This document shows, one piece after another, positions 1 to 64,000 of a DNA stretch of 64,000 nt. Source of the stretch: Halocatena marina (GTDB lineage: Archaea; Halobacteriota; Halobacteria; Halobacteriales; Haloarculaceae); NCBI RefSeq assembly GCF_023276375.1, contig NZ_JALLPK010000001.1, forward strand, positions 2,108,001 to 2,172,000. The letters run 5' to 3'. The translations under genes were made by a program, and so were the position numbers. Positions within the stretch are counted from its first letter, which is position 1; each line of letters begins with the position of its first letter. The notes under the pieces were generated by a model. It saw only the letters and a program-made list of their open reading frames with translations, was not told the origin of the DNA and searched no databases.

Positions 1-81
1 GCCAACGTAGACGGCTACTCACTGGCAACGACTGAACTCGAACTGGATAAAATGCTCGAAAAACTCAGAAGCATATCATGA
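1..81 (+). CDS. C-terminal end of a gene cut by the window edge
   Basis: An open frame runs from the first base to a TGA at 79-81 and encodes the last 26 residues of a protein ending in LEKLRSIS. The tail is rich in Leu, Glu and Lys, as in a terminal amphipathic helix. Too little is present to name a family. The next gene lies about 155 bases downstream on the same strand behind its own TATA-like sequence, so the two are probably separate transcripts. Confidence 0.5.
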   Translation, partial: ANVDGYSLATTELELDKMLEKLRSIS

Positions 82-237
82 AATAGAAAAAATAAAACAA
101 GGCAGACAATATGCTGTAGCTTTGGATATTTACGGTGATAACAGATGAAGTGCAGTCGGATCGGATACGAACTCTCTCATCCATAGACAGAACGATAACA
201 GGTAGGATTTAACATCTCGTGTGGTTTTACCCATATC

Positions 238-978
238 ATGAATCCTATCGATGAGGTACACATCGCGCCGTTGGGATACGAGTACGATCGTATTCTCGGG
301 CCAGCGCGGCGGTACGATATCGACATCATCTATCTCCTCGAACACGACGAATCGTCCGAGACGAAGCCAGACTACCACGAAAAACTAAAAGGCGTACTCG
401 CGGATGAAGGGATCGAGGTTCGTTCTCGAACAGTCAATCTACTCGACATCTACGACGTACTGGGGATCGTCACGACGGTTGTCTCAGAGCACAGCGATGA
501 CATCGTTCGCGTGAACGTCGCCAGTGGATCAAAGCTTTCGGCGGTCGGCGCAACCATCGCCTGTATGGCAACTGATGCGACCGCGTATTATGTTCATCCG
601 GAAGGATACGCCCACGCAGATCGGAATGAGCGCCAAAGCTACGGTTACGTAGACGATGAAGTGCTCCCGTCCTATCCCATCGAATCACCAACTGCCGATC
701 AGGTCGCAGCGATGGACTTCCTTGACTCCTCAACAACTGACATCTATACTCCAAAGAAAAAAGATATTATTGAGTACGCTGAAAACGAAGAGCTCTCGTT
801 TATTTCGGATAATCAACCAGCAAACGACAAAGCGAAATTCGCGCTACTCAACGCGAATATCATCGACCCACTCGAAGAAAACGGGTATGTTGAAGTACAA
901 AAAGTCGGTCGACAGAAACAGGTCACGCTCACACCAACCGGGCAAAATGCACTGCGTGCGTTCCGGCACAAACTATAA
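238..978 (+). CDS. CARF-like/winged-helix regulator (DUF6293, HFX_2341 type)
   Basis: This 246-residue protein fits the haloarchaeal HFX_2341/DUF6293 family. The N-terminal half (about 1-150) has the alternating strand-helix pattern of a Rossmann-like ligand sensor related to CARF domains, including a VNVASGSKLSAVGA segment near 97-110. The C-terminal part (about 180-246) reads as a winged helix ending in LTPTGQNALRAF. In this family the sensor is thought to control DNA binding, but the ligand is not established. A TTTAAC box at 208-213 lies about 28 bases before the ATG, so the mRNA is probably leaderless. No CRISPR genes are nearby, so a link to CRISPR is not supported here. Confidence 0.8.
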   Translation: MNPIDEVHIAPLGYEYDRILGPARRYDIDIIYLLEHDESSETKPDYHEKLKGVLADEGIEVRSRTVNLLDIYDVLGIVTTVVSEHSDDIVRVNVASGSKLSAVGATIACMATDATAYYVHPEGYAHADRNERQSYGYVDDEVLPSYPIESPTADQVAAMDFLDSSTTDIYTPKKKDIIEYAENEELSFISDNQPANDKAKFALLNANIIDPLEENGYVEVQKVGRQKQVTLTPTGQNALRAFRHKL

Positions 979-1929
979 TCTTACTTTAATTGATAAAATG
1001 ACATCATTTATCCATAGACCACCATCTATCTGGTGAAATTGGGCAGTTTGGACAAACGGTCAATTATTGTATATTTTCTCTTCCGACCGCATTGAGCGCG
1101 ACGGCACAACGTGTTCGTCGGTGATTGAGTTGGTCCGACCCCCAGAGAGCGTGAACGATATCGGAGAGACGAGCTGTCTCTACTTCATCTGAGTGAATTA
1201 TCCCAGAGACAACCGAGTACCAATCAGTTGTTTCTGAGTAACAGACCCAAACCACACGATTTCCGAGCTACTTCCATCCGTTATAGTAGCTCCGATAGTA
1301 TCTATTGTGTCCATACTATGAAAGATATCGATATAAAGCGTATAAAATTAGGTAGTGTGATAAAGTTGAATGTATAATCACGCATCTATTCAGTTGATGA
1401 TGTCACAGTTGGTCATTGAATCGACAGGGACAGCAAACACCCCTCCGACACTGTCCGTCGATTCGTGGTCTACCGATTACCCGTGCGATTGGATCGATAC
1501 TGGTCCCCGCATCTCCGCTTCGGCCCTCCATTCACATCGGCCATCGATCCCTCGTGGGGCTTGGTTGGCGGCATCATCGTGGCCCGTCGTTCACTGAAGA
1601 ACAGACTCTCCGTCAGCGAGACGATTGGCCGAGAGGAACGGTCAATAGAACATATGCGTGTGAGCATACACGACTCGTGACCGGACAAGAGGCCGTCTTG
1701 GGACACTCATGGAAAATCGTGCGTGCGCCGCTCAGGAACGTATGAGTGCAAAGACGGTGAATCCGGAATCGGATCCCGGCAAGCAATTGAGGATCCCGCG
1801 AGTTGTCGTCTCGGACGTGACTCGGTGCGTTCTATCCTAACTGTTTGAGATTCGTTCGATACGCATGCTATCGCACATCGAAATTCGTCTCCTCAGCACA
1901 ATGACGAACAGGTGTCACGTACAGCTCGT
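979..1929. other. Intergenic stretch with possible gene remnants
   Basis: About 950 bases without a gene I can name. Several short frames show haloarchaeal-like codon use: a 63-codon frame on the minus strand (1064-1255) and overlapping plus-strand frames between 1370 and 1745. None has a recognisable motif, and they overlap one another in different frames. This is the pattern expected of a decayed gene. No hairpin or promoter stands out. Confidence 0.4.
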
Positions 1930-2598
1930 CTAAATATGTGCTACATCGAGAACGATCACCGAGAGATACAACTGTCCGATGCCAGCGAGGATCATAAGCA
2001 CTGTTGCAATTGTCTGAAGGTGTTCGGTATAGCGACTGTAGTGCCACGCATCGTTGCCCACGGCGGCAAGCAGTGTCACTCCAACGAGCGGAAGCGATAC
2101 AGCAAGCGCGTATCCACCGAAAATGAGTCCAGCCTGCACGGGTGGAAACGTTAGCGCTTGTGTGAGGACACCAAGAAGGATTGGTACGACACATCCGGCC
2201 GCAGCAGCAGCGTACCCCGCTCCGAACAGCCCGAACCCGACCACAGATCCAGAGCGTTCGGGAAGCGGGATCCGAAGATCAGGGGTACGATCCATAAGCA
2301 TCAAAACACCGAATACGACAAGCGCAGCGCCAACAAGCGGCTCGAACAGCGGCAAGCGTTCGAGCACTGCTCGTCCTAGCGCAAATCCGACACTACCGAC
2401 AACAACGAGAGTAACAAGGGCGCTCCCAGCAGCGAACAACGCAGGCAAGACGACGCCGGTTGACCGATCAGTATCGGTGTGGCTGAGAAAATACCCGACA
2501 TATCCCGGCAGGAGAGGAAACGCACATGGAGCGAAGAACGTCGCAACACCGCCACTCACCGCGAATATGAACGCGCCAAAGAAGGTCACCGAACTCAT
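1930..2598 (-). CDS. CcdA-like thiol-disulfide membrane transporter
   Basis: A 222-residue polytopic membrane protein with about six hydrophobic segments. The two conserved membrane cysteines of the CcdA/DsbD family are present: one in FAPCAFPLLPGY (Cys25) and one in AAAGCVVPILLGV (Cys136). These proteins pass reducing equivalents across the membrane to extracytoplasmic thioredoxin-like partners. It lies last in a three-gene minus-strand operon, 9 bases after the TlpA-like gene, which is the likely acceptor. The context suggests assembly of copper or heme centres of the respiratory chain. Length matches short CcdA proteins, and the ATG start leaves the first membrane helix intact. Confidence 0.88.
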   Translation of the reverse strand: MSSVTFFGAFIFAVSGGVATFFAPCAFPLLPGYVGYFLSHTDTDRSTGVVLPALFAAGSALVTLVVVGSVGFALGRAVLERLPLFEPLVGAALVVFGVLMLMDRTPDLRIPLPERSGSVVGFGLFGAGYAAAAAGCVVPILLGVLTQALTFPPVQAGLIFGGYALAVSLPLVGVTLLAAVGNDAWHYSRYTEHLQTIATVLMILAGIGQLYLSVIVLDVAHI

Positions 2599-2607
2599 GT
2601 TACGACG

Positions 2608-3132
2608 CTATGTTTCATTCAGGGCCGCCTCAATTTCGGCTCGGATTGTGTCGCTCCTCGCAACGCCTCTATGTCGCCACGTAATCGTTCCATCTGCGTC
2701 AGCAACGGCGATGTAGGGGAGCCCACCAGCTCCGAGCATCGCCATCAGCTCACTCTCGGGATCTAACCCAAGCGTCCAGTGACCATCGTTCTGGTGCCAC
2801 CACATGCGGATGTCCGCACGGGACAGTGTTCCGCCGATCCGTTCGTTTGTCACAGAGATGAATGCGAGGTCATCACCATACGCGTCGTGGAGAGATGCGA
2901 GTCCGCCCATCTGTGCTTTACACGGAGAACACCACGTCGCAAACAGATCAATCACCGTCACGGTGTTTTCAATGGGAACGCTGATTGTTCCCCGATCCGA
3001 TCCGTGGGCATTCATCGTCTCGATTTGCACTGGCAACGCAGTGCCTGCAGGAAGCTCCTGTGCTGCAACCCACGCGCTGCCACCGGTGAGCGACACACCA
3101 GCGATACCGGCTAACAGCTGTCGGCGGTTCAT
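2608..3132 (-). CDS. TlpA-like exported thiol-disulfide oxidoreductase
   Basis: A 174-residue thioredoxin-fold protein with an N-terminal signal (MNRRQLLAGIAGVS then hydrophobic residues) that has an Arg pair as in Tat substrates. The redox motif WCSPC (Cys68, Cys71) sits after a beta strand, as in TlpA/ResA proteins, and the fold's conserved cis-Pro is in GGLPYIAV. It probably acts outside the membrane as a reductant. The start overlaps the end of the SCO gene by 4 bases and ccdA follows after 9 bases, so the three are translationally coupled. The supply of electrons by CcdA is inferred from this order. Confidence 0.87.
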   Translation of the reverse strand: MNRRQLLAGIAGVSLTGGSAWVAAQELPAGTALPVQIETMNAHGSDRGTISVPIENTVTVIDLFATWCSPCKAQMGGLASLHDAYGDDLAFISVTNERIGGTLSRADIRMWWHQNDGHWTLGLDPESELMAMLGAGGLPYIAVADADGTITWRHRGVARSDTIRAEIEAALNET

Positions 3133-3791
3133 CGGAGTTTGGCCAAATCGTCGATAATCGTCTCTTGGTCCGGTGATTTTGTCTTGTAGGCTCGCTCGAC
3201 ATACCCATCAGCGTTAACGAGGAGCGTCAACGGTGTGTGCGTGAACATGTATCCTGACTGCTTTTTTGTGGGAGTTTTCTCGAACATAACGCCGAACTCC
3301 TTTTGGATAATCTGCGTTGCACTCTGCTCCGAGTCGGGTCGTAAGAAGTACCAGTTGCCCGCACCGTCGGCTATGTTCATCTCTTCTGCGTAGGCTTGCA
3401 ACCGTTGGGCGTGATCGCGGGCCGGATCGAACGTAATCGGAAGAAACGTTACCTGATTCGCGTAGCCATTGTTCATCGCGTCTGTCTGAACATTTCTGAG
3501 TGCCGAAATGAGTACCGGACAGATGGTCATGCAGTGGCTGAAAAAGAACGTGATGACAGTCGGTGTATCGACAGTACGTAGAGACACTGATCGAGAATCG
3601 ACCGGAGCCGGAATCGTGACGTCTGGGACGCGTTCACCCCACGCCTGATACGGCACATCGGAGCTGTCGAACTGGCGGTCTGGTTCACCGAGCGTGACGT
3701 TTGGATTTGGGTCGGCAAGACCGAGGCATCCACCAAGTGTTCCAACAGTCCCGATGGTGGCGAGCGATCCGAGAAATATCCGCCTCTTCAT
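3129..3791 (-). CDS. SCO1/SenC family copper-binding lipoprotein
   Basis: A 220-residue SCO family protein. The copper ligands are visible: the CxxxCP motif CMTICP (Cys87, Cys91) and the distal His in FTHTPLTLLV (His185). The N-terminus has two Arg, a hydrophobic stretch and the lipobox LGGC (Cys22), so the mature protein should be a lipid-anchored extracytoplasmic protein. Family members deliver copper to the CuA site of cytochrome oxidase. It is the first gene of an operon with TlpA-like and CcdA-like proteins. The divergent neighbour starts 157 bases away. Confidence 0.9.
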   Translation of the reverse strand: MKRRIFLGSLATIGTVGTLGGCLGLADPNPNVTLGEPDRQFDSSDVPYQAWGERVPDVTIPAPVDSRSVSLRTVDTPTVITFFFSHCMTICPVLISALRNVQTDAMNNGYANQVTFLPITFDPARDHAQRLQAYAEEMNIADGAGNWYFLRPDSEQSATQIIQKEFGVMFEKTPTKKQSGYMFTHTPLTLLVNADGYVERAYKTKSPDQETIIDDLAKLR

Positions 3792-3948
3792 ACATCACTG
3801 CAACAGTCACAAGAATAAGGGCTATTTGGTTCAATTCACGAATCACTGCGGTATTGCTTTCAACAGTTCGATTATTCGGCATCTCCGTTTCGATGATCGT
3901 GCCAGAACGATTAGGTCCAAACCACGAAATCATCAGATTGTGTCAGAA

Positions 3949-4428
3949 ATGCCAAACGGAGCAACTCGACGAGACGTTCTCAAGACAGGCCTCGGTGCAG
4001 CGATGGGAACCATTGCACTCCCGTTGATCAGCCGTCGGGCGGCCGCACATTTCCCCGACGAACTCATGATCGACATCAAACCAGGCTGTGGCCGAAATCC
4101 AATCAATCCGAAGAGTCGGGGGGTCATCCCCGTGACGGTTGCTCGAACCGAATTCGAAAAAGACGGATCACGCGTCGTGTTCGACCCAGCAGAGCGAGCC
4201 GTCCGCTATCGGTTCGGCGCACCCGATGTCGTCGAACAGGGCGGTGGCGCGCGTCCAGTGCACGGCGGACACATCGTCGACGGCGACGATCACGAGATCC
4301 TTGTTCTTCACTTCCCGACACAGGATGCGGGTTTTGACGGTGATGAATCACTCGGGAAACTCCTCTGGGAACGCGACGAGAACGGAGAGCACGGCTACGC
4401 TGGTACAGACCACGTGATAGTTAGATAA
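3949..4428 (+). CDS. Tat-exported single-domain protein (IKPG...NPxSxGVIPV type)
   Basis: A 159-residue protein. Residues 1-33 form a twin-arginine signal (RRDVLKTG, a hydrophobic core, then an Ala-rich end). The rest is one copy of a domain common in secreted bacterial and archaeal proteins, with the hallmarks IDIKPGCGRNPINPKSRGVI near the start and HGGHIVDGDDHEILVLHFPT further on. In larger proteins this domain is an accessory module of unknown function; here it stands alone. I chose the ATG at 3949 because it gives a complete Tat signal; the frame is open further upstream. It is divergent from the SCO operon. Confidence 0.75.
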   Translation: MPNGATRRDVLKTGLGAAMGTIALPLISRRAAAHFPDELMIDIKPGCGRNPINPKSRGVIPVTVARTEFEKDGSRVVFDPAERAVRYRFGAPDVVEQGGGARPVHGGHIVDGDDHEILVLHFPTQDAGFDGDESLGKLLWERDENGEHGYAGTDHVIVR

Positions 4429-4544
4429 GGTTTCATAGCCGCTCGATTACGATGTGACGTATTCTCCACTATTCACTGATGAAATAAATGAGCACGAATA
4501 ACACAGCATAGCGGAGAAGCCGATTAGTTTGAGCGCAACTGCAG

Positions 4545-4892
4545 TTACTGATACGCCAGGGTCATGATCCACTGAGAGAATGCGTCACTGTTTGCTTCTA
4601 CCTCCTCGTCAGCAACGAACGGGGAGAGCAGATCACCGGCCATGAGCAACGAGAAATCAAGGTCGCGCGTTGCGGGTGTGAGATGATACGTATTGTGTCC
4701 GTTGTAGATCGCTTCCTCACGCTGGATAAATCCCTGCTCGGCCAGTGATTCGACGATACGACTACCTTTGCGAGAGGAGACATCGAGCTCTTTCCAGAAG
4801 TCACTCTGATGAATACCACCCGTCTCGCGGATGAGCGCGAGGCCCGCGCGCTCGTCCTCCGAAAGATCGCTCTCGTCAGCTACGACGCTCAT
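4545..4892 (-). CDS. Small winged-helix transcriptional regulator
   Basis: A 115-residue protein of the common haloarchaeal winged-helix type. After an acidic N-terminus, residues 14-70 read as helix-turn-helix plus wing (GIHQSDFWKELDVSSRKGSR, then LAEQGFIQREEAIYNG), followed by THYHLTPA-like wing residues and a short C-terminal helix pair. It would bind DNA as a dimer. The target is unknown. The gene lies 24 bases downstream of the NRDE gene on the same strand and may be transcribed with it. Confidence 0.72.
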   Translation of the reverse strand: MSVVADESDLSEDERAGLALIRETGGIHQSDFWKELDVSSRKGSRIVESLAEQGFIQREEAIYNGHNTYHLTPATRDLDFSLLMAGDLLSPFVADEEVEANSDAFSQWIMTLAYQ

Positions 4893-4916
4893 AGTTGGTA
4901 TGAGTTGGTGAACGGT

Positions 4917-5660
4917 TTAAAGTTGCTTGTCCACTGTTTCATAACGATTCTTACATGGAGGACCATCGGCGAACTCGTACTGACCGCGTCCGCTACTATC
5001 GACGCGGATGAGCGACGACGAGCGGGTACCGTACCCGTCGCCGTGGATACAGACGCCGAATTCGTGGTTCCCGAGTGCGCCGCTGGCACGTTTGTGCCAC
5101 GCGAGAGCAGTTTCCGACGATTGGGGCTGAAGGTGCTCAAAGAGTCTGCGCCCATTTTCGGCTTGCTGCTCGCTCACTTCAGGACGGAGCGATGGAATGG
5201 TGTACGTCGTGTCGTAGCCGACGTTCATAATCACATGAATACCAGGAGACAGCGTGCGAATAGTCGGACCACCGTCATATTCGATGAGGATAGCACTGTT
5301 CTCATCAGCGACGAGAAGGTTGAATCCCTCGTACTCATTCACATCGAGTGCCCGTTCAACGGTCCGGCAGGCATCAGTTGCAGTTTGTTGATCGAGTGCG
5401 TCACGGACAAGCAGACCTCTTGAACGCTCGCCAGCGAGATCGGCATCGACCCAGCGATTAGTGATTGCAGCAACAAGACCGTCCTCGTTGTAGCCGATCC
5501 ACGTTCCACCGGCCTCCTCGTCGGTCGGTGCGACGATTCGGCGCTCGCTCTCGATGACCTGTGGTGGTCGAGTGGGTCGGTCAAACCGCTCGTCCCGATT
5601 CGCTGCAATGAGAACCGGATAATTTTCAAAAACCTGCCATGAAATGGTAAGAGTACACAC
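4917..5660 (-). CDS. NRDE family (TANGO2-like) protein
   Basis: A 247-residue protein of the NRDE/TANGO2 family. The signature is the initiator followed directly by Cys (reading [M]CTLTIS) and the NRDERFDRP motif near residue 23. Cys2 in this family resembles an N-terminal nucleophile. TANGO2 relatives have been linked to heme or lipid handling, but no activity is settled. I place the start at a GTG (5658-5660), which gives Cys at position 2 as in the family; the frame is open much further upstream but only as antisense to menE. It follows menE by 25 bases and may be its co-transcribed tail gene. Confidence 0.82.
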   Translation of the reverse strand: MCTLTISWQVFENYPVLIAANRDERFDRPTRPPQVIESERRIVAPTDEEAGGTWIGYNEDGLVAAITNRWVDADLAGERSRGLLVRDALDQQTATDACRTVERALDVNEYEGFNLLVADENSAILIEYDGGPTIRTLSPGIHVIMNVGYDTTYTIPSLRPEVSEQQAENGRRLFEHLQPQSSETALAWHKRASGALGNHEFGVCIHGDGYGTRSSSLIRVDSSGRGQYEFADGPPCKNRYETVDKQL

Positions 5661-5685
5661 GGGAAAACAGATGATCTCTTCAGAG

Positions 5686-7203
5686 TTAAGTCCGCGCCAC
5701 GTCGAGGCGCGCACGGACCACCTCGCGGTCGATCGTGCCGGATTCTGTCCGCGGGATCGCCCCAAACGTGACGACTCGGGGTAGCTTATGCGACGCGAGA
5801 CGCGCGCGACAGTAGGATTCGATGGTGGCAGCATCGACAGAACTGTCTTGGTCCGTCTGTTCGAGGAGTGCACCAACGCACTCACCCCATTCTGCGTCTG
5901 GAAGTCCGACAACCGCCGCGTCGGCGATCTCCGGATGATCGCAAAGGACGTTTGCGACTTCACTCGGATCAACGGTCTTGCCCCCAGTAACGATGCGATC
6001 GCCCGCTCGTCCATCGACCCACAGCCGATCATCCTCATCGAGATAGCCGATATCTCCCGTCCGGAATCCGTGTGCACAGAACGCGTCTCCTGTTGCTTTG
6101 GAATCACGGTAGTACTGTTTCATAATCGTCGGGCCAGAAACGACGATCTCTCCTCGCTCGTTCGGTGGAAGCGGATACCCGTCGTCGTCGATGATAGTGA
6201 CGGTCGTCATGAAAAGCGGCCGTCCAACGGTTCCAGGGTTCGCAGTCGCCTCAGAAGGCCGAGCAGTAGCGATCTGGGAGGCCGCTTCTGTCATTCCGTA
6301 GGTTGGATGGAGGGGGACGCCGCGGTCGCCACAATGCTCAATGAGTTCATTCGATGCTGGTGCGCCGCCAAGGAGGACAACACGAAGTGAATCTGGGAGT
6401 GTGCCAACAGAAAGCAAGCGCTCGAGCAGGACAGGGACTATCGAAACACCGGTCGCCTCGTGCTGGGAAAGAGCATTGAGGAGTGGCTTCGGGTCAGTTG
6501 GCGCGAGAATGAGACCGGTTCCGTCGATGACCGCTCGATAGACGGGCGCGATCCCACCCATATGGTGTAATGCGAGCGGAGAACACCATCGATCGGTAGG
6601 GAGTACGCCGAGCCTGTCGGCCGACGCGACCGCACTGGTAAACACATTCCTAACAGTGAGGACAACGAGCTTTGGCTGGCCGGTCGTCCCCGACGTATAG
6701 AGCATCACGAGCGGATCGGTCGGCTTCCACTCGGGATCAGCAGCCGATTCGTCAGCTGTCGGTGAATCCATGAGTGAGACGTTACCGTCGTCGACAGAGG
6801 AGACAGGGACACTACAATCGACTGCAATCGGCTCTGTCTCGCGCTCACAGACGAGTAGATCGAGATCTGCGCGTTCGACCCGAGGCGCGAGCTCCGATAG
6901 CGTCTGTTCTGTCGAAAGTGGGACGACCACAGCCCCGAGGCGCATCGTCGCGTGGATGAGCCAGACGGCTTCCGGGCGGTTGCTCATGAGCAGTCCGACG
7001 TGGCTCCCGTGACCGACACCGAGCGTCGCCAATCGAGCAGCGACCTGATCGACGGTCTCATTGAGCGCCGAATACGTCACACTTGCGCGCGTGTTCGTAG
7101 TTTCCGTTTCTGCGCGCATGTCCGTGCTCGTGCTGGAGTCGGCTGTGATGAGTGCTGTCGCATCCGGCGAGACGACCGCTCGGTGGGATAGCCAATCACG
7201 CAT
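5686..7203 (-). CDS. menE: o-Succinylbenzoate-CoA ligase
   Basis: A 505-residue member of the ANL (acyl-CoA synthetase) superfamily. The P-loop signature LYTSGTTGQPK lies near residue 167, the YGMTEAASQ motif near 300, and the hinge/C-terminal motifs RTGDIGYLDEDDRLWVDGR and GGKTVDPSEV follow. It activates o-succinylbenzoate with ATP and CoA in menaquinone synthesis. The assignment to MenE rather than another ligase rests mainly on position: its start overlaps the end of menC by 8 bases, within a men cluster. Length is normal for the family. Confidence 0.9.
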   Translation of the reverse strand: MRDWLSHRAVVSPDATALITADSSTSTDMRAETETTNTRASVTYSALNETVDQVAARLATLGVGHGSHVGLLMSNRPEAVWLIHATMRLGAVVVPLSTEQTLSELAPRVERADLDLLVCERETEPIAVDCSVPVSSVDDGNVSLMDSPTADESAADPEWKPTDPLVMLYTSGTTGQPKLVVLTVRNVFTSAVASADRLGVLPTDRWCSPLALHHMGGIAPVYRAVIDGTGLILAPTDPKPLLNALSQHEATGVSIVPVLLERLLSVGTLPDSLRVVLLGGAPASNELIEHCGDRGVPLHPTYGMTEAASQIATARPSEATANPGTVGRPLFMTTVTIIDDDGYPLPPNERGEIVVSGPTIMKQYYRDSKATGDAFCAHGFRTGDIGYLDEDDRLWVDGRAGDRIVTGGKTVDPSEVANVLCDHPEIADAAVVGLPDAEWGECVGALLEQTDQDSSVDAATIESYCRARLASHKLPRVVTFGAIPRTESGTIDREVVRARLDVART

Positions 7204-8290
7204 CAGTTATACCTGAACGTCGAGAGATATTGCCGTTTCCTTGTGGAACGGCGATCCGTCCTCGCGTGGCTGGTAATCGGTGCGTGAGGAGATCCTCAGC
7301 CAGTCGGTCACCGGTTGCGAGCCCACAAGCAGAGATACCAGAGATGCTTGCAGCGACGTGAACAGCCCCCGAGCGCGCATACGCGCCGTCGATCGTCGTC
7401 GTCACGATGGGAATCACGTCCTCGGAGCTCGTGCTATCAGTTCCTTCGTGCGCCATTATGGCCGCATCACGCACACGATCGAGTCCTCCAAGCACCATTG
7501 GCTTCAAAATGAGGACATCTGCTGCGCCTGCCGAAAGTATCTCATCGACCGATATTTCAGCGAGCGTTTCGTCGAGCGCTACGCCCACATCACCTCCGCG
7601 TAGAGCGGTGTGTCCCTCAATATTGTCGGGAGAAAGGGGTTGTTCGATGTAGCTGATATTCACAGCGTCGAGCTCTTCGAACGCGCGATCGGCCTGCTCG
7701 CGGCTCCATGCGCCGTTGGCGTCTCCTCGTAGTTCAACGGCCGGCCCAACAGCATCGCGGACGGCACGCAGTCTCTCTACATCCGCTGTGACTGGTCGTG
7801 CTCCAACCTTGCACTTGAGACAGTCGTAGCCTCGGTCGACCGCGCGCGTGGCAGCTCGAACAGTCGCTTCGACCGAACCATCCCCGATCGTCGCGTTCAC
7901 TGGAACCGACGTGACTCGTTCTGTGCCACCGAGATACCGATAGAGGGGCTGTCTCGCTTGCCGTGCGCGCAGATCCGAGAATGCAAGCGCGAGTCCGTGC
8001 CGTGCGGCCGGACAGGAAGCAGGAACCTCAGCGAGAATCGTCTCACGGTCGGTCGTGGAACGAGCGAGCGGTTCACGTTCACTGACGGACACCGCCCGTT
8101 CGAGCGCAGTGCGACATTCATCAATCGATTCGGTCCAGCCGGGAAGTGGTGTCGCCTCCCCGATGCCCTCGACGCCATCACGTTCGATGCGGACGAGAAA
8201 TCCATCGCGGTGCGTGATCGTCCGATCCGCTGTGGAGAGCGGGCGGGCAAGATCGAGAGAAAACGGTTCAACTGTCAAAGTACGATCCAT
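7196..8290 (-). CDS. menC: o-Succinylbenzoate synthase
   Basis: A 364-residue enolase-superfamily enzyme that dehydrates SHCHC to o-succinylbenzoate. The catalytic pieces are in order: the KxK motif in YDCLKCKVG, the metal ligands in LRGDANGAW, YIEQPL and ALDETL, and the second lysine in LILKPMVLGG. I chose the ATG at 8288-8290, just before LTVEPFSLDLARPL; an in-frame ATG at 8314 is possible. Related L-Ala-D/L-Glu epimerases share this fold, but coupling to menE by an 8-base overlap favours MenC. Confidence 0.9.
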   Translation of the reverse strand: MDRTLTVEPFSLDLARPLSTADRTITHRDGFLVRIERDGVEGIGEATPLPGWTESIDECRTALERAVSVSEREPLARSTTDRETILAEVPASCPAARHGLALAFSDLRARQARQPLYRYLGGTERVTSVPVNATIGDGSVEATVRAATRAVDRGYDCLKCKVGARPVTADVERLRAVRDAVGPAVELRGDANGAWSREQADRAFEELDAVNISYIEQPLSPDNIEGHTALRGGDVGVALDETLAEISVDEILSAGAADVLILKPMVLGGLDRVRDAAIMAHEGTDSTSSEDVIPIVTTTIDGAYARSGAVHVAASISGISACGLATGDRLAEDLLTHRLPATRGRIAVPQGNGNISRRSGITDA

Positions 8291-8675
8291 CTTTCTTCGA
8301 GAAGAGACGTCCATCCACTGTGGAGGTGTGTCTGGAGGAGGGTGGGGAAAGAATGCGAGACATTGCTGTCTACCACTTGTTCGATGTACGGTGATTCTAC
8401 ACTGCATCTATTCATTCGTCTTCTGTGTCTCGGGTCTCGACAGCCAAATGTATTGTCGGAGACAGTCCCTTAAGCAAACCACGTCGGGCGCTACCAACAC
8501 GGTTGCTCCTACTAGGCAAAAGACAATTCGACGCGGCCGATAGCGGTTACGGTGCGGTTCACAGATCGAGGAATCTCTTCGTTGCGAGACAAAGGTGTTT
8601 GTGCGCATCGATCACGTCCGAACAGAGTCGAGACAGCCAGATCGTCACGATTCGGTTGTCTGCCAGCGCAAGCAG
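8291..8675. other. Intergenic region between the CAP gene and menC
   Basis: About 385 bases with no convincing gene. On the minus strand a CTTAAGGG-like box at 8465-8475 could be the TATA element for menC-menE, which would imply a leader of over 100 bases. The short frames present are out of phase with one another and have no motif. Confidence 0.35.
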
Positions 8676-9692
8676 TCAGCATCCATTCCCGAATCCCTCT
8701 GTCGCGTACAAAACGTCGTCATCGGTAATTGCGATACCGATGCCTTCTGTCTTCCACGTTCCAAGGATGTTCCGACGGTGAGAATCGCTCGACCACCACT
8801 GCTCGACGATATTGGCGGCGATCTCCTCGGGAGAGGTGCCCTGAATGCTCCGATACAGAATATTCTCTCCCAACCCGTTGCAGCTGATGCCCTCGTCGTT
8901 GTAGTGATCCGCGAAGCTGTCATCCCCAGGTGCAACGTGGGAGAAGTAGTCACGGTCGATCATGTCCTGACTGTGCTTGCGAGCGACACTCGCCATTTGG
9001 GTGTCGTATGAGATGGGTGCTTTACCGTTGTTCTTGCGCTGCCGATTGACTTCCTGATGAACGTTGCGCTCAATCTGATGGATGGTGGACGATCCATCTT
9101 CATCCGATTCTGTTGACGATCCGTCTCCATCTGATTCACTGGATGACCCGTCCCCATCCGATTCAGCGGGCGATCCGTCATCTGATCCGGCGGATGATCC
9201 ATCTCCACCCGATTCAGCGGACGATCGTTCGGTGACAGTCAGCGTGTAGCGTCCACTACCTTCGTGCGAGCTAACAAGAATTCGCAGGTCCGTCGAACTA
9301 TCCGGATCGTCGAGAGTGATCGATCCTTTGCTGGCTTTCGACCACGACTGCTGATCAGAGTGAGACCCGATTGGACAGGAAGTGGTGCCTTCACTGATAT
9401 AGAGGTCGAAATCCGCGCCATCCGGTCCAACAAGCTCGACGACAACCGTCCTCGGGCTGGAAAGCTCCCACTTGTATGACCAGTACTCGCTCTCCCAGGT
9501 TCTGGCGAGCGAACTATCGACACTCGCTGTGGCAGAATCCGAACCACTCCCCTGTCCCGCTCCACGATCAGAATCGGTAGTGGTAGCGGAAGCGGGAGTG
9601 GCCATACCACCGATGGTAGCCACCGCACCTCCTGTTCCAATCGCTTTCAACAGTGTTCTGCGTTCGAAGCCGTTCTCTATTTCATCCGACAT
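8676..9692 (-). CDS. Secreted CAP-domain protein with PPC-like domain
   Basis: A 338-residue exported protein. Residues 1-36 form a Tat-like signal (RRTLLKAIGTGG...ASA). Residues about 55-160 form a beta-rich PPC-like domain (LVGPDGADFDLYIS; GSGRYTLTVTE). Residues about 162-202 are an acidic Ser/Asp/Gly repeat linker with units such as SESDGDGSS. Residues about 210-338 are a CAP (SCP/PR-1) domain with HSQDMIDRDYFSHVAPGD, GLGENI and WWSSDSHRRNIL. CAP domains are widespread in secreted proteins and their role in archaea is unknown. The gene sits between menA and menC on the same strand, although nothing ties it to quinone synthesis. Confidence 0.88.
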   Translation of the reverse strand: MSDEIENGFERRTLLKAIGTGGAVATIGGMATPASATTTDSDRGAGQGSGSDSATASVDSSLARTWESEYWSYKWELSSPRTVVVELVGPDGADFDLYISEGTTSCPIGSHSDQQSWSKASKGSITLDDPDSSTDLRILVSSHEGSGRYTLTVTERSSAESGGDGSSAGSDDGSPAESDGDGSSSESDGDGSSTESDEDGSSTIHQIERNVHQEVNRQRKNNGKAPISYDTQMASVARKHSQDMIDRDYFSHVAPGDDSFADHYNDEGISCNGLGENILYRSIQGTSPEEIAANIVEQWWSSDSHRRNILGTWKTEGIGIAITDDDVLYATEGFGNGC

Positions 9693-9907
9693 TACTGTAG
9701 CCAGAACTGTATTAATCGTTAATTTATTAAAATCTATCCATATGTATTTCTCAATGACATCTACATGCCGATATTTGATTCATAAAAACAAACGTTATTA
9801 CATAATTTATAATGCAGTTTGATAGACATTATACCATCGTTGTTGATGAGTAACACTCACTCCGTGGGAAATGCTACCGACCGAGTGCGTATAGTAGCCG
9901 AATACTC

Positions 9908-10837
9908 CTAAGCGAGAGCGAATCCCACAGCGAAGAGCACCGAGTGGGCTGCAAGCAACTTCCCAGTCGTTTCGAGCGCTGGGTTGAGGGCATCGCCGCT
10001 CGTTTTCGTGAGCACCGTCCGCGAGAGCGAAATCGCAAGCGGGAGTGTGAGCAACGGTAAGAGAACAGTGAGACTGTAGCCGATCAAGGCAAACGCGATC
10101 GGAACGACGTACGCCAACCCGATCAACGACAGGAATTCGATACGGCTCCATCGATAGCCTAACATCACTGCCAGCGTGCGCTTTCCGGTTTTCGCGTCGG
10201 TCTCTCGGTCGCGGATGTTGTTCACGACGAGAATTGTAGTCGAAAGTCCCGCTGCTGGAAGACTTGCGAGAACAACCACTGTGGGTACCGTTTCCGGAGG
10301 AATACCGATCGAAAGCGGCGCTGCGGTCATCGCTGTTGCTTGTACGTAGTACGTGCCGGTGACCGCGACCAGTCCGAAGAAGACGAACACAAAGAGGTCA
10401 CCCAACCCCCGGTAGCCGTACGGGTACGGTCCACCAGTGTAGAGAAGTCCTGCCGCGACTGAGGACAGTCCGACGATCAGAATCGGGAGTCCACCAACGT
10501 AAACGAGATACACCCCTGTAAGGATGGCAACAGCGAAGGTGCCGTACATCGCGCGCTTGACCGCTGCTGGCCGGATAAGTCCCGACTGTGTGACGCGTGT
10601 GAATCCTTCGCGTTCATCGGTGTCTGCACCCTTTACGGCGTCGTAGTAGTCGTTTGCGAAGTTCGTTCCGATCTGGATGAGCAGCGCTCCGAGCAGCGCC
10701 GCAAGCGCCGGTATCGGGCTAAAGACTTCGGATTCAATCGCGAGACCGATCCCGACCACGACCGGAGACGCACCGGCTGGAAGCGTCTGCGGGCGAGCGG
10801 CCATCAGCCACGCTTTTTTTCGAGAAACCTCCGTCAT
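9908..10837 (-). CDS. menA: 1,4-Dihydroxy-2-naphthoate polyprenyltransferase
   Basis: A 309-residue integral membrane UbiA-family prenyltransferase with about eight to nine hydrophobic segments. Both Asp-rich motifs for the prenyl diphosphate and Mg are present: NDYYDAVKGADTDER and NNIRDRETDAKTGKRT. It attaches the polyprenyl chain to DHNA in menaquinone synthesis. The start at ATG 10835-10837 lies 2 bases after the menB stop; an upstream start at 10852 would overlap menB by 13 bases. Either way the pair is coupled. Confidence 0.92.
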   Translation of the reverse strand: MTEVSRKKAWLMAARPQTLPAGASPVVVGIGLAIESEVFSPIPALAALLGALLIQIGTNFANDYYDAVKGADTDEREGFTRVTQSGLIRPAAVKRAMYGTFAVAILTGVYLVYVGGLPILIVGLSSVAAGLLYTGGPYPYGYRGLGDLFVFVFFGLVAVTGTYYVQATAMTAAPLSIGIPPETVPTVVVLASLPAAGLSTTILVVNNIRDRETDAKTGKRTLAVMLGYRWSRIEFLSLIGLAYVVPIAFALIGYSLTVLLPLLTLPLAISLSRTVLTKTSGDALNPALETTGKLLAAHSVLFAVGFALA

Positions 10838-10839
10838 AC

Positions 10840-11721
10840 CTAGTAGTGCCACGGCACGCCAGAGAAGTCTGGCGCGCGCCCCTCGACGAAGGCGTCGCGT
10901 CCCTCTCGGGCTTCATCGGTCATGTACGCGAGCCGGGTCGCCTCACCCGCAAACACCTGCTGACCGACTAGCCCGTCGGTGTCAAGATTGAACGCGTATT
11001 TTAACATCCGAATCGCCGTTGGGGATTTCCCGTTGATCTCCTTTGCCCATTCGAGCGCGGTTTCTTCGAGGGAAGCGTGTGGAACCACGTCATTGACCAT
11101 TCCCATCGTTGCCGCCTCCGCTGCGGAGTACGACTTCCCGAGGAAGAAAATCTCACGGGCTTTCTTTTGACCAACCTGCTGGGCGAGATACGCTGATCCG
11201 AAACCACCGTCGAAGCTCGCCACGTCGGGGTCAGTCTGTTTGAACTGTGCGTGTTCCTCGCTCGCCAGCGTCATATCACAGACGACATGGAGGCTGTGTC
11301 CGCCGCCAACCGCCCAGCCAGGAACGACCGCGATAACTGGCTTTGGCAGATGGCGAATGAGCCGCTGGACTTCGAGGATGTGGAGTCGTCCGGTCTCACT
11401 CCCCTCACCATCATCGTACTGATAGCCATCGGCTCCTCTGATGGCTTGATCACCGCCGGAACAGAACGCTCGGCCTCCGTCTTTTGATGATGGACCGTTG
11501 CCGGTGAGCAACACGCAGCCGACGTCGGTCTGTCGTTTCGCGTGATCAAGCGCGACGTAGAGTTCGTCGACCGTTCCAGGGCGAAACGCGTTGCGCACTT
11601 CGGGTCGATCGAACGCGATACGGACTGTTCCCTGCTCACGCGCGCGATGGTAGGTGATATCCCGGAAGTCGAATTCCGTGATTTCATCCCACTGCTCTGC
11701 ATCGAAAAGTTCCGAAACCAT
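10840..11721 (-). CDS. menB: 1,4-Dihydroxy-2-naphthoyl-CoA synthase
   Basis: A 293-residue crotonase-fold enzyme that closes the second ring, turning o-succinylbenzoyl-CoA into DHNA-CoA. MenB-specific features include the oxyanion-hole segment RAFCSGGDQ, the GWAVGGGHSLHVVCDMTLAS segment, and the FKQTDPDVASFDGGFGSAYL and GVPWHY ends. Length and C-terminal tail match the MenB family rather than general enoyl-CoA hydratases. It is directly followed by menA on the minus strand. The thioesterase (MenI-type) that must act next is not in the window. Confidence 0.95.
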   Translation of the reverse strand: MVSELFDAEQWDEITEFDFRDITYHRAREQGTVRIAFDRPEVRNAFRPGTVDELYVALDHAKRQTDVGCVLLTGNGPSSKDGGRAFCSGGDQAIRGADGYQYDDGEGSETGRLHILEVQRLIRHLPKPVIAVVPGWAVGGGHSLHVVCDMTLASEEHAQFKQTDPDVASFDGGFGSAYLAQQVGQKKAREIFFLGKSYSAAEAATMGMVNDVVPHASLEETALEWAKEINGKSPTAIRMLKYAFNLDTDGLVGQQVFAGEATRLAYMTDEAREGRDAFVEGRAPDFSGVPWHY

Positions 11722-11933
11722 GGCGGAACTTGGTCGGGCGCCGCAAAAAGATTCCTCGTCTGGTTCTGGTTTTGCATCACGCGGACGGTACGCGATAAGT
11801 CGAGTATGAAAAACGCTAAGTGATCAAATCGAGAAGGTGTGACGCTGTTCTCACGTCGACGGGTAGTAGCGATGCAACTGTCAACTGCGCGTGCTGAATT
11901 GATCGAAGATCACTCTGAGACGGAGGAATCGAC

Positions 11934-12767
11934 GTGACTCCGCTTTCGCTCAATGACCTTCCGAGACACTCCGAGTGGGCCGCCTATCTGCTCGATGCGA
12001 GCAGCGATCCACCGACTGATCCGGAAATGTACACGAAATTAGAGACGTACGATGATATCTACGCCTATCTCCTCAAGCGATACCACGAGAATCCGATCGA
12101 TTACGAGACGTTCATCGAGGAAACACGGTCGTTGGGGCGTAACGATCCAGACGTCATCTCGATCGACGAAGCGCTGTATTTTGCCAGCTCAGCTGAACTC
12201 CTCGCACAAGAGAGATCCGTCATCCGCGATGCGCTTCGACCAGCACTCGGTGGAGACGAAACCGTCGTTGATCTCGGCTGTGGGTGGGGTGCGACCCTCG
12301 GCGTCATTGCCGACACATTTCCGAACCGCGTGATTGGGGGCGAATACAGCGAACACGGCGTCGAATTGGCACGCGAGCTCTCCGCTGGAACGGACCGCAT
12401 CTCGGTCGAACAGTTCGATTTCCACGGTGATTGGGATCTCCTTGATGGAAATAACAATATTATCTTCACTTGTGATTCGCTTACAGCGATAGCTTCTGTT
12501 GAAACAGTGGTTGATCGGCTCGCATCGTGTGTGGGAGACGGTGAGATCATCGGTGGCGTTCATCTTGAACCAGTCGGACCACATCCCGACACGATGCTCG
12601 GACTGCTCCGCCGACAGTACGCAAAAGTTCGGAACTACAATACGGACGTATTGTCCGCCATCGGCAAACATCAGAATCTCTCGGTGACCACTGTCGAATA
12701 CGACAGTATCGGGGCAAATCCGCTCCATCCCCTCACGACAGTGAGGTGGCAGGCCAAACAGGAGTGA
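11934..12767 (+). CDS. SAM-dependent class I methyltransferase
   Basis: A 277-residue protein with a Rossmann-type methyltransferase domain from about residue 95. Motif I is VVDLGCGWGATLG near 113-125, followed by an acidic residue after the second strand (GGEYSEHG). The N-terminal 90 residues are helical and not recognised. The substrate is unknown. It starts with GTG at 11934 behind a strong Shine-Dalgarno sequence, GGAGG at 11922-11926. It is divergent from menB and embedded in the men region; MenG/UbiE-specific motifs are not evident, so I do not call it MenG. Confidence 0.78.
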   Translation: MTPLSLNDLPRHSEWAAYLLDASSDPPTDPEMYTKLETYDDIYAYLLKRYHENPIDYETFIEETRSLGRNDPDVISIDEALYFASSAELLAQERSVIRDALRPALGGDETVVDLGCGWGATLGVIADTFPNRVIGGEYSEHGVELARELSAGTDRISVEQFDFHGDWDLLDGNNNIIFTCDSLTAIASVETVVDRLASCVGDGEIIGGVHLEPVGPHPDTMLGLLRRQYAKVRNYNTDVLSAIGKHQNLSVTTVEYDSIGANPLHPLTTVRWQAKQE

Positions 12768-12837
12768 ACAGTGGCTCAAATAAGCCACAACAAATCAGTA
12801 ACTATTAGGGTAGGTACGGACACTCAAGAGACGATAC

Positions 12838-13038
12838 ATGACAACCATGATGGACAAGAAAAATGAATACGCTGTTATTGGCGTCGGTCTCATTGCAGTG
12901 CTTACGTTCCTGTACGCAGTCGTTCTCAGGCAGGCGCTCTTACAGTGGCTGTCGTTCATGCTGACGTTCGTCTTTCTGTATCTCGCGGTGCGGCTCGTTC
13001 GGGCGGTTGAACGGATCGCCGCCGCCGTTGAGGAGTAA
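12838..13038 (+). CDS. Small two-helix membrane protein
   Basis: A 66-residue protein with two hydrophobic segments (about 12-31 and 34-52) and charged ends; the last helix ends in RLVRAVERIAAAVEE. No family is recognised. It follows the methyltransferase by 70 bases on the same strand. Its stop lies 6 bases from the stop of the convergent small membrane protein gene. Codon use is like its neighbours, which supports it being real. Confidence 0.6.
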   Translation: MTTMMDKKNEYAVIGVGLIAVLTFLYAVVLRQALLQWLSFMLTFVFLYLAVRLVRAVERIAAAVEE

Positions 13039-13044
13039 TCAGCT

Positions 13045-13302
13045 TCAGCTCCTCATCGATCGAAGCCGGCTGTACAGTCGGAATCGAACGCCGGCTGACC
13101 GGAATCCACCGTACAGCACGAACACCCCGAGCAATCCATTGAACAGGAATGTCTGTGACGTAATCGGGTGTTCGAGAGCGAAGAACACGATTTGAAGCCC
13201 GATATAGGTAAAAAGGAGACCGAACAGTCGGCAAACTGTTGTTATGGCGATGTAGCGACGTGATGGGGAAGTCGCATCGTCTGCGGGCGTATTGGAGGAC
13301 AT
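13045..13302 (-). CDS. Small membrane protein, unknown function
   Basis: An 85-residue protein with a polar N-terminus and two hydrophobic segments (about 19-41 and 48-68), ending in an Arg-rich tail (RFRLYSRLRSMRS) that would face the cytoplasm. No family is recognised. It lies 69 bases downstream of menD on the same strand and could be co-transcribed with it. It converges with the plus-strand small membrane protein. Confidence 0.6.
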   Translation of the reverse strand: MSSNTPADDATSPSRRYIAITTVCRLFGLLFTYIGLQIVFFALEHPITSQTFLFNGLLGVFVLYGGFRSAGVRFRLYSRLRSMRS

Positions 13303-13371
13303 GATTGTATTTACAATTTAATTCAGTCGATAATAACAGTACGTCCGTTGATTGATCCAGAGCACACGACG

Positions 13372-15120
13372 TTACTGTTCAGTCATTTCACACACCTTTT
13401 CGTGAAGGGAATCCCTGTGTCTGTGGCTCTCCTGTCCGTCGACACAGACTTCGATGACTTGCGTTCCCTCTCCTTCGATTGATTTGCGGTAGGCCGCACG
13501 AAACGCTTCGCGCGATTCGCACCGCTCGAAGTCCAGACCGTATAAATCGCCGGTTGACTCGAAGTCCAGATTGTGTGGGGTGTTGAAGTACTCAGTGAAC
13601 GGAGGATCGAACTCCTCGATCGGAAGGAGGTGGAAAATACCGCCACCGTCGTTGTTCACGAGAACAATTGTGACATCAACGTCACACCGACTGACAGCGA
13701 GGAGGCCGTTCATGTCGTGATAGTACGCGATGTCCCCGGTGACAAGCACGAGCGGTTCCTCGTCACTCGCGCTTTTGACTCCAAGGGCGGTGCTCGTGAT
13801 GCCATCGATTCCGCTTGCGCCACGGTTTCCGAACGTTGTTATCGCTGCCGACCGTGGCGGACCGAATCTGTCGAGATCGCGGACGGGCATACTGTTCGAG
13901 ACGAACAGCGTGCTCGGATCCGGTGTCAGCGTGGTCACATCGTACACGAGTCCGCCCTCGAAGAGAGTCGCGTCGCGTTCGATGAACGACCAGTAGTCCT
14001 GTTCGGCCTGTTCGAAGCGACTGTACCACTCCGTTCCTGCATGAGTAGTTTCGACGCGTTGTGCGAGCGCATCGGCGAGTCGCGTTGGATCCGCACTGAC
14101 GAGATCGGTTGCGGTGAACGACGCCTCCCGCCAGCCACCGGCAGGATCGACGACGAACTGTCGGGCTCCAGAGTCGCGCAGATACTGTCGGAGCGTTTTC
14201 GAGGTGGGTGAGGCACCGAACCGGAGGACAACATCGGGGTCGTGATCGAATGCAGCGAGATACGAATCGTATCCGCCACAGACCAACACACGCTCGACGT
14301 GCGTGCCGAAGCGATGACCAGAAAGCGGATCAGCGAGAACCGGGAAATCCGTCGCATCCGCCAGTCGAGACAGCGCATTTGTGGTGAGATCACTTTCGGG
14401 TCCTGTAACGATGAGACCCCGGTGCGCAGTCTCGATCGATTTCATTAGCGCGCGCACGTCATTCGCATCAAAATCGAGAGCTGGCTCTCCACCGGTCACA
14501 GTTACGAACGGTCCATCGCGTCCGTAAACTGCACGAGGATACTCCTCCGCGAAATCCTCTGGAACGTCATCAGTGGGGACGGGTTCGAGTGGTTTTTCGA
14601 ACGGGACGTTGAGGTGGACAGGTCCCGGCTCGACGCCCATTGTCGTCCCAACCGCTCGCGCGATGGCAGTCCGAAGTGATCGGAGTTTACGATCATCTGC
14701 GTCTGGTTCGGGAAGCGTCCGATATGCGCGCACCGCGTCGCCGTAGAGCTTCTCCTGATCGATCGTCTGATTTGCGCCGCTGTCCTGAAGCACCCGCGGC
14801 CGATCGGCCGTGAGCAAGAGCATCGGTACGCGCGATTGGTGGGACTCGATGACAGCAGGGTGGAAATTCGCTGCTGCGGTTCCTGACGTACAGACGAGCG
14901 GGGTCGGGATTCCTGTGCGCTTTGCGCGACCGAGCGCGAAAAACGCAGCCGAACGCTCATCGAGATGTGAATACGTCTCGATAGCGTCGTGATCGGCGAG
15001 CGCAACTGTGAGCGGAGTACATCGGCTGCCTGGAGCGAGACAAACAGCGTTCACGCCTGCCTTCGCAAGTTCATCAGCGATGACCGATCCCCAAAGCGTG
15101 TTCCGGTTTTGTAAGCTCAT
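13372..15120 (-). CDS. menD: SEPHCHC synthase (2-oxoglutarate decarboxylase type)
   Basis: A 582-residue thiamine diphosphate enzyme of the menaquinone path, adding 2-oxoglutarate to isochorismate. The N-terminal PYR domain begins with FLAPGSRCTPLTVALA-like sequence (VCLAPGSRCTPLT) and HLDERSAAFFALG, and contains CTSGTAAANFHPAV. The C-terminal PP domain carries the ThDP/Mg motif starting at VTGDIAYYHDMNGL and ending at VNNDGGGIF. Length is normal for MenD. It lies 137 bases after menF on the same strand. Confidence 0.95.
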   Translation of the reverse strand: MSLQNRNTLWGSVIADELAKAGVNAVCLAPGSRCTPLTVALADHDAIETYSHLDERSAAFFALGRAKRTGIPTPLVCTSGTAAANFHPAVIESHQSRVPMLLLTADRPRVLQDSGANQTIDQEKLYGDAVRAYRTLPEPDADDRKLRSLRTAIARAVGTTMGVEPGPVHLNVPFEKPLEPVPTDDVPEDFAEEYPRAVYGRDGPFVTVTGGEPALDFDANDVRALMKSIETAHRGLIVTGPESDLTTNALSRLADATDFPVLADPLSGHRFGTHVERVLVCGGYDSYLAAFDHDPDVVLRFGASPTSKTLRQYLRDSGARQFVVDPAGGWREASFTATDLVSADPTRLADALAQRVETTHAGTEWYSRFEQAEQDYWSFIERDATLFEGGLVYDVTTLTPDPSTLFVSNSMPVRDLDRFGPPRSAAITTFGNRGASGIDGITSTALGVKSASDEEPLVLVTGDIAYYHDMNGLLAVSRCDVDVTIVLVNNDGGGIFHLLPIEEFDPPFTEYFNTPHNLDFESTGDLYGLDFERCESREAFRAAYRKSIEGEGTQVIEVCVDGQESHRHRDSLHEKVCEMTEQ

Positions 15121-15257
15121 TCACGTACCCTCACTCCGAACCGCAGACGCCCGTCCTTCCTGACATCACCTGAGCAGCCGTCAGGCCACTCACAGTTCAT
15201 ACGCTGCACCTCACGAGCCTCGTTTTTCTGACTGCATTGCTCATATGAGATCTGAAA

Positions 15258-16610
15258 TCATTCGAGTGCATCGAGAACTGGTCGGTATTTCAGTTGGACT
15301 TCGTCCCATTCACGGTCGGGGTCACTATCTGCAACGATGCCGACGCCAGCAAACAGCGTTACGACGTCTCGCGCCGTGACGGCAGAGCGGAGGGCAACCG
15401 CGAAGGTACCGTTGCCATCGGCATCGAACCAGCCGACAGGTGCGGCATACCAACCGCGTTCGAACGGTTCTGTCGTTCGGATGGTCGCAAGGGCACGATC
15501 CGGCGGGAGTCCACCGACTGCAGGCGTCGGATGGAGCGCTTCAACAAGTGAGAGAATGTGCTCGTCTCGCGTGAGTTCAGCCGAGAGTGGCGTTTCGAGG
15601 TGCTGAACCGTCGCCAGTCGCCGAATGCGGCGTTCGTCTGTCGTGATTGTCGTCGAAAGCGGTTCGAGTTGTTCTCGAATCGCCTCGACAACGAGATCGT
15701 GCTCGTGATTGTCCTTCTCGCTGGATAGCAGTTCACGGGCGAGCCATTCGTCCTCTTCGGGGGTATCGCCGCGTCCAGTCGTTCCCGCGAGTGCACCCGT
15801 TTCGACGGTTCGTCCACGAAGTGAGACGAGACGCTCGGGAGTTGCTCCGAGGAAGTGTGCACCGTCGAGGGCATCGATAAGAAACCCGAAGCAGTCAGGA
15901 TAGGTTTCACGGAGGCGAGCGAGGGTATCAGGAACCGAAAGCTCATCTGCAAGCGTCGTCCGGAGTGCCTGTGCAAGAACAACTTTCCGGAGAGCACCAA
16001 CACGAATCTGTTCAACCGACGCCTCGACAGCAGCGCGCCAATCGTCCCGATCCGTCGCTCGCTCGCGGTCAGCAATCCCAGGCGGGTCCGAATTTTCACC
16101 GGACGTAGAAAGTGAAGACAGCCACTGCGTGGCGTCTGTGAGATATTCTTCAATTCCTCGCTGAGACTCGCCAACTGTGTTGACAGTGAGCCACGCGCGA
16201 TCGTCTTTCCACGTGATCTGAATGCGGGGAAGAACGAACTGTGCGCCAGGAAATCCGGACCATGGTGCACGGGAAGCGTGGTCGTCGTGGAACGCAAAGC
16301 CACCGAAGAGTCGCGGACGGGCTGCCTCAGCATCCGTATCGACATCGGAGTTGGTGAATAAATCGGTTGCTCGCTCACGGATTGTCATGAAACGATCCGA
16401 TCCGTCCGCCCGTAGAACAGCAGCCGCTCCGTTTCCAACGACGGTCGTCCCTCCCGTTTCTGATGCCTGCTCCGGTGTCGACCACACTGTTCGTGGTGTG
16501 TCAGACGACCGAATCACAGACAGGAACGACGGTGGGTCGATCGGTAACGAACGGCTTATAAGCGATCCTTCGAACGAATACACCGACTCACCACCACGGA
16601 GTCGACTCAT
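15258..16610 (-). CDS. menF: Isochorismate synthase
   Basis: A 450-residue chorismate-binding enzyme that makes isochorismate, the first step of menaquinone synthesis. The C-terminal two thirds carry family motifs: KVVLAQALR, the LGATPERLVSLRG segment, TGALAGTTGRG, the HLETPLSAEL region, LHPTPAVGGLP and the end motif FAGVGIVADSDPDREWDE. It is the first gene of the minus-strand men series. Salicylate or anthranilate relatives are excluded by the context with menD immediately downstream. Confidence 0.93.
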   Translation of the reverse strand: MSRLRGGESVYSFEGSLISRSLPIDPPSFLSVIRSSDTPRTVWSTPEQASETGGTTVVGNGAAAVLRADGSDRFMTIRERATDLFTNSDVDTDAEAARPRLFGGFAFHDDHASRAPWSGFPGAQFVLPRIQITWKDDRAWLTVNTVGESQRGIEEYLTDATQWLSSLSTSGENSDPPGIADRERATDRDDWRAAVEASVEQIRVGALRKVVLAQALRTTLADELSVPDTLARLRETYPDCFGFLIDALDGAHFLGATPERLVSLRGRTVETGALAGTTGRGDTPEEDEWLARELLSSEKDNHEHDLVVEAIREQLEPLSTTITTDERRIRRLATVQHLETPLSAELTRDEHILSLVEALHPTPAVGGLPPDRALATIRTTEPFERGWYAAPVGWFDADGNGTFAVALRSAVTARDVVTLFAGVGIVADSDPDREWDEVQLKYRPVLDALE

Positions 16611-16800
16611 TACGTGAAATATTCTCTCCGGAACACTAACTGTACCGTTCTTCGCGCCACAGACGTTGTTTAGACATCACACATGAGATAGAATGCCATA
16701 CATTCATCGGATCAGTGAAAATGATACCTATCGAAGTAAAAATTTCAGTTGAAACAAAGAGATTGTGGGAATATATGATAATCATAGAGGTAGTAATAAA

Positions 16801-16923
16801 TCAGAGTATATAACCGAATGTGGCACAGTAGCAGAGAACACAGTCGACACGGGTCTGTGTGCTGTTATCTGAATCGACTGTCGGACAGCGGTCAGTTGAC
16901 GATTCTTGGGCTTCGTCCACCAT
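16801..16923 (-). CDS. Possible 40-residue Cys-containing microprotein
   Basis: An ATG-initiated frame of 41 codons has an acidic, Ser/Thr-rich first half and a hydrophobic, Cys-rich end (DCVLCYCATFGYIL). Codon use is compatible with the host. No family is recognised, no clear promoter is visible, and two other frames across the same bases are partly open. It could equally be chance. Confidence 0.22.
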   Translation of the reverse strand: MVDEAQESSTDRCPTVDSDNSTQTRVDCVLCYCATFGYIL

Positions 16924-17101
16924 CGACGTAGACTCAGCAACTGAACTTTTGGGTGGTGCCAGTGGGACACACGTATGGTGAAATCAAAATCCTCCTGATC
17001 TCGCCGTTGGGTGTATTATCCAATCGATAGATGAATTTGTATCTGTTTATTTTTATAAACAGTTGAGTCAGTCATGCGCAGAATTAAATAATATACCACA
17101 G

Positions 17102-17262
17102 ATTTATCCGTGGTTGTGTTGAACAATCAGATGGTCCTCAATGGGATAAGTTGGAGACCGAAACCGTGTTTCACACACGGTTTTCCCCAATGCTTCGAAC
17201 CAATGTCTTGATATCCCGTGTTCGGTCTCCAGTTGCTTCTATCATGCTATAGTACTTAACCT
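17102..17262 (+). ncRNA. Candidate structured RNA, copy A
   Basis: This element is homologous to 30202-30370 and folds the same way. Outer stem P1: 17145-17150 with 17237-17243, with a single bulged base at 17239. P2: GGAGACCGAA (17153-17162) pairs with TTCGGTCTCC (17221-17230), 10 bp. P3 hairpin: ACCGTGT (17163-17169) pairs with ACACGGT (17175-17181). Between P3 and the P2 return strand, a largely conserved 39-base stretch contains CAATGTCTTGATAT. Paired positions differ from copy B by compensatory changes. Strand is inferred from G-U pairs that work only on plus. An AT-rich box at 17081-17097 could be its promoter. Confidence 0.6.
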
Positions 17263-17490
17263 TCATATATAGTTACCAAACCATAAAATTTGAAAGATAC
17301 TTACCACGTGAATCAGGCGAGTTCTCCAATCGTTAGCAATAGTGCATCATCAGAGGAAGACAAGCGATTTTACCGAGATAGATATCAAACAGAGATTATT
17401 CTCATGTCTTCATCAGGATCGATAAGCTTAGATAACGATTCTAAGAGGTTATGGATAGCATGGATTATACAGCAATAGATCAATACAGAG

Positions 17491-18087
17491 CTAACTGTAC
17501 CGTTCTTCGTGCCATGGATTAGCCGTTTGGGAGTAGCCACGTTTTTCCCAGTATCCACGCTTCTTTTCAGTCAAGAATTCGATACCTGTAATCCACTTAG
17601 GACCCTTGTACGCGTATTTGTGTGGAGTTACTACCCTGAGCGGTCCACCGTGCTCGCCCGTCAGTGGTTCACCGTCGAGTTCCCATGCGAACATGACCTC
17701 ATCGCGGAGACAATCCGAGAGTGGAAGATCCGTCGTATATCCATCGAGTGCGTGGAACATGACGTGTACAGCATCATCGGAGACGCCCGCACGATTGGCG
17801 AGCGTCGGGAACGTAACTCCAGTGAACACACAATCGAGCCGGCTCCAGCCGGTCACGCAGTGGAAATCCTGTCGCTGGCTCTCGTGGGGGAGTTGCTGGA
17901 ACGCATCGAACGTGTATGATAGCTCGTTCTCGATCGCCCCCCAGCAGCGAAACTCCCACGTCTCTGGGTCCCACGACGGAACGTCTCCCTTCGAGAGCAC
18001 AGGGAATGCTGAGGTCTCACGCTGGCCAGGTGGTAACCGATCACCACCGAATTCTTCGTGAATTTCCGTCACGTCCTCGTATTCCAT
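17491..18087 (-). CDS. Sulfite oxidase-type molybdopterin oxidoreductase
   Basis: A 198-residue protein with the molybdopterin fold of the sulfite oxidase/MsrP family. The molybdenum-ligating Cys is in FHCVTGWSRLDCVFTG. Other family segments are MFHALDGYTTDLPLSDCL, ELDGEPLTGEHGGPLR and the end YKGPKWITGIEF. It lacks the heme and dimerisation domains of full sulfite oxidases and has no export signal, so a cytoplasmic location is likely. The substrate is unknown. I use the ATG at 18085-18087; the frame extends to a TTG at 18135. A moaB gene at 34.7 kb may contribute to its cofactor. Confidence 0.85.
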   Translation of the reverse strand: MEYEDVTEIHEEFGGDRLPPGQRETSAFPVLSKGDVPSWDPETWEFRCWGAIENELSYTFDAFQQLPHESQRQDFHCVTGWSRLDCVFTGVTFPTLANRAGVSDDAVHVMFHALDGYTTDLPLSDCLRDEVMFAWELDGEPLTGEHGGPLRVVTPHKYAYKGPKWITGIEFLTEKKRGYWEKRGYSQTANPWHEERYS

Positions 18088-18253
18088 ACCGATCCGTTCG
18101 AAAGGGCGACTGGTAGGTGTATCGAATGCATCCAAAGCACATATGAATTATGATGGTACTATTATTGTTTGATCAAAATCTGAGTAAATAATAGAAACGT
18201 ATTTTTCCAAACCACTGGAGAGTCTTTGCGGAAGGGGGAAGATCCCCGTCAGA

Positions 18254-18261
18254 GTTATAAG
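18254..18261 (+). promoter_or_regulatory. TATA box of the RHH/UPF0058 pair
   Basis: GTTATAAG lies about 30 bases before the ATG at 18288. That is the archaeal -27 spacing expected if transcription starts within a few bases of the start codon. Confidence 0.5.
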
Positions 18262-18287
18262 GGCGACTATCAAACCGTCGCATATCT

Positions 18288-18500
18288 ATGCCAAAGGTGG
18301 AGATCACGATACCGGAACACCTCGAAATGCAGATTATGCAGTTGGTCGATCAGGGCGAGTTCATTAACCGCGAGGAAGCAGTCGAGGACTTGATTGCGTC
18401 AGGAATTAGGGCATACAAAACAAGCGGACCAATGGACGAAGAAGAGCCAGGGTTCGAAGACGACGGAATGATGGGGCACGACGACGAGTACGTGTTCTGA
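18288..18500 (+). CDS. Ribbon-helix-helix (CopG-like) protein, DUF7120 type
   Basis: A 70-residue protein. Residues 1-44 form a ribbon-helix-helix: the strand VEITIPEH followed by helices through FINREEAVEDLIASGIRAY. The tail is very acidic with a Met/Gly/Asp-rich end. It would bind DNA as a dimer through the N-terminal strand. In haloarchaea this gene type usually precedes a UPF0058 gene, as it does here 45 bases downstream, so a joint role is likely although unknown. Confidence 0.82.
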   Translation: MPKVEITIPEHLEMQIMQLVDQGEFINREEAVEDLIASGIRAYKTSGPMDEEEPGFEDDGMMGHDDEYVF

Positions 18501-18545
18501 CCGTTGGCAGTAACCCTTAAACCTACGACGATAGTTATTTTGCCT

Positions 18546-18824
18546 ATGCATAAGGACGAACTTCTTGAGTTACACAAGCAAATGGTAATGATTATGAACT
18601 ACTTTCGAGAGCAAGAGGGTATTAACAGGAATCTATTCGATCCGTACGACCAGCTTGATGTCTCGCCTGACGACGTTCATAAATCGAAAAGCGAGCACAA
18701 ACACGCTGTGTTCGTCCTCGGAAACGCGCTTGCGACTGCAATGAGCGAAGACGAGTTTTCGAACGCTGGCCGAATCGGAAAGCGGATGCAAGAGCTCGCT
18801 GACGACGCCGAGCAAAAGCTGTAA
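18546..18824 (+). CDS. UPF0058 family protein
   Basis: A 92-residue, mostly helical, acidic protein. It begins MHKDELLELHKQMVMIMNYF, the N-terminal signature of the UPF0058 family, and is highly conserved in haloarchaea. No function is established. The ATG at 18546 is chosen because it gives the family N-terminus; the frame is open to 18504. A CTTAAACC box near 18512-18521 lies about 28 bases before this ATG, so the gene may also have its own leaderless promoter besides the upstream RHH gene's. Confidence 0.85.
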   Translation: MHKDELLELHKQMVMIMNYFREQEGINRNLFDPYDQLDVSPDDVHKSKSEHKHAVFVLGNALATAMSEDEFSNAGRIGKRMQELADDAEQKL

Positions 18825-19346
18825 TCAGATAGTAGTTCTTTTTGATTTACCAGAGTTGAAGTCGGAGACGAGTACGGCAAGCGGGGGCGTGAAGTGGGTA
18901 AGTGAGGGAAGACACCTCACGAAACAACACCTAAAATACATTGGGCAAACGATTGGTGGCCAGTTTGTGTCGATGTACAATCGAAAACGTTCGGCGAGCC
19001 ATCAGACGATGTATCGATGGAAGAATGGTGTGGGATAGCGCGCACATCCTAATAAAACTGGACAGCGTTCGAGCCACGCACTCATTGGTGGCAGTGCGGG
19101 AGATGCACCGAAGATAGACGATCCGGATGAGGTCGTGGAAGTCGCTGTTCTGTGAACTACCACGCGCGCGACGGCGGAGTTATTGTCGAACGCGAGAACA
19201 CCGCATCCACACTCACAGAGCGCTCACCAGTGCACAGACGCTTTCCGTTTCCTTCCGGGCAAAAACAGATAGCTACACGCGCTTGTTGTAGCACTCAGAG
19301 AATAGCCGAGCCACATTCATCAATCCGGTCAGGACAACACTTTGAA
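18825..19346. other. Intergenic region, possible decayed gene
   Basis: About 520 bases with no nameable gene. A plus-strand frame open at 18856-19038 continues in the same frame after a TAG to a TGA at 19153-19155. The last part (IGGSAGDAPKIDDPDEVVEV) has good haloarchaeal codon use and looks like a protein C-terminus. A stop inside one frame suggests a pseudogene, but I do not recognise the parent family. Confidence 0.35.
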
Positions 19347-21215
19347 TCACTCTCGCGAACGGTATCGCCACGCGCCAATTCCCAAACCAAGTAGTGCTGC
19401 GATAATACCGAATCCAGGGCCATCGGTCTCCGTTGTCGTGGATTCACTCGCTTTGGTGGTTGTCGCTGTCTCCGTCGTCTCTCGCGTCGATGTGGTTAGA
19501 GTCGACTGTTCTGTGGTCGTCGCGTTTGGAGTGGGCGTCTCCGTCGGAGTTGCTGTCGAGGTGCCTTTCAGAGAAACCTTTTCGCTGGTCGGTGCCGACC
19601 CGGTCGTCCAGGAGTGCGAGACCTTCATTGAGCTATTCAGCATGTGAGCAGTACTGACCTGCATCTTGTAGGTAATGGTCTCTAAGAACGTCGCGCCGGT
19701 GGAGCGCTTGAAGTAGGGTACAGCCTTGATGTAGTACGTACCGCTCTGATTGGCAATGAATGTGAGATTGTCACCCGAGTGACTACTCGCAATGGTACTC
19801 TTTCCGAATGAGTAGTCCTTGGAGACGTATGGCTGGTCCGCACCGTTGGGTCCAGCCACCCAAAGCGCTGGTTGGAATTTTCCAGAGCTGCTGTATCTAA
19901 CAGTGATCGCATCACCTTGCTGGAGGTTGAGGGCATACACGTCGCGGTCGTACCCAGTCAGAACACCAGAAACCGTGTCATTATTAGCGAGTGAAGATGA
20001 TGATGCTGGTCGTTCGTTCGGGTCGTTCCCATCCAACCCAACGGTGTTGACCGTCAGGGAGTAATCGGCACCGGAGCCTCCCGTAACTTCGACGTAGTAC
20101 GTACCGGAACGTTCGACGACATCACCACCATAGGCAGTGGGAGCCGCGGGACTCGTATGATACGCACGGAGTGGTCGGTTGAACGGTGCTTCACCGATTT
20201 TGTTTCCATTCGGGTCGTACACCGTAAACGACAGCTTCTCGTTTGGATTCTTGCGATTCGTATGTTTGAGGGAGACATCGAATCCTTGGCCTTTCTTGAG
20301 CGTGACAGCGTACCGGTCGCTTTCGTGCTTCGAGCGGATCGTGTTGCTGACTGTTGTCCCCGGCTTGATGTGTCGAGCGTTGTCACCGCCAGCAGAGTGA
20401 TTCGAGTTGGTAGTGACCGTCAGTGTGTAATCAAGCACGTCGTTAGCGTCGAGATCGGAGACGATCTGAATGGTGTATTTCCCTGCTTTCGTCACTGGGA
20501 TCTTCTCAGTGCTATCGCCAGTCGATCTGTGGATCTGCTCGCCACTGGGTCCGTACACGTTCACCGCATCGACGGATCCCGAAGACGCCGAAGTCTCAAT
20601 AGAGATATCATCTCCTTTTTTTGCTTTAATTGAAAAGAATTCTCTATCAGATTCAGTCATGACGCCCGAGATCGTTTCACCCGATTCGAGCGGAGCTGCC
20701 TTCGAGCGACGTTCGTTCGGATCGTATTTGTCGAGCGACCGCGATGAGACCGCCAACGAGTAGCTCGTCGGAGTTGTGCTCGTCTTGACAGCCTCCACCT
20801 TCACGTAGTACGTTCCCGACTGTTCGATAACGCCAGCAGTCACGTGCGCCGCTCCTTGCTGGCCAGCCCCGTCGGTCTGTGAACGTGCTCGGTTATCATG
20901 AGCCGAGATCCGTTTGCCGTCTGGGCTGTACAAGCTCACGCGAAGGTCTTCACCTCTTTGTGCTGTGCGCTTGAGGAGCGCTGAAAAATCACGACCCGCT
21001 TCGAGTTCAACGGCGTACCAATCAACGTCGTTCGGCATGATCGCTCCGTCGACCGAGCTACCAGCATCTATCGCTGCTGCGTTCTCGGGAGCATCGCCCG
21101 TATCGCTCCCAGCGGCCCGAGCAACGGGATCTGTCGTTACCATACCCCCGCCACCGACCGAAATCACGATCAGGAAGGCTATACCAATCCGTCCGAACGC
21201 CAGTTCACTCACCAT
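19347..21215 (-). CDS. Large secreted PPC-repeat surface protein with PGF-CTERM-like anchor
   Basis: A 622-residue exported protein. An N-terminal hydrophobic signal ends near residue 35. Four beta-rich PPC-type repeats follow, each opening with a DPNER- or NA-like segment and closing with SGTYYVKVEA- or GKYTIQIV-like strands (for example DVDWYAVELEAG, DREFFSIKAKKGD, ESDRYAVTLKKGQ, DRDVYALNLQQGD). Then comes a Thr-rich, probably glycosylated stalk. The end GPGFGIIAALLGLGIGAW plus Arg residues is a PGF-CTERM-like sorting signal. It is likely anchored at the cell surface. The frame extends to a GTG at 21224; I use the ATG at 21213-21215. Confidence 0.87.
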   Translation of the reverse strand: MVSELAFGRIGIAFLIVISVGGGGMVTTDPVARAAGSDTGDAPENAAAIDAGSSVDGAIMPNDVDWYAVELEAGRDFSALLKRTAQRGEDLRVSLYSPDGKRISAHDNRARSQTDGAGQQGAAHVTAGVIEQSGTYYVKVEAVKTSTTPTSYSLAVSSRSLDKYDPNERRSKAAPLESGETISGVMTESDREFFSIKAKKGDDISIETSASSGSVDAVNVYGPSGEQIHRSTGDSTEKIPVTKAGKYTIQIVSDLDANDVLDYTLTVTTNSNHSAGGDNARHIKPGTTVSNTIRSKHESDRYAVTLKKGQGFDVSLKHTNRKNPNEKLSFTVYDPNGNKIGEAPFNRPLRAYHTSPAAPTAYGGDVVERSGTYYVEVTGGSGADYSLTVNTVGLDGNDPNERPASSSSLANNDTVSGVLTGYDRDVYALNLQQGDAITVRYSSSGKFQPALWVAGPNGADQPYVSKDYSFGKSTIASSHSGDNLTFIANQSGTYYIKAVPYFKRSTGATFLETITYKMQVSTAHMLNSSMKVSHSWTTGSAPTSEKVSLKGTSTATPTETPTPNATTTEQSTLTTSTRETTETATTTKASESTTTETDGPGFGIIAALLGLGIGAWRYRSRE

Positions 21216-21445
21216 GACATTCACTGCCTCCGAATATTACGTCGACCTGAGAACCGCTTTTTCTGAGAAACCGGGATATACCCTGAGTGAAAAAGCGATG
21301 GGATATATACGTTATCATTGGAAGTCGAAATGTAAGAGTACGCTATCACGAACAGACTTGGTATGCAACAATCATAAATTAGAATATGTTATGTGCGAAT
21401 ACTACTCGCGACGACGACGAGAGAATCGCATGCGCTGTGATGCGC

Positions 21446-22720
21446 TTATTCCTCTGAAAACCGCCGTTCGACGCTAACTGCGTGTGCCTCCAAACCTTCT
21501 GCTGTTGCGAGCGCCGTGATTGTATCTCTAATATTTGACAACGATTCTCGGTCGAGTCGCTGGACAGTCGATGAGCGCAGAAATGTCTCGACAGATAGTC
21601 CGCCTGTCACTCGTGCCCCGCCATTCGTCGGGAGGACGTGGTTCGTTCCGCTCGCATAATCACCTGCTGCGACCGGCGTGTACGGACCGAGGAAGACGCT
21701 ACCCGCGCTGTCGATCCGTTCGAGCAGTGCTTCGTCGTCGTCTGCTTGAATGGAGAGATGTTCAGGGGCATACTCCTCGGCAAACAGTACCGCCTCGGAG
21801 ATAGAGCGCGCGAGGAACACACCGCTCGCGTCGCTGGACAGCGTCTCACGAATGATGTCCTCACGCTCTCGACCGCTCGCCTGCGCATCGATCGACTCAG
21901 CGATTGACTCGGCCAGCGCCTCACTGTCGGTGACCGCAACGACCGAGGCATTCGGATCGTGTTCGGCTTGTGCGACCACATCAGCGGCAACGAATGCTGG
22001 ATTGGCTGTTGAATCTGCTAGCACAAGAATTTCGCTCGGTCCAGCAAGAAAGTCGATGTCGACGTCTCCGCGTACGTCGGCCTTCGCTGCCGTGACAAAA
22101 CGATTTCCGGGCCCAGTGATCTTCTCTACGCTCGAAACCGTCTCAGTCCCGTAGGCGAGTGCCGCGACGGCCTGTGCGCCACCGACCTGATACACCGCGT
22201 CTGCGCCAGCAATGTGGATAGCCGCGAGCGTCACAGGATCGAGCGTCTCTGCTGGCGGTGTCGCAACCGCGATGTGTTCGACGCCAGCCACCGCTGCGGG
22301 GATAATTCCCATCAGTGCGCTAGATGGGTACGACGCTGTCCCACCGGGTGCATACACACCGACACGTTTGATGGGACGAAAGCGCCGACCGAGTTCCCGT
22401 CCACCGAACGATTGTCGCCAATCATCAGGAACTTGTGCTTCGTGGAACGCACGGATATTCGCTGCCGCGGTTTCGATGTGCGCTCTGAGGTCTGCATCAA
22501 GTTCCTCGGACGCGCGTGCCGCGTCGGCAGTGATATCGATGTTGCCAACCTCACATCCATCGAACTCACGGGCATAGTCTCTGAGCGCAACGTCGCCTTC
22601 CTCACGCACCCGCCCGATAATTTCGCGAGCGGTGTCTTTCGCATCAGTAACGCCACCACTACGTTTGAAGAGTACTCGCCGCTCGTCGGGGGTGAGTTCA
22701 GAGATACACTGGACGTTCAT
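21446..22720 (-). CDS. hisD: Histidinol dehydrogenase
   Basis: A 424-residue enzyme for the last two steps of histidine synthesis, NAD- and zinc-dependent. Recognisable family segments are RVGVYAPGGTASYPSSALM, the VGGAQAVAALAYGTETV stretch, KITGPGNRFVTAAK, IDFLAGPSEILVLAD, AEHDPNA and EEYAPEHLSIQ, with ASGTNHVLPT near the end. I use the ATG at 22718-22720; upstream residues in the open frame do not match the family. Other his genes are not nearby. Spacing to the upstream regulator is 34 bases, so the two may share a transcript. Confidence 0.96.
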   Translation of the reverse strand: MNVQCISELTPDERRVLFKRSGGVTDAKDTAREIIGRVREEGDVALRDYAREFDGCEVGNIDITADAARASEELDADLRAHIETAAANIRAFHEAQVPDDWRQSFGGRELGRRFRPIKRVGVYAPGGTASYPSSALMGIIPAAVAGVEHIAVATPPAETLDPVTLAAIHIAGADAVYQVGGAQAVAALAYGTETVSSVEKITGPGNRFVTAAKADVRGDVDIDFLAGPSEILVLADSTANPAFVAADVVAQAEHDPNASVVAVTDSEALAESIAESIDAQASGREREDIIRETLSSDASGVFLARSISEAVLFAEEYAPEHLSIQADDDEALLERIDSAGSVFLGPYTPVAAGDYASGTNHVLPTNGGARVTGGLSVETFLRSSTVQRLDRESLSNIRDTITALATAEGLEAHAVSVERRFSEE

Positions 22721-22754
22721 ACTCAGATGTTGACGTCCAACAAAAAAAGGCTCG

Positions 22755-23336
22755 CTATCGGTCGAAATACCAGAACAGGCCAATAACCGCGAGCGAAAAG
22801 ACACCACCCAAGAGGAACATCAACACTGGATCGACTGCTGGCGCAGTAGGCGCTTCGAGTGCTGTTGGTCCTCCACCTGTCTGCTTTACGTCAAAGATAC
22901 CGAACCGGCCGAAAGACAGTGCAAGAATGGCGCTGGCTCCTGCGAGCACAGTCGCTGCACCGAGTGCACGCCTGAGGAAATCACGCAGCCGAAGATGGTC
23001 AGACTCTCGACCCGCGAACAACACAACGGCCTCGTTCGCCGGAGCGTACACCGTCATCTCGGTTCCCTTTTCCGAATACCCAACCCCAGAGGGTTCAATG
23101 AGACCCGCATCCTCCAGCTTCCCGAGGTGGTAGTGAACGTTCTGAAGTGATGTGTCGATTTCGTCTCGTATTTCAGTGGGGGTCGATGGTCGATCGTAGA
23201 TGATCGAAAGCACCGTCCGAGTCGTAGAGGCTGTCAACGTTTCGAACGCCTCATCGGCCGCATCGTTATCCAGACCGAGAACACGCGGCTCGTTCGGGGT
23301 CGATTGTGACTCCCCACGTAGCGGCAGCAAGCTCAT
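22755..23336 (-). CDS. ArsR-type winged-helix regulator with two membrane helices
   Basis: A 193-residue protein. Residues about 27-95 form an ArsR-like winged helix (ETLTASTTRTVLSIIYDRPS; SLQNVHYHLGKLEDAGLIEP). Two hydrophobic segments follow (about 125-146 and 170-190), so the DNA-binding domain is tethered to the membrane. This layout is common among haloarchaeal regulators of unknown target. It precedes hisD on the same strand, but no evidence ties it to histidine synthesis. Confidence 0.8.
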   Translation of the reverse strand: MSLLPLRGESQSTPNEPRVLGLDNDAADEAFETLTASTTRTVLSIIYDRPSTPTEIRDEIDTSLQNVHYHLGKLEDAGLIEPSGVGYSEKGTEMTVYAPANEAVVLFAGRESDHLRLRDFLRRALGAATVLAGASAILALSFGRFGIFDVKQTGGGPTALEAPTAPAVDPVLMFLLGGVFSLAVIGLFWYFDR

Positions 23337-23530
23337 CGGCTTAGCCTATAAGCTCATCTCGTATGGGCTTTCGGGTGCTTCAAACCATAATTTGATGCAT
23401 TGCATTATCCAACAATTGGTAAAGAAACTTTTTGCCAAGCGTCGCAGAGCACGGCAAGGCGGCACAGCACAATTGATTCAGGACTTGTCCGACTGGACTG
23501 CCAGAGTGAGTTCGTCGCTGATCTACTCGT

Positions 23531-23836
23531 TCACGGCGGGGTGGGTGGCGTCATCGTGAGCCATCGACGAAGCACGGGGAACAGGAGGGCAATAGCACCA
23601 ATCTGTAATCCAATAAGAGTGTACGTCGCAACAGTTGTTGTTGGGATGAAGTTGGTACCACTACCAACGAACAAGAGGCCACATACAACCGAGAGCACTA
23701 GTGATGTCCGAGCGTATCCATGAGCCGTTTCACGAGTACGGACCCACTCAAGCGCGAATCCGATCCAGAATGTGAATAGTCCGGCAGTCAGTAGTAGTGA
23801 ATCAAGACCAAAGGTAACGGGCGGGGTAACTGACAT
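23531..23836 (-). CDS. Small membrane protein with three helices
   Basis: A 101-residue, very hydrophobic protein with three predicted membrane segments (about 10-28, 42-61, 66-88) separated by short Arg-containing loops (EWVRTRETAHG). No family is recognised. It has a good ATG and host-like codon use and stands alone between AT-rich regions. Confidence 0.6.
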   Translation of the reverse strand: MSVTPPVTFGLDSLLLTAGLFTFWIGFALEWVRTRETAHGYARTSLVLSVVCGLLFVGSGTNFIPTTTVATYTLIGLQIGAIALLFPVLRRWLTMTPPTPP

Positions 23837-24805
23837 GCGGGATAGAACTCACTGATGTGCAATACTTGTTCCGGATTGTTGCAGATATGATTTAGTCCGA
23901 CATGAGCTATGCCTGCGGCCTGACCCCGACGCACTCGGGCTATTTTTACTGTAGACTGACGAAATATAGAGAGATATACAATCAGATGAACAGTGTGTAG
24001 AAACGGTACTGTCCCGGAACACCGCATAAAAGAATGTTTGCTAACACTAAACCATATCCATACAGACAATTCAAACACCACACTAGTCATACCTGGATAC
24101 CAAACATATAATTTTAGAATACATTTGGATAGTAATCTATTACCCGATATCATACAAATGTCTGACAACCAAAGCCATATAGGAAGCTTTTTACAGGGGC
24201 TAGCACGTACTATATGATGTCGCGCGGGAATGCGCCATTTGCTATAAAAAGCTGGGCAGCAATCCTGAATCCCTGTCTAGGCACTCCCCGCCGACCTCCC
24301 CCCACCTGGCCTCTCTCTTGGCGGGAATTCGATATGTCCCCATACCGTCCGAAACAATAGTAGTCGTTGATCATTCATGACACCTTTGTATTCTTATCGT
24401 GTATTTTATCGTGATTTCGACAAGAATGATCACTCCATCCGTTCTATTCACCGCGCAATTATTCCACAATCGAATACAATCTCCTCTGTTGATCACAGAC
24501 ATCCTAGTCAACTGAGACCACTTCTTTACCATTGAGTTAGAGCCATAAGTGAAGAATACGAATCGGAGCAGCAACAGTTAGTTTCTGAAACACTAGATCA
24601 CATAAGCGAGATACGTTAGCTGTAGATAGAGTGCTGATAGACGCAGAATTGCATGAATGCACCGTCCTCTGTCTGTGACTCCAGATTCACGATAATCCAC
24701 TGTCCAAGCGCTCACACGCGAAGATATCCGTACTGAAGTGAGACATCTTTCATGATGTTTACTGGTGGCAGCATAATAGGGATAAAGTAAAGTAGCGAGC
24801 GTTAC
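23837..24805. other. Long AT-rich intergenic region upstream of glpA
   Basis: About 970 bases without a recognised gene. A short GC-rich island at about 24218-24340 contains a 33-residue frame on the minus strand, listed separately. A CCCGA/TCGGG hairpin at 23925-23939 followed by a T run on plus looks like a terminator but has no plus-strand gene before it. The rest shows no frame or repeat that I can support. The glpA promoter should lie in the last 60 bases (AT-rich box near 24779-24790). Confidence 0.45.
24242..24343 (-). CDS. Possible 33-residue ORF in a GC-rich island
   Basis: An ATG-TAG frame of 34 codons encodes a peptide containing KREARWGEVGGECLDRDS and ending LLPSFL. Its base composition stands out from the AT-rich surroundings. 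No promoter is clear. It could be the conserved end of a decayed mobile-element gene or a microprotein; I cannot identify it. Confidence 0.25.
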   Translation of the reverse strand: MGTYRIPAKREARWGEVGGECLDRDSGLLPSFL

Positions 24806-26554
24806 ATGTATTATTTGATGGCAGATTCTCCGGAGGTACTCGTGATTGGGGGTGGCTCAACTGGATGTGGGATCGCTCGAGATCTCGCAATGCGGGGACT
24901 TGATGTCACTCTCGTCGAAAAGGGAAACCTAACACACGGGACGACCGGACGGATGCACGGATTGCTCCACAGCGGCGGTCGGTACGCGGTTTCCGATCAG
25001 GCGAGTGCGAGAGAATGCATCGAGGAAGCTCGTGTTCTATCCGATATCGCGAGCCACTGCGTCGAAATGACGGGTGGACTATTCGTCCAGCGTCCCGAAG
25101 ATCCCGACGAGTACTTCCACGAGAAGCTGAAAGGGTGTCGAGAGTGTGACATTCCTGCCAAAGTGCTCTCATCCACAGAGGCACGCAAACAGGAACCGTA
25201 TCTCGCATCAGATATCCAACGAGCAATCGAGGTGCCAGATGGTGCTATCGACCCATTTCGGCTCTGTGTTGCAAACGCAGCCAGTGCCGAACAACACGGA
25301 GCACGCATCGAGACACACGCTGAAGTCACGGACGTGCTCGTAGAGGGGAGCGACGTCGTCGGATGTGAGGTGCGACACGAATCAGGACCGGGAAAGCGAG
25401 TGCATCAGTCGTCTGGAACAACAGAGAAAATTCGAGCCGATTACGTCGTGAACGCCACTGGAGCGTGGGCTGGACAAATCGGTGAGTTGGCTGGTGTCGA
25501 TATCGAAGTCCGTCCGTCCAAGGGCGTAATGGTCATTATGAACGTCCGACAGGTAGACACCGTCATCAACCGCTGTCGACCGAAAGGGGATGCAGACATC
25601 ATCGTTCCCCACGAAACGACAGCGATTCTCGGCACGACCGACGAGGAAGTTGCGGATCCCGAGGAGTACCCAGAAGAGCAGTGGGAGGTTGATCTGATGA
25701 TCGACGAGCTCTCGGAGCTGGTTCCCATTCTCAAGAGTGCTCGTACAATCCGGTCGTTTTGGGGCGTGCGTCCGTTGTATGAACCGCCAGGGACGGGAAC
25801 GACCGATCCGACAGATATCACGCGGGACTTTTTCCTGCTCGATCACGAGGAGCGTGACGATCTACGGGGAATGACGAGCATTGTCGGCGGAAAGTTCACG
25901 ACCTATCGGATGATGGCCGAGAAAATCTCTGATCACGTCTGCGAACAGTTCGGGATTAATACACGATGTCGAACCGCACAGGAATCTCTCCCCGGGAGTG
26001 ATGATTTCGACGTGCTGAGAGAGTATATGGAAGAGTTCGGACTTCGATCACCAATTGGTCGGCGGAGCGTCCAGCGCCTCGGAAGCAGGGCCGACGAGGT
26101 GTTGAAGACTGATCGCCCAAACCCAGTCATCTGCGAATGCGAGGCGGTTACCCGCGCAGAAATACAAGACGCGATCGGCCAGTCGGGATCTGACCTTAAC
26201 GCCGTTCGCATCCGGACCCGTGCCTCGATGGGCAACTGTCAAGGAGGAATTTGCTGTCACCGGATGGCGAGCGAGCTGTACCCCGACTACGACGAATCAA
26301 CCGCTCGCGCAGCACTCGACGAACTCTATCAGGAACGCTGGAAGGGACAGCGACACGCGCTTTGGGGTGAGCAGCTCTCACAAGCGATGTTGAATCATCT
26401 GCTTCACGCGACGACGATGAACCGTGATAGTGATCCCGCGCACGATGGGACGGTTGATTTCCAAGCGTTCGACACCGGTGCCACAATCAAAGACCACAAC
26501 AGCACCGAAGGGAGCTCGTCGAGCGGAGACGAGGAGGGTGAGCATGCCAATTAG
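24806..26554 (+). CDS. glpA: Anaerobic-type glycerol-3-phosphate dehydrogenase subunit A
   Basis: A 582-residue FAD protein. The dinucleotide-binding motif [18 protein letters not shown] is at the N-terminus. The [19 protein letters not shown] segment typical of GlpA/GlpD follows, and the C-terminal BFD-like [2Fe-2S] domain has [11 protein letters not shown] and [12 protein letters not shown]. It oxidises glycerol-3-phosphate to dihydroxyacetone phosphate and passes electrons through GlpB and GlpC to the quinone pool. ATGs at 24806 and 24818 are both possible starts. The end overlaps glpB by 11 bases. Glycerol kinase is not in the window. Confidence 0.95.
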
Positions 26555-27788
26555 CGAGGACGTGGTCGTCATCGGTGGCGGGCTTTCGGGAGGAGTAGCT
26601 GCCCTCATGGCGGCACGAACGGGCGCTTCGGTTCGTCTCATCTCGCACAAAGAGAGCACGCTCCGGCACGCGAGCGGACTCATCGATGTGCTCGGATACC
26701 TGCCAGACGGAACGGGACCGATCGTGAACCCGTTCGACGCACTCGATGAACTGCCAAACGAGCACCCGTACAGCGTTGTCGGCGAGACCGCCGTCCGCGA
26801 AGGATTGACCATCTTCGACGAGATTGTCGGCGAAATGTATGCAGGAGGACACACGGATACGAACGCGCTTGTTCCGACACAAGGTGGAACGGTCAAGCCA
26901 ACGGCGCGCTATCCGCAATCGGTGGCCGCCGGTCTTGCGAGTGACGAGCGTGATATGCTTCTCGTCGGATTCGAAGCACTGTCGGACTTCGATGCGCCGC
27001 TCGCCGCCGAACACCTCGCTGCGGCCGGTGTTCCGTTCGAGACACAGGGAGTGACGGTTCAGTTTCCGGAAGATCTCCGTGACGATGCGAGAATCACGCG
27101 CTTTGCGACGGCGCTCGAACGCGACAGCAACACACGAGCGCTCGCTGATGCGGTCGAATCGCATCTCGACGGTGCCGAACGCGTCGGGTTCCCGGCGCTC
27201 TTGAGTAAAGACACAGTGCGTAGCGAACTCGGGACCCGCCTCGGGAAGCCTGTGTTCGAAATCCCCGGTGGTCCGCCGAGCCTCCTCGGACTTGAGTTGG
27301 CCGAGCGGCTCTTCGAGACACTGGATGAAGCCGGCGTCCACATCAGTAGCGGTGTTCCAGTCGTCGGACACGAGACCGATGGCAACGATGAGCGTGTCAC
27401 AGCAGTGCTCGTCGATCGAAACGGTCAGACACACCCATACCACGCAGAGCAGTTCGTGCTTGCGACCGGTGGTCTCGTCGGGAAAGGAATCGACACGGAT
27501 CGAGATGGTGTGACAGAACCAATCTTCGATTGCTACATTCCTCATTCCGAGGATCGATACGACTGGTTCTCCAACGAAGCGTTCGGTGACCATTCGTTCG
27601 CCCGGTTCGGCATCGTTCCGAGTGAGGGACTACAACCGACCGACGCCAACGGTGAGATCGAGTTTGAGAACGTGCGAGCGGCGGGAAGCGTCGTCGGTGG
27701 AGCGGACATTGCTTCCGAAAAGTCTGGGAGCGGCGTCTCGCTTGCAACCGGACTGATCGCAGGACGAAACGCAGGAGAAGCGATTTGA
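26544..27788 (+). CDS. glpB: Anaerobic-type glycerol-3-phosphate dehydrogenase subunit B
   Basis: A 414-residue flavoprotein. It begins with the nucleotide-binding motif [18 protein letters not shown] and has the GlpB-type segments [30 protein letters not shown] and the C-terminal [20 protein letters not shown]. It links GlpA to the iron-sulfur subunit GlpC at the membrane. The ATG at 26544 lies inside the end of glpA, and the stop is 1 base before the glpC ATG, so the three are strictly coupled. Confidence 0.94.
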
Positions 27789-27789
27789 C

Positions 27790-29124
27790 ATGAGTGACAC
27801 AGAGGACACCCACGAACACGAATACGAACACGAGTTCGATCAATCAGATTCGTCACCGACAGGACCGACTCCCGTCGAATCTGCGGAAGCGTTCGACGGA
27901 CTGAATGCCGATCTCCGTCCGGGAGCTGACAACTGTTATAAATGCACGTCTTGTGATACATCGTGCCCAGTTGCCGAAGTAGACGACGAGTTCCCCGGTC
28001 CGAAGTTTCAGGGACCAGAACAGTGGCGGCTGAAACGAAAGGAGGACACGGATATCGATGAATCGATTATGTCCTGTTCGAACTGCATGCGCTGTGACGA
28101 CGCCTGTCCATCGAGCGTTCCGCTGAGTCAGATGCACAACACTGCTCGCGGAGAGTACGTCGAAGGGATGGATAAGTTCTCCAGAGAATACATCCGGAAC
28201 CGTATCCTCGCCAATTACGGAACACTCGCGCGCATCGGGAGTCGGGTCCCCCGTTTAACGAACGCCATCATGGGTAACCGCGTGACGAAGTGGTTCAATG
28301 AGCGCTTGCTCGGCATCACGAGCGAACGTGAATTTCCCGAATTCGCACACCAGACGTTCCGCAAGTGGTGGAACGACCGTGGCGGTTCACAGGTCACAAG
28401 CGAGCAAAAGCGGATTGCGTACTTCCACGGCGATTATTCGAATTTCAATACGCCCGAAGTAGCAAAGGCGTTAGTCCGTGTGTTCGAGTCGTTTGGCTAT
28501 GAAATCGCCGTTCCCGAGCAACGCTGTTCCGGAACGCCGATGTTCGCAAACGGAATGCTCGCGGATGCCCGACGGGCCGCGAAGTTTAATGTCGAAACGC
28601 TGTCTGCGTTGGTCGAAGATGGGTACGACATCATCTGTTCGTGTACCTCCTGCTCGATGGCACTGAGACAGGAGTATCCCGAGCTGTTCGATTTCGAAGG
28701 CACTGGGGAGGTCGCTGCACACACCTACGAGGCGGTCGAATACCTCCGCCTCCACGAGGACCTCGAAGGAGAGCTCCACGACAGCGATAGTGAGATCGAC
28801 CATCCAGCGCTCGCCTACCACGCACCCTGTCACGCCAGAAATCAAGGTCTTCACCGACAGGCACTCGAACTGTTCCGAACACTCGATGGCGTCGATATCG
28901 AGGACGTGGGCGACTCCTGTTCTGGCATCTCGGGAACGTACGGCTGGAAATCAGAGAAATACGACTACTCGATGGAGATCGGCGAGGAGATGTTCGAAGA
29001 GATGAAAGACGCAGAGGGGACCACGGGAATGACCGAGTGTCCGACCTGTGCGATGCAGATGAAACACGGAACGGGATACGAAATTAACCATCCGCTCGAA
29101 GTGATCGAAGCAGCACTCACTTAG
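27790..29124 (+). CDS. glpC: Anaerobic-type glycerol-3-phosphate dehydrogenase iron-sulfur subunit C
   Basis: A 444-residue protein. Two 4Fe-4S motifs are near residues 49-64 (CYKCTSCDTSCP) and 97-107 (CSNCMRCDDACP). Two CCG domains follow with CTSCSMAL, APCHARNQG, DSCSGISGTYG and CPTCAMQMKHG. GlpC is the membrane-associated electron carrier that hands electrons from GlpAB to menaquinone. The N-terminus has an unusual His/Glu run (HEHEYEHEFD), absent from classical GlpC and possibly metal-binding. It is the last gene of the glpABC operon. Confidence 0.94.
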   Translation: MSDTEDTHEHEYEHEFDQSDSSPTGPTPVESAEAFDGLNADLRPGADNCYKCTSCDTSCPVAEVDDEFPGPKFQGPEQWRLKRKEDTDIDESIMSCSNCMRCDDACPSSVPLSQMHNTARGEYVEGMDKFSREYIRNRILANYGTLARIGSRVPRLTNAIMGNRVTKWFNERLLGITSEREFPEFAHQTFRKWWNDRGGSQVTSEQKRIAYFHGDYSNFNTPEVAKALVRVFESFGYEIAVPEQRCSGTPMFANGMLADARRAAKFNVETLSALVEDGYDIICSCTSCSMALRQEYPELFDFEGTGEVAAHTYEAVEYLRLHEDLEGELHDSDSEIDHPALAYHAPCHARNQGLHRQALELFRTLDGVDIEDVGDSCSGISGTYGWKSEKYDYSMEIGEEMFEEMKDAEGTTGMTECPTCAMQMKHGTGYEINHPLEVIEAALT

Positions 29125-29164
29125 CGCGGGATCGGAGCACCGCAGTAATTAGTCGACGCGAGGG

Positions 29165-29170
29165 TTTTAT
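29165..29170 (+). promoter_or_regulatory. TATA box of the FilR1-type regulator
   Basis: TTTTAT lies about 26 bases before the ATG at 29193, consistent with a leaderless transcript. It indicates that the regulator has its own promoter, separate from glpABC. Confidence 0.45.
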
Positions 29171-29192
29171 CGCTCGTCGAAGTAGAGACGCT

Positions 29193-29987
29193 ATGCCATC
29201 GCGCGAACCTGCGCAATTTCTGGCCGATTCTCCCGACAGGGCCGTGCTTCTCGCCCATCTTCACGAGAACCCCGGCCAACCGAGCACCGTCGCAGCAGCA
29301 CTCTCGATGTCACACCGAAGCGTACAGCGTAATCTCTCTCGGCTTACGACACGCGGCTGGGTCGAAAAATGCGACGGCATCTATCAGCTCACCACGACAG
29401 GCACGCTCATCGCAGAAGAGCACACAACCTATCTCGATTCTCTCTCGCGTATCGAAGCGTTCGATGACTTCTTCAACTGTCTTCCCGACCACGAACTCGC
29501 GCCAGATCCACGACTGTTAGAGAGTGCGACGCTTGTCACCGCTCGACCCGAGAATCCACAGGCTCCGGTGCACCACTATGTCAAGAGTGTTCGGTCCCTC
29601 GAAACGGAAACGATTCGGATGCTATCGCCCGTGCTGAGCCGACTGTTTCACGACGCCCACGCGACGCTCGCAAAGCGTGGGACCCACACAGAACTCGTGT
29701 TATCGACAACGATGGTCGAACAGGCGCGAGAATTGAATCCGATGGAATTCGATTTAATCGTGGGACTCGGAGTTCTCGACCTCTATCGCCACCCGGAACC
29801 GATTCCGATTGGTCTCACCCTCGGTGAACAACGCGTGCTCGTTGGTGCCTACGACGAACACGGACAGATGCGATCCTGCATCGACTCGTCTAAAAACGCG
29901 TTGTTCGCTTGGGCAGTGGAGCTATTCGAACGCTATCAAAACAACGCAACACCCGTCACACCGACTCGAAAACCCCCGTTCACGTGA
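29193..29987 (+). CDS. HTH regulator with FilR1 (DUF1724-type) domain
   Basis: A 264-residue protein. Residues about 10-75 form a winged helix (HENPGQPSTVAAALSMSHRS, then LTTRGWVEKCDGIYQLTTTG). The C-terminal 150 residues match the layout of the methanogenesis-regulator FilR1 effector domain, with MLSPVLSRLFHDAHATLAKR and a closing LFAWAVELFERYQ helix. It lies 68 bases after glpC on the same strand, so control of glycerol or quinone-linked genes is a reasonable but unproven guess. Many haloarchaea carry several such regulators. Confidence 0.8.
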   Translation: MPSREPAQFLADSPDRAVLLAHLHENPGQPSTVAAALSMSHRSVQRNLSRLTTRGWVEKCDGIYQLTTTGTLIAEEHTTYLDSLSRIEAFDDFFNCLPDHELAPDPRLLESATLVTARPENPQAPVHHYVKSVRSLETETIRMLSPVLSRLFHDAHATLAKRGTHTELVLSTTMVEQARELNPMEFDLIVGLGVLDLYRHPEPIPIGLTLGEQRVLVGAYDEHGQMRSCIDSSKNALFAWAVELFERYQNNATPVTPTRKPPFT

Positions 29988-30201
29988 CCAATATGTAGAA
30001 TTGATTATAACGGTGAATATTCAATCGATTCGTTATTGTATCGCCTGAGATATGCGCTGTGACTCCGGTGTTCCATTTTGAATAGTCAATTGAGTGGATA
30101 ACATCAGTTAAGAATCAGTGTATTCGTAGCGATAGCCGTGAACACAGAGTAATGAAGTCAGCTACGGTTGTCTAAATGCTAGATCCAAAGAGTATCACCA
30201 G

Positions 30202-30370
30202 ACTTATCAATGATTGTGTCAAAATAAATCATGGTCTTCTTGGAATGCGTCGGAGACCACTTGCCGTGTGTTCAGGCACACGGCCTTTAACCGATGCGTT
30301 CAAGCAAATGTCTGATATTTTGTGTGAGATGTGGTCTCCAATCGCTATTAGGATGCGTACCGCTTAATCA
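30202..30370 (+). ncRNA. Candidate structured RNA, copy B
   Basis: This is the homologue of 17102-17262. P1: AATGCG (30244-30249) pairs with 30343-30349, with one bulged base at 30346. P2: GGAGACCAC (30252-30260) pairs with GTGGTCTCC (30331-30339), 9 bp. P3: GCCGTGTG (30263-30270) pairs with CACACGGC (30277-30284), 8 bp with a 6-base loop. The 46-base stretch between P3 and the P2 return strand contains AAATGTCTGATAT, close to copy A. Flanks 5' of P1 (ATCATGGTCTTC) and 3' (a CTTAA block) also match copy A. A TCTAAAT box near 30170 is a possible promoter. Confidence 0.6.
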
Positions 30371-30443
30371 TTTATTTTGTTTACTAAACCCGTATGTAGT
30401 GAAAAATAGTTTCAACCATTTTATTCACAAAAACTATTGGAAT

Positions 30444-30536
30444 CTGTGGGCACAAAATTTGAATAAGGAACAATGACTCCGCATGAACTATGCTACTCGT
30501 TGATAGTGCCCACAGTATTCAACATTATAGTTCATG
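30444..30536 (+). ncRNA. Interleaved inverted repeats, possible pseudoknotted RNA
   Basis: Two perfect 10-base inverted repeats are interleaved. CTGTGGGCAC (30444-30453) pairs with GTGCCCACAG (30506-30515). CATGAACTAT (30482-30491) pairs with ATAGTTCATG (30527-30536). Inside the second hairpin, GTTGA-TA (30499-30505) can pair with TA-T-TCAAC (30516-30523), so GTGCCCACAG would be exactly the apical loop and is fully complementary to the upstream segment. This is an H-type or loop-pairing pseudoknot order. Strand and transcription are not shown. A DNA-level role such as paired binding sites or mobile-element ends is possible. Confidence 0.5.
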
Positions 30537-30849
30537 AGATTAAAAGCATTGTGATACACCCAACAATTGATCTGAGAAAACACGATATGTGTCATAACGT
30601 CCACTCGTCTCTCCCTTGGAATAACTGTCGGACTCACTAATCAGCGACAATACTGAATACAGACAGTCGGTTGTAAAGACTCTCGTAAGTCACTCAGTCC
30701 ATGTCTTAGTACCCGGAGAACCCGTGTCGATCACGGAGAGAATTACTCGGGGGCAGGAGGAAATCTACGACAACACCTGTCGCATACGCCACCGGCAGTC
30801 GGTCACGCGCGGAGATAACGTAACGTAGATGACGGGAATAGCAACAGTC

Positions 30850-31743
30850 ATGAATGTTATTGTTGTCGGTGGCACTGGCTTCATCGGACGACCGCTTACA
30901 CACGAATTGATTGATCGTGGCCATAGTGTGACAGTTCTCTCGCGCTCGCCTTCGCCTGTTCCCGACGGCGTTAGATCGGTATCGGGAGACGTGAGAAACG
31001 CCGAATCAATTTCGGATGCATTCGAGGGAATGGAAGCAGTCATCAATCTCGTGGCGCTCTCTCCGCTATTCGAGCCATCAGGGAACGTTACTCACAAAGC
31101 AGTTCATCTCGACGGAACTCGGAATATCGTGGAAGCAGCCAAAGCGAACGGTGTCGAGAAAATTGTCCAAATGAGCGCTCTCGGGGCCGATCCCGACGGG
31201 GCAACGGCGTATATCCGGGCGAAGGGACAAGCCGAAGCCGTTGTCACCGAGTCGCCGATCGATCAGGTCATTGTTCGTCCGTCGGTCGTGTTCGGCGAAG
31301 GAGGAGAGTTTGTCTCGTTTACGAAGGCGTTGACGACCCCCTACATCACGGGATTGCCTGGCGGCGGTGGGACACGATTTCAGCCGATCTGGGTTGGTGA
31401 TCTCGTTCCGATGCTCGCTGCTGTGACCGAAGATGGGACGTACGTTGGAAAGACACTCGAACTCGGTGGTCCAGAGACTTTGACACTCACTGAGATTACA
31501 CGATTCGTCTACCGCACAGATGGGAAACGTGTCGTTGTCCTTCCAATTCCGATGCTGTTCGCTCGGATCGGCCTAACGATCGCTAGCGTGATCCCCGGAG
31601 TGCCAATGGGACCAGATCAGTACCGGTCACTGAAGTTCGATAACACCGTCAGTGACAATGACGTGACAGCGTTCGGTGAAACGGCCGACAACCTCCGGAC
31701 ACTGACCGATTACCTCGAACACGACTCACAGCGCCCATCGTGA
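30850..31743 (+). CDS. NAD(P)-binding SDR-like protein (NDUFA9-like)
   Basis: A 297-residue atypical short-chain dehydrogenase. The N-terminal motif is VIVVGGTGFIGRPLTHELI, followed by GDVRNAES, the INLVALSP segment and RPSVVFGEGGEF. The pattern is like the complex I subunit NDUFA9 group of NAD(P)-binding epimerase-type proteins, which are usually not full SDR enzymes. No SDR catalytic YxxxK is evident. The ATG at 30850 is chosen because the upstream extension is out of family. It stands alone on plus before a cupin gene. Confidence 0.83.
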   Translation: MNVIVVGGTGFIGRPLTHELIDRGHSVTVLSRSPSPVPDGVRSVSGDVRNAESISDAFEGMEAVINLVALSPLFEPSGNVTHKAVHLDGTRNIVEAAKANGVEKIVQMSALGADPDGATAYIRAKGQAEAVVTESPIDQVIVRPSVVFGEGGEFVSFTKALTTPYITGLPGGGGTRFQPIWVGDLVPMLAAVTEDGTYVGKTLELGGPETLTLTEITRFVYRTDGKRVVVLPIPMLFARIGLTIASVIPGVPMGPDQYRSLKFDNTVSDNDVTAFGETADNLRTLTDYLEHDSQRPS

Positions 31744-31825
31744 CAACTGTGTCCTCCAGAATTATCAGATATGTTTTATTAAGGGACGCTATTCGATCGA
31801 CTGCAGCGTCAAACGCCAGGAGCCA

Positions 31826-31834
31826 CATATATAC
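31826..31834 (+). promoter_or_regulatory. TATA box of the cupin gene
   Basis: CATATATAC is centred about 27 bases before the ATG at 31857. Transcription would therefore start at or next to the start codon. This placement also decides the start, since the frame is open further upstream. Confidence 0.55.
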
Positions 31835-31856
31835 ACCTGCTCTCGGACAGTTCCGT

Positions 31857-32171
31857 ATGGTACTCAATCGGTATGACCCGCCAAAGCCCGCATCTGGAGA
31901 GATCGAATCAGACGAACTGGCTGTCACGGACGACGCACTCGTCAAAGTCTTCGCACTCGGTCCGGGCGCGGAGCTCTCGGCGCACGAACACAGCGCTTCG
32001 ACGAACGTCTTTCACGTCCTCGAAGGCACAGTGACAGTGATACAAGACGACACCGAAGAAACCGTCCACGCACCCGGTGTCATCCTCCACGAACGTGGGG
32101 TTGCTCATGGGGCACGCAATGACACAGACTCGGTTGCTGTCCTGACCGCAAGCCTCTGTCCGATGCCATAG
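31857..32171 (+). CDS. Small cupin-domain protein
   Basis: A 104-residue single cupin. Motif 1 is present as LSAHEHSASTNVFHVLEGTV, with His ligands and a Glu; motif 2 is present as PGVILHERGVAHGARN. It would bind one metal ion in a small beta barrel. The substrate is unknown. The ATG is chosen by the TATA box 27 bases upstream. The stop lies 36 bases before the convergent 5-FTHF cyclo-ligase stop. Confidence 0.82.
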   Translation: MVLNRYDPPKPASGEIESDELAVTDDALVKVFALGPGAELSAHEHSASTNVFHVLEGTVTVIQDDTEETVHAPGVILHERGVAHGARNDTDSVAVLTASLCPMP

Positions 32172-32207
32172 AACGACTATCGTTTGCCTCCACTTCTCAC
32201 GGAGTGC

Positions 32208-32915
32208 TCACTGTTCGTCCATCAGATGCTGGAGAATCGGAATCTCGTCGATCCGCTCCTCGGACAGATTCGTCCATCGGAGACCGGACGGCTTTTCACG
32301 CCTCTCGTCTCGAACAGTTTGCTGTGGCGTAACGACCAGATCGATCGGGACGTCGTGTGGTGCTTCAGGGACCTCATCATCGATGAGCTGGATCTCGTGG
32401 ACTGTGGTCGCGGTCGTGGTTTCATCATCAACCAGCCCGCACTCACGGAGAATAGCGAACTCTAGATCACTGTAGCCTTCCCCTTTTCCGATCCGTCCGC
32501 CGCTCTCGGTGATTGCGACACTCCCGCTCACAATGAGATCGATCGTCTCCATCGCTTCGGGAGTGACCTGCTCGCCAACCTCGAAGGAGCCGTTGATCGT
32601 CGTCGCGTGATCGTAATCATCGATTGAATCTGGGTCAAGCCGGAGGAAGCACGCCTCGTCTCGAAGTCGGGGAACAGCCATGTAAACGGTTTTGCCTGCT
32701 GCTAACGCGCGCTTTCGCACGGGTCGCTGTGGCGAATCTGGATTCGATTTGATCGTACTCGCTTCCTGCCACGCTGTGTTCTGCGCTAGTCGCTCTGCGG
32801 CGTCCGCCGCACCGTCGAAGTTGGGGATTCTTCCGTGAGGAGGAAACGGAAACCGGGCCGTACCGGACTCATCGAGTTTATCCCAAATGCGCTCGCGGAG
32901 TGCTTGTTTGTCCAT
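32208..32915 (-). CDS. 5-Formyltetrahydrofolate cyclo-ligase
   Basis: A 235-residue protein of the 5-FTHF cyclo-ligase (MTHFS) fold. Family features are the N-terminal helix ALRERIWDKLDESG, the VYMAVPRL strand and the phosphate-binding GRIGKGEGYSDLEF motif, then a late LVVTPQQTV strand. It would use ATP to convert 5-formyl-THF to 5,10-methenyl-THF. Archaeal members may act on related substrates, including modified folates. The ATG at 32913-32915 gives the family N-terminus. Confidence 0.85.
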   Translation of the reverse strand: MDKQALRERIWDKLDESGTARFPFPPHGRIPNFDGAADAAERLAQNTAWQEASTIKSNPDSPQRPVRKRALAAGKTVYMAVPRLRDEACFLRLDPDSIDDYDHATTINGSFEVGEQVTPEAMETIDLIVSGSVAITESGGRIGKGEGYSDLEFAILRECGLVDDETTTATTVHEIQLIDDEVPEAPHDVPIDLVVTPQQTVRDERREKPSGLRWTNLSEERIDEIPILQHLMDEQ

Positions 32916-32991
32916 ACAAGATCGAAGACAGCCACGCACAAATGATACCCTTCTTGCCCCTCTGTAAACATGTCAAAAATAAAATCAAGTT

Positions 32992-34404
32992 TCAGTACGG
33001 AAGGACGAGCAGGACGATCGTCAGGAAGGGAATGAGCAAGAGCAACATTGCGACAGCGTAGCCGAACATTTCGCGGGCTTTGAGGCCAGTGATTGCCAGC
33101 AGGGGAATCGCCCAGAACGGGTTGAGCAGATTGGTGTGTGCATCACCAACAGCGTACGCGATGGTTGCTTGACCTACTGGGATGCCGAGTTCTTGGGCGG
33201 CTTGGATGACAGATGGCCCGAGGACGATCCACTCGCCGCCGCCAGAAGGAACGAACAGGTTGACGATGGAGCCAGTCACCCACGCGATGACGGGGAACGT
33301 CTCCGGGGTTGATACGGACAGTAAGGTCTCTGCCAGCCTCGTCGAAAGTCCAGAGGCGTTCATCATTCCCTGAATGCCCGCGAAAAACGGGAACAGCAAG
33401 ATGATTCCTGCGGCGGCTGTAGCCGCCTCGCCGAACCGTGCTCGGTAGACTGCTGGCTGTGTGTAGATTGCTAATCCGATGAATAGGAAGCCGAAATTGA
33501 CAACGTTCAGGTTGAGAGCATCCAACCCTTGCGTTGCGAACAGATACGCCACGTAGATGACGCCCGTGAGCCCGATGACGCCACCAAGAATGCGGCTGTT
33601 GTCGATGCGCTCAGCTGGTGTCTGGGCGTCTGAATCGACGTCTTCATCGGAGGTATCATCTTCCTCATCAAGTTCCTCTGCAGAGAGATAGTCCCGAATC
33701 GAGCGTGATCGCTGGGGTGCTGGTGAGAGGAAAAACAGCATGACAGCAGCGTAAACGATCGAGAGACTCGTTAGAATGAGCGCGTACGGGTTGAAGATGG
33801 TCTGCGTTGTGCTGACGATCGAGTCGATGACACCGAGTTCGATGAATTCGTTACCCTCTGTGGCGAGTAACAGCGGTGCCGATCCCGAGAGACCCCAATG
33901 CCACGTCAGTCCAAGCCCCATATAGCCGGCAACACACAACAGCGGATAGTGAACGTCAATATCGTTCTCCACGGCAGTTTCACCCATCTCGCGGGCGAAG
34001 ATCGCACCGAGAATGAGACTGAAGCCCCAGTGGATCCACGCGATTGCCATCGAGAAGACACCGACCATAACAACCGCCTGACGACCGGTTGAGGGGACCT
34101 GTGTCAACCGCTTAATTCCATCGTTCACTCGCGGATGGTAGGCAATGACAAAGCCTGTCATCAGAATGAGTACCATTTGCATGGCGAATTCCAGAAACGC
34201 CCAGAAGCCGTCGAACCAGTACGAAACCATATCACCGACGCCAGCTCCTTCAACGACAATGCCCGCGAAGAACACCACGTAGCTCAGAATAATCGCGAAC
34301 AGGAACGGACTCGGCATCCACTGTTCGACGACATCTGCTAGACGGTGGCCCGCCCGCTCGAATACGTTCCCACCTGATCGTGAGTTTGTGGTCTGTGATG
34401 ACAT
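32992..34404 (-). CDS. Short-chain fatty acid transporter (AtoE family)
   Basis: A 470-residue membrane protein with ten or more hydrophobic segments. AtoE/TIGR00366 features include the N-terminal ERAGHRLADVVEQWMPSPFL, the GLTWHWGLSGSAPLLLAT segment, NLFVPSGGGEWIVLGP and VGDAHTNLLNPFWAIPLL. Family members take up short-chain fatty acids such as acetoacetate. A long acidic cytoplasmic loop (about residues 270-300) is present. I use the ATG at 34402-34404; the open frame runs 60 codons further but would overlap the opposite-strand microprotein frame. Confidence 0.9.
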   Translation of the reverse strand: MSSQTTNSRSGGNVFERAGHRLADVVEQWMPSPFLFAIILSYVVFFAGIVVEGAGVGDMVSYWFDGFWAFLEFAMQMVLILMTGFVIAYHPRVNDGIKRLTQVPSTGRQAVVMVGVFSMAIAWIHWGFSLILGAIFAREMGETAVENDIDVHYPLLCVAGYMGLGLTWHWGLSGSAPLLLATEGNEFIELGVIDSIVSTTQTIFNPYALILTSLSIVYAAVMLFFLSPAPQRSRSIRDYLSAEELDEEDDTSDEDVDSDAQTPAERIDNSRILGGVIGLTGVIYVAYLFATQGLDALNLNVVNFGFLFIGLAIYTQPAVYRARFGEAATAAAGIILLFPFFAGIQGMMNASGLSTRLAETLLSVSTPETFPVIAWVTGSIVNLFVPSGGGEWIVLGPSVIQAAQELGIPVGQATIAYAVGDAHTNLLNPFWAIPLLAITGLKAREMFGYAVAMLLLLIPFLTIVLLVLPY

Positions 34405-34446
34405 ATCCAACGTGACAACTGCCGATACGTACTTAAGTGTAGGGAT

Positions 34447-34602
34447 ATGGATAGCAGAGGCCGTGCACGACGCGTCGGCAGTAGCAGCGATCTCGTGGCA
34501 GTCAGCGGCAACTACGTCCGCAACACTCTCTCTGATCGTGGAGGCAACGAGATCTATCCGTTCGCTGAGGTGCACGACGGACACTACGATCTCGAACAGT
34601 GA
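34447..34602 (+). CDS. Candidate 51-residue microprotein
   Basis: An ATG-TGA frame of 52 codons starts MDSRGRARRVGSSSDLV, continues through AVSGNYVRNTLSDRGG and ends in an acidic FAEVHDGHYDLEQ tail. Third positions are strongly G/C, as in the host's real genes, and the base-to-acid charge gradient is protein-like. It is divergent from the AtoE gene, whose upstream open frame on the other strand is the main rival reading. No family is recognised. A CTTAAG box at about 34430-34437 is rather close to the ATG for a TATA element. Confidence 0.5.
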   Translation: MDSRGRARRVGSSSDLVAVSGNYVRNTLSDRGGNEIYPFAEVHDGHYDLEQ

Positions 34603-34683
34603 AACGGGGCGTACTGGCGTCTGAAAACGGTGAAACAGAGCTTATGAGGTAAAACAGTTCTGTCAGTACTGTTCGGGAACAGC

Positions 34684-35250
34684 TCAGTGCTCTGGCTGGC
34701 GCTGTGCCAATCCGACGAGATGCGGAAGTTCGTGCACAATGATATCCTCGGTTCCAAGCCGTACGGCGTTCTCGCTTCCTGGAAGGCAGAACACGGGAAC
34801 GTCGTCAACGAGGCCTGCGGTGGCGCGCGTTCCGACAACCCGGGATCCGATTTCTTCGTACGAGAGGGTCCGGAACAGTTCCCCGAAACCAGGAAGCTCC
34901 TTCGAGAACAACGACGAGACAGCCTCAATGGTCACATCGTCTGGCGTAACACCAGTGCCACCCGTTGTGATGATGGCGCCAATTCGTGGATCGTCAGTGT
35001 ACTCATCGATGAGCGACTCGATCGCGCTGTGCTCGTCAGTAACGAGATCCCGCACGACAATACGATGATCGGCTGCTCGAAGGATCGCTTCAATCGTGTC
35101 GCCAGCGGGATCGTCGTCAACCGTCCGTGAAGATGAAATTGTCAGTACTGCCATACCGGGACTGCTAACGTCGTGGTCATGGTGGCCATGGTCGTGGTCA
35201 TGGTGGTCGTCGTGAGCGTGATGATCATGATGGTCGTGTGAGTCGTCCAT
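34684..35250 (-). CDS. MoaB/MogA-type molybdopterin protein with His-rich N-terminus
   Basis: A 188-residue protein. Residues about 33-188 form a MoaB/MogA fold with AVLTISSSRTVDDDPAGDTI, the nucleotide-binding TTGGTGVTPDDVT and FCLPGSENAVRLG. These proteins adenylylate molybdopterin or support molybdenum/tungsten cofactor assembly. Residues 1-30 are an unusual His/Asp-rich run (for example HDHHDHHAHDDHHDHDHGHH) that should bind metal ions. The ATG at 35248-35250 keeps this run. The sulfite-oxidase-type enzyme at 17.5 kb is a possible client. Confidence 0.88.
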   Translation of the reverse strand: MDDSHDHHDHHAHDDHHDHDHGHHDHDVSSPGMAVLTISSSRTVDDDPAGDTIEAILRAADHRIVVRDLVTDEHSAIESLIDEYTDDPRIGAIITTGGTGVTPDDVTIEAVSSLFSKELPGFGELFRTLSYEEIGSRVVGTRATAGLVDDVPVFCLPGSENAVRLGTEDIIVHELPHLVGLAQRQPEH

Positions 35251-35399
35251 ACGTGTCGTTCGATCGTCTCCGTGAAAGTCGTTGGCTGTGGAGCGCCGAT
35301 GGCCGCACGTCCGAACGTTTAGAGACCTCAATTCAAGTGGATATGAACGAGAATTCCTGCGATCAACAGTATTTTGCTCGTAGCCATCCTTCGACGTGT

Positions 35400-36446
35400 A
35401 TGAAGGCTGTGCAGTTCACGGAGCACGGTGATCGGAGCGTACTCTCCTACGATGAGTTCTCAGATCCTGAGATTTCGCCCAACGAGGTACTCATCGATGT
35501 AAAGGCAGCCGCACTGAACCACCTTGACGTGCATACCCGCCGTGGATTGCCGGGCGTCGATTTGGAGATGCCCCATATTCCAGGCAGCGATGCTGCTGGC
35601 GTCATCCGCGAGGTTGGTTCGAACGTGACTCGCTTCGAAGAAGGCGATCACGCGGCCGTCGCGGCAGGGCGCTACTGCGGCGCCTGTGAGTTCTGCCGAC
35701 ACGGACAGGAATCGATGTGCGAGAACTACCATCTCATCGGTGAGCACGTCCGCGGCGTCCACGCGGAACTCGCGGCTGTTCCCGAGGAAAATCTCGTCCC
35801 CGTTCCAGACAATGTTGATTGGTACACCGCCGGGTCGGTGTCACTCGTCTTCCAGACCGCGTGGCGGATGTTGGTTTCCCGAGCCGAACTCACCGCTGGA
35901 GAACGCGTTCTTGTCCTCGGCTCGAGTGGTGGTGTCGGCCATGCAGCGGTCCAGATTGCGGATTACGTTGGTGCAGAGGTGTATGCGACCGCAAGCAGCG
36001 AGGAAAAGCTCGAACACGCACGCGAATGTGGTGCAGACCATTGCATCAACTACGAGGAAGCGTCGTTCAAAAACGAAATCCGTGACCTGACCGACGGACG
36101 AGGCGTCGATGTTGTCGTCGATCACGTCGGACCGGCGACGTGGAATGATTCGATGAAATCCCTTGCGAAGGGCGGCCGACTCGTCACGTGTGGAGCGACG
36201 ACCGGCCCAACGGCTGAGACGAACATCAACCGCGTCTTCTGGAACCAACTACAGATCATCGGCTCCACGATGGCGACGCCAGGGGAGACCGACGACATAC
36301 TCGAACTCGTCTGGGATGGGACGTTCGATCCCCACATTCGAGCGACGCTTCCAATGAGCGAGATCACCCGCGCTCACGAGATGCTCGAAGACCGAGAGGG
36401 ATTCGGTAAGGTCGTCATCGTCCCCGATAGCGAGTATGACGAATAA
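35400..36446 (+). CDS. Zinc-containing MDR family alcohol dehydrogenase/quinone reductase-like
   Basis: A 348-residue medium-chain dehydrogenase/reductase. The structural zinc lobe CGACEFCRHGQESMC is intact. The catalytic-zinc Cys of classical ADHs is replaced by Asn in the ALNHLDVH segment, and the usual GHE is GSD (IPGSDAAGVI). NAD(P) binding is through VLGSSGGVGHAAVQIA. It is therefore probably a zinc-structured reductase without a catalytic zinc; substrate unknown. The ATG at 35400 gives the family start MKAVQFTEHG. Its last 11 bases overlap the next gene. Confidence 0.87.
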   Translation: MKAVQFTEHGDRSVLSYDEFSDPEISPNEVLIDVKAAALNHLDVHTRRGLPGVDLEMPHIPGSDAAGVIREVGSNVTRFEEGDHAAVAAGRYCGACEFCRHGQESMCENYHLIGEHVRGVHAELAAVPEENLVPVPDNVDWYTAGSVSLVFQTAWRMLVSRAELTAGERVLVLGSSGGVGHAAVQIADYVGAEVYATASSEEKLEHARECGADHCINYEEASFKNEIRDLTDGRGVDVVVDHVGPATWNDSMKSLAKGGRLVTCGATTGPTAETNINRVFWNQLQIIGSTMATPGETDDILELVWDGTFDPHIRATLPMSEITRAHEMLEDREGFGKVVIVPDSEYDE

Positions 36447-36786
36447 CGACGACTCCACGTACATTCACGATCCTGAGGCGTTCCGTGAGCACGCTGCTTC
36501 CGAAACCGATGAAGCAGAAACGCCTCGAACGACGAAAGCCTATCTCGACTCGGGCACAGGTCCAGAAAACCAGGAGTTTGGACGAGGGGGATGGCTCCTC
36601 GTCGTCGCTCTCTTCTTTGCCTTCCTCGTTATCCCCGCGACGATCCTCTATCTGCCACACGCTCGACCGGTCATCGCATCGTTGGGTCTCACCTTTCGGG
36701 ACGCGTATCTCGTTCTACCGCTCGTTCCTGCGCTCGTACTCGGTGCGATGGCGGTCTGGGTCGCTGTCGGTGGCCGAACGGAGTGA
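36436..36786 (+). CDS. Small membrane protein coupled to the MDR gene
   Basis: A 116-residue protein. The first 48 residues are hydrophilic and acidic. Two hydrophobic segments follow (about 52-74 and 88-111), joined by a short loop with LPHARP. No family is recognised. The ATG lies 11 bases inside the end of the MDR gene, so translation is coupled. It might anchor or partner that enzyme at the membrane, which is inference only. Confidence 0.68.
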   Translation: MTNNDDSTYIHDPEAFREHAASETDEAETPRTTKAYLDSGTGPENQEFGRGGWLLVVALFFAFLVIPATILYLPHARPVIASLGLTFRDAYLVLPLVPALVLGAMAVWVAVGGRTE

Positions 36787-36813
36787 ACGATTGGATGAGT
36801 TATCTTTCGATCG

Positions 36814-37179
36814 TTACTCGATATGATCGAGTTCTGTCTGCGTTCGTTCATTTTCGACGTTGCCCGTGTTGAGCGTCTCAGATGGCTCGAACAATACGAT
36901 ATGCGCCTCTCGATCGGCGACAGGCCGATGTTCGACGCCACGAGGAACAACGAGAAGCTCACCCGATTCGAGTGATACATCATCACGATCACGAAATTCG
37001 ACCCGAAGCTCGCCCTCAATGACGAGAAACAGCTCGTCGGCATCGTCGTGATGATGCCACACGAATTCACCCTCGACTGTGGCGAGTTTGACAGCCTGTC
37101 CGTTCAGTTCCGCTGCGATCTGAGGCGACCAGTGTTCGGTGATGGACTCGAACGCGTCTGTGAGGTTCACCTTGTCCAT
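36814..37179 (-). CDS. Cupin-domain protein
   Basis: A 121-residue single cupin. Motif 1 appears as VWHHHDDADELFLVIEGEL with His and Glu ligands, and motif 2 as GELLVVPRGVEHRPV. The protein is short and soluble, typical of small mannose-isomerase-like or regulatory cupins. Its substrate is unknown. It converges with the plus-strand membrane protein gene, the stops being 28 bases apart. Confidence 0.83.
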   Translation of the reverse strand: MDKVNLTDAFESITEHWSPQIAAELNGQAVKLATVEGEFVWHHHDDADELFLVIEGELRVEFRDRDDVSLESGELLVVPRGVEHRPVADREAHIVLFEPSETLNTGNVENERTQTELDHIE

Positions 37180-37328
37180 GAGTTGTACACACTACGCGCT
37201 CAGATGACGTTTCCTCTGGTGGCCGAACGGGTATCCTTCGAACGTAGTGCACTGGTGCAGCGGACAGAGGATAGCGAGGGATGTGCTAGTCGTAAATAAT
37301 AGAATCATCAAACACAACGAAGTGAATG

Positions 37329-38114
37329 TCAGTCCAGCGTGGCGAGACGCTGGTCACAGTCCTCACAAGCGAGGACGTGGTCGGGACCACTGGGGCCGAA
37401 TCCGCCACAACAGCCATCTCCAGTGGTCTCGACAACACGGCCTCCACAGTCCGGGCATTCATCGAGAAAGAGACGGAGCGAGGCAGCAGCAGCCACAGCA
37501 ATTCGAGTGTCGACGCCCGTCTCTTTGAGCGTGCGGACGGCGGCGACGTCCGCGATAGCAATGGGACGAGAGAGCCATCTCTCGGACGCAACACTCCCGT
37601 CCTCGTCGGTAACAATAATCCACGTGCGACCGTCGTTATCGAATCTTCGGGCCTGAACAGGAGTCACAGCGGCGTCAGCAACGGCATCGGCAAGCGACTC
37701 GCGGTCAACGTCGTCGATCGCGTTGTGCCAATCGTGTGCGAAGTCCGGAGAGAGGGCGAGTTCCTCGCCACCGGTGAGGACACCAGCCTCACCGAGCGCC
37801 GCGATAACAGTGTCACCATCCACGCTGTCTCCGCCAATTCCACCCACGGTACGTTCTGTGTGTGAGAAAAACGACGCTTCGAGGCCAAGGAGAGCAAGGA
37901 GGCGCGGCGCAACGCGAGGCGTGTACGGAATGACGTAGCCACGGAGAGCGAGTATCGTTACGCCCACAGCGACAACGAAAATCGAAAGTAGTGGTGTCAC
38001 TATCGCAGCGAGGATCCCAACACCCACAACGATGCCAGCGTTCGCGACCGTACAAGGCCAACAACGGTTCGCACCGGTGTACTCAGGCCGTCGAACTGAC
38101 TCAAAAAATCCCAT
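37329..38114 (-). CDS. Membrane protein with soluble domain and C-terminal zinc-ribbon-like motif
   Basis: A 261-residue protein. An N-terminal CWPC pair lies near residues 18-21, followed by two hydrophobic segments (about 23-60). A soluble domain of about 150 residues follows. The C-terminus has two CxxC-type pairs (CPDCGG and CEDC) flanking a CCGGFG segment, suggesting a zinc ribbon. No family is named with confidence. It resembles conserved haloarchaeal proteins of unknown function. Codon use is normal. Confidence 0.65.
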   Translation of the reverse strand: MGFFESVRRPEYTGANRCWPCTVANAGIVVGVGILAAIVTPLLSIFVVAVGVTILALRGYVIPYTPRVAPRLLALLGLEASFFSHTERTVGGIGGDSVDGDTVIAALGEAGVLTGGEELALSPDFAHDWHNAIDDVDRESLADAVADAAVTPVQARRFDNDGRTWIIVTDEDGSVASERWLSRPIAIADVAAVRTLKETGVDTRIAVAAAASLRLFLDECPDCGGRVVETTGDGCCGGFGPSGPDHVLACEDCDQRLATLD

Positions 38115-38362
38115 TGGAGGCCCGTTTCCGCCCAGTAGCTTGTGGCTTTCGCATTCAACGAACTAGCCAGTGAACAGATGGGATTGCCAGAAGAAAGACT
38201 TCTCTGTTAAATTCACGTGAGGCTGCTCGGCTCACCACCTGACGCGAAGGATACGGCGTGAGAATTGAACCTGTAATTTGAGTCCGTAACGACTATACAG
38301 TGCGTTGCAGAACGGTGAAATACGTTTTCTCGCGTGGATGTCTACGCGGAGCGTTCTCGATT

Positions 38363-39850
38363 ATGTTTCATACGCTTTGGTTAGTACTACAGATAGAGAA
38401 TGTCGTACAGATTTTCGAACAGCTCCAGATTCTCATTTCGGCAATGGGACCAGCGCTGCTCATGCCGATCATCGTATTCGGGCTCGGGCTCTCCGTTCGT
38501 CTGGATATAACCAAAACGCTCCGATCGGCGCTTCTCGTTGGTGTCAGCTTTGTCGGTATTTTCGCTCTGCTTGAGTACGTCCTTGGACACGTTGGCGAGA
38601 CCGTGCGCGCGCTGGCAACCGTCTGGGGATTACATCTTATCGGTATCGACGTCGGCTGGCCTGCCGTTGCGGGCTTCACGTGGGCACTCGGGGTGACGGT
38701 TCTCGTGATTCCACTTGGCTTCGGTGTCAATCTCTTGTTGCTCGCAGTCGGGTGGACACGCACGCTCGATGCCGATATTTGGAACTACTGGCAGTGGGCG
38801 TTCAATGCAGCAATCGTGTACGTGCTAACCGGGAGTTGGGTGCTCGCACTCGGTGCAGCGATTATCACTGAAGCAGTCGTTCTTCGACTCGCTGACTGGA
38901 CGGCTGAACTCAGCCAAGTCTACTTCGACGTTCCTGGCACGAGTTTTCCGCACGCACAGAGCGTCTTACAGGCACCGTTCGCGTTCGCTATCGAGCGATG
39001 CCTCCGTCGAGTGCCGATCATTGGTGATTGGGAAGTCAGCCCCGACGCTCTCGAACGCCGTCTCGACGCGCTCGGCGATCCGGTCGTCCTTGGATTCCTC
39101 GTTGGCCTGTTCATCAGCGTCCTTGCCCGACAGTCACTCCTTGCGAGCTTCCGAACAGCGGTCTACGTCGCTGGCCTGCTATCACTCCTCCCACGAATGG
39201 TTGCCCTTCTCGTCGAAGGACTCGAACCGATTGTCGAACAGACATCGACGCGAGTGAACAACAGCGACCGTTTCGGCGGCGAGACAGTTGTCATTGGCAT
39301 CGACGCCGGTCCAATCGCGTTCGCTGATACCACGGCGGTCGTCGCTGGACTGGTACTGATTCCGTACGCGTTGGGATTGGCGTTCATTCCGGGGGTTGTC
39401 GTGATGCCACTGGCAGACCTCGTGGTGTTACCGATGTTTTGCATGTGGGCAGCAGCAATCAGTCGTGGGAACCTCGTTCGAACGGTGATCAGCGGTGCGA
39501 TCATCACGACGATCATTACCGCCGCAACCACAGTTCTCGCCCCGTACATCACAGAGATGGGACGACGGTCAGGTGAAATACAGTCCGTCGAGACAGGAGG
39601 GGCGACCCTCGTTTCTGCGCTGAGCGCGGGCGGGAACTGGTGGACGCTCGGGTTTCTGTCACCCTTGGGAATGAACACCATTCAGAGAGGAGTGATCGTC
39701 GGAGGCGTTTTGAGCGCGCTCGCTGCGTATGCTTGCTATCGTTGGACGAAAGCGATGCCAGCAGCGGTGGCGAGCAACTACCAAAACACCATGCCAGAAA
39801 CCGCCGAGAGCAGTCCATCCGATGCAACAGAACGACCGGCGACCGATTGA
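38363..39850 (+). CDS. PTS galactitol-type EIIC membrane component (orphan)
   Basis: A 495-residue, very hydrophobic protein with around ten membrane segments. Features of the galactitol EIIC (GatC) family include the N-terminal LGPALLMPIIVFGLGL-like stretch (GPALLMPIIVFGLGLSVRLD), the NYWQWAFNAAIVY segment and the GDPVVLGFLVGLFISVLA segment. No EIIA, EIIB, EI or HPr gene is near, so it may act as a PTS-independent carrier. The ATG at 38363 gives a start shortly before the first helix. Confidence 0.85.
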   Translation: MFHTLWLVLQIENVVQIFEQLQILISAMGPALLMPIIVFGLGLSVRLDITKTLRSALLVGVSFVGIFALLEYVLGHVGETVRALATVWGLHLIGIDVGWPAVAGFTWALGVTVLVIPLGFGVNLLLLAVGWTRTLDADIWNYWQWAFNAAIVYVLTGSWVLALGAAIITEAVVLRLADWTAELSQVYFDVPGTSFPHAQSVLQAPFAFAIERCLRRVPIIGDWEVSPDALERRLDALGDPVVLGFLVGLFISVLARQSLLASFRTAVYVAGLLSLLPRMVALLVEGLEPIVEQTSTRVNNSDRFGGETVVIGIDAGPIAFADTTAVVAGLVLIPYALGLAFIPGVVVMPLADLVVLPMFCMWAAAISRGNLVRTVISGAIITTIITAATTVLAPYITEMGRRSGEIQSVETGGATLVSALSAGGNWWTLGFLSPLGMNTIQRGVIVGGVLSALAAYACYRWTKAMPAAVASNYQNTMPETAESSPSDATERPATD

Positions 39851-39972
39851 GCATCCCGCGACAATCATATTACACCGAACTGAACGATGGTTCATCAGAT
39901 CTAATTAGATTATCTATATGAAAAATATATTCCAAAGAAATATTTTTACCGACACTGACTGAATAGTTAGTT

Positions 39973-41148
39973 ATGGAAGAGACAGATGAGACGCATATAA
40001 AGCACGTACCAGACCCAATCAGCACCCCGCAAGGACAGTTGAATCCGTATCCGTGGTACAGACAGATGCGAGAAGAGGCTCCCGTTCGATACGACTCGGA
40101 ACGTGATTGCTGGGACGTTTTCGGGTACGATGCTGTAAAACGGGTTGCGACCGATTTTGAAACGTTCTCGTCCGAGTTCGATGCGACGCCAATCGCTGGA
40201 CCGGACGAAGAGCGTGTGATCGATCTCGGCGAGACGATGATCAGGCGAGATCCACCAGAGCACGAGCGGCTTCGAGGAATCGTAGACGAGTATTTTCGTC
40301 CGGGAGCACTCCGAGAATTCAACGAAGAGTTCGAGCAGCTCACCAACGAACAGCTCGATCGTGTCCTCGAAGACGGTGAAAGCGAATTCGACTTCGTCAG
40401 AGAGTTTGCGTCTCCAATTCCATCGAGGGTCATCGCGGAAATTCTCGGCGTACCACCGGAGAACCAAGAGCTGTTCGTTAAAGTAGGGCCAGGAAGTGAA
40501 TACAGCCAACGCGAACTAAAATCGTATATTACTGAACTCATCCGTGAGCGAACAGAGAATCCGACAGATGACATCCTCTCAGAAGTCATCCACGCAGAAC
40601 CGGATGGTTACAAGATGACCGAAGAAGAAATATACCAGTTCTGCGCCCTCCTCCTCCTCGCTGGCAGTCAAACGACGATCACGCTTCTTACGAATGCGGT
40701 GTGGCTGTTCGCCGAGCACGACATTGTATCGGAGATCCGTGATGGCGTCATCGACCACGAGACTGCGATTGAGGAAGTACTCCGCTACCGGCCACCCGTC
40801 CACAGGATCAGACGAGTGGCGACGGAGGCTGTCGATCTGGATGGTGTGACAATTCAGGCAGGTGACCGTGTCGCTGCATGGATCGGATCGGCTCACAGAG
40901 ATCCACGAGCGTTTGAAAAACCCGCGACGTTCGATCCTTCTCGCGCACCGAATCCTCATCTGGCATTCGGATCAGGGATTCACTTCTGTCTCGGCGCGCC
41001 GCTTGCTCGCATCGAGGCAAACATCGTGCTTTCTGTCTTCCTCGATCGAGTTTCCGATGTGCGTCTTGCAACCGATGATTTCGAACCGATTATGAACAGC
41101 ACGATGTACGGGCTTCGGAGTCTTCCGCTCTCAGTTCGCACACCGTAG
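39973..41148 (+). CDS. Cytochrome P450
   Basis: A 391-residue soluble P450 of bacterial class I size. The heme-binding loop FGSGIHFCLGAPLAR is near residue 335-349. The K-helix ExxR is in EEVLRYRPP. The I-helix segment is LLLLAGSQTT, where the usual acidic residue before the Thr is Gln, a notable change at a position involved in proton delivery. It presumably takes electrons from a ferredoxin; no redox partner is adjacent. Substrate unknown. It starts with ATG 122 bases after the EIIC gene. Confidence 0.92.
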   Translation: MEETDETHIKHVPDPISTPQGQLNPYPWYRQMREEAPVRYDSERDCWDVFGYDAVKRVATDFETFSSEFDATPIAGPDEERVIDLGETMIRRDPPEHERLRGIVDEYFRPGALREFNEEFEQLTNEQLDRVLEDGESEFDFVREFASPIPSRVIAEILGVPPENQELFVKVGPGSEYSQRELKSYITELIRERTENPTDDILSEVIHAEPDGYKMTEEEIYQFCALLLLAGSQTTITLLTNAVWLFAEHDIVSEIRDGVIDHETAIEEVLRYRPPVHRIRRVATEAVDLDGVTIQAGDRVAAWIGSAHRDPRAFEKPATFDPSRAPNPHLAFGSGIHFCLGAPLARIEANIVLSVFLDRVSDVRLATDDFEPIMNSTMYGLRSLPLSVRTP

Positions 41149-41200
41149 GCCGATGCGTCCAGCCCCGGTACAGATCACGAGGTCCCGAACGTCATTCACA

Positions 41201-42082
41201 TTAGTTGTATAAATCGAGATAATCCAGCACACCTTTGGTGATCATCTTCTGCCACCGGATGCGGGCATCGAGAGGAAGTTCTTCGTACGTCTCGATGATA
41301 AACGAGGGAATATCGGCTTCGTACGCTGTTTTCTCCGTGAACAGTCCACTCGGTGCGATGCTTGGAGATGTGATCAAGCCTCGCTCGAACATGATGCGAC
41401 GCTTTCTGATCGTTCGGTTCGCCCGATTGATTCCCATTTGGGCCGCATCTCTGGCACCGTGTGAGTGAAAGATCGCTTGACCGACACCCGATGGCTCGCT
41501 TCCGTAGATCCCCTGCGATTCGTGAAGCGACAGGACAGCGTCTGGCTCAACCTGTTCGACGATATCCCACAGTGCCTGTGCGAGCGGCGTTGTTGGACCA
41601 TCGTCGACGAGAAAGTGCCGATTTAGATCGCCAGCGTCGGTGGTTCTGGTGTTTTGGGCGATTGCTGTGGGATTTGCTCTTGGAAGCACGACGAGACGAC
41701 CAGCATCCGGCGTCCAATCGAGGATCTGATCGGCGGCACGGTAGCCAGCCTCCTCATCACCGTGGACACCGCCAACGACGAATGCCGTTGGTCCTTCAAC
41801 GCCACTGTCAATAACAGAGGTATCGAGTGAAACATCCAACTCCGCGATGGAAACGTCGAGCGACGTAGACTCAGAAGCAGGCGCCTCCGTCGTGGTCGTC
41901 TCGGAATCGGTGCCAGCCAATGAATCGACCTCTCCCCATCCAGCATTCGATCCACTGTCGTCCGTTCGGGTACACGCGTTAGTCGTCTCTGATGCCCGCG
42001 CAGCGCTGAACTGTGTGATGCCCGCGCCTGCCGCCGCTGCAGCACTCAGAAATGCTCGTCGACCGTGTTTTCCCTCTGCCAT
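41201..42082 (-). CDS. Exported M14-like (AstE/AspA-type) zinc hydrolase
   Basis: A 293-residue protein. A Tat-like signal (GRRAFLSAAAAAGAG) is followed by a Ser/Thr-rich acidic linker (to about residue 75). The catalytic domain has the zinc motif GGVHGDEEAGYRA, NPTAIAQNTR, the DLNRHF segment and the late His in LSLHES, then IPSFIIETYEELP. This is the succinylglutamate desuccinylase/aspartoacylase-type branch of M14 peptidases. It should act outside the cell on an acyl-amino acid or peptide. The ATG at 42080-42082 is chosen; another lies 15 bases upstream. Confidence 0.84.
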   Translation of the reverse strand: MAEGKHGRRAFLSAAAAAGAGITQFSAARASETTNACTRTDDSGSNAGWGEVDSLAGTDSETTTTEAPASESTSLDVSIAELDVSLDTSVIDSGVEGPTAFVVGGVHGDEEAGYRAADQILDWTPDAGRLVVLPRANPTAIAQNTRTTDAGDLNRHFLVDDGPTTPLAQALWDIVEQVEPDAVLSLHESQGIYGSEPSGVGQAIFHSHGARDAAQMGINRANRTIRKRRIMFERGLITSPSIAPSGLFTEKTAYEADIPSFIIETYEELPLDARIRWQKMITKGVLDYLDLYN

Positions 42083-42545
42083 GATTTCGGCGTACATCTG
42101 TTACTCACTAAAACATTGCGTTATTCACATTCACCAACACGTACGAGGTAGAAACACACTATGGAGTACTCGGATATCAGTCAAGAGAGTACAGGACAGA
42201 GGGGTTGGTCAAGCGTGCCTGTCCTGCGGAAGGCAAACAGAGAGTAACGAACTGCCCTTTTGTATCAAATATCTTATGCCGTCTCGTGGTGTTCGATCGA
42301 TGGACAGTTCATCCGATGAGTCAGCTCCAATCAGTAAAAGCGTATCGAAATACGACGCCGAAGGCTGCGATTCGACCGAATTATATCAAAATAATAAAAT
42401 TTATTGTGTCAGTGACTTATGACACCGCAGTAGCGAGTCACCTCAAACAATAGACCGGTCGATTGGGTTGGCTCAGTTTGCTGTCTGTAGCGACTCAGCA
42501 ACCGTGTTTAGGTCAATAAAAAACGACCGACTCACTCAACGGCGA
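42083..42545. other. Intergenic region before the Asn-rich gene array
   Basis: About 460 bases. A 48-codon plus-strand frame from the ATG at 42276 to 42422 encodes a Ser/Asp-rich peptide, with no supporting promoter or family. No terminator-like T run is clear after the last Asn-rich gene. Nothing else is recognisable. Confidence 0.35.
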
Positions 42546-42878
42546 TTATAGGATCGGTATTATGCCGCCGTCATCCAAGAGTCCGACATCAACACTGATT
42601 CCGTCACTGCTGGCGCTGGCGTCAGCGTTAGCGAGATTCGAGTTACTGTTAGTGTTGTCGTTCTCGAGGTTGTTGTTGTTCGTGTTGTTGTTCTCGTTGA
42701 CGATGATTATCGTCGGCTCGTTGGTCGTGTTGTCGGCGTTGTTGTCTGAATTTTTGTTCAGCTTTTTGTCAACGTCGACTTTCTTGACGCTCGGCGACGC
42801 TGCAACAGACCCAACGCCTGCCCCAATCACGCTCAGAAGCATGAGTGCGGCCAACGTAATCGAGATTGTTCTTTTCAT
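42546..42878 (-). CDS. Asn-rich secreted small protein, paralogue 4 of 4
   Basis: A 110-residue protein. A Sec-type signal (MKRTISITLAALMLLSVIGA, cleaved near VAAS) precedes the module KKVDVDKKLNKNSDNNADNT, then a run with NENNNTNNNNLENDNTNSNS and a Ser/Ala/Asp part. The hydrophobic end GLLDDGGIIPIL is longer than in the paralogues. Several N-X-S/T sequons suggest N-glycosylation. I use the ATG that gives MKRT as in the other copies; the frame continues to a GTG at 42893 that overlaps the preceding gene's stop. It is the most diverged copy and last in the operon. Confidence 0.8.
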   Translation of the reverse strand: MKRTISITLAALMLLSVIGAGVGSVAASPSVKKVDVDKKLNKNSDNNADNTTNEPTIIIVNENNNTNNNNLENDNTNSNSNLANADASASSDGISVDVGLLDDGGIIPIL

Positions 42879-42889
42879 GGACATTATAT

Positions 42890-43204
42890 TCACGCGAAGA
42901 CGCGACCAAGGTCGAGACCAAGCTCAAGCCCGGTGCCGCTGGAGCTCGCATTTGCATCAGCAGCGTTCGAGTTGGCGTTCGTGTTGTTGTTCTCGAGGTT
43001 GTTGTTGTTCGTGTTGTTGTTCGCGTTGTCAACGATAATCACGGGATTGTTCGTCGTGTTATCAGCGTTATTATCCTGATTATCGTTGATCTTTTTGTCA
43101 ACGTCGACTTTTTTGATACTCGTCGCTACAGCAGGCCCAGCGCCAGCCCCAATCACGCTCAGAAGCATGAGTGCGGCCAACGTAATATGGATGATTCGTT
43201 TCAT
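42890..43204 (-). CDS. Asn-rich secreted small protein, paralogue 3 of 4
   Basis: A 104-residue protein. The signal MKRIIHITLAALMLLSVIGA ends near VAT. The mature part begins IKKVDVDKKINDNQDNNADN, then has an NPVIIVDNANNNTNNNN segment and a LENNNTNANSNAADANASSS segment, ending with a short amphipathic GLELGLDLG tail. About a third of the mature residues are Asn. There is no Cys. It lies 27 bases after paralogue 2. I do not recognise a named family. Confidence 0.82.
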   Translation of the reverse strand: MKRIIHITLAALMLLSVIGAGAGPAVATSIKKVDVDKKINDNQDNNADNTTNNPVIIVDNANNNTNNNNLENNNTNANSNAADANASSSGTGLELGLDLGRVFA

Positions 43205-43231
43205 TGTTGTAATTGTGTCTTTGTTTAGGAG

Positions 43232-43570
43232 TTATAGTGCAACATCAACACCGAGACCAGTGGAGCTAGCGTTCGCGTCCGCATTCGCAGCGTTCTCGTT
43301 GGCGTTGGTGTTGTTGTTCTCGAGGTTGTTGTCGTTCGTGTTGTTGTTCGCGTTGTCAACAACAATCACAGGGTTGTTCGTCGTGGTGTCGGAGTTGTCG
43401 TCCGAATTTTTGTTCACCTTTTTATCAACATCAACCTTCTTGATTTTCTTGTGCTTCTTGTCGTGATCGTGATCACGATCACACTGCTTCGCTGCAACAG
43501 ACCCAGCGCCCGCCGCAACTACACTCAGGATCATGAGTGCGGCCAACGTAACGCGGATAATTTGTTTCAT
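43232..43570 (-). CDS. Asn-rich secreted small protein, paralogue 2 of 4
   Basis: A 112-residue protein. The signal MKQIIRVTLAALMILSVVAA is followed by an insertion absent from the other copies, a Lys/His/Asp-rich segment with one Cys (CDRDHDHDKKHKKIKK), which could bind metal. Then comes the common module KKVDVDKKVNKNSDDNSD, the NPVIVVDNANNNTNDNN part and an NANENAANADANASS end. It lies 20 bases after paralogue 1. Confidence 0.82.
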   Translation of the reverse strand: MKQIIRVTLAALMILSVVAAGAGSVAAKQCDRDHDHDKKHKKIKKVDVDKKVNKNSDDNSDTTTNNPVIVVDNANNNTNDNNLENNNTNANENAANADANASSTGLGVDVAL

Positions 43571-43590
43571 TGTTGGTAACCAACTAAATT

Positions 43591-43908
43591 TTAGACCGCT
43601 TCCAGAAGGCCAATGTCAATGCCAAGTCCGGTGCTGCTAGAGCTCGCGTTCGCATCAGCAGCGTTCGAGTTGGCGTTCGTGTTGTTGTTCACGAGGTTGT
43701 TGCCGTTCGTGTTGTTGTTCTCATTATCAACAACAATCACGGGATTGTTGGTCGTTGTATCAGAATTGTTATCCTGATTATCATTGATCTTCTTGTCAAC
43801 GTCGACTTTTTTGACGTGCGATGACGCTGCAGCAGGCGCAACGCCGGCACCAACGATCATGCTCAGAAGCATGAGAGCGGCCAACGTAGCGTGGATAGTT
43901 CGTTTCAT
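43591..43908 (-). CDS. Asn-rich secreted small protein, paralogue 1 of 4
   Basis: A 105-residue protein, first in the operon. The signal MKRTIHATLAALMLLSMIVG ends near APAAAS. The mature part is VKKVDVDKKINDNQDNNSD, an NPVIVVDNENNNTNGNN segment and an NNNTNANSNAADANASSSS segment, with a GLGIDIGLLEAV end. The ATG at 43906-43908 aligns with the other copies; the open frame continues upstream without similarity. A minus-strand TATA box at 44021-44031 would give a leader of about 90 bases. Confidence 0.82.
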   Translation of the reverse strand: MKRTIHATLAALMLLSMIVGAGVAPAAASSHVKKVDVDKKINDNQDNNSDTTTNNPVIVVDNENNNTNGNNLVNNNTNANSNAADANASSSSTGLGIDIGLLEAV

Positions 43909-44020
43909 GGTTGTTGATTTGGTCTGGGAGAGGATCACACCAAGGTCAATAACGCCCACAGAGTTTGTCGGCGGTCGGTGTGTCACTATCCCAGTGCATC
44001 CCCATGTTCAAACAGGGTTA

Positions 44021-44031
44021 CTATAAATATT
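44021..44031 (-). promoter_or_regulatory. TATA box of the Asn-rich gene operon
   Basis: Read on minus, the sequence AATATTTATAG forms a strong TATA element, about 115-120 bases upstream of the first Asn-rich gene ATG at 43908. It implies transcription starting near 43997 and a 5' leader of about 90 bases, which is long for a haloarchaeon. Confidence 0.4.
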
Positions 44032-44265
44032 GTCCAAGATTTAGATATAGAAAGAAGTCTAAGATGAATTATGTATATATTGAGTTGTCAATCGCCGCTA
44101 CGTCCTTCGATAATAACCGAATTAGGAGCTATTATTAACAAATCTATATGAGTTCATTATAGTTGGTAGTATGATTATCGAGAGAGAATGAAGTCGCTAT
44201 CAACACATCAGTAAAAGATGAGCGGTTAAACCAGGACGACACACCACAGTGGGTGTTTGCTTCGA

Positions 44266-44373
44266 TCAAATCCTTCTCACATCTTCCAGCACGACTTTTG
44301 AGTAAACCGGCGTAGTGCCGTTGCCGGGCCACGGTGTCTCCGCCTTCCCCGCTGTTCCCGCTTGAGCGACGTT
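44266..44373 (-). pseudogene. Possible C-terminal remnant of a transposase
   Basis: One minus-strand frame reads NVAQAGTAGKAETPWPGNGT and on to a TGA. The AGTAGKAETP-like stretch resembles, from memory, C-terminal tails of haloarchaeal TnpB-type proteins. It has no start or catalytic region. The same bases are also open in a second frame, so the call is weak. Confidence 0.3.
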
Positions 44374-44828
44374 CCACGAGCTAGTTCGCAGCGCTGATCA
44401 TCATATTCTTTCAATCAACCGCTCAGACGATGGAGTAGTTCGTGCGTGTGGCAACCAAACGATCCGTTGACCGCACGATACACAATGAGGACACGTCAGT
44501 GTCAATATTGAATATCTTCACATCACATTTCTAATAGTTAATCTAGCAGTCACCGCAGACGTTTTCTTGTATAATTGGATTCGTCGGTGACAGCACGCCG
44601 GTGAAGGTTCTCTCTTATTGGACTATCGTCCGACCCAGCTAATCAACTAAAGAACCTGTCGCTTTGTGCTCGAAGAATTATGAAATTCCAAACACAACAA
44701 TTCCTTTCACTATCCGTTTATTTAATTATGTTGGATGCAATACTGCATACGATGTATTAGTATATTGTGCGTAAATAATGTCACATGGTATGAAAAATGT
44801 TTAATCTGGGTGCGAGGAGACCTGATGT

Positions 44829-45260
44829 ATGGGAACGAACACAGCACTTGGAACACAAGGGCCGGCATCGTTGATTCTTATTCGACTTTTAGTAGGAGGC
44901 GTATTTCTCTCCGAAGGAGTTCAAAAGCTCATTTTTCCAGGGGTTCTTGGAGCTGAACGCTTTGCCCACCTTGGATTTCCCGTTCCGGGACTCACCGCCA
45001 CAGCCATTGGCACGATCGAAATTGTCGCAGGCGCGGCAGTTCTCCTGGGATTGGCGACACGTCTAGCCGCGCTCTTTCTGTTAGTGATCGCAATTGTTGC
45101 GATCATTACAACGAAAGTCCCGATTTTACTGGGACACAGCGTTTGGGTTTTCCCACTCGAGGAGAGTAATCGCTACGGTATGTGGGCGTTTCTCCACGCA
45201 TGGCGCGGAGATATCGCAATGTTGCTCGGCTCACTCTACTTGCTCATTGCCATCGACTAA
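44829..45260 (+). CDS. DoxX family membrane protein
   Basis: A 143-residue protein with four hydrophobic segments in the DoxX pattern: LIRLLVGGVFLSEGVQKLIF, then the FAHLGFPVPG loop, EIVAGAAVLLGLATRLAALF and a last helix after HAWRGDIAMLLG. DoxX proteins are widespread and of mixed roles, including thiosulfate:quinone oxidoreductase subunits and redox membrane complexes. No partner gene is adjacent, so the role is open. Confidence 0.88.
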   Translation: MGTNTALGTQGPASLILIRLLVGGVFLSEGVQKLIFPGVLGAERFAHLGFPVPGLTATAIGTIEIVAGAAVLLGLATRLAALFLLVIAIVAIITTKVPILLGHSVWVFPLEESNRYGMWAFLHAWRGDIAMLLGSLYLLIAID

Positions 45261-45511
45261 GACACAGGAAGATAACCGAGAGTCGTCATTGCGATACAAT
45301 ATTGTCTCAATCGCGGAGTTCCAAGATGTTCTGGCTGTTTTATTTTTCTCGCGCGGGCGCGCGAATGACGCGCTGACAAGCTGTAGCAAAAGTAAGGAGA
45401 ATGGTCTATCCGACCTGAATAGAATAACACCTTTGACGATACACAACATGTGACATTATAACATGATTCGACAGGTAAATATACTAGCGATTCAAATGGA
45501 GCCACTCCGCC

Positions 45512-45727
45512 ATGACGACAGAGCCTTCCCCTACAGCGGACCGCCCTGATCCGGAATTGATGATCGTTTGTGAATCATCAACCGGTCGAACGATACTTGG
45601 TCCAGATCCAGTCGCCTTCCAACGATGGGAACAACAGCGAGACGCCTCCAAAGCGAATCCCGAAGACGACGGGACCAAACGGACGCAGAAGGACGGGAAA
45701 ACAGATGTACGGGAGGATGATGCGTGA
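45512..45727 (+). CDS. Small hydrophilic protein, unknown
   Basis: A 71-residue, highly charged protein. Residues 12-43 look folded (DPELMIVCESSTGRTILGPD, then VAFQRWEQQ); the rest is a Lys/Asp-rich tail. An AAATATACT box at 45477-45486 lies about 30 bases before the ATG, fitting a leaderless promoter. No family is recognised. Confidence 0.5.
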   Translation: MTTEPSPTADRPDPELMIVCESSTGRTILGPDPVAFQRWEQQRDASKANPEDDGTKRTQKDGKTDVREDDA

Positions 45728-46018
45728 GAGTCCATGTCGAAGAATCACTATACAGTACTCATTCAGGACGTGCGTCGATCCAGCGGACCGCAACCGATCT
45801 CCTGTGCGTGATTAGATCGTAACGACTGATCACCAATACGTTCAGCATACGATTTCTCACTCGTGTTCGAGACAAATGAAACAGTCTCAAACGAGAGCAG
45901 CTGTGCTTTGGCAACTCAGACGGCACAGTACATCGTCGTGTTGACAGCGACCGACACGTGTAACGATTCCAAAGTAGTGATACAGCGTTTCTTATCCGAC
46001 TGTCCTACTTTCGACACT

Positions 46019-46867
46019 CTACCCGTAAAATCCGTTTCGAGCAGCACCACCGGCACGAAGCATCGCAACGGACGCATCGAACGCCTCGCGGTAGGTATCA
46101 GCGCTCACACTTGTTGTCCGACCGCCAGTCCGTTCGACGCCCGGCACGCCGCCAGCACGGAAAGCGTGGTTCGTTGCTGACCATTCGGCCTCAATAGTGA
46201 TATGTTCTGCTGTCGTCGTCGACTGATCGAATCCACCATCCGCTGCGCGTTGGAGCGCTCGGGTTGCTGCCTCGCGAATTGCTGCTCTCGATGTTACGGG
46301 AGAGAGACACTCTGCTGAAAATCGATCGACCCCCTGCTTTACTACTGCTGTCTCGACGCTTTCTCCAAGTTCATCAGTTGCCTCGTCTGCCGTTTTATCA
46401 TCGCCAGTAACGAGACCGACCGGTACACCGAAATGAGCCGCAAGAGCAGCGTTCCAACCGAGCTCACCGACTTCTCGTCCGTCGACTAGCAGTCGAATCA
46501 GTTCGTGCCCGTAAAATGTGTGGTTGAGGACTGCACCCGATGTGCCAGCCTTGGCGTGGTAGCCAACAAAAAACGCTACGTTGTGATCGGACGAGAGGCC
46601 CTGCATCATCGAGCGAGGTTTCGTCCGTCCGCGGATCAAGCGGGCCCGATCGTCAAGCCGCGATCGATCGAGATTCCGCATACCCGAGTGTGAGTCGTTG
46701 ACCAGCACCTCACTCGCGCCACCATCATACGCCCCCTCGATGGCTGCGTTCACATCACCGTGGAGAAGCTCGGTTCCGCGCTCGTACTCACGCTCACCGC
46801 TCACAACGTCTTCCGGCGTTGTGATACCCGTGATTCCTTCCATGTCTGCGGAAATGAATACCTTCAC
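46019..46867 (-). CDS. M55 family D-aminopeptidase (DppA-like)
   Basis: A 282-residue zinc peptidase. The metal ligands of Bacillus DppA can be placed: Asp8 and Glu10 in ISADMEGITG, His60 in NDSHSGMRN, His104 in VGYHAKAG, and a Glu in GELGWNA near 135. DppA releases N-terminal D-amino acids such as D-Ala from peptides. It forms a ring-shaped decamer in bacteria. Here it lies near an NlpC/P60 endopeptidase and an M14 hydrolase (48-50.2 kb). No signal peptide is seen, so it acts in the cytoplasm. Confidence 0.92.
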   Translation of the reverse strand: MKVFISADMEGITGITTPEDVVSGEREYERGTELLHGDVNAAIEGAYDGGASEVLVNDSHSGMRNLDRSRLDDRARLIRGRTKPRSMMQGLSSDHNVAFFVGYHAKAGTSGAVLNHTFYGHELIRLLVDGREVGELGWNAALAAHFGVPVGLVTGDDKTADEATDELGESVETAVVKQGVDRFSAECLSPVTSRAAIREAATRALQRAADGGFDQSTTTAEHITIEAEWSATNHAFRAGGVPGVERTGGRTTSVSADTYREAFDASVAMLRAGGAARNGFYG

Positions 46868-47108
46868 GAAACCACCGTTCGGTGAGGATCAATAAAGCAT
46901 TTCACCCGGATTCGATTAGGGAGTTGCTCCAGCGCGCTCGTTTCCCATTAGAAGTGAAGAAGTGCGTCTAGGTCATTAACGCTATAATATCGGCGATCGC
47001 ACGGTGTTTTTCCCAGTACTCGACCGTGAACGACCAGCAGCAACAAAGCTAGCAACCAAGAGCATCTGAAAATTCAGTGCGTTCGAGAAAGAACAGGCGG
47101 TCATATCG

Positions 47109-47849
47109 TCAGTGGCGTGTATAGCGCTGTTTCATCTCATCAAGAATAGTGTTCAGTATTTTCTGCTCACCAACACGGAGATGTTCGAGCAATGTTGGCC
47201 CAGTGACACCGAGCGATTCAGCGATCTGCGTCGCAGATACGTCCCGTGGCCACTGATAGTAACCCTTTGCCTGTGCTTCAAACAGACTTTCGCGCTGTCT
47301 GGTTGATAGGCCCGAGTACATTTTATCGACGTTATCTGCGAACTCGACTTCATCTTTGGGATCAACCTCGTGAATCGCTTCGACCTCTACATCAAACTCG
47401 TCTGCCATCTGGTTCAGCACACAACTGAGAATATCGGAACGCACGAGCACAGTCCAGTATTCCTGACCACCGGTGATGTGAACAGGTTCGATCGGCATGA
47501 ACTCGGAATTAACGATCTGAGGAACGATACTACTATCGCGTTGGTAAGTAACCACAACGCGGGCACGATCGAACGAACGCTTGAGCACCGCAATGTTGTT
47601 TACCACGCTGTGGGTGGCGATCGTCTCGATGAACGCATCGATCGTTGCATCACCTTCTGAAACAAGAATGAAATCACCCTTGATCTCCTCTTTCGTTGGA
47701 TAGAGAGATTTTTCGATAATATGGGTTCCTGGATGAGCTTCCGTGGCTGCGAGCGTCCAACACCCCGGATGCTGGAGTTCCAGTTTCACCTGCTTGTACA
47801 GTGTCCCTTCTTCTTCTGAACTTGACTGACAGACACGGGTTATACTCAT
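47109..47849 (-). CDS. Bacterio-opsin activator-type HTH regulator
   Basis: A 246-residue regulator. The C-terminal 55 residues are an HTH-10 (bat-type) domain: GLSTRQRESLFEAQAKGYYQ followed by VSATQIAESLGVTGPTLLEH. The N-terminal 180 residues form the associated sensor region of unknown ligand. Two ATGs (47849 and 47861) are possible starts. Located between the M55 peptidase and NlpC/P60 genes on the same strand, it may control them. Confidence 0.84.
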   Translation of the reverse strand: MSITRVCQSSSEEEGTLYKQVKLELQHPGCWTLAATEAHPGTHIIEKSLYPTKEEIKGDFILVSEGDATIDAFIETIATHSVVNNIAVLKRSFDRARVVVTYQRDSSIVPQIVNSEFMPIEPVHITGGQEYWTVLVRSDILSCVLNQMADEFDVEVEAIHEVDPKDEVEFADNVDKMYSGLSTRQRESLFEAQAKGYYQWPRDVSATQIAESLGVTGPTLLEHLRVGEQKILNTILDEMKQRYTRH

Positions 47850-48006
47850 ATGACAATTCATTCAAAGTAATCATTCACTAAATAGTTACTCATTAAACAC
47901 ACAATTATTTAGTATTAAAATGTACATGTATGAACATATATTGGCAAGCTCAATCCAGTCAACAAGCGGTGATCGGAGGCCACCCCGATCCGTGATCGGC
48001 ACCGCG

Positions 48007-49038
48007 TCAATCCAGGATCCGCTTTGCCATCTCGAACTTCCGATCGGTAGCTGTATGATGGGTTGGCTGTTGCTGGTCCGGTTCATGGATCAGATCACGG
48101 TCCAGATTTGCGTCCGGATCGGGGGACGCGGTAACGACAGCCCCCACAGTTCCGTCGGCGTGGATGTAGTCGCTACCACCGAGACTGAGAGCGACGTGTC
48201 CGGGGAAAAAGAGGAGATCCCCCGGTTGGAGGTTTTCGTAGGAGACGGAGACGCCCAACCGGCGCTGTTGGTCTGCATCGCGCGGGAGTGTGAGACCGGC
48301 CAGTCGGTAGGCCATCCACACGAGCCCAGAACAATCGATACCGTCGGTCGTCATCCCACCCCAGCGATACGGCGTTCCGAGATAGCGCGTTGCGTTCGTT
48401 ACGACTGCTTGAGCCGTCAGACCGGAATCAGCGTCGGAGACCATCGCCGCATTCGTTAGACTCGACACCACAGCGTCTTCGAGTCGGACGTTCGTTCCGG
48501 TGCGAAATTCGATCACGGGATGAGAATCCACGTCCCGGACGTGACACTCGGTTCCTGCATATACGGTCTCTACTCCGTCGACTAGATCAGGTACATCAGC
48601 AGTGAGAACGTGATCGAACGCCCCATCGACAGGAGCAACGAGATACTCGGATCGAACCCAGCCAAGGTAAGCATCCGGTGTCCTGACCCGGGTCCACGCT
48701 CCTTCTGTGTCGAACGCCGTGACAGATGCCCCATAGAGGATTTCGGTGATGCGTTCTGCATCCGATTCTGACTCCCCACGGACAGGAGCGACCCCAACAG
48801 TAACTGTTCTCTCACGTGCGTGTTCTTCGATGACATCGATATTGGTCTCGACCATCTCGGTGGCGTTCCCTACAGAGCTCACTACTCGATCTCGGAGCTG
48901 AGCGCTCTGAACACGGCCAGACACGGCTATTCCAGTCTCAGTCTGTCGAGCAGCGAGATCGAAGCACACCACACGCTCGTCCGGAGCGTACCTCGTTTCA
49001 CACCGTCCGAGTGCACACATAACTGTGGGAAGAGTCAT
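48007..49038 (-). CDS. NlpC/P60 endopeptidase with SH3b-like domains (YkfC-like)
   Basis: A 343-residue protein. An SH3b-like region lies at about 80-145 (VAPVRGESESDAERITEILY, then VRTPDAYLGWVRSEYL), and a second may follow. The C-terminal NlpC/P60 domain has the catalytic Cys in DCSGLVWMAYRLAG, the His in FFPGHVALSLG and a third polar site in YIHADGTVG. Bacterial YkfC, with the same order, cleaves L-Ala-gamma-D-Glu bonds in murein peptides. No export signal is evident. ATGs at 49038 and 49020 are both plausible starts. Confidence 0.87.
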   Translation of the reverse strand: MTLPTVMCALGRCETRYAPDERVVCFDLAARQTETGIAVSGRVQSAQLRDRVVSSVGNATEMVETNIDVIEEHARERTVTVGVAPVRGESESDAERITEILYGASVTAFDTEGAWTRVRTPDAYLGWVRSEYLVAPVDGAFDHVLTADVPDLVDGVETVYAGTECHVRDVDSHPVIEFRTGTNVRLEDAVVSSLTNAAMVSDADSGLTAQAVVTNATRYLGTPYRWGGMTTDGIDCSGLVWMAYRLAGLTLPRDADQQRRLGVSVSYENLQPGDLLFFPGHVALSLGGSDYIHADGTVGAVVTASPDPDANLDRDLIHEPDQQQPTHHTATDRKFEMAKRILD

Positions 49039-49110
49039 ACAAGTCACAATCACGACATCACGAAAAGGATTTCGTCGTCATAGATCGTGGGAGAAAGCAC
49101 CGGGTGAAGC

Positions 49111-50205
49111 ATGAGAAAGAGTAACGATACCACGTTTCGACATGATGGTATGCAGATCGGTACCGCCAAAGCACACGCCGGACAGCTCACTGAGGGATGG
49201 TTCGACGCCACCGAGTTGCCGACTGGTTCGACCGAGCGGCTCCCGGTTCTCATCGCCGATGGGGTTGAAGACGGTCCGACGCTGTGGATCACTGGTTCGA
49301 TCCACGGCAACGAAGTCACAGGACTCGCGGCCGCACAAGACGTGATGACGGAGACATTGGCTGAGCGTCTGGCCGGTACTGTGGTCTGTCTCCCAAACCT
49401 GAATCCAGCTGGACTCCGCCGGACTGCTCGGACATCGTACTATCACGACGACGATCCGAACAGATACTTTCCGGAGTCAACAGAGACAACTGGACAAGCA
49501 CGCGTGCAAGAACGAATCAACGAACGACTCTTCGAACAGATCGAAGACACTGCTGATGCGGTCGTATCGCTTCACACCGCTGGTGTGGATTCGCTGCCGT
49601 TTTCGATCATCGAACGCGTCCACTACGGTGAGTTCCGCACCGAATCTGAGGCACGGGAGCTGGCAGCGACGGTGCAACGACTCGCCGACGCCTTCGGATT
49701 GCCAACCGTGCTCGAATTTGAAGCAGAGGATCACGAGACGCGCCGGCTCCACCGATCGCTCGGAGCCGCGACATTGAATGTCGCGGGAATACCGACGTTC
49801 ACTCCAGAACTCGGGAGCCACACCGTCGTTCAGGAACGACCCCGCGAAAGCGCCGTCGTTGGACTCCGTAATGTAATGTGCGAACTCGGTTTGCTTGATG
49901 AATCAGACAGAAAGCCGAACGCGCTTGCTCCAGATTCTCCGGTACCGTTTCCTGTGAGGCGAGCTGACCACCCAGCAACGGAGACGGCCGGAATTGTCCG
50001 ACATCTCGTCGATACCGGAGACGTAATCGAGGCAGACGAACCCGTCGCAGAGATCGTCACCCCACACGGCACCCGAAAAACGACGATCCACTCTGACCAC
50101 GCAGGCTACGTGCTCGCTCGCCGAAACGGTGTGGCCGTCTACGAAAACGATTCTCTCCTGAGTATGGCTGTTCGAGACACGGGAGACACCGTGGTGGCTC
50201 GATGA
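49111..50205 (+). CDS. M14-type succinylglutamate desuccinylase/aspartoacylase-like hydrolase
   Basis: A 364-residue cytoplasmic zinc hydrolase. The zinc motif ITGSIHGNEVTGLAAAQ and the later His in VVSLHTAG mark the M14 AstE/AspA branch. CLPNLNPAGLRRTART and a DDDPNRYFP segment give the substrate-carboxylate Arg/Asn. The C-terminal 90 residues form a beta-rich lipoyl-like fold (GIVRHLVDTGDVIEADEPVA). The bacterial murein-tripeptide amidase MpaA belongs to the same peptidase family. It is divergent from the NlpC/P60 gene with 57-72 bases between. The ATG at 49111 has GGTGA upstream. Confidence 0.87.
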   Translation: MRKSNDTTFRHDGMQIGTAKAHAGQLTEGWFDATELPTGSTERLPVLIADGVEDGPTLWITGSIHGNEVTGLAAAQDVMTETLAERLAGTVVCLPNLNPAGLRRTARTSYYHDDDPNRYFPESTETTGQARVQERINERLFEQIEDTADAVVSLHTAGVDSLPFSIIERVHYGEFRTESEARELAATVQRLADAFGLPTVLEFEAEDHETRRLHRSLGAATLNVAGIPTFTPELGSHTVVQERPRESAVVGLRNVMCELGLLDESDRKPNALAPDSPVPFPVRRADHPATETAGIVRHLVDTGDVIEADEPVAEIVTPHGTRKTTIHSDHAGYVLARRNGVAVYENDSLLSMAVRDTGDTVVAR

Positions 50206-50426
50206 AGTAGTACTGCCACTCAAAGCACGGTAGGATCGAGCTGAGCGTACGAGAGTAAAATTCTCGCCGACATTGGAATTACAAAAGATATTTATCATCA
50301 CCAATATCACGTCCGAGCAGTGATTCATCAACGTCTCATTTCGCCGAGCCCGAGGTTCGTGGACCACCCGAGTGCGGCTATTCGACAGCGTGTGATACCG
50401 AATAACGGTCGTGTTACTAAAACAGA

Positions 50427-50434
50427 ATTTATAA
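50427..50434 (+). promoter_or_regulatory. TATA box of the GT2 gene
   Basis: TTTATAAC-type sequence lies about 20 bases before the GTG at 50450. It favours a leaderless start near that GTG over the upstream TTG at 50441. Confidence 0.45.
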
Positions 50435-50449
50435 CGACTATTGGTACAC

Positions 50450-51727
50450 GTGTCATCTAATAGTGACGTTTTTCGAGAAGATGTTGTTCGTTCTGACGGT
50501 GAATCGTCACTCGAAGTCATCGGGAGAGATGGCGAAATAGATGGAGACACAACGAGCAACGAGGAGAGCACAGCTGAGGAAACGAACGCAGTCCTCCTGT
50601 CCGCAGACAGCGACCAAGTGCCGACGATAAGCATCATCATTCCCACGCTGAACGAAGAACAGGGGATTGGTGAGTGTATCACTCGCATTGAGCGCGCGCT
50701 CTGTGAGTTAGAAATCACGGGTGAGATCATCGTCAGCGATAGTTCGACGGACCGAACACCAGACATCGCACGAGAACGAGGGGCGATCATCGTCGAACCG
50801 GATGCTCCGGGGTACGGCTATGCGTACCGGTACGCGTTCGAGCACGCTCGCGGAGCGTACATCGCGATCGGAGACGGCGATACGACCTACGATTTCGAGG
50901 AACTCCCACGGCTCTATCGGCTCGTCGAATCGGGACCGGCCGATATGGCAGTGGGAAGTCGACTCGCCGGAACGATCGAACCGGGGGCGATGCCGTTGTT
51001 GCACCGATACATCGGCAATCCGTTGCTCACGAAATTCCTGAACGTATTCTATGGGGCCGGAGTGTCTGATGCTCACAGTGGAATGCGTGTGTTCTCGCGG
51101 TCGATGCTCGAACAGCTCGAATTCTCGACCGACGGGATGGAGTTTGCGAGCGAGATGATCATGGAAGCTGGCGAGCATGGGTTACGAATCGACGAGCGGC
51201 CAATCACGTACCACCCACGGACTGGTGATGCGACGATAGACAGCTTCCGTGACGGCTGGCGGCACGTGCGGTTCATGCTCGTGAACGCCCCTGGGTATCT
51301 GTTTTCGGTGCCCGGTCTCGTGATGGGAGCAATCGGGCTGTTCGTCATGGCACTCGCGTACTCTCCGATCACCATCTTCGGTCAGCCGTTCGGTATCCAC
51401 TCGCTGGTTGCCGGGAGTCTGCTGACGCTGATCGGCTATCAGGTTGTGAGCCTCGGTGCGTTCACTGCTGTGGCTGGTGATCCGATCCAAACACCGAACG
51501 ATCCGATCACGAAGTGGATCGTCGGTCACGTCCGACTCGAACAAGGCGCGTCGGTCGGTCTTGTCGTGTTCGTGGCAGGAGTCGCTTATTCATCGTATCT
51601 GGCCTACGAGTGGATCACGACATCAAATCTCCCATTCCCAATGAGTAGTATCGTCGCGCTCACAGCGATTGTACTCGGTCTCCAGATCATCTTCGGATCG
51701 TTCTTTCTGAGTGCGATTGCAGAGTGA
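50450..51727 (+). CDS. Family 2 glycosyltransferase with C-terminal membrane domain
   Basis: A 425-residue protein. After an acidic 55-residue leader, the GT-A domain has ISIIIPTLNEEQGIGECI, VSDSSTDRTPDIA and the DxD-like IGDGDTTYDF, then MAVGSRLAG and SGMRVFSR. Four hydrophobic segments follow from about residue 285. This is the layout of dolichyl-phosphate sugar transferases that load a lipid-carried sugar. With the GT4 and flippase genes nearby it suggests a surface-glycan or N-glycan locus. The start is either GTG (50450) or TTG (50441). Confidence 0.87.
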   Translation: MSSNSDVFREDVVRSDGESSLEVIGRDGEIDGDTTSNEESTAEETNAVLLSADSDQVPTISIIIPTLNEEQGIGECITRIERALCELEITGEIIVSDSSTDRTPDIARERGAIIVEPDAPGYGYAYRYAFEHARGAYIAIGDGDTTYDFEELPRLYRLVESGPADMAVGSRLAGTIEPGAMPLLHRYIGNPLLTKFLNVFYGAGVSDAHSGMRVFSRSMLEQLEFSTDGMEFASEMIMEAGEHGLRIDERPITYHPRTGDATIDSFRDGWRHVRFMLVNAPGYLFSVPGLVMGAIGLFVMALAYSPITIFGQPFGIHSLVAGSLLTLIGYQVVSLGAFTAVAGDPIQTPNDPITKWIVGHVRLEQGASVGLVVFVAGVAYSSYLAYEWITTSNLPFPMSSIVALTAIVLGLQIIFGSFFLSAIAE

Positions 51728-51747
51728 ACAGACAGTTGACACAAGTA

Positions 51748-52881
51748 CTACGCGTGGGATGAGGAATCGATCACGCGCTGGTAGATTTGCTCGGCGCGGT
51801 CGGTAATTCGGTTCCAGTCGTAGCGCTCTGCAAGCGTGGTCGGATCGGACGGTGGTTGGTCACCGTCGAGAACCCGCTCCAAGCGGTGGGCAACTGCCTC
51901 GGCGGTCGGGGAGACGAGAAAGCCGCCGTCACCGACGACCTCACTGGCGGCTGAGTGTGGGTGATCGGCTGCAATGACGACACAACCGGCGGCCATCGCC
52001 TCAGCGACAGTGATACCGAACCCCTCCCGTGTCGAGGGAGAGACGAACACCCGTGCGGCGTTCATGTATCCGAGCATCTCTTCGCGCTCGAGAAAACCGA
52101 GAAAAGAGATCTGATCACGACACGAGAGATCATCGGCGTGACGTTCGAGTGCATCTCGACGGGGACCCTCACCGATAATCCCGAGTGAACAGTCGGGGGG
52201 TGCGATCGAATCGAAGGCCTTGATCAAGATTTCGACGTTTTTTTCGGCGATGAGTCGTCCCACGAACAGAACATCGAAGCCGTCCTCTGCTTCCTGTACC
52301 GATCGAATTCGATCGACATCGATCCCGTTCGGAACGATGTCGATACGATCTCGCACAGGACCGATAGCGGCTAACCGATCTGCGGTGACACCCGAAACGG
52401 CGATCGGGTGTTGGGGTGTCTTCGCCGTGAGTCGCTCTATTAATCTGCCACACGGCCCGAGCAGCCCGAGATACTCATTCCAGTAGGATCCCCACACTTC
52501 GTGCCACGTCGTGATGAGTGGCGTAGCTGTCCGTATTGCGCTCGCCTTGGCGGCGAGAACGGGGAAGTACGGAAACACAGAAGCGACGACAAGGTCGTGG
52601 TCGTCGAGCGCACGATGGAGCACGAAAAGCAGATCCTTCGAGAATTCAATCGCCTCCGTGATCGAACGACGGTCACCCACGTACAGGTCCCGCGCCGGAC
52701 TCACCGCCCGAAGCGTCACACCCTCGTGAACGGTATTCTTGGGACCGTCCCAGAAATGTCGTCCGTAGATCGTCACCTCGTGACCACGGGCAGCGAGCCG
52801 AGTACTGATCTCGTAGATCCGCTTTTCCGCGCCGCCCGTGACGAACGGGTACACGACATTCGAGACGAAAGCGACATTCAT
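51748..52881 (-). CDS. Family 4 glycosyltransferase
   Basis: A 377-residue GT-B enzyme. The N-terminal MNVAFVSNVVYPFVTGGAEK has the GGAE acceptor-side motif. The C-terminal half has VPNGIDVDRI, DVLFVGRLIAEKNVEILI and the sugar-nucleotide EX7E-type motif in SPSTREGFGITVAEAMAAG. It would add a sugar to a lipid-linked or surface glycan. The ATG at 52879-52881 is chosen as the family start. It converges with the GT2 gene, stops 20 bases apart. Confidence 0.92.
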   Translation of the reverse strand: MNVAFVSNVVYPFVTGGAEKRIYEISTRLAARGHEVTIYGRHFWDGPKNTVHEGVTLRAVSPARDLYVGDRRSITEAIEFSKDLLFVLHRALDDHDLVVASVFPYFPVLAAKASAIRTATPLITTWHEVWGSYWNEYLGLLGPCGRLIERLTAKTPQHPIAVSGVTADRLAAIGPVRDRIDIVPNGIDVDRIRSVQEAEDGFDVLFVGRLIAEKNVEILIKAFDSIAPPDCSLGIIGEGPRRDALERHADDLSCRDQISFLGFLEREEMLGYMNAARVFVSPSTREGFGITVAEAMAAGCVVIAADHPHSAASEVVGDGGFLVSPTAEAVAHRLERVLDGDQPPSDPTTLAERYDWNRITDRAEQIYQRVIDSSSHA

Positions 52882-53048
52882 GTGATGGTATCTGATTTCA
52901 CGAGGGATAGCACACAGAACGCTGTTTCGATACGGAACGACCAATCAAGAGAGATAACTAGTTGGAAATTGTTAGAAAATAAAACGATGAAGAACGAGAG
53001 TAAGACAACGGTTATATTATACGTTGGTGCCACCCAATCGACAAAAGA

Positions 53049-53297
53049 ATGAAGCCATCTACATCGACGCAGGAGTATACAACCGTCCAATTACCGACAA
53101 AGAGTGTTGCTGTACTGGAAGAACGCGTTCGATCGACCGAATTTGACTCCGTCTCCGCCTATCTCACGTTTCTCATCGACGAACTCGCACACCAGACAGA
53201 CAATAGCGACGACGCTCCTGACAGCCAGCAGGCCAAGGGAATGGACGATGAAGCGATCGAGCAACGCCTTCGATCGCTTGGCTACCTGGACAACTGA
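53049..53297 (+). CDS. Small RHH-like protein upstream of the flippase
   Basis: An 82-residue protein. The strand-helix start (YTTVQLPTKSVAVLEERVRS then FDSVSAYLTFLIDEL) is like a ribbon-helix-helix. An Asp/Gln-rich linker leads to the end EAIEQRLRSLGYLDN, a motif also seen at the C-terminus of many sulfatases. The flippase starts 12 bases after its stop, so the two are co-transcribed. It may regulate or partner the glycan locus; this is inferred only from position. Confidence 0.68.
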   Translation: MKPSTSTQEYTTVQLPTKSVAVLEERVRSTEFDSVSAYLTFLIDELAHQTDNSDDAPDSQQAKGMDDEAIEQRLRSLGYLDN

Positions 53298-53309
53298 CAC
53301 AGTATTAGC

Positions 53310-54833
53310 ATGTCAGAGACAGCCTCTGCCTCAAGTCGTATTGCGAGCGGTGCAGTCGTCGTGTTGGTCGGTCATGTAATCGGAATGGGGCTGGGGTTTA
53401 GCACGCGTATACTCTCAGCTCGTCTCTTGACGCCGAGCGAATACGGAGCACTCATACTGGGCGTCACAATCATGACTGTTCTGGCGCTCATCGGACAGTT
53501 GGGACTCCGACAGGGCGTTCCGAGATACATTCCGATCGACGAAGATCCAGCGTCGGTCTCTGTCACGGCGTTTCAGTTGACGATCGGTTCGTCACTCGTG
53601 CTCGTCGGTGGGACCATTCTCTTTTCCGAGCAGATCGCACGACAGCTCGCTGGTGTAAAATTCCAGTCGCTCATCATCGTTTTTGTCGCAGCTGCTCCGT
53701 TCCTCGCGGTTCTCGAAATCGCGGCTGGGATCTTCCGCGGAGCCGAAGACGCGCTCACGAAAGGGCTGGTCTACAACGTTTTGCACCGTTTCTCAGTGTT
53801 TGTGCTGTTAGTGGTGGCCGTTGGTGCCGGGTATGGCCCGCTCGGAGCGGCTGTCGGTTGGGCGAGTGCTGTTGCCGTGACTGCGGTCGTCGCCGTCGTT
53901 CTGGTGCGAAAAACCGCGCTTCCCGAGCGCGTTCGTTGGCGCACGGTTGACATGGACAAAGCCCGCAAACTGGTGTCGTTTTCCATTCCGCTGATGGCAG
54001 CGAGCTCGGTCTGGCAGCTGATGCAACAGATAGACACCCTCTTCGTCGGGCATTTTCTGACGACAGCGGGCGTCGGTGTCTACGATGCGGCGTTCATTCT
54101 CAGCCGGCTGATTCTGGTTTCGCTGTGGGCGTTTGGCTTCCTACTCCTTCCGGTCTTCTCGCAGTTAGGGGAACAAAACGCGCACAGCGAGATGGACACA
54201 ATTTACAAATCGATAACAAAATGGATGGTCGTCGTGACGGTTCCTGGTGTTTTGTTTCTGATTGGATTCGGTGATGCGCTCCTTGCCTCGATATTCGGAG
54301 CCGAGTACGAGAGTGCCACAGGACCGCTTGTCGTCCTCAGCACGACGTTTTTCCTCCACATCGTCGCTGGTCCAAACAAGGAGGCGCTGGTCGCAATTGG
54401 CGAAACCCGCTACATACTCCGTGCGAATCTGGTGACGTTCGTCGTGAACCTCGCGTTGAATCTTACTCTCATTCCGGCGATCGGTATCCTTGGTGCAGCG
54501 ATCGCAACCGGGAGCGCATACACGTGTATGAACGTGCTCGTCAGCTACCGGCTGTACGCACAGACGGGCATCCATCCGTACTCCCGTGCAGTCGCGTCCC
54601 CACTCCTCATTGCTGTGATCCTATTCGGAATCGTCGAGTACGGAACCCGCTCGATCGAACCGACGATTCCGATCATCGGTGCGGGACTGATCCTATTTCA
54701 GGGGATGACAGCGGTAGCGTACGTCATCGGTGGAGGAATCGAGAACGCAGATATCGAACTCCTCGGACAGTTAGACGACCGGCTCTCGATCGAACTGGAG
54801 GGCGTAATTCAACTTGCCCGCCGGTTCTCCTAG
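53310..54833 (+). CDS. Polysaccharide/oligosaccharide flippase (Wzx/MATE-like)
   Basis: A 507-residue integral membrane protein with about fourteen hydrophobic segments. The start SRIASGAVVVLVGHVIGMGL and RILSARLLTPSEYGALILGV are typical of the polysaccharide biosynthesis (Wzx-like) family, as is the mid-protein LVSFSIPLMAASSVWQLMQQ segment. Such proteins flip lipid-linked oligosaccharides across the membrane; the haloarchaeal AglR is a comparable case. The adjacent glycosyltransferases support this role. Confidence 0.9.
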   Translation: MSETASASSRIASGAVVVLVGHVIGMGLGFSTRILSARLLTPSEYGALILGVTIMTVLALIGQLGLRQGVPRYIPIDEDPASVSVTAFQLTIGSSLVLVGGTILFSEQIARQLAGVKFQSLIIVFVAAAPFLAVLEIAAGIFRGAEDALTKGLVYNVLHRFSVFVLLVVAVGAGYGPLGAAVGWASAVAVTAVVAVVLVRKTALPERVRWRTVDMDKARKLVSFSIPLMAASSVWQLMQQIDTLFVGHFLTTAGVGVYDAAFILSRLILVSLWAFGFLLLPVFSQLGEQNAHSEMDTIYKSITKWMVVVTVPGVLFLIGFGDALLASIFGAEYESATGPLVVLSTTFFLHIVAGPNKEALVAIGETRYILRANLVTFVVNLALNLTLIPAIGILGAAIATGSAYTCMNVLVSYRLYAQTGIHPYSRAVASPLLIAVILFGIVEYGTRSIEPTIPIIGAGLILFQGMTAVAYVIGGGIENADIELLGQLDDRLSIELEGVIQLARRFS

Positions 54834-54968
54834 AGTGATACTGCTCTCTCACCAGCGGCGTCATGGGAGTGAGACCACCGCTGTTCCCAGCGGGCGCTGA
54901 TCAATACTAAAACGTCCATTCATTCGAGGTGATAGAGCTATCCGTTTCGTTCCAGAGATAGTAGCAAG

Positions 54969-55532
54969 ATGACTGACGAAATTGTCAAGCGGATCGAAGC
55001 AACACTTGAGGAGCCCGACGACAGAATTGCAGCGGAGCTACCGGGACTGCTCAACGAGATCGATGGGCAGACTGAAGAACTCCTCCTCGAACATCCAGCG
55101 CTCTTCGCCCGGATCACCCAGCGGATGGATGCGGTAGATATCGGATCGTTCGCCACCGAGCATCCCGAAACGGTCGAACAGTTTCAGTCTATGCTGTGGA
55201 CAGGAATGGGACTGCTCGTACAGGCAAGCCCTGACGTTCGGGAGTCGATCACCGAAGACATCACCGTCAATTTCGAGGCGACCGACGCACCGATGACAGG
55301 ACATCTCGAAGTGCGCGAGGAAGAGCAAACGATCGACGGTGGAACAGAGCTACTCGAAAATCCCGACATCACCATCACTGGATCGGCCGACGAACTCGTC
55401 GGGCTCATCACCGGAACCGTCGATCCGATTCAGGGATTCATGCAACAAAAATACGAAATGGATGGCTCCATCCAGAAAGGAACGCGGCTTGCCTCAACGA
55501 TGGGACAGCTCACGAAGCTTCTCCCGAGCTGA
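54969..55532 (+). CDS. SCP2 (sterol-carrier-type) domain protein
   Basis: A 187-residue acidic protein. The C-terminal 110 residues match an SCP2-like lipid-binding fold: ITEDITVNFEATDAPMTGHL, the PDITITGSADELVGLITG segment and MDGSIQKGTRLASTMGQL. The N-terminal 70 residues are helical. It probably binds a hydrophobic ligand; such genes often go with fatty-acid or CoA metabolism. No such genes are immediate neighbours. Confidence 0.82.
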   Translation: MTDEIVKRIEATLEEPDDRIAAELPGLLNEIDGQTEELLLEHPALFARITQRMDAVDIGSFATEHPETVEQFQSMLWTGMGLLVQASPDVRESITEDITVNFEATDAPMTGHLEVREEEQTIDGGTELLENPDITITGSADELVGLITGTVDPIQGFMQQKYEMDGSIQKGTRLASTMGQLTKLLPS

Positions 55533-55562
55533 GAGAGCAGCCTGCCTTCAGTTCACCGAACG

Positions 55563-56057
55563 TCACTCATCCCGTGCGATATCACTCAGTAGTTCGAACG
55601 CCTCATCCCCGTACGCAATCACACGCACGTCGCTCAACGATTCGGGATCGTACTCGTTGATGATTCCACAGATAATTTCGAGGCCTGCCCGGAGATCGAA
55701 GCCCGCGACACCACAGCCAATAGCGGGAACCACGAGCGATTCACAGCCGAGATCGTCGGCGAGCACGAGACTATTCCTCGTTGCATCGCGGATACTGTCG
55801 GCCGACGCCTGTCCGCCTTCCGGCATCGCTGCAGCGTGGATGACGTACTCACACGGGAGGTTGTATCCACCGGTTTCGACCGCACCTCCCAGCTCGATCG
55901 GTCCGTTCGAGATGGCTTCCTCGTTGAGTGGTGCACCGCCACCCTTCCGAAGCGCTCCGGCAACGCCAGATCCCATGCGAAGGCCGGTATTCGCTGCGTT
56001 CACGACAGCATCCACGTCCTGTCGAGCGATATCTCCTTGAATGATACCGAATTCCAT
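55563..56057 (-). CDS. Macro domain (ADP-ribose-binding) protein
   Basis: A 164-residue single macro domain. Diagnostic segments are IIQGDIARQDVDAVVNAANT, the GSGVAGALRKGGG loop, GGYNLPCEYVIHAA and VVPAIGCGVAGFDLRAG. These proteins bind or hydrolyse ADP-ribose, O-acetyl-ADP-ribose or ADP-ribosyl groups. The ATG at 56055-56057 gives the family start; the longer open frame upstream is antisense to the next gene. It stands alone, with no partner gene. Confidence 0.93.
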   Translation of the reverse strand: MEFGIIQGDIARQDVDAVVNAANTGLRMGSGVAGALRKGGGAPLNEEAISNGPIELGGAVETGGYNLPCEYVIHAAAMPEGGQASADSIRDATRNSLVLADDLGCESLVVPAIGCGVAGFDLRAGLEIICGIINEYDPESLSDVRVIAYGDEAFELLSDIARDE

Positions 56058-56216
56058 GGATGCTCTACGAACCTCCAACAGAATACAGTACCGCCCCGAC
56101 GAATATGACAGCACAACTCGATGCAGTCTCCCCAATACGACAGATGCACACCATAGTACATAACAAAATACACACAGATCCTGTTTGTTATATTGTGTTA
56201 ACCCGAGGGATCTGAC

Positions 56217-57407
56217 ATGGTCGAGGATCCCAGTGAACTGTACGGTCAACACCGCCAGCAGGACGTCTACGCGATGGGGATGCTCGCCGATCAGCGTCCC
56301 GATATCCCTGTCCGGTATGAGGAGCTCGAACGGGACGCCATCGAAGCGATGAGCGACCGGGCAGCTGGGTACGTTGCTGGCGGTGCTGGTAGCGAGGACA
56401 CGGTGACAGAGAACCGCCGCTCGTTTGCTAACTGGCGTATCGTCCCACGGATGGGGCGCGACGTGAGCGAGCGTGACCTCCACGTCGACATCCTCGGACA
56501 GACGTGGGACGTACCGCTGATGATCGCACCGCTTGGTATCCAGACGATCATTCACGAGGACGGAGAGCGTGCGACCGCGCGGGCCGCGAGCGATCTCACG
56601 CTCCCGATGTCTCTGAGTTCGGTCGCTTCCTACCCGATGGAAGACATCGCTGCGGAGCTAGACGAGACGCCAAAGTGGTTCCAGTTGTACTGGTCTTCCG
56701 ACTGGTCGATCACTGAAAGCTTCATCGAGCGAGCGGCGGACGCCGGATTTGATGCCATCGTAGTCACTGTCGATGTCCCAATTCTTGGCTGGCGCGAACG
56801 CGACATCGAGCAGGGGTATCTCCCGATGCTCGACGGGGAAGGGCTTGCGAACTATTTCACCGATCCCGCGTTTCGCGCGTCGCTCGATGTCCCACCCGAG
56901 GAAAACGAGGACCGTGCTATCCAGCAGTTCCTCGATATCTTCGGTGATCCGACGCTCACGTGGGACGATCTCTCGGATCTCTGTTCGATGACTGAGCTCC
57001 CGGTCGTCGTGAAAGGACTTCTTCACCCCGATGACGCGGAGCTGGCAATCAAACACGGCGCGGACGGCGTCATCGTTTCGAATCACGGAGGGCGACAAGT
57101 CGATGGAGCCATCGGTGCACTCGATGCTCTTCCGGGGATTGCCGATCAGATTGGTGACCGCGTTCCCGTGCTCTTCGATAGCGGCGTTCGCTCTGGTGCG
57201 GATGTTGTTACAGCGCTCGCGCTTGGGGCTGATGCCGTTGGCATCGGCCGACCCTTCGCGTACGGACTGGCACTGGGCGGTGAAGATGGCGTCCGTGAAG
57301 TACTCACGAACATCCGCGCGGATCTCGATCTCACGCTCTCGAACGCCGGACAGACGACCGTTACCGATCTTGACCGCTCACTGCTCCGAGAGGAGACCAT
57401 ACACTGA
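56217..57407 (+). CDS. FMN-dependent alpha-hydroxy-acid oxidizing enzyme
   Basis: A 396-residue TIM-barrel flavoenzyme of the lactate/glycolate oxidase group. Segments include YVAGGAGSEDTVTENRRSF, the FMN-binding APLGIQTIIHEDGE, KWFQLYWSSD, VVVKGLLHPDDAELA, and the catalytic-base loop VSNHGGRQVDG, then DSGVRSGADVVTALALGADA. The lactate 2-monooxygenase subgroup seems closest. It would oxidise lactate or a related 2-hydroxy acid. It is divergent from the macro domain gene. Confidence 0.92.
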   Translation: MVEDPSELYGQHRQQDVYAMGMLADQRPDIPVRYEELERDAIEAMSDRAAGYVAGGAGSEDTVTENRRSFANWRIVPRMGRDVSERDLHVDILGQTWDVPLMIAPLGIQTIIHEDGERATARAASDLTLPMSLSSVASYPMEDIAAELDETPKWFQLYWSSDWSITESFIERAADAGFDAIVVTVDVPILGWRERDIEQGYLPMLDGEGLANYFTDPAFRASLDVPPEENEDRAIQQFLDIFGDPTLTWDDLSDLCSMTELPVVVKGLLHPDDAELAIKHGADGVIVSNHGGRQVDGAIGALDALPGIADQIGDRVPVLFDSGVRSGADVVTALALGADAVGIGRPFAYGLALGGEDGVREVLTNIRADLDLTLSNAGQTTVTDLDRSLLREETIH

Positions 57408-57418
57408 GACCACGCCGA

Positions 57419-58390
57419 TCACAGTGCTGTGGGTGCGAGGGCTTCGATCGTCTGATCTGCGAGTTCCGTCGCGTTGTTCGGGATCGTCAGCATCGGACGG
57501 TCGATGGTATCCATCGATAGGAGTTCTCGTAACTGCGCTCGGGCCTGCTCGGGCGTACCAGCGACACCGAGCGCCGTGAGCATTGAGTCGGTAACTTCTG
57601 ATGTGGCCGCTGTACGGTCGCCATCGCGCCACGCCCGTGCGATGCGTTCAGCTTTCTCCGGAAACTGTGTGGCGACCGCCCGTTCGTAGCCTCGACCGTT
57701 GCCGACGTAGTAGGCGATGTGTCCCCGTATCGCGTCACGTGCCTCTGTAGGATCGTCCGACACCGCCGCCGGAACGTACGGAGCGACGGTAATAGCGGAA
57801 GGGTCGCGTCCCGCGCTGTCTGCGTGTTCAGCGATATACTCGAACGATTCTGGAAGTTCGGGGAACGGAATGTTGTGTGGTATCCAGCCGTCACACAGTC
57901 GGGCAACGACGCGCCGGTTCGCCGAGCCGAGTGCAGCGTGGTAGATGGGTACGTCGACACCGAGCGACGGAAAGTCAGCAGTCTGGAAGACTTGTCCCTC
58001 GTATGAGACGCGCTCGCTTCCAAGATAGGCCCTCGCCAGCTCGATGGTCTCGTGTGCGCGCCGCACTGGGTTCTCGAACGACATCCCGTGAAGATCCTCA
58101 ACGGCTTTCTGTGTGCTTGTCCCGACACCAAGCGTGAATCGACCATCGGACAGTCGATCAAGCGTGGCAGCAGTCATGGCGAGGACGGCGGGCGTTCGTG
58201 AGAATACGTTCAAAATAGCAGTGCCGAGTTCGATGTCGTCAGTACAAACAGCGAGTTCGGCCAAGCGAACGACCGAACTCGAACCCCACAGCTCAGGTAT
58301 CCAGAGTGACTCGTATCCAAGCGATTCCGCGTTGTGCGCGAATTCCGTCGACTCGACCCCGAACGGTGGCAGCAACAATCCAAGACGCAT
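57419..58390 (-). CDS. LLM-class flavin/F420-dependent oxidoreductase
   Basis: A 323-residue luciferase-like TIM barrel. It begins MRLGLLLPPFG and has LGYESLWIPELWGSSS, ELGTAILNVFSRTPAVLAM, DRLSDGRFTLGVGTS and IYHAALGSANRRVVARLCDG. In haloarchaea these proteins commonly use coenzyme F420. The substrate is unknown. The stop lies 11 bases from the convergent hydroxy-acid oxidase stop. Confidence 0.9.
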   Translation of the reverse strand: MRLGLLLPPFGVESTEFAHNAESLGYESLWIPELWGSSSVVRLAELAVCTDDIELGTAILNVFSRTPAVLAMTAATLDRLSDGRFTLGVGTSTQKAVEDLHGMSFENPVRRAHETIELARAYLGSERVSYEGQVFQTADFPSLGVDVPIYHAALGSANRRVVARLCDGWIPHNIPFPELPESFEYIAEHADSAGRDPSAITVAPYVPAAVSDDPTEARDAIRGHIAYYVGNGRGYERAVATQFPEKAERIARAWRDGDRTAATSEVTDSMLTALGVAGTPEQARAQLRELLSMDTIDRPMLTIPNNATELADQTIEALAPTAL

Positions 58391-58523
58391 AGCACCACAA
58401 AGAGAGGGAGACGATAATTACGTTGTGGCAGATGTGGAGAAAATATCGAAACGAGAGATACGGTCGCCGATGTGCAGTGACGCACACCTGTCGAACAGCA
58501 CAGAAAACGGAGGGATTCGATTA

Positions 58524-59426
58524 CTACCCAGACACAGGATCTCGCTGGTCGACCAACGGGGTGTCGGCCAGTTCCGAGACAGCGACCTCACCAGTGAGTT
58601 CCGTGTAGGGGTACGGGATATCGATGCCTTCCTCATCGAAGCGTTCTTTCACCGCTTCGACGAAGTCAGATCGAACGCGGACGTATTCGCCTCGGGTGGG
58701 GTTGCCGATCCAGACTCGGCCAGCAAGACCAACGTACGAATCGCCGAGTTCGGTGAGTCTAACGGACGGTTCGGGGTTGCTGAGGACTCCATCAATCTGC
58801 TTTGCTTCCTCAACGATGATGCGTTTTGCTTGCTTGATGTCGTCGTCGTACCCGATGCCAAAGAGGAACGGGAGCCTGAGCGTGTCGTTCGAAACGGGGT
58901 TCGTGACCGGATTGTTAGCGAGATCGGAGTTCGGGACCGTAATTACCTCGTTGTCGAACGTCTCGATCTTCGTGGTTCGGAGTTGGATCTCGCGCACGAC
59001 ACCCTTCATGCCGTTCCACTCGATCCAGTCACCGACGTGGAACGGCTCGTCGCGCAGAATGAAGATGCCAGAGACGAAGTTGCTGATGAGATCTTGGGCG
59101 GCAAAACCGATTGCCAGCGCCAACGCACTGGAGAGCGTTGCAAACGCAGCCATCACCACTTCGAATCCGGCGATGGTCGATGCTGCCGCGACCGAAACGA
59201 GTAACGCAAGCACCTCCGCAACGCTCACTGAGAGGCTGATAACAGTGGCGTTGACGCCACGAGACTGCATTCCTTGCTGAACGCCGTGCTTGAACAGCCG
59301 CTTTGAAACGTAGTAAAGCGCTACGAACGCGACGACGAAGGTAACGAACGTTATGATTGCCTCAATCATCTGCCCTTGGATGTTCGCAATGACATCCGTT
59401 GATGGTTGCAGTGGTATAGGATTCAT
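58524..59426 (-). CDS. Small-conductance mechanosensitive channel (MscS family)
   Basis: A 300-residue protein with three N-terminal hydrophobic segments. The pore helix region has the Gly/Ala pattern ATLSSALALAIGFAAQDLIS, followed by the beta domain (FHVGDWIEWNGMKGVVREIQ and NEVITVPNSDLANNPV) and a mixed C-terminal domain. MscS channels open under membrane tension and release solutes on osmotic downshift, which suits a halophile. The ATG at 59424-59426 is chosen over a TTG at 59435. Confidence 0.93.
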   Translation of the reverse strand: MNPIPLQPSTDVIANIQGQMIEAIITFVTFVVAFVALYYVSKRLFKHGVQQGMQSRGVNATVISLSVSVAEVLALLVSVAAASTIAGFEVVMAAFATLSSALALAIGFAAQDLISNFVSGIFILRDEPFHVGDWIEWNGMKGVVREIQLRTTKIETFDNEVITVPNSDLANNPVTNPVSNDTLRLPFLFGIGYDDDIKQAKRIIVEEAKQIDGVLSNPEPSVRLTELGDSYVGLAGRVWIGNPTRGEYVRVRSDFVEAVKERFDEEGIDIPYPYTELTGEVAVSELADTPLVDQRDPVSG

Positions 59427-59674
59427 CGGTAGCAAACAATGTCAACTGCCCCATAGTGATTTCGGTTTGTATCCAAAAACATCAAGAAATTGTATTAAAT
59501 GAATGTATATAGCACTGTCAATTTCGATACGTAGAAGCGATCGAATCAAACTGTAGGATATAATTAACAAGTACTAGACACTGGTGGGGCGATTGCTACA
59601 TCCCCCGTACACCGTGCAGCGCCAACGACCGAATTTTGAAGCGAGATTCTGTCAAATCAGAGCTATTATTGAAT

Positions 59675-61357
59675 TCAGTGAGCCGCATCGTGAGGGTTGA
59701 GTTCGGTGTCGTACTGTTCGGCGTGATCAGTGTAGTCGATGAATCTCGGTGCATCGGGATCGAACGGACGTTCGAGCGAGTCGAACGCCTTCTTTTTGTC
59801 CCAGCCTTGGAGCTTCCCGATCGCGCTCCGGTCTTCGAGGTCGTGAAAGTCGAGGTCGTCTTTCGTGATCTCCCACGCCTTCATCCCTTGTTCGGTCCGG
59901 ATGATGACGCTCGAATACTCTTCGCTGCTCCCGACCGACCCCACGGTCAGGTCGGCACAGAACCCGGAGAAATCCGCACACTCATCACAGCCTTTGAGCG
60001 CAGCGTCGTGGAACTGTTCGACATCCTCTTCGAGAATCATCTCACCTTCCTGATTATAAGCCATCATCTTCCCGTGGAGCACGTCGAGTTTCCCGATCTC
60101 GTCTGGAGAGATGCTCCGCTGTTCAGAGAGCTGCTCGCCGATGAGTTTGTAATAATTGAAATTCTTCGTGCACATCAACGCGATCGTGTAGTCGATCGCT
60201 CGCACACCCGCGTTCTGGGACTGGTAGTCCCACTCGAAATCCTGAAGCGCGCGGATGCCTTCGATTTCACACGGCGTTCCAACGAGCGCCAACGAGAGTT
60301 CGTCCCACGATTTGTCCGGAAGTTTGTCCTCCCACTGCTTTACGTTGAGATTTCCGAGCGCCATCGTCTGGTTGTAGAAGCTCCCGGCGTTCTCGATCAG
60401 CTCGTCCGGCGTCGTCGCAAGGAAGGATTCGGCCTTCCACGGCTCCGCATTGGATTCGGTGGCGATGAGTGCACCGTCGATCTCGCCTGCTTCGAGCAGG
60501 TGGATGAGGACGCTCGTGACGACGCCGCCGTCTTGGGCATTTTCGCGCCACGCGTCGTCCACTTTCGCTGAGAACTCCGTGATTGGATCGCCCGCTCCTT
60601 TCACGTTGTCTTCGCCGCCGGTGATCTTCCACTGGCGCTCGTACCGGAGACCACCCCGTGGACAGAAGTCCCAGCACAGAGAACAGCCGGTACACATCTT
60701 CACGAGCTTTGGCAGCCCGTCATCACCGATTCCGATGGAGTCGGAAGGACAGGCAGCGACGCACGTCCCACACTGGATGCATCGATCCGCCTGCACGACC
60801 GCTTCGTCGAGTTCCATGAACCACGTCTTCTCATCCGGCGTCTCGATGTCGTTCATCTCCGAGCGGATGCTGTAGTTCGGGGTGTCAAGTGTGGTTCCGT
60901 CGGGAACGCCGACGCGTTCGGCCGGTGATCCATCGTCAACGTCTTGACTGGTGTTCTCCACCGGCGGCGTGAACTCGATATTTTCTAGAGTACCGTCCGG
61001 ACTGACGTTCGTGGGAACGGTGCCACCGTCTGCGACCGGTTCCGACGTGGATCTAGTGTGATTGCTCTCAGCGTTCGGTGAATCACCGGTACAGGTACAA
61101 GTACAGCCATCCGCACAGCACTCGGTCGTGGAAACGTGTGAAAGCGATGACGAATGTGATGGAGACGATGAGTGCGGAGCCTGATGGTACGTGATTGGTT
61201 TCACGCTGTGATCGTCCTCGGTCGCACGATCACCCGAGACCGGTGTATTCACCGGCGGAACGTGGACGTCCTCGGTGTCCTCAACCGCAGGCACACTCGG
61301 AAGCGGCTGGGATTGGTCTGCTTTCGAGGATTCGCTCTGGGTTCGATCAGTCGCCAT
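59675..61357 (-). CDS. F420-reducing hydrogenase beta-like iron-sulfur flavoprotein
   Basis: A 560-residue protein. Residues 1-165 are low-complexity, with a tight Cys cluster at 80-89. Residues 193-232 form a two-[4Fe-4S] ferredoxin (CIQCGTCVAACP and CTGCSLCWDFCP). The remainder is an FrhB/FdhB-type domain with GGVVTSVLIHLLEAGEIDGA, VGTPCEIEGIRAL, CTKNFNYYKLI and CDECADFSGFCADLTVG. Such domains oxidise reduced F420 and pass electrons to iron-sulfur centres. Its start lies 11 bases inside the end of the siroheme reductase gene, so it is probably its electron donor. Confidence 0.9.
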   Translation of the reverse strand: MATDRTQSESSKADQSQPLPSVPAVEDTEDVHVPPVNTPVSGDRATEDDHSVKPITYHQAPHSSSPSHSSSLSHVSTTECCADGCTCTCTGDSPNAESNHTRSTSEPVADGGTVPTNVSPDGTLENIEFTPPVENTSQDVDDGSPAERVGVPDGTTLDTPNYSIRSEMNDIETPDEKTWFMELDEAVVQADRCIQCGTCVAACPSDSIGIGDDGLPKLVKMCTGCSLCWDFCPRGGLRYERQWKITGGEDNVKGAGDPITEFSAKVDDAWRENAQDGGVVTSVLIHLLEAGEIDGALIATESNAEPWKAESFLATTPDELIENAGSFYNQTMALGNLNVKQWEDKLPDKSWDELSLALVGTPCEIEGIRALQDFEWDYQSQNAGVRAIDYTIALMCTKNFNYYKLIGEQLSEQRSISPDEIGKLDVLHGKMMAYNQEGEMILEEDVEQFHDAALKGCDECADFSGFCADLTVGSVGSSEEYSSVIIRTEQGMKAWEITKDDLDFHDLEDRSAIGKLQGWDKKKAFDSLERPFDPDAPRFIDYTDHAEQYDTELNPHDAAH

Positions 61358-63053
61358 GTGCCACACCCCCGGAAACAGTGGCATCAGCCCGTTGCATGAC
61401 TGATCTGAGCTGATCGTTGTCCACCCGTCTGCACCACTCGTAGAAGCGTTCACCGTTCGTGCGTTCCTCGGCGTAAGCGGAGAATAGCTGTTCGAGAGCC
61501 GGAATCACAGCGTCTGTCGGGACAGCTGTCTCGACCCAATCGAGAAACGCGTTGTCTCCGCCGAGACTCCCGCCGAGACCGAAGTCCATTCCTTCGACGA
61601 TGGTGTCTCCTTCCTCGTTGCTACTCTCGTCCGATTCGTCGAGTTTGACCGTCTCTCCACGAAATCCGATATCCGCAATTTGCGGTTGGGCACACGAAGC
61701 AGAACACCCGCTCATGTGCATGCGAACGACCGCTAGATCGTCTGGGGTCTCGATGCGCTCATCCAAGACCCGAGCCCATCGTTTCACGCGCTTTTTCGTT
61801 TCGATAATTCCGTAGTTACAGAACTCGCTCCCGGTGCAGCCGACTGCACCGCGAGCGAACGGACCGGGGTCGGGCTGATAGTCGGCGGCGAACGGCTCGG
61901 AAACGAGATCATCGATCGAATCGTCTGGCACGTGCGTGATGATGAAATTCTGGTCGGTTGCGAGTCGGACAGATGCCTCGTCGGTACCGTACCGTTTGGC
62001 CACACGGGCAGCTTCGGCGAATTCGTCACCGCCCATCCGTCCAGCGATGACGTTGAAGCCGGCGTACGAGAGTCCGTCCTGTTTCTGTTCGTGAACGCCG
62101 ACGTGATCACCGGTGTACCCGTCGGTGAGATCGACGCCCGTCTTGCGCAATGAGACCGAGCATCGCTCCCGAATAGCGTCTTCGAACGCATCGGGGCCGA
62201 GTTGCTCGACGAGATATCGCATTCTGCAGACGCCACGGTTATGGCGGTCACCCAACTCTTTGAACGCCTGCGCAACAGCACGGCAGAACTCGATCGTGTC
62301 CTCGGGAGGGATGAAAACATCGAGACGAGAGGCCATCCGTGGCCCATCCGAGAGACCGCCACCGACGCGGGCGTGAAAGCCGTAGTACCACTCCCCGTCA
62401 ATCTGCTTTTTTGCCGGCGTCAATCCGACATCGTTGATCTGTGACTGGGCACAGTCCTCTCGACAGCCAGTGATCGTCATTTTGAACTTCCGGGGGAGAT
62501 TCGCGTACTCACGGTTCCCCGTGAAGTACTCCGAGACAGCCTCGACAACTGGCTGGGCATCAAAGCACTCGTGATCATCGAGACCGGCAGTCGGACAACC
62601 GAGAACGTTTCGTGCACCGTCACCACAGCCCTGAACCGTCGTGAGTCCGACGGCCTCGTATCGCTCCCAAATCTCAGGGATATCCTCGATTTCGATCCAG
62701 TGCATCTGGATGTCCTGTCGGGTCGTGATGTCGAGGAACGCATCGCCCCACAGTTCGTTTTGCTCGTGTCCACCGAACTCGTCGGGGGCGGTTGCAAACT
62801 CTTCTGCGACTGTGCCGATGACCTCTGCCTGCTCCGGCGTAAGGTATCCACCAGGAACCTTCGTACGAAGCATAAAGTAATCCTCATGCGGTCCGTGCGT
62901 GTACAATCCTGCCCACTTCAGGCGTTCCCACTCGCCCTTTCCGGCACGGGCTTCGATCTCATCGAACGTCAGTTCTCCGGCAGCGTACTCACGAACGTCA
63001 TCGATGACATCAAGTGGATGTTTTTCCTGTTTCCAGCGTTCGACTGTATTCAT
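61347..63053 (-). CDS. Siroheme-[4Fe-4S] nitrite/sulfite reductase
   Basis: A 568-residue protein of the ferredoxin-type nitrite/sulfite reductase family, with two half-repeats. The cluster ligands are in GCTGSEFCNYGIIETKKR and HMSGCSASCAQPQIADIGF. An N-terminal counterpart is TITGCREDCAQSQINDVGL. TTRQDIQMHWIEIEDIPEI and DGARNVLGCPTAGLD are further family segments. It reduces nitrite to ammonia or sulfite to sulfide with six electrons. I use the ATG at 63051-63053; the frame extends to 63092. It is first in a two-gene operon with the F420-type protein. Confidence 0.9.
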   Translation of the reverse strand: MNTVERWKQEKHPLDVIDDVREYAAGELTFDEIEARAGKGEWERLKWAGLYTHGPHEDYFMLRTKVPGGYLTPEQAEVIGTVAEEFATAPDEFGGHEQNELWGDAFLDITTRQDIQMHWIEIEDIPEIWERYEAVGLTTVQGCGDGARNVLGCPTAGLDDHECFDAQPVVEAVSEYFTGNREYANLPRKFKMTITGCREDCAQSQINDVGLTPAKKQIDGEWYYGFHARVGGGLSDGPRMASRLDVFIPPEDTIEFCRAVAQAFKELGDRHNRGVCRMRYLVEQLGPDAFEDAIRERCSVSLRKTGVDLTDGYTGDHVGVHEQKQDGLSYAGFNVIAGRMGGDEFAEAARVAKRYGTDEASVRLATDQNFIITHVPDDSIDDLVSEPFAADYQPDPGPFARGAVGCTGSEFCNYGIIETKKRVKRWARVLDERIETPDDLAVVRMHMSGCSASCAQPQIADIGFRGETVKLDESDESSNEEGDTIVEGMDFGLGGSLGGDNAFLDWVETAVPTDAVIPALEQLFSAYAEERTNGERFYEWCRRVDNDQLRSVMQRADATVSGGVAHGD

Positions 63054-63476
63054 AACACCCTCACGGTTGTGTTCATATAGAGGAGTCTCCACTGTGGTTG
63101 TAAGTCTGTGTTGCGGCCAGTCATGTCACAGCTATCCAAATGAAGCTATTATCGCTGCTATATGAGACGCACAACCGTGATACGATACGAGAAACGATCG
63201 TCTGATTCGTGCGTTCGGCGCTGATTGTACATGGTGGAGGCGTCGATTTCGTATAGCTATTGTCATCAAATTGTATGACACAACTATTAGTGCTATTACC
63301 CATGCGAGAGCGGCGTTTAGGGATGCGCTTTGTCAGAGATAGCGGATAAGACAACCGATAGCAGGAGAGATCACTCTCGATACGGGCTTTGTGTCCGATA
63401 GTCTACTCATTACGATCGTCGGGAGACGCCAACTGTACACGGTATGTGTTGCACTAAAATTCTCGTTATCAGTACC
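63054..63476. other. Intergenic region upstream of the siroheme reductase operon
   Basis: About 420 bases with no gene. A TGTCAT/ATGACA inverted repeat at 63261-63280 is listed separately. The region must hold the promoter of the siroheme reductase operon, but no unambiguous minus-strand TATA element stands out. Confidence 0.4.
63261..63280. promoter_or_regulatory. Inverted repeat, possible operator
   Basis: TGTCAT, 8 bases, ATGACA: a 6-base dyad with an AT-rich centre, spaced as for a dimeric helix-turn-helix protein. It lies about 210 bases upstream of the siroheme reductase start and about 200 bases beyond the deacetylase stop. It may occur by chance. Confidence 0.3.
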
Positions 63477-64000
63477 CTACCAGCCTTTCCCATCGACAAG
63501 CTGTGAGGGCGTGATGACATCCAGATCCGTGTTTTCGACATGATCGACGATCGCTTCGAAGGCGTCCACCGAAAGGGCGTCGTCGCCGCTACCGATGGCG
63601 TGGTAGGAGACGACAGCAAGCTGGTTGAACTCATTTGCAATGTCGAGCACTCGTCGGGTCCCACGAATATCAGTGCCCTGTACCCGAGAGATGAAACTCG
63701 GGTTGCTCGGGTGCTGTGCGTTGTTGGGACAGGCGCCGAACAGATAGCCCGTCTCGAAGAGCTCATCGATGAGACTGAGCGTCGCCTCGTTCACTCGGTT
63801 ATACGGGGCAACGAAATGACGTGCACCCTTTTTAAAGCCCATGATTTTGAGGTACTGTTGAGCCTGCTGAAGGATCCGGCGTTGTTCCTGTTCTTTCAGA
63901 TTCGGGAGGAGCTCGCTCGCGTGAGCGATCATATCCCAGTTCGCATTGCCCATCTCTTTCATCATCTGGTCAGTCACCCGGTCTTGTGCATTAACGGCGT
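63477..64000 (-). CDS. Polysaccharide deacetylase-like protein (N-terminus outside the window)
   Basis: The frame is open from the right edge through to the stop at 63477, giving at least 174 C-terminal residues. Segments fit the NodB/polysaccharide deacetylase barrel: MGNANWDMIAHASELLPNL, FKKGARHFVAPYNRVNEATL, and late strands VVSYHAIG and NTDLDVITPSQLVD. These enzymes remove acetyl groups from glycans; the N-terminal metal-binding motifs are not visible here. An internal GTG at 63977 is unlikely to be the start because family-like sequence continues upstream (AVNAQDR). Confidence 0.8.
   Translation of the reverse strand, partial: AVNAQDRVTDQMMKEMGNANWDMIAHASELLPNLKEQEQRRILQQAQQYLKIMGFKKGARHFVAPYNRVNEATLSLIDELFETGYLFGACPNNAQHPSNPSFISRVQGTDIRGTRRVLDIANEFNQLAVVSYHAIGSGDDALSVDAFEAIVDHVENTDLDVITPSQLVDGKGW

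Follow-up and report, generated by a model that had tools for sequence, protein, structure and literature searches.

Translational riboswitches and autoregulatory mRNA leaders carry a structured 5' leader in which two mutually exclusive helices can form, one of them over the translation start. Leaderless transcripts make up 72% of the protein-coding transcripts of Haloferax volcanii, where structured leaders have been described as not typical (PMC4983044). Here we describe an element from Halocatena marina with the same layout of a structured 5' leader and two exclusive helices, one over the start. Unlike translational riboswitches, it has no known ligand or aptamer and no Rfam match. The stretch of DNA that was analyzed, hereafter the window, comprises 64,000 nucleotides of contig NZ_JALLPK010000001.1 (positions 2,108,001 to 2,172,000).

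Three further haloarchaeal systems invite comparison. The C(P)XCG zinc-finger microproteins (PMC11241148) resemble the small CPxCG proteins encoded after many of the leaders described here; they are defined by two CxxC-type motifs and a length below 70 amino acids. The Halocatena proteins, in which the motifs are present, have 79 to 94 amino acids, and the Halorussus protein has 59. The microprotein study mentions neither a leader nor CRISPR (PMC11241148). CreTA (PMC8501985, PMC9458426) likewise consists of small transcription units beside CRISPR repeats in haloarchaea, but the cas genes that we examined beside a cassette are of type III-A rather than type I, and the unit encodes a zinc-ribbon protein. 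Finally, the leader stands right before coding sequences (CDSs) annotated as RPA type or hypothetical at 12 places on Haloarcula plasmids, and no conserved leader for haloarchaeal plasmid RPA/SSB genes was found in the literature searched.

Copies of the leader in Halocatena marina

The initial annotation reported two diverged copies of a three-stem element, and these were recovered: positions 17100 to 17272 (copy A) and 30200 to 30380 (copy B) of the window align over their full length (Table 1). As described there, P2 consists of GGAGACC extended by GAA/TTC in A and by AC/GT in B, and P3 carries an A-T to G-C exchange between the two. Homologues were found beyond the window. Two further clear chromosomal copies, C (C1:695134-695309) and D (C1:3708514-3708692), about 70% identical, were identified by blastn and a covariance model, a diverged fifth copy (E) lies on plasmid contig C4, and model searches also reached loci in sister species. 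Rfam gave no match across the window at the gathering threshold, and a search of eight relatives at E <= 1 returned nothing except a tRNA. In contrast, the third stem, P1, can be paired by inspection in A and B but not convincingly in C and D, and on the minus strand it corresponds to the spacer between the TATA box and P2 and to the linker before the start rather than to a conserved helix. The unpaired stretch annotated as a conserved loop is indeed conserved, but it forms the multiloop that joins P2 to P3; its conserved TGGTCC is complementary to GGACC in the start-proximal segment.

Table 1. Features of copies A and B and of the insertion around copy A (window coordinates)
Feature	Position	Strand	Remark
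Copy A, TATA box TTAAGTA	17253..17259	-	29 nt before P2; near-constant spacing among copies
Copy A, P2 5' strand GGAGACCGAA	17221..17230	-	P2 covariation
Copy A, predicted transcript start	at or next to 17230	-	predicted
Copy A, hairpin P3 (ACCGTGT...ACACGGT)	17163..17181	-	
Copy A, P2 3' strand TTCGGTCTCC	17153..17162	-	GGTCTCC alternatively pairable with 17133-17139
Copy A, start-proximal segment GAGGACC	17133..17139	-	next codon ATC, not ATG
Copy B, TATA-like box ATTAAGC	30362..30368	-	
Copy B, P2 5' strand GGAGACCAC	30331..30339	-	P2 covariation
Copy B, hairpin P3 (GCCGTGTG...CACACGGC)	30263..30284	-	
Copy B, P2 3' strand GTGGTCTCC	30252..30260	-	P2 covariation
Copy B, start-proximal segment GAAGACC	30233..30239	-	same as in intact genes
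Copy B, residual 17-codon ORF MIYFDTIIDKSGDTLWI	30179..30232	-	begins at zinc-ribbon protein start position
Direct repeat, left copy, 24 bp	16636..16659	.	brackets A-containing insertion
Direct repeat, right copy, 24 bp	17491..17514	.	3' end of molybdopterin oxidoreductase gene

One intact leader with its zinc-ribbon gene is present in Halocatena marina (C1:235355-235579). The ATG is absent from A, C, and D, and in A the ATC that follows GAGGACC in its place means that the start has been lost. Copy B retains the ATG and 17 codons, with a weak N-terminal likeness to MFDFDSSTQKSFDEL (E = 3.2) at the expected position. A tblastn search for relics of the zinc-ribbon open reading frame (ORF) downstream of A, C, and D gave results at the level of chance. 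Since the start codon was lost in three copies, the ORF of B is reduced to 17 codons, and no downstream ORF is recognizable, we regard A to D as leader-only derivatives. Thus, these four copies are either relics reduced to the leader or RNAs that consist of the leader alone, the coding part being gone (A, C, and D) or nearly gone (B). A and B probably represent minus-strand promoter and 5' leader units, and the leaders would belong to one class of structured mRNA leaders in haloarchaea. A role of A to D as cis-regulators of their own neighbors was considered and rejected: the downstream genes differ, and they lie 240 to 530 nt away or on the opposite strand.

Strand, promoter, and predicted transcript start

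On the minus strand, the leader is ordered as a TATA box, 28 to 30 nt, P2, P3, the P2 3' strand, a linker, a segment of 7 to 8 nt, and AUG, and the same order was found in sister Halocatena species and on plasmids of Haloarcula, Halorussus, and Haladaptatus. A TATA-like box lies 28 to 30 nt upstream of P2 in 18 of 19 copies. It is present in A to D, in the CRISPR-type genes, and in the deeply diverged loci L045, L055, L056, and L064, although for F, L043, and L045 the automatic scorer chose other offsets and the box was read by eye from the sequence; copy E has no clear TATA box at this spacing. Certain P2 pairs (the fifth pair, for example) are G-U pairs that are possible on the minus strand only. 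The element is read on this strand because the TATA box, the G-U pairs, and the start codon and gene of the relatives are all found there. Given the distance between the TATA box and P2, the RNA should begin at P2, and transcription is predicted to start at the P2 5' strand, about 29 nt past the box.

Compensatory changes in P2 and P3

Pairing was evaluated in 14 distinct relatives, with the P2 and P3 segments aligned by hand, loops left uncounted, and shuffles that ignore relatedness. On this basis, 10 of the 17 pairs had changed on both sides, compared with 4.8 +/- 1.2 in the shuffles, and 91.6% of the cells were paired, compared with 77.4 +/- 1.5 in the shuffles. None of 500 shuffles matched the observed values. 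Pairing in P2 and P3 is preserved by compensatory changes far more than expected by chance, which bears out the annotation of a selected RNA structure. The variants of P3 include CCGTGTG/CACACGG, CCGGGTG/CACCCGG, AAGGGTG/CACCCTT, and GGGAATG/CATTCCC, among others, and copy E lacks a good P2. A pattern scan for the P3 hairpin (GCCGGGTG-loop-CACCCGACG) returned 36 viral contigs (L119 to L154).

An alternative helix at the start codon

The segment abutting the AUG offers a second complement to the P2 3' strand, and we refer to the resulting alternative helix as Palt. Palt covaries within Halocatena, and two-sided changes were found at seven of its eight pairs when Halocatena, Haloarcula, Halorussus, and one further genus were considered. 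Across genera, the covariation score was 0.506, compared with 0.242 when shuffled and at most 0.190 when slid. Triplets that change together include GGAGGCC/GGUUUCC/GGAAACC, GAAAGACA/UGUCUUUC/GAAAGACA, and GAAAGCC/GGCUUUC/GAAAGCC. The A and F types of Halocatena carry a Palt mismatch, and L107 and L112 fit Palt poorly and were both kept as uncertain members. The complementarity could partly reflect a short repeat, given the similarity of the start-proximal segment to the P2 5' strand. Folding prefers P2 over Palt and predicts that the last 7 nt before the start are mostly unpaired in 18 of 19 leaders (mean probability, 0.57 to 0.99), with a mean of 0.12 in copy E.

The covariation of Palt, together with a P2-favored fold in which the start-proximal nucleotides are free, points to a two-state leader that probably governs access to the start codon. 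One leader would adopt two mutually exclusive folds. In the favored fold, P2 would close a domain with P3 (and P4 in other members) and the 7 to 8 nt before the AUG would be mostly free, while in the alternative these nucleotides would pair with the P2 3' strand, so that the start region is covered. Since P2 and Palt exclude each other at the start, translation would be switched by a factor able to bind or open the P2/P3 domain, and the trigger would most likely be autoregulation by the encoded zinc-finger protein. The strand, the architecture, the covariation of P2, P3, and Palt, and the linkage to genes are established by computation; the transcript start, the switching, and the trigger are inferred. 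The sequences also display the features of a cis-regulatory leader, namely a position upstream of a start codon in the relatives (no longer in A, C, and D), compensatory pairing, and an alternative helix at the start as judged from the sequences.

Zinc-ribbon genes and CRISPR arrays in sister species

A covariance model built from A to D on the assumed plus strand (R1) gave significant matches only to the copies of the species itself and none in relatives. A low-stringency search of the genus yielded weak matches that later proved real, and a model extended with these (R2) recovered ten loci from three sister genomes; nine had E <= 4e-5, and the tenth was weak. On the minus strand, these matches lead into an ATG and an ORF for a CPxCG zinc-ribbon protein of 79 to 94 amino acids (...CPACG...CQLCDAV...), which begins exactly past GAAGACC or a variant of it. 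None of the curated families matched these proteins above its cutoff, the best subthreshold matches being PF12760 and TIGR03655 (E of about 1e-4), and in 391 genomes of the class a profile of the protein found matches in Halocatena only.

The leader also draws attention to a cassette with a zinc-ribbon gene in close association with CRISPR arrays. Nine of the ten sister-species cassettes lie downstream of the end of an array, seven at a distance of 130 to 218 nt and the other two within 1.5 kb. Four cassettes have a stretch resembling a CRISPR leader right behind the stop codon, with the next array starting 134 to 136 nt after the stop. The position of the Halocatena cassettes at array ends suggests, tentatively, a regulated CRISPR accessory protein. 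The cas genes adjoining one cassette are of type III-A (Cas10, Csm3-5, and Csx1). No cassette was recognized by R2 at the type III-A locus on contig C3 of Halocatena marina. Among the matches listed, no spacer or terminal pseudo-spacer matched the cassettes beyond chance, the best match being 11 nt or a homologous flank. CreTA was rejected as the identity of the cassettes, since a pseudo-repeat RNA with a partial match to a toxin promoter was not seen among the spacer matches listed. Individual cassettes occupy array ends as well as the gaps separating one CRISPR array from the next (L082 to L086 and L088 to L090 in genomes G002, G004, and G005). At L091, on plasmid contig C3 (G000), two arrays (8707-9102 and 17143-17762) with slightly different repeats surround a type III-A cas10/csm operon that also includes Csx1 and Cas6.

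Leaders in other genera and on plasmids

Outside Halocatena, a minus-strand covariance model (R3) gave weak matches (E of 0.15 to 0.4 per genome), and members there were accepted on the basis of their architecture, judged by eye, and of conservation among plasmids. The Haloarcula leader (L108) is conserved at all 12 places, where the CDSs that directly follow are annotated as RPA type ("SOSS complex subunit B") or hypothetical, and its P2, P4, and P3 helices are 99.3% paired, with compensatory changes. On Halorussus plasmids, the leader, found through a short match, precedes an ORF of 24 amino acids (MYxS...EEKR), which is followed by a 59-amino-acid CPxCG ORF in H. caseinilyticus and by a 124-amino-acid ORF with CWCG and CRDC motifs in H. 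pelagicus. The 24-amino-acid ORF is conserved between the leader and the next ORF (L166, L167, and L168) and is a possible leader peptide. A SWIM zinc-finger gene lies directly 3' of the leader on a Haladaptatus plasmid. The genes after these leaders mostly encode zinc-finger proteins. Zinc fingers are frequent in small haloarchaeal proteins, which counts against the reading as two-state leaders of zinc-finger genes. A descriptor of the architecture, whose recall was low (about one-third of known copies), gave two matches in 728 kb of shuffled DNA and only B and L055 in 182 kb of real DNA. A blastn search with A gave no match among plasmids and phages because the leaders diverge too fast. The candidate L106 looks like a chance match and was rejected as a member.

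These leaders may form an undescribed class of start-codon RNA switches for zinc-finger genes in several genera and on plasmids, possibly sensing zinc or the encoded protein, with a Halocatena branch in CRISPR loci; we put this forward tentatively. A leader shared by several genera, with two covarying helices at the start codon, would stand out because haloarchaeal mRNAs are thought to be mostly leaderless, and it would give a handle on many small zinc-finger proteins that lack an assigned function.

Alternative explanations and the insertion at copy A

Mutually exclusive helices are typical of attenuators too, and P2 and Palt might act on transcription or mRNA stability (attenuation or processing) instead of start-codon access. 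However, the start codon almost always marks the end of Palt, and no run of U residues was noted after it among the leaders read, which makes this explanation quite improbable. The free-standing plus-strand RNA family proposed in the initial annotation draws on the fact that P2 and P3 can pair on both strands, but promoter, G-U pairs, and downstream genes alike place the element on the minus strand, and its origin is probably as the promoter and 5' leader of protein genes; we consider a plus-strand family extremely unlikely.

A further explanation sees in the copies what is left of a small mobile element, with the conserved structure merely reflecting this origin. Several copies do lie in intergenic regions, and A, unlike B to E, is part of an insertion of about 0.8 kb that is specific to the species and has a 24-bp direct repeat (23 of 24 positions identical) on either side, at a place where the flanking genes are 52 to 118 nt apart in five sister genomes without it. 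Yet B to E have no direct repeats above the shuffle level, identity between the copies is only about 70%, only about 200 bp are common to them, and intact genes of other genera are preceded by the same leader. Sharp shared ends and target-site duplications, as in MITEs or insertion elements, were not found, the repeat around A being 0.8 kb wide and off the element ends. The mobile-element alternative named in the annotation therefore retains the repeat at A but is unlikely overall. More plausible, though still doubtful, is that A to D are now independent minus-strand small noncoding RNAs (decoys or sponges) whose promoter and fold are kept because the RNA has a use of its own, such as titrating a factor that attaches to the leaders of intact genes. 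A to D have retained the fold and the TATA-like box while losing start codons, their P2 strands are the best-conserved part (identity of 0.93 and 0.80, compared with about 0.48 in the flanks), and 34 nt past the start position are also conserved (0.66). Against this, the comparison comprises four sequences only, the similarity may stem from a leader-only ancestor rather than from maintenance, and the four showed no shared terminator. The junction of the insertion around A (window 16636-17514) natively has short CGGTACAG repeats, and CAGTTGAAACAAAG, which resembles the end of the Halocatena CRISPR repeat, is common to position 16746 of the window, near A, and position 9238 of L014, near D.
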